A stretch of 21,612 bases of DNA from a virus, in IMG/VR virus record IMGVR_UViG_3300036944_001659, positions 1 to 21,612 of that record; one strand, written 5' to 3'. Below the pieces are notes generated by a model. It saw only the letters and a list, made by a program, of their open reading frames with translations. It was not told the DNA's origin and searched no databases. Of the stretch, positions 1-21,612 are shown one piece after another; the first letter of the stretch is position 1, and every line of letters starts with the position of its first letter. The position numbers and the translations under genes were made by a program.

Positions 1-668
1 AAAAACTGACCTGCAAGAAAGGGGTCTATGCCTTGATTTGTTATGTATGTAATTTTAGTGCCACCGTACTTACCGTTAACTAACCCTGTGTCCGTATAGT
101 TACTATCCTGTACCGATGCAGGTTGTGCTGTTCCGGCTAGGATAGGTACTAGGTTTGATGGGGCGTCTTGTCCTTTTAATCTTTCCGATTCAAAAATAAA
201 GACTGACTTACGAAACTCTGTAGCATTGCTTATTTGCGGATTATATGAACTATTTGTATAAGCTTCATCAAAGCTTCCAGGTTCTATAATTACCTCCGAG
301 GTGTACACTTCGTATCCGAATGAACCTGTTGTGGGAGCTGTTATTACTGGTCTTTGTTCTTCTGGAAAGATTTCGTATAAGTAGTAGTTTTCCACATAGC
401 TCTTATTTATAGTTCTAAGAGGTATTGTTGTGTTTACTAATGAGATATTTAATATAGGGCCGTTATTTGGCACCGTTATTACTATGTTTGTTGCTTGTTC
501 AAGCTGTATCCTGTTTCGGTTAGTAGCTCTTACTGCTATAGCGTCTATTTTGTTGTAGATGGGGGTTACTATATCCCCTGGATATTCGTTAAAGAGTATC
601 ATTACCCTGTTGGTTGGCGATCCAAGTATGTTATCTGATAGTATATATTTAAAATCTGCTGTTGTCAT
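1..668 (-). CDS. Probable virion or baseplate-associated protein, C-terminus cut by window edge
   Basis: An open minus-strand frame starts at ATG 666-668 and stays open for 222 codons to the left edge, so the protein is incomplete. It begins MTTADFKYILSDNILG and has no signal peptide or membrane segment. It is rich in Thr, Asn, Ile and Tyr, the composition of its structural neighbours. A late segment near residues 197-215 reads NYTDTGLVNGKYGGTKITY, resembling the 'NGxYxGxK' pattern I associate with tail and virion proteins of Bacteroidetes phages. It lies 42 bases after the stop of the gp7-like gene, where T4 has gp8, but I see no similarity to gp8. Role inferred from position only. Confidence 0.7.
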   Translation of the reverse strand, partial: MTTADFKYILSDNILGSPTNRVMILFNEYPGDIVTPIYNKIDAIAVRATNRNRIQLEQATNIVITVPNNGPILNISLVNTTIPLRTINKSYVENYYLYEIFPEEQRPVITAPTTGSFGYEVYTSEVIIEPGSFDEAYTNSSYNPQISNATEFRKSVFIFESERLKGQDAPSNLVPILAGTAQPASVQDSNYTDTGLVNGKYGGTKITYITNQGIDPFLAGQF

Positions 669-710
669 TTGTGGTTACTCTTCGTATTGTTTTACTTATT
701 CTCTTAATTA

Positions 711-3700
711 CTAATAAAATACTACCTTAGTATTTGGAGGCCCTACTATGTCGAGGTAGAAGTTAATCTCTTGACCTACTGTAGATATAGTCCAGGTACC
801 AATTTCCTGACTATCGCCTATTGGCATTGTTAGGGTTGGCATTAATATCTGGTTAGTATCTAGTGACCTTATTGTAAGTGATACAGGGTTTGTTGCTGTG
901 GCGTATACGTTTGGAGGGGTGTTTAGGTAGATTGTATACGTTTTGGAATAAGTAGTTCGTATATAGTAGGTAAACCTGTTGAGTAGAAATCCAGTATCGG
1001 CGATGGGTGAGTTTGGGGTTGATAGAAAGTCTAATATTCTGCTGTCAGGGTTTTTAAAAAACTGCAACGGGAAATTCCACATAGTTTGTCCAACATCTTC
1101 AATATTATTTGTAGTAAGATATGAACCTGTTTTATATGTTCGTAGCTGTAGTGTCTGATTGATAACGTTGGGGTATATGTCGAGTCTTAACGATTGACTA
1201 CAGGCTGTTGTTGCGGTATCTATAGCTTTAATTGTTACATATCCGAAGGTGTTGCTTGTTAAATTAGGGGAGGTGAATACTCCTGTAAAGTTATATGCAG
1301 TAGGTGTTGCTATTGTCTGTGTTGTGCTTCCTGATGTTATCGTGTATGATATGTTTGCAGGGTTGTTGCTTGCTCCTAGTGAGAACCATGATGTCACGTC
1401 TTGTGATGGGTTGTTAGTAGCCCCCATCATTGTTCGGCTGGTACCTTTTATTCCTATAGTACAGTACTCTGTATAGTATGTTATTGAACTTGTACAGTTT
1501 GCTATTGTGTCTTTTGATGCAGTTACTATATATGTAGTGTAGTTTGTTGGAAAGGTATATTCCGTTGGATTGCTGATTACTTGGCTGTTTAGTCTATACG
1601 TTACTGCTGCATCGCCAGGTATTGCAAAGTCTTCTGTTATATCGCGTATTACTTCTGGTGAGCTTGTTATTAGTATAGGTGCGTAAGATGCTGGCATTGC
1701 ACATATTGTACCACCGCCTGGAAAGTCTTTTATTAAGAGAACTGTACTATCTCTTCCTGAGTAATCCTCGTACAGGTATGGGTTATTTCTGGATAACTTA
1801 CCGTCTGTTACGACAACCAAGCTTCCTGATAGCTCTCCATTGTATTTAGGTTCTTCTTGTGTGTGAAACTCTTTATATCCTGTTCCAAATGGAGTTTGTA
1901 CTTCATCAAGCCATGCTGTTGAATAGCTATTGGAGTACCCATAAGCACCTCCGTCGGCTGCTTCAATAAAAGCTGTGACAATTGAAGCTGTATATTCGGG
2001 CTGTGTTACAGACACCAGTACTGATTTGGCTTTTGATCTATTAAGCAGATTCGGTTTAATAATAATACCAGTATCTGCTACAACTCTAGCAGGTATAAAA
2101 TCCTTAATAGTCTTAAAGATTGTATTATCAAAAAACTTAATAAGCCTTACATAATCCTGTAAGTCATACCGCTCTAAAGAACTTAGTATAGTTTCTGCTA
2201 CTATATCTAGTTGAGCGTAACTTCCAGATGATAGGTTTCTGGGATCTCCTATGTACTCGTCTATACTAAATGTGGAGGTTGCGTAAGGGTATAGGTTGGC
2301 TGTGATGTATGCATCTACATTATCGGTAGGAGAGAATCCTACTTCAATATTGTGCAGATCGTCGGTATATTTTGTATCTCTCTTAATGATTGATGTATTA
2401 CCTGATAAGGTACTACCTGTTACGATGCTTCCTGTATGATCCAGTCTAATCTTACCGAGTGAACTTGTATAGTGCCTGTAGTCGCCGAAGAAAGGTCTTT
2501 CGTTTGTGTTTCTTCCTCCGTAGTACTTTATTTGTAGAATATCCGATGGAATTCCGTAACAGTTGATTAACGCTCTTAAACCTCTCTCTGTTCCTTTAGA
2601 ACTGAGTAGTAGCGGTAAATTATGGTATAATCTTTTTTGTATTTCCTTTTGGTAACTATCATAAGAAACCGGCTGAATAGGTGTGTTAGATCCTGTATAC
2701 GATGCTGTTACGTAGTTCGTAATCTGTTCACTACCTGACTGGTATGGTTGTCCTATAATAGTTGCAAATAGATCTTCGATAGATTTATTTGAGGTATATA
2801 ACTTAACTCCAAAGTTCTTTAATGCTTCTCCTACTAAGTCTTTTGATATACCGAAATTAATTCTGTTGTCGGCATTATATTTGTCCGTTACTGCTTTTCC
2901 ATATAACCATAGGTTGTCGAAATGCTGACCTATCATGTTTATGAAGGTTACATAATTCTCATTGTTTGCATCATCTCGTAGGTAAGCCGGTACTGTATTT
3001 ACCAGTGCGTTGTTGTTTATACTGTCATACTTTAGTGCGTTATCTATTTGAGATGTATACCAGCTATTTGCAATATTAGTAGTACTTACCGCATTAGTAT
3101 ATGGCTTAGTTGCGTTTGCTTTTGGCCAACTATTACTTCCTGATTCGTAGTATAAAAATCTTTCGTAGTGATCAAAGTTACTTATTATTCCTTTAATTAA
3201 TCCGTTATAATAATCCTTACTTCCTGATGTACCGGCTAAGGCGATAGGTGCACTAGATATACTTGATAAGCTTGCTGAATGCTGAGTGATTAGGTCTAGT
3301 TTATACTTAAAATTAATCAACCTCTCTTGAGCGGATGAAAAATGTACAAAGCTGTCATAGTTTGTATAGTCTACACTTATATCAATACCTTTTTCGTTAA
3401 ATACCGAGTATATTTGGCTATTACTGTTATTTACTGGATAGCTAAATAGTTCGTCATAGTTGAAGTATTGAGAAGGGACTACATTATTGTCTTGTACCTC
3501 TATGTTAAAGTTAGCAGGACGCAAGTATGGTTGAGTAACTACTTCAATAGGTGCTTCTGATTCTACCTCGTATGCTATTGAATCTGATATAACCTCTACT
3601 ATGTTCAACGTACTTCCAATACCGTAGATATCTGGCAGTGGTTCGTAGAGCTTTACTCTTACTGCTGATTGATCATTATACGGTATTATACCTATATTTA

Positions 3701-4235
3701 TCCCGATAAATAAATCGTTATTCCCGAAATTTAATCTAAATCCATCAAAATAAGATCCGTTCTTTAAGGTTTCTGCATAAAGTATTGCTACTTGTTCAAC
3801 TACACTGTCATCTAATGTTGATGCTAATAATCTTAATTCTGTCCTATCTCCCGATATATCACTAATATAGAATTCAGCAGTTGCTTTATCTTCTGTAAAA
3901 ATATCCTTTATAAAGTGGTAAAGTAGCTTTACCCCTCCATTAGGGTATCCGTAATTAATACTATCCTGGATAGGGTCTATAGATATATTAGATGCTCCCG
4001 GCTTTCCGGATGAACCTGCATCCGGTCTAAACGCATAACCCGTATAGTTGCTGTCGCTTTCTAAAAGTTCGTCAGTTAGTGAATATACGTGTAGTTCTGT
4101 AAAATGTTTTTCAGGGTCAAATAAACTGTTTATCTCAAAAGAATCAATAAGGTTCTTATCAATATTAGAATACTGTTCAAAACCTGGTATAGATTGAGGT
4201 GAGTTTTCGTTAACAATGTATGTTATATCTGCCAT
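711..4235 (-). CDS. Large gp7-like baseplate wedge / virion structural protein
   Basis: 1174 residues, close in size to T4 gp7 (about 1030). It follows the gp25-like and gp6-like genes in the order of the T4 baseplate cluster, so a wedge role is likely, although sequence support for gp7 itself is weak. Around residues 530-575 it carries a KRLYHNLPLLLSSKGTERG stretch followed by LRALINCYGIPSDILQIKYYGG-type sequence. I recognise this motif from large tail and baseplate proteins of environmental T4-like and Bacteroidetes phages. The last ~350 residues change character: Thr/Ser-rich beta-type sequence with spaced Cys residues (SITYYTEYCTIGIKG, ATTACSQSLRLDIYP), suggesting appended Ig-like or adhesive domains. 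No signal peptide or membrane segment. Start is the ATG at 4233-4235, just after the stop of the 110-residue gene. Confidence 0.8.
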   Translation of the reverse strand: MADITYIVNENSPQSIPGFEQYSNIDKNLIDSFEINSLFDPEKHFTELHVYSLTDELLESDSNYTGYAFRPDAGSSGKPGASNISIDPIQDSINYGYPNGGVKLLYHFIKDIFTEDKATAEFYISDISGDRTELRLLASTLDDSVVEQVAILYAETLKNGSYFDGFRLNFGNNDLFIGINIGIIPYNDQSAVRVKLYEPLPDIYGIGSTLNIVEVISDSIAYEVESEAPIEVVTQPYLRPANFNIEVQDNNVVPSQYFNYDELFSYPVNNSNSQIYSVFNEKGIDISVDYTNYDSFVHFSSAQERLINFKYKLDLITQHSASLSSISSAPIALAGTSGSKDYYNGLIKGIISNFDHYERFLYYESGSNSWPKANATKPYTNAVSTTNIANSWYTSQIDNALKYDSINNNALVNTVPAYLRDDANNENYVTFINMIGQHFDNLWLYGKAVTDKYNADNRINFGISKDLVGEALKNFGVKLYTSNKSIEDLFATIIGQPYQSGSEQITNYVTASYTGSNTPIQPVSYDSYQKEIQKRLYHNLPLLLSSKGTERGLRALINCYGIPSDILQIKYYGGRNTNERPFFGDYRHYTSSLGKIRLDHTGSIVTGSTLSGNTSIIKRDTKYTDDLHNIEVGFSPTDNVDAYITANLYPYATSTFSIDEYIGDPRNLSSGSYAQLDIVAETILSSLERYDLQDYVRLIKFFDNTIFKTIKDFIPARVVADTGIIIKPNLLNRSKAKSVLVSVTQPEYTASIVTAFIEAADGGAYGYSNSYSTAWLDEVQTPFGTGYKEFHTQEEPKYNGELSGSLVVVTDGKLSRNNPYLYEDYSGRDSTVLLIKDFPGGGTICAMPASYAPILITSSPEVIRDITEDFAIPGDAAVTYRLNSQVISNPTEYTFPTNYTTYIVTASKDTIANCTSSITYYTEYCTIGIKGTSRTMMGATNNPSQDVTSWFSLGASNNPANISYTITSGSTTQTIATPTAYNFTGVFTSPNLTSNTFGYVTIKAIDTATTACSQSLRLDIYPNVINQTLQLRTYKTGSYLTTNNIEDVGQTMWNFPLQFFKNPDSRILDFLSTPNSPIADTGFLLNRFTYYIRTTYSKTYTIYLNTPPNVYATATNPVSLTIRSLDTNQILMPTLTMPIGDSQEIGTWTISTVGQEINFYLDIVGPPNTKVVFY

Positions 4236-4238
4236 GTA

Positions 4239-4571
4239 TTATACTTTTGTCTGAAGGTCTAGTACTTGCTGGTTTGCGGCAAGTAAGTCTGTTCGTAATT
4301 GTGCTATTTCGTCTAGTAGTGGCTGTATATCTTGTGTAACTGCGTCAAAGTTTAAAAGTTCTGAGCTCTTTTGTACAAGGTATTGGTGTGAATTTATATC
4401 ACCAAGTATATCTATTTCGTAATAAAGATCCTCGTACATCTGAAAGAATGTCGCTATCTCATCTGCAATATTAGTAGTCGGCACTACAAAGGTATTAAAA
4501 TTTCTATCTATTACTTTTGTGAACTTTGTACTATCGAAAACAGTCTTTTTTATTTCGACATTCTTATCCAT
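4239..4571 (-). CDS. Small structural-cluster protein with C-terminal coiled coil
   Basis: 110 residues, unrecognised. The N-terminal part (MDKNVEIKKTVFDSTKFTKV) is mixed charged. From about residue 80 the sequence is a strong heptad-like helix (LLDEIAQLRTDLLAANQQVL), so a coiled-coil oligomerisation tail is likely. It overlaps the end of the upstream 363-residue gene by 8 bases and is followed after 3 bases by the gp7-like gene, so it is translated in the baseplate operon. A small wedge or connector role is an inference from position and coiled coil; nothing shows a catalytic function. Confidence 0.75.
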   Translation of the reverse strand: MDKNVEIKKTVFDSTKFTKVIDRNFNTFVVPTTNIADEIATFFQMYEDLYYEIDILGDINSHQYLVQKSSELLNFDAVTQDIQPLLDEIAQLRTDLLAANQQVLDLQTKV

Positions 4572-5655
4572 TTCTTACTACCTTAAATATGTTTTGATTA
4601 TCTACAACTGTTGTGCTTCCGTCTAATGTAGTTTTAATTAATATACGATAATATCTTTCAGGTTGCAAGCCATCCATGTATACATCGAAAAACGCTCCAT
4701 TTGAATCACAGCTTACCTTTGTAAAGGTTGTATCAAAATTAATAACCATTTCTTCTGTGTATTCATCTTTCAATCCCCAATACGAAGCTGATGGTAGTGC
4801 GTAGTTTGTTAGATATGCTGAGGATGTTGTGAACGATCTTACTGGGTATTTTGGTCTTGCTGATACTCTGAATCTTTGTTTCCCTACATCTGTGTATTTG
4901 CCTCTATTGTTTGTTAGGTTGATTGTTGAAATGCTATTTGAAAGTACTGCTAACGATCCAGTAACGTACGAACTGTCATCCCACTTAAACTCTAAATATG
5001 GTGGATAGATTGTATTTGTATCTGCTCCAAAATACTTCAACCTAATTGATGAAGTAGTGTTAAACTCTAAGCTGGGTTGCATTCTTATTACAAACCCATC
5101 ATTAGGTCTTGTAGCGTTTACTATGCTTTGGACTGCTGCTGTTACTGGTATGGATAGGTCATATGTTGTTGAGTTTATTGAGTAGGATTGTGTTGTTTCG
5201 TTGGATGTGTACCAAGTACCTCCTCCTGCTTCAGTAGTATATGATCCTGTTGAACCTGCTGCATATCCGGTCGTTCTCCAGGCGTTTTGTCCTCCTACTT
5301 GTCTATATGTCCAAGAAACTCCCGATGTGTTGGTTGGAGTATCTCCAAACTTACCTGTTCCATTATCCCAAGATTGTGATACAGCATTTGCATATACCGT
5401 TATGTCACTAGGAAGTGCAGAGGCATCGGCAATATACATTCCTAAAGATGCACTATAGCTAGCTCCTCCAATAGTTGCAATGGCTGTGTTTATATCATCG
5501 TTACTATACTTAACTAGTATTCGATTAGCTTGCCCTGTTCCTGAGATATCATAATAACCTCCTATTTCAACAATCTCATCCTTTCCAGCATTACCTGTTG
5601 GAACTTCTGTTGAAATGAATGTATCTTTTTCGGGAAATATTCTGTATACTGCCAT
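4564..5655 (-). CDS. Baseplate-cluster protein with DNRLRE/CBM-like N-terminal domain
   Basis: 363 residues. The N-terminus (FPEKDTFISTEVPTGNAG, then a short strand and ILVKYS) fits the start of DNRLRE-type beta-sandwich domains: 'DtfI', a Gly-rich turn, then a strand ending in a hydrophobic pair. Further matches are QSWDNGTGKFGD (~residues 94-105), SIPVTAAVQSIVN (~170-182) and PPYLEFKWDDSS (~218-229), the usual W/T.AV/PxLE layout of that fold. In cellular proteins the fold is linked to carbohydrate binding or wall attachment. Residues ~240-363 form a second beta-rich part (GKQRFRVSARPKYPVRSF). It directly follows the gp6-like gene and precedes the coiled-coil gene. Likely a baseplate-periphery or adhesin component; the domain call is by eye. 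Confidence 0.75.
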   Translation of the reverse strand: MAVYRIFPEKDTFISTEVPTGNAGKDEIVEIGGYYDISGTGQANRILVKYSNDDINTAIATIGGASYSASLGMYIADASALPSDITVYANAVSQSWDNGTGKFGDTPTNTSGVSWTYRQVGGQNAWRTTGYAAGSTGSYTTEAGGGTWYTSNETTQSYSINSTTYDLSIPVTAAVQSIVNATRPNDGFVIRMQPSLEFNTTSSIRLKYFGADTNTIYPPYLEFKWDDSSYVTGSLAVLSNSISTINLTNNRGKYTDVGKQRFRVSARPKYPVRSFTTSSAYLTNYALPSASYWGLKDEYTEEMVINFDTTFTKVSCDSNGAFFDVYMDGLQPERYYRILIKTTLDGSTTVVDNQNIFKVVRNG

Positions 5656-5656
5656 C

Positions 5657-7480
5657 TTATAGTGTTGTTATTCTTCCTTTAATATCTGTGTCTGGGAATT
5701 TTACTTCAAAGATCATTGGATCGTATGAAGGATATATTACGTTGTTTCTAGTTGCTCCGTCGATATCGTAGGCATACTGGGAGTATACTCCTCCTGCCTT
5801 GTTTACTAATCTAACTTTTTGTACTGTTTGCACTCCTTTCTCTTGGTCAAGAAGTGTATAGATGCTGGATAGGTTAATAGGTTGATTTATATTCCACTTA
5901 TTAATATCAAAATGATCTTTAAGTAAATTGGTACAGGCAAGTAGTACGTCTCTTCCCTGGTAGTTCGGCCTAACTATTATATCAAAATTAACTTCAATGT
6001 TTACAACAAATGCATCTTTTATATTAATTGCATCTGTTATCATCATATAGTTTGCTAAGTACTGTTTTAGGTTGTTTCTTAAATTAGTTGATAGCTGTGT
6101 TAATTTATTATTGTTATCAAACGCTAATGTATACATCGATAGTGACAGTGGATTACTATCAATAATACTGTCTGTTGTTAGGTTTGGATTAGTTAACTGG
6201 TCTTGAGCTGTGTGTACTTTTGCAATAGATCCATACTTTGTTGGTAGTGATAATGCTCTTACAGCGTAATCCTGCAATGTTACTGCTCTATTCTGCTCGT
6301 TAAATGCTCTTAATGTGTTTTGTCTTAATTCTTCTACAGTATCTCCATCTCTGCCTCCGGTTGCTGCTTTTAAATTATTAAAAGTTAACGTCGGTTCTTG
6401 TGATGTATCTACCCCGGATACGGTACCTGTAGATATAACTGTTGTTATTGTATTTGAAGGTACATTCGCAGTTGCCCCTCCTCCTACCAGGTAGTTTATA
6501 GTTAAAGTTGTATTCTGCGGTGCTAATCCATAGGTTTGAGTATGTAGGAAGTTTGTTGGATCGTACGCGTAGTTTATCCTGTTTAGTCCTGAGACTGATC
6601 CTATTCCTACGTTTGTTGGATTAGGTGTAATAATTGAATCATCTTGACTTGCAACTCCTGACCCGAACTGTATCTGTAACCCTCCTGCAGAGGTGAATCT
6701 TGTTACAAATCGTCTCGGTACTTTTTGCAGTGAGAGTAGGTTAGGAACATATCCGCTATCTGCAGATGTATTAGTAGTATCTACAAATACTGTTTCCTGC
6801 CCTAAGAAAGGAACTTCGGTCCAGGTATTTCCGCCACTATCTGTAATAGATAAAATACCTTGTATATTTGTATCTGTAATTGTAATCGTTTTAAACTTCT
6901 CTACAGATCCAATAATTTCTGTAACTGTTTTTACTTCACCTGAAAATGCTTTTGCAGTTTTGTATAATCTATATTGATTTGGATTTCCGCCTATTAGTGA
7001 GTCAATAACAATATCTGTTGGGTCGTATGAGCTTGAAAAAGTAAAATCAATTGGACTATCGATAATAAAATTAACATTTCCTGTTGATGTTGATTTAAGT
7101 TTCGTATTAGGACCTATAGTTAATGCCTGGTCCCAGTCAGGGATATAGGATGGTGCGGTTGCGTCTATGAGTTGAGATACTTCTATATCGACTTGAGAAG
7201 CTGCAATTACCTTTGGGGTGTATCCCATCATATAAGCTAAGTTGTACAGGTTTGAAGGGTTCTTTGCATATTGCAAATAGGTTTCTTGAAGCTGGGTGTC
7301 TTGATAGAACGCTAGTACGTCTCCTACATACGCGGCCATTTCAATAAACATCATACCTGGGGATGTTGGTGAAAAGTCGTTGTAGCTGTCTGGGAAGTAG
7401 TTTTTTGCGTACTCGATTAATTGCGATCTAAAATCACTAAAATCCCTATTTACGTATTTTATATCTCTATCCTGAATCAT
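5657..7480 (-). CDS. Baseplate wedge protein, gp6 / baseplate J-like
   Basis: 607 residues, in the T4 gp6 size range (about 660). The N-terminal 65 residues have the family opening: YVNRDFSDFRSQLIEYAKNY, then SPTSPGMMFIEMAAYVGDVL and FYQD. This is the 'P.D.gr.lielfA.~gd.l.yy.d' pattern of baseplate J/gp6. Near residues 375-410 is the hallmark ATGGRDGDTVEELRQNTLRA followed by NRAVTLQDYAVRALSLP, the conserved RAVT..DY core. gp6 dimers form the inner baseplate ring that holds neighbouring wedges together around the hub. The gene overlaps the gp25-like gene at one base and ends one base before the DNRLRE-like gene. I am confident of the family and less sure of one-to-one T4 equivalence. Confidence 0.92.
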   Translation of the reverse strand: MIQDRDIKYVNRDFSDFRSQLIEYAKNYFPDSYNDFSPTSPGMMFIEMAAYVGDVLAFYQDTQLQETYLQYAKNPSNLYNLAYMMGYTPKVIAASQVDIEVSQLIDATAPSYIPDWDQALTIGPNTKLKSTSTGNVNFIIDSPIDFTFSSSYDPTDIVIDSLIGGNPNQYRLYKTAKAFSGEVKTVTEIIGSVEKFKTITITDTNIQGILSITDSGGNTWTEVPFLGQETVFVDTTNTSADSGYVPNLLSLQKVPRRFVTRFTSAGGLQIQFGSGVASQDDSIITPNPTNVGIGSVSGLNRINYAYDPTNFLHTQTYGLAPQNTTLTINYLVGGGATANVPSNTITTVISTGTVSGVDTSQEPTLTFNNLKAATGGRDGDTVEELRQNTLRAFNEQNRAVTLQDYAVRALSLPTKYGSIAKVHTAQDQLTNPNLTTDSIIDSNPLSLSMYTLAFDNNNKLTQLSTNLRNNLKQYLANYMMITDAINIKDAFVVNIEVNFDIIVRPNYQGRDVLLACTNLLKDHFDINKWNINQPINLSSIYTLLDQEKGVQTVQKVRLVNKAGGVYSQYAYDIDGATRNNVIYPSYDPMIFEVKFPDTDIKGRITTL

Positions 7481-7890
7481 TATTGTTGAAAGTTAATTGA
7501 TAGTTGGTCTTGTATGTTAGTCATTCTAACGTTGTATTTTAGTGAGATAGTTGTCGTATATGTATCGGGGGAATTTGATACCTGTATATTTAGTATGTTT
7601 ACGTCTGGGAACCATTGTGATACTCCTGACTGTACTACTGCTTTTATTTCATCTATCTTGTCTTCGGTCATTTGATCAAATAAAAGAGCTCGTAATCCTG
7701 CTCCAAAATTTGGGTTTAAAAATCGTTCAGATGTACCTGTTAGAAAATAGTTAACTAGATTTGCCTTTAGTGCTTCCTGTGTCGTATATGTTGTACTAAA
7801 CACAGAGGTAGAGGAGAAGGGCAATCCTACTCCCACTCCAACACTTGGTCGCTGGTCTAACGGGTTTATCTGCTGTACTTGAAATGCCAT
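7480..7890 (-). CDS. Baseplate wedge protein, gp25-like
   Basis: 136 residues, matching gp25/W-family size (T4 gp25 is 132). The family layout is visible: VGVGVGLPFSS near residues 17-27, a helix (TQEALKANLVNYFLTG), then the core TSERFLNPNFGAGLRALLFD at 53-72, where T4-like proteins carry the EPR-type core motif. A helical stretch (DKIDEIKAVVQSGVSQWFPD) and a final beta hairpin follow. gp25 bridges the wedge to the tail sheath and tube. The start overlaps the stop of the upstream gene (ATAATG); a GGAGG precedes it, but that sequence also encodes the upstream gene's last residues, so it may not act as a ribosome site. Confidence 0.92.
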   Translation of the reverse strand: MAFQVQQINPLDQRPSVGVGVGLPFSSTSVFSTTYTTQEALKANLVNYFLTGTSERFLNPNFGAGLRALLFDQMTEDKIDEIKAVVQSGVSQWFPDVNILNIQVSNSPDTYTTTISLKYNVRMTNIQDQLSINFQQ

Positions 7891-8366
7891 TATCCTCCGA
7901 ATCTTTGTTTATCTTTCTCTACAGATGCTTTATATACTGACGCTGCTTTTGCAACAAAATCAAATTGTGAGATATCCAATCCTGGTTCCGGTCTTGAAAA
8001 ACTTTCTTCTATCATCACTGGATTACTATACTGAGCTGGTTCATCGTAAGTTTGCATACCAAGCCCTGGTGCTTCAACTAACTGTGAGTAGTTCGGCGTA
8101 TATCCTTCACCTCCTTGATTTATCATTTGTGCTCTTGTTTCTTGTAGTAGGTCAGTAATTGGATCTCCTGTTGAAGTATATGGCTTATGTTGTGCCGGTT
8201 TGTAATTTTCATACTTAGCTGGATTACTATTGAGTGCTCTATGTGTACCTGTACTTACCGGTGTTTGAACAGGTTTTGTGGGTTCTGATAGAATCTCATC
8301 CAAAGCGTCTTTTACTGCTTCTTGGACAGCTTCTTTTATTAATTTTTTTAAAAAGTCTACTTTCAT
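7890..8366 (-). CDS. Hypothetical structural-cluster protein, helical N-terminus
   Basis: 158 residues, not recognised. It begins with a clear amphipathic helix (MKVDFLKKLIKEAVQEAVKD), followed by a Pro/Thr/Ser/Asn-rich, probably disordered middle (residues ~30-140) and a short helical end (QFDFVAKAASVYKASVEKDK). The combination of a terminal helix and a long disordered stretch suits a tail or baseplate accessory factor or chaperone that docks on a larger partner. Position between spike-like and gp25-like genes matches the small 5.x genes of T4. The start is directly preceded by TATTTATA, a motif repeated before two other genes here. Confidence 0.7.
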   Translation of the reverse strand: MKVDFLKKLIKEAVQEAVKDALDEILSEPTKPVQTPVSTGTHRALNSNPAKYENYKPAQHKPYTSTGDPITDLLQETRAQMINQGGEGYTPNYSQLVEAPGLGMQTYDEPAQYSNPVMIEESFSRPEPGLDISQFDFVAKAASVYKASVEKDKQRFGG

Positions 8367-8383
8367 ATAAATAAATAGTTATG

Positions 8384-9166
8384 TTATGCTAATTGATTAT
8401 CTATTCTAAATTTAATTTCATCCAGTAATATCTGTGTATCCGAACTGAAAGATGACTGACCTCGTAGTACTGCTATACCTCTCTTGTCTTTAGCGATTGC
8501 ATACCTTCTTGGCGCTATTGTTGGTGAGTTTGGATCTTGTATTATTTCTAGAGTATACCCTTTGTATAGGTAATCTTCGTTAGGTGTTCCTTCTGACCCT
8601 GTATTTTCTTTTGGTTGTGCAGTGTCTACTACTGCTGCTGGATCTGAACTATCTCTTGTACATTGTGCTATTTTAACATCGATAGCTTGTAGTCTATCTC
8701 TCAGTGTCTTTATCGGTACCGATACTGATGTTACAATAGAGTTTATTGCTTTTATGTCAGCTTCTATTACTGCTATAGTTAGTGCTAAGGTTGAGATCGT
8801 TTGTGCATACCTATTTAAAACACTCATAGGTACTCCTACTCCTCCTGTCTGAGGAGGAATAACTGCTGTTGGAGTTGGTAGGTTTACTATTATATTAAGA
8901 GCTAAAGATGCAGCAGTTATTGCAGGTTGTAGGTTGTCTGCTAGTGGTTTAACAGCATCTACTCTCTTTTGAAATGAATCAATAGTCTTCAATAAGTTAT
9001 TCCTTATTGCAAGGATCTGCTTCATTCTCTCTACGTTTGGACATCCATTTGCAAACTCCTTAAGGAGTTCTAAGACCTTCTTCTGTATTGTTGATCTCAA
9101 CTTACCTTGAAGTGGTCCTATCTGGCTAGAGACTATTTTGCTTATTTGTGATTTTATCGCCGCCAT
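8384..9166 (-). CDS. Helical structural-cluster protein of unknown function
   Basis: 260 residues, unrecognised. Residues ~1-175 are almost wholly helical, with long hydrophobic helices (PAITAASLALNIIVNLP; ISTLALTIAVIEADIKAINS) and two isolated Cys (NGCPN; IAQCTRD). A Ser/Asp/Glu-rich linker follows, then a compact C-terminal region (RRYAIAKDKRGIAVLRGQSS, ending LLDEIKFRIDNQLA). The hydrophobic helices are interrupted by Pro and charged residues, so I read them as buried helices rather than certain membrane spans. A membrane-active or tape-like role cannot be excluded. The start overlaps the stop of the spike-like gene by one base, which ties it to the baseplate operon. Confidence 0.72.
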   Translation of the reverse strand: MAAIKSQISKIVSSQIGPLQGKLRSTIQKKVLELLKEFANGCPNVERMKQILAIRNNLLKTIDSFQKRVDAVKPLADNLQPAITAASLALNIIVNLPTPTAVIPPQTGGVGVPMSVLNRYAQTISTLALTIAVIEADIKAINSIVTSVSVPIKTLRDRLQAIDVKIAQCTRDSSDPAAVVDTAQPKENTGSEGTPNEDYLYKGYTLEIIQDPNSPTIAPRRYAIAKDKRGIAVLRGQSSFSSDTQILLDEIKFRIDNQLA

Positions 9167-10320
9167 TACTCTATAAATACTTTTTTAGATTTCATTTGAT
9201 TCATTAAAGTTCGAAGTGCTGTACATGTATCAACTACACAGTACCCCTCTGTATTTAATGATGCAATTGGACCACCTGTCTGTGCTTCGGCTGTCTTCAT
9301 TGCTTCTCCTATATTTTGTAATGCATCAATAATTATCGCTAAAAAGTTATCTAACTGGTTACCCAGTACTGCTGGCTCTCTTACTCCATCTGGAGAGGTT
9401 CTTGCTTTTGATCCTAAATATATTTCTTTTGCATCTAAACAGAGATATTCTGTTCCATCCAGATTTACTGTATTGGCATTTAATCCTACTGATTCTTTAG
9501 CTGAAAGAAGTATACTATCTTCTTTTGCATTAAAGTACAACCGTCCTGCATTAATTACTACTTGATTACCTTTGTATTGATCTGAGGGTTTTGGATTTAC
9601 ATTGTAAGAATCTCTTTTAGTATTTGCAGCTATCAGACCTACTTTATGGTTTGATAGAAAGTACATTGAGTTTGGATCCTTGTTTATATCTTCAGTAATA
9701 TAATCAACTCCGTTAGTTGTTTTTATTTGCCCGTTGCTAATTAATAGATACGGCTGTCCATTATTTGTTGGATCTACTAATTTATTTAAGATTGCAGAGC
9801 TACCTCCTATCCTTATAGATTGGCCTTGTCTTCCTTCAATTAAAGTATCCCCAGGAAATGGAAATAGCGGATTCACATCATACAGCTCTTGAAACCCTTG
9901 CCCTAAGTACTTACTTTTATTATATCCAGGATCTGGTATTGCGTTATGATTTGGTGCCCCCCATAAATTAACTATGTCACTATAGTATGTAACTGTTTCT
10001 GATGTATTTGACTGTACGTCTGATGATGGAGCTTGAACTAATAAGACTATTTCATTTTTTAATGGATACTGTTTAATACCCATGGCAAGTGGTAAAGCAG
10101 ATTCTTCAGGTCCTACCTCTTTTCTGCTGGCATCTAGAAGCTTATACTTAATAGCTCCAATAGGTAACACATTTCCTGTCTTATCTAAAAAAGGTCTCGA
10201 GTCATCTAGTTTAACATCTGTTACCTTCCCGTAGATGATAGTTTCTGAAGTTGTCATAGGAACTCCATAGCTATTAGCTATAGAAGATATCCGGCTACCT
10301 AATCCATATCCTACTGCCAT
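9166..10320 (-). CDS. Baseplate hub / tail-spike-like protein (gp5 position)
   Basis: 384 residues. Residues ~25-100 resemble an OB-fold-like module (IIYGKVTDVKLDDSRPF, later YPLKNEIVLLVQAPSSD). FPFPGDTLIEGRQGQSIRIG near 155-175 is typical of gpV/gp5-type proteins. Residues ~270-320 are a run of short beta repeats (AKESVGLNANTVNLDGTEYL, LDAKEIYLGSKA, EPAVLGNQL) like the beta-helical needle and tail end of gp5/VgrG-type spikes. Such proteins form the trimeric puncturing device at the baseplate centre. I see no lysozyme domain, unlike T4 gp5. Position upstream of the gp25/gp6/gp7-like genes agrees with the T4 order. C-terminal ~60 residues are helical. Confidence 0.75.
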   Translation of the reverse strand: MAVGYGLGSRISSIANSYGVPMTTSETIIYGKVTDVKLDDSRPFLDKTGNVLPIGAIKYKLLDASRKEVGPEESALPLAMGIKQYPLKNEIVLLVQAPSSDVQSNTSETVTYYSDIVNLWGAPNHNAIPDPGYNKSKYLGQGFQELYDVNPLFPFPGDTLIEGRQGQSIRIGGSSAILNKLVDPTNNGQPYLLISNGQIKTTNGVDYITEDINKDPNSMYFLSNHKVGLIAANTKRDSYNVNPKPSDQYKGNQVVINAGRLYFNAKEDSILLSAKESVGLNANTVNLDGTEYLCLDAKEIYLGSKARTSPDGVREPAVLGNQLDNFLAIIIDALQNIGEAMKTAEAQTGGPIASLNTEGYCVVDTCTALRTLMNQMKSKKVFIE

Positions 10321-10667
10321 TACTCCTCTTTTTTATCTAAATCCTTACCTAACTCTTGACTCTGTTCCATCAACTTTGCAAGCTCTTCTGGGTCAAAGAA
10401 GTCAGCTGCATCTTTTCCTCCACCTGATTCAAGTCTTTGCACAAGAGCTACCATCTTAATTAAGTGCTCATCGTTTTTAACTCCTACCTCTAGATACTCT
10501 TTAATCATAGGTACAACTAAAGTTGCATCACCTATGTTCTCTATAAGAGGTTTAAGCTCTCCAATAAGTCCATTGATTTGCTTGTCTTTTGTTCGAGAAT
10601 TATCGTAAATCTCTTTCAGTACATCGGAAACGGTCTTTTTCCCAAAAATCGTTGTATCTAATCCCAT
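10320..10667 (-). CDS. Hypothetical protein at head of baseplate operon
   Basis: 115 residues, acidic and mainly helical, unrecognised. N-terminus MGLDTTIFGKKTVSDVLKEI; the middle (GELKPLIENIGDATLVVPMI) is a Leu/Ile-rich helix pair; the end is strongly charged (LMEQSQELGKDLDKKEE). No membrane segment. It overlaps the spike-like gene at one base, so the two are co-translated. It is the first gene after a 33-base gap holding TATTTATA and an AT-rich leader, and may open the structural transcription unit. Possible virion assembly factor; the sequence gives nothing firmer. Confidence 0.72.
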   Translation of the reverse strand: MGLDTTIFGKKTVSDVLKEIYDNSRTKDKQINGLIGELKPLIENIGDATLVVPMIKEYLEVGVKNDEHLIKMVALVQRLESGGGKDAADFFDPEELAKLMEQSQELGKDLDKKEE

Positions 10668-10700
10668 ACTCTATTTATTTTATAAATATCCTGAGATATA

Positions 10701-11396
10701 TTACTGAATGTGGTATCCTGCTTCCTGGTAGGAATTATACAGTTTGTAGAATTCTTCTTTGAGTTTTGAGATTACTCTGGTTAAGGTAGGTGTTTCACAT
10801 TCTGTAATTTCTCGAATGTATATGTAAAGTGCTTTTTTTCTGAAGATCTCTAAATCGTAACGTGTTTTAAATAGAGTAAGAACTGCATCTGCTACTTTTT
10901 GATCTTGTTCTTTTGGAAATATAGTCTCTATTTCATCATACATTAAATCCACATACTGATTAACTAGGTTTGCAATTGTAATCTTTTGAGTTGATTCATC
11001 ATCTAACCCTGTTTCATAAGAATCTTGCATCTCATCAAAAGAGCCAACCTGTTTAAGTCTCTTATAGTTCTTATTGTTGTAGTTAATTAACCATCTTTTT
11101 ACAATGGTTTGAAAATAAGAAAACGCTTTTGCACCATTAGTTGGATCAAAGCGATGTATTTTCTCTTCTACTAGGATTGATATGATCTCTAGCTTTAGGT
11201 CTTCAATATCATGAACATCTGTATAATAGAATTTGAAGGTGTGAATAATGTTCTCTACTAGTTTGTAGAAAGGGTAATAGATTTCTCGTGTAAAGATCTT
11301 ATCGCGTAAAACAGGGTCAGAGGTGTTATTGTATCGCACAATAGCATCCTCTGTTCCTTGAGTAAAGTAGTAGTTATTATTTTTTGGTTTTTCCAT
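10701..11396 (-). CDS. Sigma-factor-like protein, possible late sigma (gp55 role)
   Basis: 231 residues. Residues ~44-115 match the layout of sigma-70 region 2: helix YKLVENIIHTFKFYYTDVHD, then IEDLKLEIISILVEEKIHRF, DPTNGAKAFSYFQTIVKRWL and a basic NYNNKNYKRLK. Compare the general 'eDLvQEvfl.~~rFdp..~F.~yl...~rn' pattern. There is no obvious region 4 helix-turn-helix, which fits small phage late sigmas such as T4 gp55, a protein that directs host core polymerase to TATAAATA-type promoters with clamp help. It sits directly upstream of the structural block it would switch on. The gene overlaps its upstream neighbour by 20 bases, and a TATAAATAC sits ~22 bases before the start. Family call is moderate; the gp55 role is inferred. 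Confidence 0.68.
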   Translation of the reverse strand: MEKPKNNNYYFTQGTEDAIVRYNNTSDPVLRDKIFTREIYYPFYKLVENIIHTFKFYYTDVHDIEDLKLEIISILVEEKIHRFDPTNGAKAFSYFQTIVKRWLINYNNKNYKRLKQVGSFDEMQDSYETGLDDESTQKITIANLVNQYVDLMYDEIETIFPKEQDQKVADAVLTLFKTRYDLEIFRKKALYIYIREITECETPTLTRVISKLKEEFYKLYNSYQEAGYHIQ

Positions 11397-11670
11397 AATC
11401 GTCTGGGAGACGGAAGGTATTTATATCGCTTTGTATTTCTTTCATAAAGTTAAAAAATGTTCCCAACTCATCATCAGCTCTAAAATGCCCTTTCTCGTCT
11501 ATTTTGTCTAGGTATAAATTTGATTCGACTATAATATCGGAAATTCTACGTAAGTATCCTACTTGGTATTCTATCACGTCTTCTTGCCTAATCACCTTGT
11601 TGTTTAAATTCCAAATAACAAAAATAGCAACTGCTAATAAAATTGATAAAACTAAAATAACTACTCCCAT
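11377..11670 (-). CDS. Small membrane-anchored protein, cytoplasmic helical tail
   Basis: 97 residues. Residues 2-21 (VVILVLSILLAVAIFVIWNL) are a clean single N-terminal membrane span followed by a basic NNKVIRQ, predicting N-out/C-in anchoring. The rest is soluble and helical, with acidic DDELGTFFNFMKEIQSDINT near residues 68-87. I recall similar small 'TM plus DDE.G.fF..~keIq..l' proteins in T4-like phages of marine bacteria, without known function. It lies between the HD hydrolase (2-base gap) and the sigma-like gene (20-base overlap), so the three are probably co-expressed. Confidence 0.75.
   Translation of the reverse strand: MGVVILVLSILLAVAIFVIWNLNNKVIRQEDVIEYQVGYLRRISDIIVESNLYLDKIDEKGHFRADDELGTFFNFMKEIQSDINTFRLPDDYGKTKK
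11418..11425 (-). promoter_or_regulatory. T4-late-promoter-like TATAAATAC before the sigma-like gene
   Basis: Minus-strand TATAAATA followed by CC, ~22 bases before the start at 11396 and inside the upstream coding sequence. It matches the T4 late consensus, but is also simply the codons for I-N-T. Confidence 0.3.
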
Positions 11671-11671
11671 C

Positions 11672-12409
11672 TTAAATATTTTTAACTAAATTCATTAATC
11701 CTTCTGAGGAGTTAACTTTTTTACCTGTTGAAGAGGTTGTCTTCTCTACCTTAGGTGTTGATGTCCCTCCTTCGTTTTTCCATCTATCGTACTCTACCTT
11801 AGAAGCTAAGAAGTCTGCCTGGTGTAGTACATATACTAGGTTAGTTCTTAATTTAGAGCTAGGATTGAAAGACATGTAGTATGGTTTGTTAACATCATCA
11901 TAAACTCCATCATGTAACTTAATTGCTAGGAATTCTTTCTCATTCATAGCTATACCATTTTGCTGAAGAATAAATAAAGATCTATCCTGGATAAGCATAA
12001 ATGAAAGGTTTTCATTATGTGTATACAATTCACCTAGTTTATCTTGTCTCCACTTATCAGTTTGCTGGATGTAGTTAGGCTCTCCTTTGAACCCAATTTT
12101 CCCCAAGTCGTGATTAAGAGCAGCAAACACTAATTCCTCATCAGTAAAATCTACATTAGCTCCAAATTCCTCCCATAACTGTTTGGTCTTTATAGCACAA
12201 TGAACCACTCGATTGACATGGTCAATATAACCTCCAGGGAAAGCGTTATGGAAAGAAGGTTTACCCGAAGCCGGAGCAAGGATCATCTCCTCACTTAAAG
12301 ATTGATAAAGAGATAATAACTTCTCTTTACGTTCACCGGTTATAAAGGTATCAACAATCTTGAGATGCTTATCCCAATTCTTTTGTATTTGCTCTGCCGA
12401 AAGATTCAT
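11672..12409 (-). CDS. HD-domain metal-dependent phosphohydrolase
   Basis: 245 residues. HD-superfamily metal ligands are visible in order: H64 in GGYIDHVNRVVHCAI, H100-D101 in AALNHDLGKIGFKG, H131 or H167 (LAIKLHDGVYDD), and D199 in VYVLHQADFLASKV. The C-terminal ~40 residues are Ser/Thr/Lys-rich and probably disordered. HD enzymes use one or two metal ions to hydrolyse phosphate esters (nucleotides, cyclic nucleotides, nucleic acid ends); the substrate cannot be read from sequence. T4-like phages often carry such enzymes for nucleotide metabolism, so a nucleotide or signalling-nucleotide substrate is a reasonable inference. Start at 12409 overlaps the stop of the upstream gene by one base. 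Confidence 0.85.
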   Translation of the reverse strand: MNLSAEQIQKNWDKHLKIVDTFITGERKEKLLSLYQSLSEEMILAPASGKPSFHNAFPGGYIDHVNRVVHCAIKTKQLWEEFGANVDFTDEELVFAALNHDLGKIGFKGEPNYIQQTDKWRQDKLGELYTHNENLSFMLIQDRSLFILQQNGIAMNEKEFLAIKLHDGVYDDVNKPYYMSFNPSSKLRTNLVYVLHQADFLASKVEYDRWKNEGGTSTPKVEKTTSSTGKKVNSSEGLMNLVKNI

Positions 12410-12774
12410 TAGTCTTGGTGCTCGGTATTTAAAATAGTGCGAATATCCCCTATATCCTCAAGTACTTTACCTACTTTATCATAAGCTGCATCTTGATTTG
12501 CAGTACGGATATTATATCCGATTAACTTGACTTCCGCTTCTAAACGTTCTAATTTGTTTAAAATTACTTCTTTTGTTCTCATTTTTTTTATTTTATTTAT
12601 TAAATTAATTCTATTATATAATCCTATTATATCTTGATAATATAGTGAAGTTATGAAATTTTTTGCAGAAAGGCAACTCTTGAGAAAAGGATGTACAACA
12701 TACACGATTCGCCGCGCAATTTCCTTATATACCCGAACCAGTACCCACCCAATATACCAAAGAATATCCCCCAT
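12409..12774 (-). CDS. Hypothetical protein; start ambiguous (121 or 57 residues)
   Basis: Two readings are possible. The long frame from 12774 gives 121 residues, with a hydrophobic/basic N-terminus (MGDILWYIGWVLVRVYKEIA) starting 4 bases after the upstream stop. The short one starts at ATG 12580-12582 (MRTKEVILNKLERLEAEVKL) and gives 57 residues of charged coiled-coil-like helix. The short form is backed by a TTG-N20-TAACTTCA site at 12646-12676 and an A-rich leader. The long form is backed by ~64 codons without a stop through very AT-rich DNA, where chance would usually give one. Both may be made. Function unknown; overlaps the HD gene by one base. Confidence 0.6.
   Translation of the reverse strand: MGDILWYIGWVLVRVYKEIARRIVYVVHPFLKSCLSAKNFITSLYYQDIIGLYNRINLINKIKKMRTKEVILNKLERLEAEVKLIGYNIRTANQDAAYDKVGKVLEDIGDIRTILNTEHQD
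12646..12676 (-). promoter_or_regulatory. Degenerate promoter inside the 121-residue frame
   Basis: AGTTG with TTG at 12674-12676, exactly 20 bp, then TAACTTCA 12646-12653. The -33 side (AAGAGTTGCC) is the same as in the early promoters; the -7 box is weaker. It would drive the short 57-residue form and the HD gene. Confidence 0.45.
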
Positions 12775-12778
12775 AACG

Positions 12779-13411
12779 TTAAAATTCTACTACATCACCA
12801 ATTTGAAAGAGAGAGCCAATGTCTCTTAACTTATCCAAGGCAGTAAGACTGCCTACTTTGAAGAACTCTCTTGAGGATCCTTTATCACTTGATACCCTAC
12901 AGTGGTCAAAATACTTGTGCATTTGTGTTTCTACGGAAAAGGCTTTGCCTTTTTTTAAAGGAAGAGCGTACTTAGGTTCCCATTCATAGAGAGTGCCGGC
13001 CGTATTTATCCCATTGGTTCTCCCTTCAACAGTACCTTTGGTCATTCCTATCTTGATAAGGTCAGGGTACCCGGCATTCACAAGGATATACACGTATTCT
13101 ACATTATCGGCCACCCTTGATTTAATTTGTTTATTTTCTATGCCATATAAATACCTCCAGGAGAACTGGGGATTATTATCAATATTATGAGAGGGTAGCT
13201 CTACTACGTATTTGGCCGAATAAAAATCTAGGATTTTATCCGGAGAAATATGTTGGGCTTTGGCTTGTAATCGTTCAAAGTTATCCTTCCACACCTGTCC
13301 CTTATCACTATCAATGGCCGGTAACTGATTCCCGGAAACATCCACAAGAAGAATATCTCCTTGGTCCTCCAAGGCAAAAGCCTTATTTCTGTCAATTTTG
13401 TGTAAATACAT
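12779..13411 (-). CDS. T5orf172 / MUG113-type GIY-YIG superfamily protein
   Basis: 210 residues. The C-terminal half matches the T5orf172 layout: YVYILVNAGYPDLIKIGMTK at 106-125 (the Y-Y..KIG core corresponding to GIY-YIG), R131 in EGRTNGINTAGT, E161 and H165 in FSVETQMHKYFDHCRV, and REFFKV at 181-186. These are the residues used for metal-dependent phosphodiester cleavage in GIY-YIG nucleases. The N-terminal ~100 residues have no family I recognise and may bind DNA or a partner. It may be a DNA nuclease used in host takeover or repair, or a freestanding homing-type relic. It lies 3 bases after the membrane-protein gene and shares its promoter. Confidence 0.82.
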   Translation of the reverse strand: MYLHKIDRNKAFALEDQGDILLVDVSGNQLPAIDSDKGQVWKDNFERLQAKAQHISPDKILDFYSAKYVVELPSHNIDNNPQFSWRYLYGIENKQIKSRVADNVEYVYILVNAGYPDLIKIGMTKGTVEGRTNGINTAGTLYEWEPKYALPLKKGKAFSVETQMHKYFDHCRVSSDKGSSREFFKVGSLTALDKLRDIGSLFQIGDVVEF

Positions 13412-13414
13412 AAC

Positions 13415-13597
13415 CTAGTTTTTAATGTAAAAATAAATCATAGAGAGAATGACCAAAGGCCAGAGGGTGATGGAGATAAAAATCTCCTTAGGGGTATAGG
13501 GTTCCACCATTCGGGTAAGCCTGATAAGCCTATCGGAGGCAAAGGCTACTACATAGCCTATGACAAGGTACCAAGCAAAATATTCTATAACACTCAT
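13415..13597 (-). CDS. Small two-span membrane protein
   Basis: 60 residues with two hydrophobic segments: residues ~5-21 (EYFAWYLVIGYVVAFAS) and ~39-57 (IFISITLWPLVILSMIYFY), joined by a basic loop (DRLIRLTRMVEPYTPK). The positive loop predicts both ends outside and the loop in the cytoplasm. No catalytic motif. It has its own early-type promoter at 13616-13646, whose -33 element lies inside the 3' end of the upstream gene. Small membrane proteins like this often alter the host envelope, act in superinfection exclusion or serve as holin-like factors, but nothing here distinguishes these. Confidence 0.75.
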   Translation of the reverse strand: MSVIEYFAWYLVIGYVVAFASDRLIRLTRMVEPYTPKEIFISITLWPLVILSMIYFYIKN

Positions 13598-13615
13598 TGA
13601 TTTATTATTTCATAA

Positions 13616-13646
13616 TAAAGATATGAAATTAATCTTGAATCTCCAA
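13616..13646 (-). promoter_or_regulatory. Early-type promoter for small membrane protein
   Basis: TTG (13644-13646), 20 bp, TATCTTTA (13616-13623). It lacks the AGGTAT extension of the other early sites. The -33 box is inside the coding end of the upstream gene. A perfect 7-bp stem (TTTATTA/TAATAAA) sits just downstream. Confidence 0.65.
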
Positions 13647-14060
13647 CTCCCTACAAAAGAAAAGATCGTAATACTTTTTTATTAAAGCACAATTCTCGTA
13701 ATACTCAATACCTTCGAAAAATTCTAGCATTTCTTCCAAAGCGTATTTTATGGCTTGGGGTGAGAACTCATCCTCCAAGGAGGAAAGCGTATCTGACTGT
13801 AACCTATCGACTCTCTCCAAGTATCTTATAAGACCTGTAAAGTACTTTAACTTTATACTTTCACTTACTCTATCATAATCTTTTGCAAATCGTACCTTGT
13901 ACAATTGATCGACAATGAAATAGTTCTCCACCCCTCTTACCACCATGCCAAAAAGCGTGAAGGAATTGTCCAAGACATCCTCCACTCCATTCTCTTTATA
14001 GATCTCCTCATCTCCCAAGGAAAACATATTGAAAAGATTATCTGCATTTAGGTCTTTCAC
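13629..14060 (-). CDS. Hypothetical helical protein with GTG start
   Basis: 143 residues, acidic, unrecognised. The start is GTG at 14058-14060, giving MKDLNADNLFNMFSLGDEEI; the next in-frame ATG is Met12, so GTG or that Met is used. The sequence is alpha-helical with aromatic-rich stretches (YFTGLIRYLERVDRL; EEMLEFFEGIEYYEN) and two Cys near the end (ENCALIKKYYDLFFCRELEI). No membrane span. A weaker promoter match (TTTG, 20 bp, TATATTAA) lies at 14072-14102. Its last codons contain the -33 box of the next gene's promoter. Confidence 0.7.
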   Translation of the reverse strand: MKDLNADNLFNMFSLGDEEIYKENGVEDVLDNSFTLFGMVVRGVENYFIVDQLYKVRFAKDYDRVSESIKLKYFTGLIRYLERVDRLQSDTLSSLEDEFSPQAIKYALEEMLEFFEGIEYYENCALIKKYYDLFFCRELEIQD

Positions 14061-14071
14061 TGAGTTTTACT

Positions 14072-14102
14072 TTAATATAAATATATATTGTTTGTATAAC
14101 AA
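14072..14102 (-). promoter_or_regulatory. Weak promoter candidate for GTG-start gene
   Basis: TTTG, 20 bp, TATATTAA. It has exact spacing but a degenerate -7 box. It lies 12 bp before the GTG at 14060, in DNA that on the plus strand contains TATAAATA. Confidence 0.4.
14076..14083 (+). promoter_or_regulatory. T4-late-promoter-like TATAAATA
   Basis: Exact T4 late -10 element (TATAAATA, continuing TATATT), ~93 bp before the KTSC-like gene. A second copy is at 14398-14405, after that gene. AT-rich DNA makes chance matches likely. Confidence 0.35.
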
Positions 14103-14175
14103 AAAAATTGCCGGAAAATTTCCCGAGGATTTCTGGAAAATATATACAAAAGGTGATTTGGAATTATTTATTAAC

Positions 14176-14391
14176 ATGGAAGTATATGCAAACAAAAGCG
14201 GGAGGTCATCTGTCTATGCCTATATAATTGGGGCAGACTTCATATCTATTCAATTTAGAAATGGTAAGGTCTATAAATATTCTTATTCAAGGGCAGGAAG
14301 TTTTAATGTAGAGAGAATGAAGACTCTGGCCAGGCAGGGTATAGGATTGAATACCTTTATAAAGAGACAGGTTAATTTGAGGTATGGTTGA
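14176..14391 (+). CDS. KTSC-like small protein, only convincing plus-strand gene
   Basis: 71 residues from ATG 14176. The sequence follows KTSC-domain architecture: NKSGRSSVYAYII, then FISIQFRNGKVYKYSY (strand, Gly turn, 'vYrY' strand), SFNVERMKTLARQGIGLNTF and IKRQVNLRY. This matches the usual 'Y....~l.v.F.~G.vY.Y..Vp......~l..a.S.G.~fn..Ir..Y'. The family is common in phages; its role is unclear and it often sits beside RNA or lysyl-tRNA synthetase-related domains. The frame stays open upstream to an ATG at 14029, but those residues overlap the opposite gene and are not KTSC-like. A TATAAATA lies at 14076-14083. Confidence 0.7.
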   Translation: MEVYANKSGRSSVYAYIIGADFISIQFRNGKVYKYSYSRAGSFNVERMKTLARQGIGLNTFIKRQVNLRYG

Positions 14392-14452
14392 TACTTATAT
14401 AAATATATATTACCATAGTCTAAAAATCATCAGAAATATCTCTCTCAACTAA

Positions 14453-14479
14453 ACCCGGGGAACCCGACCACGATACCCG
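14453..14479. repeat. Small ACCCG cluster
   Basis: Three ACCCG (14453, 14462, 14475), the reverse complement of the CGGGT motif of the right-edge arrays, at roughly 9 and 13 bp. Weak on its own; reported because of the arrays elsewhere. Confidence 0.4.
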
Positions 14480-14505
14480 TGAGGGAAATATACTAGCAGT
14501 TTTCT

Positions 14506-14538
14506 GTCACCTTGCTGTCACCGTGACGTCACCTTGCC
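14506..14538. repeat. Three 11-bp repeats of GTCACC
   Basis: GTCACCTTGCT, GTCACCGTGAC, GTCACCTTGCC at exact 11-bp spacing (14506, 14517, 14528), with an internal GTCAC/GTGAC inverted pair. It lies between convergent genes, just before the terminator. Confidence 0.75.
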
Positions 14539-14545
14539 CATGGTC

Positions 14546-14570
14546 AAAAAAAAAGAGGCCTAAGCCTCTT
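14546..14570 (-). terminator. Strong intrinsic terminator, possibly bidirectional
   Basis: Minus sense AAGAGGC-TTAG-GCCTCTT followed by a run of T. The stop codon of the 88-residue gene is in the loop. Read on the plus strand the same stem is followed by CTTTAAATT, so it may also end the KTSC-like transcript. Confidence 0.85.
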
Positions 14571-14826
14571 CTTTAAATTCTACCAACTTCGAATACCTAT
14601 ATTTTACTTCTACTTTTTTATCCATTACAAAAGTAAAACCGGTGAACCATTTATCATCTACTGTTCCAATATTCAAATGATAATCCTCTACTAGTACTCT
14701 ATCATCTTCTCCAGACCTAATCTGTTTCATAAGACAATCATCATAATAGAATGTTGCCGATCCTTTACCTTGATGGATTCCATTTACTCTAAAAGGTACA
14801 CCTGCTAAAAATTTTTCTTTGTTCAT
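14560..14826 (-). CDS. Hypothetical early protein, beta-rich
   Basis: 88 residues, unrecognised. Alternating polar/hydrophobic strands dominate (VPFRVNGIHQGKGSATFYYD; WFTGFTFVMDKKVEVKYRYS), so a small beta barrel or sandwich is likely. No membrane segment; one Cys (DDCLMKQ). It is the last gene of the minus-strand early run before the convergent junction and stops inside the stem of a strong intrinsic terminator (14553-14570). Its own promoter is at 14854-14884 and the start context is GTTATGA-like (ACGTTATGAAC). Confidence 0.75.
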   Translation of the reverse strand: MNKEKFLAGVPFRVNGIHQGKGSATFYYDDCLMKQIRSGEDDRVLVEDYHLNIGTVDDKWFTGFTFVMDKKVEVKYRYSKLVEFKEEA

Positions 14827-14853
14827 AACGTTTCTTTGTTTAAGATTGATACC

Positions 14854-14884
14854 TAAAGATAAGGTAATCAGATCAAGTAAGCAA
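14854..14884 (-). promoter_or_regulatory. Early promoter, TTG-N20-TATCTTTA
   Basis: -33 TTG 14882-14884, -7 TATCTTTA 14854-14861, followed by GGTATCAA. Serves the 88-residue gene. Confidence 0.8.
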
Positions 14885-14891
14885 CTTTCTT

Positions 14892-15050
14892 TTAAACTAT
14901 TTGTGTAGACATTCTCTCTATCTTTCTATCCAATAGCTTTCGGCACTTATTGATTGGCTTACGTCTCATTGTGTCTCCTTGATGCTCTTTATAACTTGAT
15001 AAGGTTATACCTATCACAATTAATCCTATCATAGACACTATCTTATTCAT
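14892..15050 (-). CDS. Short protein with hydrophobic N-terminus (52 residues)
   Basis: Minus-strand ATG at 15048-15050 to TAA at 14892-14894. The first 20 residues (MNKIVSMIGLIVIGITLSSY) form a membrane span or uncleaved signal anchor; the rest is strongly basic (MRRKPINKCRKLLDRKIERM). It overlaps the end of the 75-residue gene by 8 bases, so it is probably translated by coupling. A second in-frame ATG preceded by AAGGAGACACA would give only the basic part (25 residues). A tiny membrane-tethered basic peptide is possible; function unknown. Confidence 0.55.
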   Translation of the reverse strand: MNKIVSMIGLIVIGITLSSYKEHQGDTMRRKPINKCRKLLDRKIERMSTQIV

Positions 15051-15270
15051 TGATAACAATACTTAAGCTTAATAGATCAACTGAGACTACTTTATTGTCT
15101 TTTGTTCTTATTACTCCTTCATCATTCTGGCTATGTATCTCTACTAGTATTCCTATTGTCTCTTTACCAAAGAATTTGTCTATGCCTTTGTAGACCATCC
15201 CTAGCATTGGAGAGGAGAGAGCCTCTATCTTACTTCCCCTCCCCTTCCATGTATTATATAACTCACTCAT
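15043..15270 (-). CDS. Hypothetical early protein (75 residues)
   Basis: Unrecognised. Begins MSELYNTWKGRGSKIEALSS; the second half reads like a small SH3-like beta barrel (KETIGILVEIHSQNDEGVIR, TKDNKVVSVDLLSLSIVIN). Such folds in phage proteins often bind nucleic acid or peptides, but that is a guess from strand pattern. The start overlaps the stop of the upstream gene (ATGA-type, one shared base), and its 3' end overlaps the short hydrophobic gene, so the three form one unit driven from 15520-15550. Confidence 0.72.
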   Translation of the reverse strand: MSELYNTWKGRGSKIEALSSPMLGMVYKGIDKFFGKETIGILVEIHSQNDEGVIRTKDNKVVSVDLLSLSIVINE

Positions 15271-15491
15271 TATACTGCCACTATGTCCAATAACTCAATA
15301 CCTTCTTTGATATTCTCAAGAGCTATCTTATAACCATATTGAATAGCCATCTGCATTAAAAGCATATCCATTGATCCATGATTGGCTTTTGCGAATGATT
15401 CCAAATCCTCTCTTGATTCTGGAGTTGCTACTATCCCACCTTGTAATCTTCTAAACTCGATTGCGAAAATCTCTTGAATGTCTTTTGTCAT
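15270..15491 (-). CDS. Hypothetical early protein (73 residues), helical
   Basis: Unrecognised, mostly alpha-helical: MTKDIQEIFAIEFRRLQGGI, then SREDLESFAKANHGSMDMLL and a final amphipathic helix (QYGYKIALENIKEGIELLDI). No membrane span or Cys. It is first in a three-gene unit with translational overlaps and has its own early promoter at 15520-15550. The leader ends in the shared AAGTTATGAC start context. Confidence 0.72.
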   Translation of the reverse strand: MTKDIQEIFAIEFRRLQGGIVATPESREDLESFAKANHGSMDMLLMQMAIQYGYKIALENIKEGIELLDIVAV

Positions 15492-15519
15492 AACTTATTG
15501 TTTTATTGATTAATATACC

Positions 15520-15550
15520 TAAAGATAATACTTCTAATTGTAACTTCCAA
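15520..15550 (-). promoter_or_regulatory. Early promoter for the three-gene unit
   Basis: -33 TTG 15548-15550, -7 TATCTTTA 15520-15527, then GGTATATTAA. Upstream part (AGTTGGAAGTTA) is nearly the same as at 18321-18351. Confidence 0.8.
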
Positions 15551-15552
15551 CT

Positions 15553-15951
15553 TTATTTTTTACATCTTTCATAGTAATGTCTCTCGCCATAAGCATTGAT
15601 AACTACATCCATAGGCTGTGTCATTGCTAGTTGATTCAACATCTGCTCTTCCATCCCTACATTCTTTAAGATGTATTGCATTGTATCACCATCTACATCC
15701 ATATGTTTCAACATTGAAATGATATCCTCTACCATACCTGGATATCCTCTCATCAATACTGTTTCAGGCTCTACGAAGTATGATTTAAAGAAACCTTCAT
15801 CAGTCCAACTGATAGTTAATACTTTCTCATTTTCTGTAATCAAAGTAGTTTGAAATAAATCAAAGCAAGTAATAACATCTGCCCAATCTAATTCGAATTG
15901 ACCTTGTCTAGAATTTTGAGCATCATCTAAGAAATAATTTACGTCCATCAT
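15553..15951 (-). CDS. Hypothetical early protein (132 residues)
   Basis: Unrecognised, acidic. MMDVNYFLDDAQNSRQGQFE leads into a beta-like stretch (EKVLTISWTDEGFFKSYFVE) and then helices rich in Met (VEDIISMLKHMDVDGDTMQY; EEQMLNQLAMTQPMDVVINA). The end is YGERHYYERCKK. No membrane segment. Two tandem ATGs open the frame; I keep the first. Promoter at 15981-16011 with a cUUCGg hairpin in its spacer. The next promoter's -33 begins 3 bases after this gene's stop. Confidence 0.75.
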   Translation of the reverse strand: MMDVNYFLDDAQNSRQGQFELDWADVITCFDLFQTTLITENEKVLTISWTDEGFFKSYFVEPETVLMRGYPGMVEDIISMLKHMDVDGDTMQYILKNVGMEEQMLNQLAMTQPMDVVINAYGERHYYERCKK

Positions 15952-15980
15952 AACTGTTAGTGTTTTTAATTATTGATACC

Positions 15981-16011
15981 TAAAGATAAGAAATTGCCTC
16001 CGAAGAGGCAA
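15981..16011 (-). promoter_or_regulatory. Early promoter with spacer hairpin
   Basis: -33 TTG 16009-16011, 20 bp, TATCTTTA 15981-15988, then GGTATCAA. The TTG itself pairs in the hairpin stem. Serves the 132-residue gene. Confidence 0.82.
15994..16011 (-). terminator. cUUCGg hairpin nested in a promoter spacer
   Basis: RNA sense: UUGCCUC-UUCG-GAGGCAA, 7 bp, loop closed by C-G. It follows the stop of the upstream gene, with a partly U-rich tail; either a terminator or an mRNA 3'-end hairpin. Confidence 0.5.
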
Positions 16012-16023
16012 CTCTTTTTTTAA

Positions 16024-16206
16024 CTATTCATCCACATCACACAACCCTTGAGAAAGAATATAATCATACAAACAGTCCATCTTTCTCATAAAACTTAAAT
16101 CAGTCAAATAAGATCGAGATAAAAAACTCTCCAATACATGATCATCTATTCCTCCTAAATCAACATAACCATAGTTCAAATCAAAATACTCTCTAACTTC
16201 TTTCAT
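16024..16206 (-). CDS. Hypothetical early protein (60 residues), acidic
   Basis: Unrecognised small acidic helical protein (MKEVREYFDLNYGYVDLGGI, then FLSRSYLTDLSFMRKMDCLY and ILSQGLCDVDE). Two Cys in the last 15 residues; no membrane span. Small, very acidic early phage proteins often bind and inhibit host enzymes or mimic DNA, but net charge here is modest, so this is only a possibility. Promoter at 16233-16263 uses the TATATTTA variant of the -7 box; start context AAGTTATGAAA. Confidence 0.7.
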   Translation of the reverse strand: MKEVREYFDLNYGYVDLGGIDDHVLESFLSRSYLTDLSFMRKMDCLYDYILSQGLCDVDE

Positions 16207-16232
16207 AACTTATTGTTTTAAATTTCTATACC

Positions 16233-16263
16233 TAAATATAGCGATATTAGTTTAGTGAGCCAA
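16233..16263 (-). promoter_or_regulatory. Early promoter, TATATTTA variant
   Basis: -33 TTG 16261-16263, 20 bp, TATATTTA 16233-16240, then GGTATAG. No spacer hairpin. Serves the 60-residue gene. Confidence 0.78.
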
Positions 16264-16284
16264 CTTTCTTACAAACTATTTTAA

Positions 16285-16314
16285 CCCAAAAGAGCCACCC
16301 TAAGGCAGCTCTTT
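16285..16314 (-). terminator. Intrinsic terminator after the 252-residue gene
   Basis: 11-bp stem AAAGAGCTGCC with GGTGGCTCTTT (two G-U pairs), TTAG loop as at 14553-14570, then TTGGGTT. The U-tract is short but the stem is long. Confidence 0.7.
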
Positions 16315-16342
16315 CTTCGATCAATAATTAAAACAATGTAGG

Positions 16343-17101
16343 TTATGAAGCTACTTCTTTAACCAAATCATCTCTTCTGTAGAAGACTTGATCCAATATT
16401 TTATCAATGCTAACATTTTCTGCTCTACCTTTATGTTCCCCAGCGTAGGTATAAACTACATCAGCTGTTTTTCCTGACTTCGAAACATTAATTATTTTAA
16501 TGTCTGAAATACGAGCTGTATAATTAAACTTAAATCGGATGTCAATATTCTTTTCAAACCCTAATACCTTTCCTGAGATTAAATCTTTTCTTAATTCATC
16601 CTTTATCTTTGAATACTCAATCGTTCTTAACTCTCCAATAAACGATTGTACTTCTTGAATCTCCTTATATACTTCATTCATTGCACCTTTGAATCTCATA
16701 GAATCATTATTGATTCGATCAAGAATTCTATCATGGAAAGCATGAACTATCTCAGCTACTTTCCCTAACATTTGTAATCTTAACAACTCCCATGCGTCAA
16801 TTCCCTTAGTAGATGTAGTATAATAGGAAAGGTCAATTCCTGTATACTTCTTACCATCTTCATCTAAACTCCAACCCTCTCTTAAGTAAAGATTAAATAA
16901 TTCTTTCTTGTAGTTGTAACTAGGATGATCCATTCTAAAATAAACTGACCCTCTAGTTACTTCGATTTCTATTTCTGGACTAAAATCTGAGAAGAAAGGT
17001 AATATGCTATTTGTAATAGCTTCTTGCTCTTGATTAACAATGTCAGCTCTTTTAGCTGCTAATTGATCTAATTCTAATTGTAATGTTGTAATTGATGTCA
17101 T
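16343..17101 (-). CDS. Hypothetical early protein (252 residues), largest of the early set
   Basis: Unrecognised. Three parts are visible: an N-terminal coiled coil (TTLQLELDQLAAKRADIVNQ to ~32), a mixed middle (~40-105, IEIEVTRGSVYFRMDHPSYN), and a helical bundle (~105-175, LGKVAEIVHAFHDRILDRIN). A final beta-rich basic stretch follows (~180-252, IDIRFKFNYTARISDIKIIN; KTADVVYTYAGEHKGRAENV). No catalytic motif or membrane span. It is by far the longest gene of the early run, with its own promoter (17141-17171) and a strong terminator just after it (16285-16314), so it is a monocistronic unit. A structural or nucleoprotein role is possible; unknown. Confidence 0.78.
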   Translation of the reverse strand: MTSITTLQLELDQLAAKRADIVNQEQEAITNSILPFFSDFSPEIEIEVTRGSVYFRMDHPSYNYKKELFNLYLREGWSLDEDGKKYTGIDLSYYTTSTKGIDAWELLRLQMLGKVAEIVHAFHDRILDRINNDSMRFKGAMNEVYKEIQEVQSFIGELRTIEYSKIKDELRKDLISGKVLGFEKNIDIRFKFNYTARISDIKIINVSKSGKTADVVYTYAGEHKGRAENVSIDKILDQVFYRRDDLVKEVAS

Positions 17102-17140
17102 AACTTTTTTTGTTTTAGATGATTGATTTATTTTGATACC

Positions 17141-17171
17141 TAAAGATAAGAAGAAGCCTCCGAAGAGGCAA
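17141..17171 (-). promoter_or_regulatory. Early promoter with spacer hairpin
   Basis: -33 TTG 17169-17171, 20 bp, TATCTTTA 17141-17148, then GGTATCAA. Serves the 252-residue gene. Confidence 0.83.
17156..17169 (-). terminator. cUUCGg hairpin nested in a promoter spacer
   Basis: GCCTC-TTCG-GAGGC followed by TTCTTCTT: 5-bp stem with the best U-tract of the series. Directly after the Myb/SANT-like gene's stop. Confidence 0.55.
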
Positions 17172-17176
17172 CTCTT

Positions 17177-17464
17177 TTACGAAAAATAATTCAACATTTT
17201 TCTTCTAGTAACATTACCCTCTTGAAGTATTTCCTCAATGGCTTGAACCATATGTGGAGTAACAATAGGATAAGCACTATTATCTCCTGAGAGAATCTTA
17301 GCTACCTCCTTAACCCGAATCTCTACAGCTGCATTTGTTCTATCGAACTGATGAGCTATTTTACTACAAATTGTCTTAACATCTCTTCTACTTACCTCAT
17401 CTAAGTAAAGCTGAATAAACAATTTAGATTCTTCTAAAGTCCATGGTGTGTTGTGCTTTGTCAT
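17177..17464 (-). CDS. Putative Myb/SANT-like DNA-binding early protein
   Basis: 95 residues. The first ~55 residues fit a Myb/SANT-like helix-turn-helix: NTPWTLEESKLFIQLYLDEV (conserved W and acidic EE opening the first helix), then KTICSKIAHQFDRTNAAVEI and RVKEVAKILSG, the 'I+..+.Rt..AV..R~' third helix. The C-terminal 35 residues form two more helices. Such proteins usually bind DNA sequence-specifically, so this is the best candidate regulator in the early block, though the match is by eye. Promoter at 17492-17522 with a spacer hairpin; its stop codon is 5 bases from the next promoter's -33. Confidence 0.72.
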   Translation of the reverse strand: MTKHNTPWTLEESKLFIQLYLDEVSRRDVKTICSKIAHQFDRTNAAVEIRVKEVAKILSGDNSAYPIVTPHMVQAIEEILQEGNVTRRKMLNYFS

Positions 17465-17491
17465 AACATTTATTTGTTTAAGATTGATACC

Positions 17492-17522
17492 TAAAGATAA
17501 GAAGAAGCCTCCGAAGAGGCAA
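17492..17522 (-). promoter_or_regulatory. Early promoter with spacer hairpin
   Basis: -33 TTG 17520-17522, 20 bp, TATCTTTA 17492-17499, then GGTATCAA. Spacer is identical to the previous promoter. Serves the Myb/SANT-like gene. Confidence 0.83.
17507..17520 (-). terminator. cUUCGg hairpin nested in a promoter spacer
   Basis: Same stem, loop and TTCTTCTT tail as at 17156-17169, after the 97-residue gene. Confidence 0.55.
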
Positions 17523-17527
17523 CTTTT

Positions 17528-17821
17528 TTAGCGTAATAATTCCTCTAATTGATAAGCTGTCTCTGCAGAAGTCTGATGTGAATGAGCACCAATATGCCAA
17601 TCCACCATTTCATCATCCGTCAATGGACGATAGTATTTCCAATCATAAACGCTAGCCGGCTCCCCATTGTAGTTAGCAATACACCATTCATAGTTTACTT
17701 TATACTCACCATTGTTGTCCATGATAGTTGGCTCCCCTAAGATCTGCTTTAGCTGATTTACACTAGCTGTAACTGTTACTCCATGGAAAGATGTTCCGGT
17801 TGTTTTGTCAATTGTTTTCAT
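17528..17821 (-). CDS. Hypothetical early protein (97 residues)
   Basis: Unrecognised globular protein. MKTIDKTTGTSFHGVTVTAS is followed by a helix (VNQLKQILGEPTIMDNN), a Trp/Tyr-rich beta segment (VNYEWCIANYNGEPASVYDW) and KYYRPLTDDEMVDWHIGAHS. 'LGEP...~kv.~eW.i' with a later 'W.IGahs' resembles small phage proteins of unknown function seen in many myoviruses (helix, then WxI strand); I cannot name the family with certainty. Promoter at 17850-17880 is unusual because its -33 box lies in a hairpin loop. Confidence 0.74.
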   Translation of the reverse strand: MKTIDKTTGTSFHGVTVTASVNQLKQILGEPTIMDNNGEYKVNYEWCIANYNGEPASVYDWKYYRPLTDDEMVDWHIGAHSHQTSAETAYQLEELLR

Positions 17822-17849
17822 AACTAATTGTTTTGTTGATTAATATACC

Positions 17850-17880
17850 TAAAGATAGAGAAAAGAAAGGAGATTAACAA
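17850..17880 (-). promoter_or_regulatory. Early promoter, -33 in a hairpin loop
   Basis: -33 TTG 17878-17880, 20 bp, TATCTTTA 17850-17857, then GGTATATTAA. The TTG is in the loop of a 9-bp stem. Serves the 97-residue gene. Confidence 0.78.
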
Positions 17881-17890
17881 CTAATCTCCT
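17868..17890 (-). terminator. 9-bp hairpin after the acidic-protein gene
   Basis: AGGAGATTA-GTTGT-TAATCTCCT followed by TTCTTTTCTC. A different sequence from the UUCG family, with the -33 TTG in its loop. Confidence 0.55.
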
Positions 17891-17908
17891 AACTTTTTTT
17901 CAAACTAT

Positions 17909-18283
17909 TTACAATTCATTATTTGCAATAGCTTCAACAACTTCTTCATTTTCTTCTAAATTCTCTAACTCCCTATCAAATTCTTCAATCGCTCCTTCAA
18001 CAATTTCAGTCAATCTTTCAATATTAATATTCATATCTTCAACTTCAATTCTATTTTGATAACCAATAGAAAATTCTACACTATAATAATCTACAACCTC
18101 ATCACTATTTAAGTTTTGAAATTCATAAGAAATTGTACTTTGCAAATCTTGTAATTTTCTACTAATTAACTTAACATCAAAATTACTTTCATCAATTGAA
18201 TTAATTAAAGCAATAACATCTTCTTTTGAAAAGATTGAACTAACTGAATTTTGAACCGATTCTAAAACATTTACTTTTTTCAT
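17909..18283 (-). CDS. Very acidic early protein (124 residues)
   Basis: Unrecognised. Strongly acidic with few basic residues in the last 60 (VEDMNINIERLTEIVEGAIE; FDRELENLEENEEVVEAIAN), predicted as long helices; the first part has FSKEDVIALINSIDESNFDV. The composition suggests a DNA-mimic or inhibitor-type protein, or an acidic chaperone; this is inference from charge alone. A local AT bias is higher than in its neighbours. Promoter at 18321-18351 has its -33 box inside the coding end of the upstream 39-residue gene. Start context AAGTTATGAAAAAA. Confidence 0.75.
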   Translation of the reverse strand: MKKVNVLESVQNSVSSIFSKEDVIALINSIDESNFDVKLISRKLQDLQSTISYEFQNLNSDEVVDYYSVEFSIGYQNRIEVEDMNINIERLTEIVEGAIEEFDRELENLEENEEVVEAIANNEL

Positions 18284-18320
18284 AACTTTTTGTTTTTAAT
18301 GATTGATTAATTATTATACC

Positions 18321-18351
18321 TAAAGATAAGTCTTTTGATTCTAACTTCCAA
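18321..18351 (-). promoter_or_regulatory. Early promoter, -33 inside upstream gene
   Basis: -33 TTG 18349-18351, 20 bp, TATCTTTA 18321-18328, then GGTATAAT. Serves the acidic 124-residue gene. Confidence 0.8.
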
Positions 18352-18460
18352 CTTTATTTTTAATTATTTCCTCAAAAGCTTTTAACATTTGCTCGTTGTC
18401 AGCTAGATGAATGTTTCCCATCTTCAACATCCACTCGTAGAATTTTTCTGCTTCTTCCAT
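18341..18460 (-). CDS. Micro-protein, 39 residues
   Basis: Minus-strand ATG 18458-18460 to TAG 18341-18343, one base after the stop of the preceding micro-protein. Sequence opens MEEAEKFYEWMLKMGNIHLA and ends KAFEEIIKNKVGS: a charged amphipathic helical pair, soluble. The final codons (V-G-S and stop) contain the -33 box of the promoter for the next gene, so coding and promoter DNA are shared. Support is codon regularity, tight spacing after the 33-residue gene and shared transcription from 18591-18621. Confidence 0.55.
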   Translation of the reverse strand: MEEAEKFYEWMLKMGNIHLADNEQMLKAFEEIIKNKVGS

Positions 18461-18461
18461 C

Positions 18462-18563
18462 TTAGATATGAGATTTAATTAGACAATACATGAACACTCC
18501 CCACACTAATACTAATCCTACTTTTGCAACATTAGCTGCCATTTGAACTGAATCTTTTTTCAT
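18462..18563 (-). CDS. Micro-protein, 33 residues, single membrane span
   Basis: Minus-strand ATG 18561-18563 to TAA 18462-18464. MKKDSVQMAANVAKVGLVLV then WGVFMYCLIKSHI: one membrane span (~residues 10-28) flanked by Lys on both sides. It directly follows an early promoter (18591-18621) with a leader like the other early genes (ACAAAGAGAAATTATGAAAA), which is the main reason to call it real despite its size. Function unknown; small single-span peptides can modulate host membrane enzymes. Confidence 0.6.
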   Translation of the reverse strand: MKKDSVQMAANVAKVGLVLVWGVFMYCLIKSHI

Positions 18564-18590
18564 AATTTCTCTTTGTTTAATTTTGATACC

Positions 18591-18621
18591 TAAAGATAAG
18601 GTATTGGCCCCGAAGGGCCAA
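18591..18621 (-). promoter_or_regulatory. Early promoter with spacer hairpin, two micro-proteins
   Basis: -33 TTG 18619-18621, 20 bp, TATCTTTA 18591-18598, then GGTATCAA. It supports the 33- and 39-residue genes downstream. Confidence 0.82.
18604..18621 (-). terminator. cUUCGg hairpin nested in a promoter spacer
   Basis: TTGGCCC-TTCG-GGGCCAA, 7 bp, with both strands of the stem changed relative to the GCCTC family. Poor U-tract, so termination is less certain. Confidence 0.5.
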
Positions 18622-18626
18622 CTTTT

Positions 18627-18899
18627 TTACCTACTTTCTTCAATTGCTTTTAAAAATTCTTCAATCACATCTTCATCTCCGCCACAATAACCTAACTCGC
18701 ATAAATTATCATTCTCCATATCATTTAGAATATCTCCTAATGAATTATAAGAATCAATTTGAAAAATTAATGCTCCTAAATTCCTATAATGATCTTGGTA
18801 GGCGACAAGATCTGCCTTTAATCCTGTTCTCCCATCATTGTAGAGAAGTTGTGCTCCTTCAATTAAAATTTGCTTTGCAGTCGATAATAAATTTTTCAT
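18627..18899 (-). CDS. Hypothetical early protein (90 residues)
   Basis: Unrecognised, acidic, helical. MKNLLSTAKQILIEGAQLLY, then ADLVAYQDHYRNLGALIFQI and an acidic end with two Cys (ENDNLCELGYCGGDEDVIEE). Cys-x4-Cys plus acidic residues could bind a metal, but two Cys alone are weak evidence. Promoter at 18926-18956 carries the TATTTTTA variant and a cUUCGg hairpin; start context AGTTATGAAAA. Confidence 0.73.
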   Translation of the reverse strand: MKNLLSTAKQILIEGAQLLYNDGRTGLKADLVAYQDHYRNLGALIFQIDSYNSLGDILNDMENDNLCELGYCGGDEDVIEEFLKAIEESR

Positions 18900-18925
18900 A
18901 ACTATTATTGATTAAGATTGATACC

Positions 18926-18956
18926 TAAAAATAGTAAATTGCCCCCGAAGGGGCAA
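18926..18956 (-). promoter_or_regulatory. Early promoter with spacer hairpin, TATTTTTA variant
   Basis: -33 TTG 18954-18956, 20 bp, TATTTTTA 18926-18933, then GGTATCAA. Serves the 90-residue gene. Confidence 0.8.
18939..18956 (-). terminator. cUUCGg hairpin nested in a promoter spacer
   Basis: TTGCCCC-TTCG-GGGGCAA, 7 bp: a third stem version, again fully paired. Follows the SH3-like gene. Confidence 0.5.
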
Positions 18957-18968
18957 CTCTTTTTACAA

Positions 18969-19229
18969 TTATTTTTCAAAAGATTTTCTATTGGCTTTAA
19001 ATGAAATTACATCATCCAAATTTACAAATCTAAAATCTCCCTTCTTCATATCATAAACACATAATAGCCCTTTCTCTGAAGGATCGAAAGAATGACCAAC
19101 TCCTTTAACTCCTTTACGAACACCCCTCATGGCATTCATCTTTCTAAGTTCTCCTGTAGTTCTTTTTACAAAAGTAACTGAGAATACTTTTTTGTTTGAA
19201 GTCTCCTTTAATAATTTTTCTACTAACAT
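18969..19229 (-). CDS. SH3-like beta-barrel small phage protein
   Basis: 86 residues, basic. The core follows a recurrent phage pattern: VFSVTFVKRTTGELRKMNAM (two strands with a polar turn), RGVRKGVKGVG, then SEKGLLCVYDMKKGDFRFVN and LDDVISFKANR. I recognise this strand order ('vtFvK..G~~R.m.~r.gv.k~~kG.g.....~~l~~VyD~~~~~yR~inld.i~~~~~ng') from small proteins of many tailed phages annotated as SH3-like barrels. The exact function is not known; nucleic-acid binding is plausible given charge. Promoter at 19254-19284 with spacer hairpin. Confidence 0.76.
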   Translation of the reverse strand: MLVEKLLKETSNKKVFSVTFVKRTTGELRKMNAMRGVRKGVKGVGHSFDPSEKGLLCVYDMKKGDFRFVNLDDVISFKANRKSFEK

Positions 19230-19253
19230 AACTGATTGTTTTAAATTGATACC

Positions 19254-19284
19254 TAAAGATAGAGAATTGGCCCCGAAGGGCCAA
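19254..19284 (-). promoter_or_regulatory. Early promoter with spacer hairpin
   Basis: -33 TTG 19282-19284, 20 bp, TATCTTTA 19254-19261, then GGTATCAA. Serves the SH3-like gene. Confidence 0.82.
19267..19284 (-). terminator. cUUCGg hairpin nested in a promoter spacer
   Basis: TTGGCCC-TTCG-GGGCCAA, same stem as at 18604-18621, followed by TTCTCTATCTTT. Follows the SAP-like gene. Confidence 0.5.
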
Positions 19285-19290
19285 CCTTTT

Positions 19291-19575
19291 TTAGTTATTT
19301 TTTACAACCAAACTGATATATGTTGGACGTACTTTCCCGCACTTCATTTTAGCTCCCCATCCTTCTTCTTCCAAGATCGCCTTAATCTCTTTAACAGATT
19401 TTTGATCTTTAACCAATTCTAAGATCCTAACCTTCATAGTAATCTCCTTTACCTCAGCCCCTTTCATGTACTTATCAACAAGTGCTTGAAGATCCTCAGT
19501 CTTCATCATGTGAGCTGGTTTAACTGTTTCTACGTTTAAGCTTTTTACTTGGGCAATTAATTCTGTTCTGTTCAT
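19291..19575 (-). CDS. Early protein with SAP/HeH-like N-terminus and helical C-terminus
   Basis: 94 residues, basic. Residues 3-34 (RTELIAQVKSLNVETVKPAH, then MKTEDLQALVDKYMKG) form two helices joined by a short loop with the L..K.L.V....~K.eL..L spacing of SAP/HeH domains, usually DNA-binding. Residues ~46-72 (MKVRILELVKDQKSVKEIKA, then ILEEEGWGAKM) look like a winged-helix-type turn and the end (RPTYISLVVKNN) like a recognition helix plus wing. I read this as a probable DNA-binding protein at moderate confidence. Promoter 19613-19643. Confidence 0.72.
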   Translation of the reverse strand: MNRTELIAQVKSLNVETVKPAHMMKTEDLQALVDKYMKGAEVKEITMKVRILELVKDQKSVKEIKAILEEEGWGAKMKCGKVRPTYISLVVKNN

Positions 19576-19612
19576 AACTTTTGTTTTTAAATGATTGATT
19601 AATTTTGATACC

Positions 19613-19643
19613 TAAAGATAGAGAAAAGGATCGGAACTGCCAA
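19613..19643 (-). promoter_or_regulatory. Early promoter
   Basis: -33 TTG 19641-19643, 20 bp, TATCTTTA 19613-19620, then GGTATCAA. An imperfect stem (GAAAAGGG with TCCTTTTC) spans the spacer. Serves the SAP-like gene. Confidence 0.8.
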
Positions 19644-19661
19644 CCCTTTTCCCATTTATTT

Positions 19662-20051
19662 TTAAACTAATTCAAAATCTACATTTTGAACGAATACGAA
19701 ATCAGCCCAAGTCTTAGCACCTACTGCTTTATATTGTTCCTGAGAATATAAGTTAGTATTGTAGAACAATTGATTAACTGTCCCTACTTCCAATCTCTCA
19801 GCAATCTTTTCATCCATTAGGATAACCTTAGTACCCTTCTTAGCGAACACTGTAAACCAGTGTTTAGCTCCCTCAGGCTGGAATTGAATAGTTTGAAGAG
19901 CTCCTTTCTTCCATCTATTAAGAGAAGGAATCTCAGTACCTATCTCATAAGCAACTATAAAACCTGCTGGTACTTTAGTAATGGCCTGGAATGTACCTTT
20001 TCCTTCTCTAATCATGTTTACAATGCTTAAATCTTTAATCTTGTTTATCAT
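19662..20051 (-). CDS. Hypothetical early protein (129 residues)
   Basis: Unrecognised, basic, mixed alpha/beta. MINKIKDLSIVNMIREGKGT, then PAGFIVAYEIGTEIPSLNRW, a hydrophobic stretch with Trp (GAKHWFTVFAKKGTKVILMD), and an aromatic end (QEQYKAVGAKTWADFVFVQN). No membrane span; no Cys. Among the early set this is relatively long and not AT-extreme. Monocistronic from its promoter (20079-20109), which has a weak stem in its spacer. Start context AAGTTATGATAA. Confidence 0.75.
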   Translation of the reverse strand: MINKIKDLSIVNMIREGKGTFQAITKVPAGFIVAYEIGTEIPSLNRWKKGALQTIQFQPEGAKHWFTVFAKKGTKVILMDEKIAERLEVGTVNQLFYNTNLYSQEQYKAVGAKTWADFVFVQNVDFELV

Positions 20052-20078
20052 AACTTGTTTGTTTTTATTATTAACACC

Positions 20079-20109
20079 TAAAGATACCCATATAGGATAT
20101 ACGAGACAA
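20079..20109 (-). promoter_or_regulatory. Early promoter
   Basis: -33 TTG 20107-20109, 20 bp, TATCTTTA 20079-20086, then GGTGTTAA, the only site with G at that position. Serves the 129-residue gene. Confidence 0.78.
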
Positions 20110-20116
20110 CTTTTTT

Positions 20117-20356
20117 CTAATTTATTTTTACATACTGTAACTGAAATAATCTAACCTCAATATTCTCCTCTGGAAATTTATCTGAGAAGTATTTTTGAAT
20201 GTATTCAAATTCTCCTTGACTCCTCCAACTCCCCTGAGGAAAGTAGTTACACAATCTTACCTGACCTGTCCAGGTATCTCTATCTGTTAAATACTTTTGT
20301 CTTTTCGTACTGAAGATTGTGTAGAAAGGATGACAATGTAATGGTGTTTGAATCAT
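20117..20356 (-). CDS. Hypothetical early protein (79 residues), aromatic-rich
   Basis: Unrecognised. Unusually rich in Tyr/Phe/Gln and Arg (HPFYTIFSTKRQKYLTDRDT; GSWRSQGEFEYIQKYFSDKF), with two Cys and several His near the start (TPLHCHPFY, VRLCNYFPQ). A zinc site from H/C residues is possible (H7, C8, H9, C36) but not a known motif. No membrane span. Own promoter at 20383-20413 (TATATTTA variant). Start context TATATTATGA lacks the full AGTTATG. Confidence 0.68.
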   Translation of the reverse strand: MIQTPLHCHPFYTIFSTKRQKYLTDRDTWTGQVRLCNYFPQGSWRSQGEFEYIQKYFSDKFPEENIEVRLFQLQYVKIN

Positions 20357-20382
20357 AATATATCTTTTTACTTATTGATACC

Positions 20383-20413
20383 TAAATATAAGGTTAATAG
20401 TAATAGGAGGCAA
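20383..20413 (-). promoter_or_regulatory. Early promoter, TATATTTA variant
   Basis: -33 TTG 20411-20413, 20 bp, TATATTTA 20383-20390, then GGTATCAA. Serves the 79-residue gene. Confidence 0.78.
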
Positions 20414-20426
20414 CTATTTTGCCATA

Positions 20427-20753
20427 TTATTTTTCTATCCAAATCAAATCTACCATAGATAAAAAATATAAAAAAAGATAATAAAAAGTTTGGACCGATA
20501 GGTATTTGTTCGTATCTTTAGGTACTATCAAAGAGATAGGGGGCCTGGCACTGAAAGATTGTCGGAAGAGTAGACGGGCCGGTACCTTATATTCTGTAGT
20601 TGGTATTACATAGTACCTGGTATGTAAATAGGAAAAGGGACCCTTTTGAGATCCCTTGTGCTTGTTTTTCCTGGTATAGGATTTTTTTGACTTGTGAGCC
20701 ACCCCTCTTGTGGCAGCCCATCTCTCCTGGAGAGTGACCTGAATTGTTTTCAT
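20427..20753 (-). CDS. Small basic protein; C-terminal half doubtful
   Basis: 108 residues. The start lies one base from the upstream stop, implying coupled translation. The first ~37 residues (MKTIQVTLQERWAATRGVAH then KSKKSYTRKNKHKGSQ) are extremely basic with a 'RWAATRG.~hKSKK~YtRKnKhK' core I recall in small phage proteins; nucleic-acid binding is likely. From ~residue 40 the sequence becomes irregular, and from ~85 strongly hydrophobic (SVQTFYYLFLYFLSMVDLIW). The minus frame there lies opposite a plus-strand promoter-like site (20489-20520). The N-terminus is believable; the rest may be chance open frame. Confidence 0.55.
   Translation of the reverse strand: MKTIQVTLQERWAATRGVAHKSKKSYTRKNKHKGSQKGPFSYLHTRYYVIPTTEYKVPARLLFRQSFSARPPISLIVPKDTNKYLSVQTFYYLFLYFLSMVDLIWIEK
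20489..20520 (+). promoter_or_regulatory. Plus-strand promoter of the early class, no gene behind it
   Basis: TTTG 20489-20492, exactly 20 bp, TATCTTTA 20513-20520, then GGTACTATC. It has the full Bacteroidetes TTTG box and the phage-specific AGGTA extension. It points away from its neighbours and lies opposite the end of the small basic-protein gene. No sensible plus-strand open frame follows. Confidence 0.6.
20521..20700 (+). ncRNA. Candidate structured or antisense RNA from the plus-strand promoter
   Basis: Downstream of the promoter at 20489-20520 there is no open frame of note. The DNA has pairing segments: CCGGTAC (20579-20585) with GTACCTGG, and AAGGGA with TCCCTT near 20645-20665, then a T-run. 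The RNA would be antisense to the basic-protein gene. The end point is unknown; the coordinates are a guess. Confidence 0.3.
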
Positions 20754-20754
20754 G

Positions 20755-20970
20755 TTAGAAAAAGAATTGATTGTGAGTTATGTGAATGCTTTGGAGGAAC
20801 TGCACCCCTACCGAATCTTTCCCTCTGGATAGATCCCCATGCTGGGCTGGAGTCACCTCCAGTATACATAGCTCTCTGCCTACCTTAATTAATTTTGACC
20901 TGTGTGTTGGAGAATAATTACATGAAGAATCCTTCCCAATTACTGTTTTTAATTCTGCTATCTTATCCAT
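20755..20970 (-). CDS. Hypothetical early protein (71 residues), corrected start
   Basis: I start at ATG 20968-20970 (MDKIAELKTVIGKDSSCNYS), just after the promoter. The frame is open 17 codons further up to 21021, but that stretch is the promoter itself read in frame (IFRYQ is ATC TTT AGG TAT CAA), so it is not protein. No recognised family: basic middle (PTHRSKLIKVGRELCILEVT) with two Cys, then a polar end (SVGVQFLQSIHITHNQFFF). Higher G+C than its neighbours. Promoter 20991-21021 is preceded by repeat array A. Co-transcribed with the basic-protein gene. Confidence 0.62.
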   Translation of the reverse strand: MDKIAELKTVIGKDSSCNYSPTHRSKLIKVGRELCILEVTPAQHGDLSRGKDSVGVQFLQSIHITHNQFFF

Positions 20971-20990
20971 ATCTATCTTATTTTGATACC

Positions 20991-21021
20991 TAAAGATAAG
21001 AAGAAAGATCCAATGAAGCAA
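20991..21021 (-). promoter_or_regulatory. Early promoter below repeat array A
   Basis: -33 TTG 21019-21021, 20 bp, TATCTTTA 20991-20998, then GGTATCAA. It fixes the start of the 71-residue gene at 20970. Confidence 0.8.
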
Positions 21022-21036
21022 CTATTTTTTAATTTA

Positions 21037-21061
21037 TTTTTTACCCCACCCCGGAGGGGGG
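21037..21061. repeat. 25-bp GC-rich element, copy 1
   Basis: T6, then ACCCCACCCC, GGA, G6. Identical to 21440-21464. Flanking TGG lets it form CCACCCC with GGGGTGG (7 bp) on the minus strand; no U-tract follows, so it is not an ordinary terminator. Confidence 0.85.
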
Positions 21062-21070
21062 TGGCCAAAT

Positions 21071-21186
21071 CGGGTTCCTAGCGGGTTTCCAAACGGGTCT
21101 CTACCGGGTTACAGAACGGGTTTCAATTGGGTATCCAAACGGGGAACAAAACAGGTATAGGAACGGGTTACAAATGAGTCTCTAGA
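21071..21186. repeat. Array A: CGGGT repeats, 11/12-bp units forming 23-bp repeats
   Basis: Plus-strand units begin at each CGGGT or one-base variant with spacings 11,12,11,12,11,12,12,12,11,12, that is five ~23-bp double units (e.g. CGGGTTCCTAG plus CGGGTTTCCAAA). A period close to one helical turn puts the motifs on one DNA face. Not divisible by three, so not coding. It lies upstream of the promoter at 20991-21021 and next to the 25-bp GC-rich element. Confidence 0.8.
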
Positions 21187-21376
21187 ATGGCCAGGTTATG
21201 AAGCCGAAGGCGATACTTACCCCTAGAGCCGTTACCAGGTAAACCACCTTCTCTATAAGAGGTGCCTGGAAGATTAAATACCATAGCCATATAATAAGGC
21301 CAGGTATTATAAGAAGGAAGGCTATGAACTGGATTAGTTCCCAGATCCCGGTAGCATTTTTTTCTAACTTTGTCAT
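21182..21376 (-). CDS. Small two-span membrane protein, corrected start
   Basis: 64 residues from ATG 21374-21376 (MTKLEKNATGIWELIQFIAF). Upstream codons in the open frame translate the promoter (again IFRYR) and are excluded. Two membrane spans: ~residues 12-36 (WELIQFIAFLLIIPGLIIWL) and ~43-62 (KVVYLVTALGVSIAFGFITW), with a short polar loop. No catalytic motif. The gene is flanked on both sides by the CGGGT repeat arrays and by copies of the same 25-bp GC-rich element, so the gene and elements may have been duplicated or moved as a unit. Its stop overlaps the last unit of array A. Confidence 0.72.
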   Translation of the reverse strand: MTKLEKNATGIWELIQFIAFLLIIPGLIIWLWYLIFQAPLIEKVVYLVTALGVSIAFGFITWPF

Positions 21377-21396
21377 AACAATTAATTTTCTATACC

Positions 21397-21427
21397 TAAA
21401 GATAGGAAAAGGAATTGGCCTAGACAA
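21397..21427 (-). promoter_or_regulatory. Early promoter below repeat array B
   Basis: -33 TTG 21425-21427, 20 bp, TATCTTTA 21397-21404, then GGTATAGA. It fixes the start of the two-span membrane protein at 21376. Confidence 0.8.
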
Positions 21428-21439
21428 CTTTTTTTAAAG

Positions 21440-21464
21440 TTTTTTACCCCACCCCGGAGGGGGG
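21440..21464. repeat. 25-bp GC-rich element, copy 2
   Basis: Exact copy of 21037-21061, between the promoter at 21397-21427 and array B. Here the flank differs, so the stem is only 4-5 bp; the conserved part is sequence rather than fold. Confidence 0.85.
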
Positions 21465-21472
21465 AAGTGAAA

Positions 21473-21531
21473 CGGGTCACTAGAACGGGTTCCTCCCGGG
21501 TTACAAAACAGGTTTCCAAACGGGTATCTAG
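21473..21531. repeat. Array B: second CGGGT repeat array
   Basis: Five units with spacings 13,11,12,12 and a final CGGGTATCTAG. It contains CGGGTTCCTCC, CGGGTTACAAAA and CAGGTTTCCAAA, clearly the same family as array A. It lies in the same position relative to its GC element and promoter, but is half as long. Confidence 0.75.
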
Positions 21532-21612
21532 CCATAGATTACCCCTATTATAGAAAAAAACTATTAGGGAGGGGCATATCCCTCAATTTCTCTATCCTAA
21601 TCCTACCCTCCT
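21532..21612. other. Right-edge intergenic DNA with inverted repeats
   Basis: No gene seen. On the minus strand AGGGA-TATGCCCC-TCCCT is followed by AATAG and T7, terminator-like for a gene beyond the window. CTATTAGGG and CCCTATTATAG flank an A7 tract. Confidence 0.4.

Follow-up and report, generated by a model that had tools for sequence, protein, structure and literature searches.

In a 21,612-nt stretch of viral DNA (positions 1 to 21,612 of IMG/VR record IMGVR_UViG_3300036944_001659, hereafter the window), short direct repeats about 12 nt apart form two arrays, and arrays of the same kind occupy the same place in related phages. Arrays A and B of these Immutovirus-like phages would form a two-part, iteron-type site for protein binding on the upstream border of the early-gene cluster; they are probably a docking site for a protein which organises or starts the copying of the phage genome. 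The reading we favour, with a probability of roughly 40%, is that of a nucleoprotein site of the iteron type on double-stranded DNA; it would most likely be a start of replication and, by analogy, may resemble oriE of phage T4. The array scheme is what is new here; repeat arrays as protein-binding sites are already known.

The arrays and their gene setting

Judged by its genes, the window derives from a T4-like myovirus of Bacteroidota, kin of Flavobacterium phage immuto. Its baseplate proteins match T4-type wedge families, and a wedge protein shares 69% amino acid identity with that of immuto, the best annotated relative. The main genes all lie on the minus strand. Small early genes at 14–21 kb mostly stand behind a promoter of the form TTG-N19/20-TATCTTTAGG, which we take to resemble the Bacteroidota −33/−7 promoter. 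Between the genes of 14846–19663, terminator-like hairpins such as GCCTC-TTCG-GAGGC lie within the −33/−7 spacer of the early promoter that follows, making the end of one gene overlap with the start of the next; these are PeSL-like promoter–terminator cassettes in a Bacteroidota phage. PeSL cassettes of T4-like phages (Arbiol 2010, Comeau 2014; cited in PMC4503421) reportedly consist of an early promoter with a stem-loop, repeated between early genes. To our knowledge they hold no tandem array. The promoter and stem-loop are shared with the cassettes described below, whereas in the window an array is duplicated along with the hairpin and the promoter.

On the transcribed (minus) strand the repeat unit reads ACCCG(T/A)YY followed by a random linker, and it recurs every 11–13 nt with a mode of 12. 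Array 1 (21071–21179, minus strand), which is kept in relatives, comprises nine good units and one decayed unit, 11–12 nt apart. On the opposite strand its units start as CGGGT at 21071, 21082, 21094, 21105 and 21117, TGGGT at 21128, CGGGG at 21140 and CAGGT at 21152 and 21164, with the decayed TGAGT at 21175; the spacings are 11, 12, 11, 12, 11, 12, 12, 12 and 11 nt. The chain score of 14.5 is far above chance expectation: 200 dinucleotide shuffles of the window as a whole gave at most 3.7, and shuffling the array itself 5000 times gave at most 5.5. The array which the sequence-only reading had placed at 21071–21186 is therefore real. Its count of ten CGGGT-type units comes down to nine with the decay of the tenth, and its alternation of 11 and 12 bp describes the first seven units but not the later ones, where the spacings end in 12, 12, 12 and 11. 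The further suggestion that the motifs share one face of the helix does not hold for relaxed B-DNA, since the phase coherence of the units is only 0.12 at 10.5 bp per turn; it reaches 0.98 at 11.55.

Past array 1, in the minus direction, lie a GC-rich hairpin (ACCCCACCCCGGAGGGGGGTGG, 21043–21064), an early promoter of the Bacteroidota type (TTG-N20-TATCTTTAGG, 20989–21021, minus strand) and the small gene read from it, MDKIAELK... (20755–20970, minus strand). The MKTIQVTL...KSKKSYTRK gene (20427–20753, minus strand) is the next after the array cassette in nearly all relatives. Array 1 itself starts directly past the stop codon of a gene for a small hydrophobic (membrane) protein (21182–21376, minus strand), which is read from a second promoter of the same type (21395–21427, minus strand). 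This promoter is preceded by array 2 (21473–21525, minus strand), absent from the sequence-only reading: five units, one of them CAGGT, with spacings of 13, 11, 12 and 12 nt, which match array B of relatives. Between array 2 and its promoter stands a GC-rich block (ACCCCACCCCGGAGGGGGG, 21446–21464) identical to the array-1 copy. Hairpin and block belong to a GC-rich 25-nt direct repeat (family D16) which is 100% identical between 21037–21061 and 21440–21464, one copy past each array. The window accordingly carries its cassette of array, hairpin and promoter in duplicate, serving two genes, and its contig stops short of the segment which separates A from B in relatives. Small genes downstream of the arrays matched no PHROGs family. 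Relatives of the MDKIAELK... gene stand behind arrays at nine loci, the window counted, and immuto has a similar-looking gene at the place of the membrane gene.

Conservation in relatives and a coherent motif switch

Relatives were sought by pattern scans and by using two genes as baits, the following one (MKTIQVTL...) and a neighbouring one. Conservation of the repeat phase in relatives had been set beforehand as one half of a test of the site, and it is present: arrays lie at the same place in at least 27 other contigs, immuto included and the near-identical copies L367 and L382 left out. A genome scan of immuto located arrays of the window's unit at 66317–66415 and 66770–66893, ahead of the first early promoter. 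In nearly all contigs with enough sequence there are two arrays, A and B, about 250–470 nt apart with noncoding sequence between them. The array-bearing locus is single in each of four genomes of 157–167 kb, and it forms the head of the early-promoter cluster. In L091, the hypothetical genes immuto26A_121 and immuto26A_122 of the GenBank record lie in the arrays (16350–16445 and 16811–16933) and are probably not genes. The available parts of the literature entries naming immuto nowhere speak of the arrays.

Six distant loci which hold homologues of the conserved neighbour 19662–20051 in another gene context (L361, L374, L376, L377, L379 and L383) are without arrays; the predicted structure of that neighbour has a mean pLDDT of 50. 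No array of the CGGGT pattern was found among 37 baseplate relatives, most of them fragments, but AACCG arrays are present in one of them, L011. Many GC-rich contigs bearing repeats of a hexamer type also matched the strict array patterns and were set aside by composition and context, and a search of viral contigs with the window-hairpin pattern gave a sole match, L009, rejected as a GC-rich chance match.

Scored unit by unit in 24 genomes, the window included, the arrays have spacings of 12 nt in 276 of 353 cases, 11 in 44 and 13 in 31. There is no regular alternation, so the 23-bp double repeat once taken for the unit gives way to a 12±1-mer. The claim that the array is non-coding is supported by the lack of any consistently open frame across 54 arrays; on this ground a reading as coding repeats is rejected, and it follows that the constraint on the units cannot come from protein sequence. 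Between aligned arrays of relatives, unit positions 1–4 differ in 0.7–5% of comparisons and linker positions 9–12 in 24–33%, a contrast which is partly circular because the units were called by their core.

The core exists in two classes. In 13 genomes, C occupies position 2 in 97% of the 210 units, and 11 genomes have A there in 97% of their 193 units, such that 11 of the 24 scored genomes have AACCG in place of ACCCG. Spacing is almost strictly 12 nt in the AACCG class (145/160), and 11–13 nt is tolerated in the ACCCG class. Position 5 is G in 84–90% of units, while the linkers are near random in both classes. A coherent base switch amid random linkers is what a sequence-specific recogniser would be expected to leave, rather than array homogenisation or base composition; homogenisation is rejected because the linkers would have moved along with the core. 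The simplest reading of the switch, from the pattern of bases, would thus be a trans-acting recogniser with a class-specific target. The proposal of a repeat-recognising protein, as at iterons or another nucleoprotein site, has gained strength from the conserved phase, the constrained core and the coherent switch. Departures from the core at all loci are mostly ACCTG/AACTG and ACCCA/AACCA, which are transitions at the CG step.

Motif class is not simply tied to the gene behind the array. In the tree of the MDKIA-type genes, the window gene is sister to that of L102 (82% amino acid identity, support 98/99); L102 is an AACCG phage and the window array is of the ACCCG class throughout, so these sister genes cross the class border. 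Gene trees bearing on class and phylogeny are otherwise poorly resolved, and the pairing of the window with L102 is the only supported node among those holding the window.

The general layout consists of two 12±1-nt arrays of A[C or A]CCG-W-Y-Y flanking a conserved dyad segment, followed in many phages by a hairpin or inverted repeat and then by the first early promoter. The middle segment contains a conserved imperfect dyad, CATATAGTAC-TAGGTA-N-AAGGTACTRTAT in the ACCCG class and a variant of it in the AACCG class, together with a conserved ATGTGTA; L241 lacks a clear copy. Four AACCG-class phages (L266, L273, L317 and L329) have an inverted repeat, ATTCGCAA..ATTGCGAAT, with arms about 70–80 nt apart between array B and the promoter; in phages of the ACCCG class this place is often taken by a GC-rich hairpin.

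Possible functions of the arrays

In the mechanism we propose, a phage (or host) protein would read the unit in double-stranded DNA and assemble on each array with a protomer or dimer at every ~12 bp. As this spacing is longer than one helical turn, the assembly would wind superhelically rather than lie along one face. The two array complexes would bracket the segment between them, and the whole may start early DNA replication there, as is suspected for the 12-nt iterons of T4 oriE, with the adjacent early promoter supplying an RNA primer or strand opening. The replication step is the least certain; it draws on analogy, on the restriction of the arrays to a single locus and on a shift in composition close to them. 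AT skew at codon position 3 drops near the arrays from about 0.15–0.24 to about 0.04 or below in three of four genomes, and in the fourth it begins falling just before them; since this shift falls together with the cluster of early genes, it could be due to gene class. By one test there is no AT-rich unwinding element, which counts against an origin: AT content over the 25 nt ahead of the −33 box is 0.74, compared with 0.81 at other early promoters. No initiator was found among the selected window proteins scanned, nor did any conserved candidate for one emerge. The DNA-binding proteins which had been put forward as candidates, 17177–17464 and 19291–19575, occur in none and one, respectively, of four near-complete array phages, and hence are not conserved with the array. 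The small protein of 17177–17464 weakly matches a winged-helix model (E 0.015) and T5 D5-like regulators (E 0.0098).

At oriE, an origin of T4, evenly spaced repeats of 12 nt accompany an early promoter (Vaiskunaite et al. 1999, reviewed in PMC3016281). Similar iterons occur at syntenic places in close relatives of T4, and their function has not been established (PMC3016281). The arrays described here share with oriE the 12-nt spacing, the adjacent early promoter and the syntenic conservation in relatives. They differ from the oriE region in being non-coding, in forming two arrays 250–470 nt apart and in their unit, A[C/A]CCGWYY, and no sequence similarity is claimed. In the oriE region of T4, repeats at 79426–79557 lie inside gene 5 as coding repeats with a period of 24 nt, or 8 codons, and we infer that these are the published iterons. 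Given their position inside a gene and the unestablished role of the oriE iterons, the parallel lends weak support. At plasmid iteron origins the usual spacing is 17–22 bp. Plasmid origins of the R6K gamma type resemble the phage arrays in having direct repeats in tandem, which a sequence-specific initiator would presumably read; they are unlike them in that here the spacing is about 12, no Rep gene is among the scanned proteins and the test described above showed no AT-rich unwinding element. Membership in the oriE, parC or tubC systems is not claimed. With two natural specificity classes in non-coding 12-nt arrays of a different T4-like clade, the question of what oriE-type iterons do becomes testable. 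The paired ACCCG and AACCG classes could be used genetically to track down the recognising protein, and a cultured phage–host pair is at hand in immuto and Flavobacterium sp. LMO8.

A wider version of this proposal, which we put forward tentatively, is that the twin 12-nt arrays bracketing a dyad, a phage-specific reader with its ACCCG/AACCG switch and the candidate antisense small RNA described below make up an undescribed noncoding control hub in T4-like phages of Bacteroidota and act together to start replication or set the early programme.

The arrays might instead serve as an operator or upstream control site, at which a protein on array B represses or activates the first early promoter and array A cooperates by looping. 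The position upstream of an early promoter, part of the sequence-only reading, is borne out: wherever the contig continues with a recognisable early promoter, one of the Bacteroidota type follows array B, and 22 such promoters were found after array B-type arrays, 8–99 nt away. The duplicated cassette of the window, serving two genes, would fit a promoter function too, and the omega/parS arrays of pSM19035 and the parC arrays of R1 also control promoters (PMC5016525). However, the arrays stand at only one of the 15–20 early promoters of each genome, unlike an ordinary promoter element, and the variable distance between array B and the −33 box ill suits a classical activator. The first gene after the arrays is moreover exchangeable, being of the MDKIA type, the membrane type or the L099 type, so that no single product would be regulated. 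We consider promoter control unlikely.

A quite unlikely alternative is a Rho-dependent boundary, in which the arrays act in RNA as rut sites, with one CC step per 11–13 nt and a pause hairpin, and block transcription into the early cluster. RhoTermPredict looks for C>G over 78 nt, a C every 11–13 nt and a hairpin downstream (PMC6407284), features which array 1 with its hairpin fits at a C/G ratio of 1.68; the arrays also border the early cluster, and the start of array A is often no more than 7 nt from a stop codon. The ACCCG class likewise has C>G, at ratios of 1.07–3.0, whereas in arrays B of the AACCG class the ratio is about 1 (0.89–1.30 over ~78 nt). Rut sites have no fixed motif and are G-poor, in contrast to the conserved pentamer with its A and G seen here, and a factor which reads composition would not need the kept G5 and A1 or the coherent switch at base 2. 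Several other early genes have hairpins like intrinsic terminators, and array A of immuto is already preceded by a terminator-like hairpin with a T run (GCCTCATTACAGAGGCTTTTTTATT). In relatives, neither the 800 nt upstream of array A nor the stretch from array A to array B yielded a full early promoter; together with the immuto hairpin, this means that the region need not be early-transcribed. Folding of the arrays as RNA disclosed no systematic lack of structure. Promoter absence, hairpin, folding and C/G ratio favour recognition at the level of DNA and weaken both this reading and that of an RNA sponge.

Nucleoprotein recognition of DNA could also hold or move the phage genome, at a centromere-, anchor- or packaging-like site of the ParR/parC or TubR/tubC kind, which we judge very unlikely. 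The centromeres parC (bound by ParR), tubC (TubR) and pSM19035 parS (omega) are short direct-repeat arrays, some of them split into blocks, which are wound as protein superhelices or filaments (PMC5016525), and here too a split direct-repeat array lies near a promoter at one site per genome. Unlike those systems, no motor or repeat-binding partner was identified here among the selected proteins scanned, and a need for partition is not evident for a T4-like phage. There are no fixed genome ends at the array: in contrast to T7-type repeats beside terminal repeats, the arrays are internal in immuto, G038, G043 and G002, the last having a 127-nt overlap of its ends about 8 kb away from the arrays. 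The window, L273 and L310 are contigs ending near arrays, which may be caused by the repeats.

A role as an RNA element, with the arrays as single-stranded binding sites such as a sponge for a Bacteroidota RNA-binding protein or 3′ UTR stability elements, is a long shot of the same order: the unit always reads ACCCG/AACCG in the gene direction (the shared orientation is not independent evidence, since both arrays lie at one locus), the ACCCG class tolerates 11–13 nt and array 1 begins directly behind a stop codon, but array A has no early promoter ahead of it, RNA structure is not systematically lacking and Rfam gave no match beyond a tRNA and a spurious sub-threshold hit. The suggestion that the repeats act in the 3′ UTR of the membrane gene is weakened in the same way, by the missing promoter and by the position of immuto array A behind a terminator-like hairpin.

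A candidate antisense early RNA near the arrays

A conserved early promoter, TTG-N20-TATCTTTAGG (20490–20522, plus strand), faces against the main genes in the window, as identified from its sequence and from relatives. It would give rise to a candidate small RNA (GGGGCCUGGC..GGAAGAGUAGAC.., 20525–20669, plus strand) which overlaps the 3′ part of the MKTIQVTL... ORF and ends at a terminator-like hairpin, AAGGGA..UCCCUU, with a U run. In the window this terminator was read by eye, the simple scan not having flagged it; by the same scan, about half of the copies have an intrinsic terminator after the RNA. The antisense promoter and RNA lie about 0.55 kb from the window array and 525–852 nt from array B in relatives with enough sequence, the L241 copy being unclear. 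Base pairing between the antisense RNA and the arrays was considered by eye and rejected, as it is not maintained across the class switch, and the RNA matched nothing in Rfam. Its hairpin shows compensatory changes among relatives, and its two sequence classes track the array classes. Repeats of the AAGTTAAAGC/TTTAAGTTAAAG type occur inside the antisense-RNA stretch of L091 (about 17370–17450) and of L362 (about 3430–3550).
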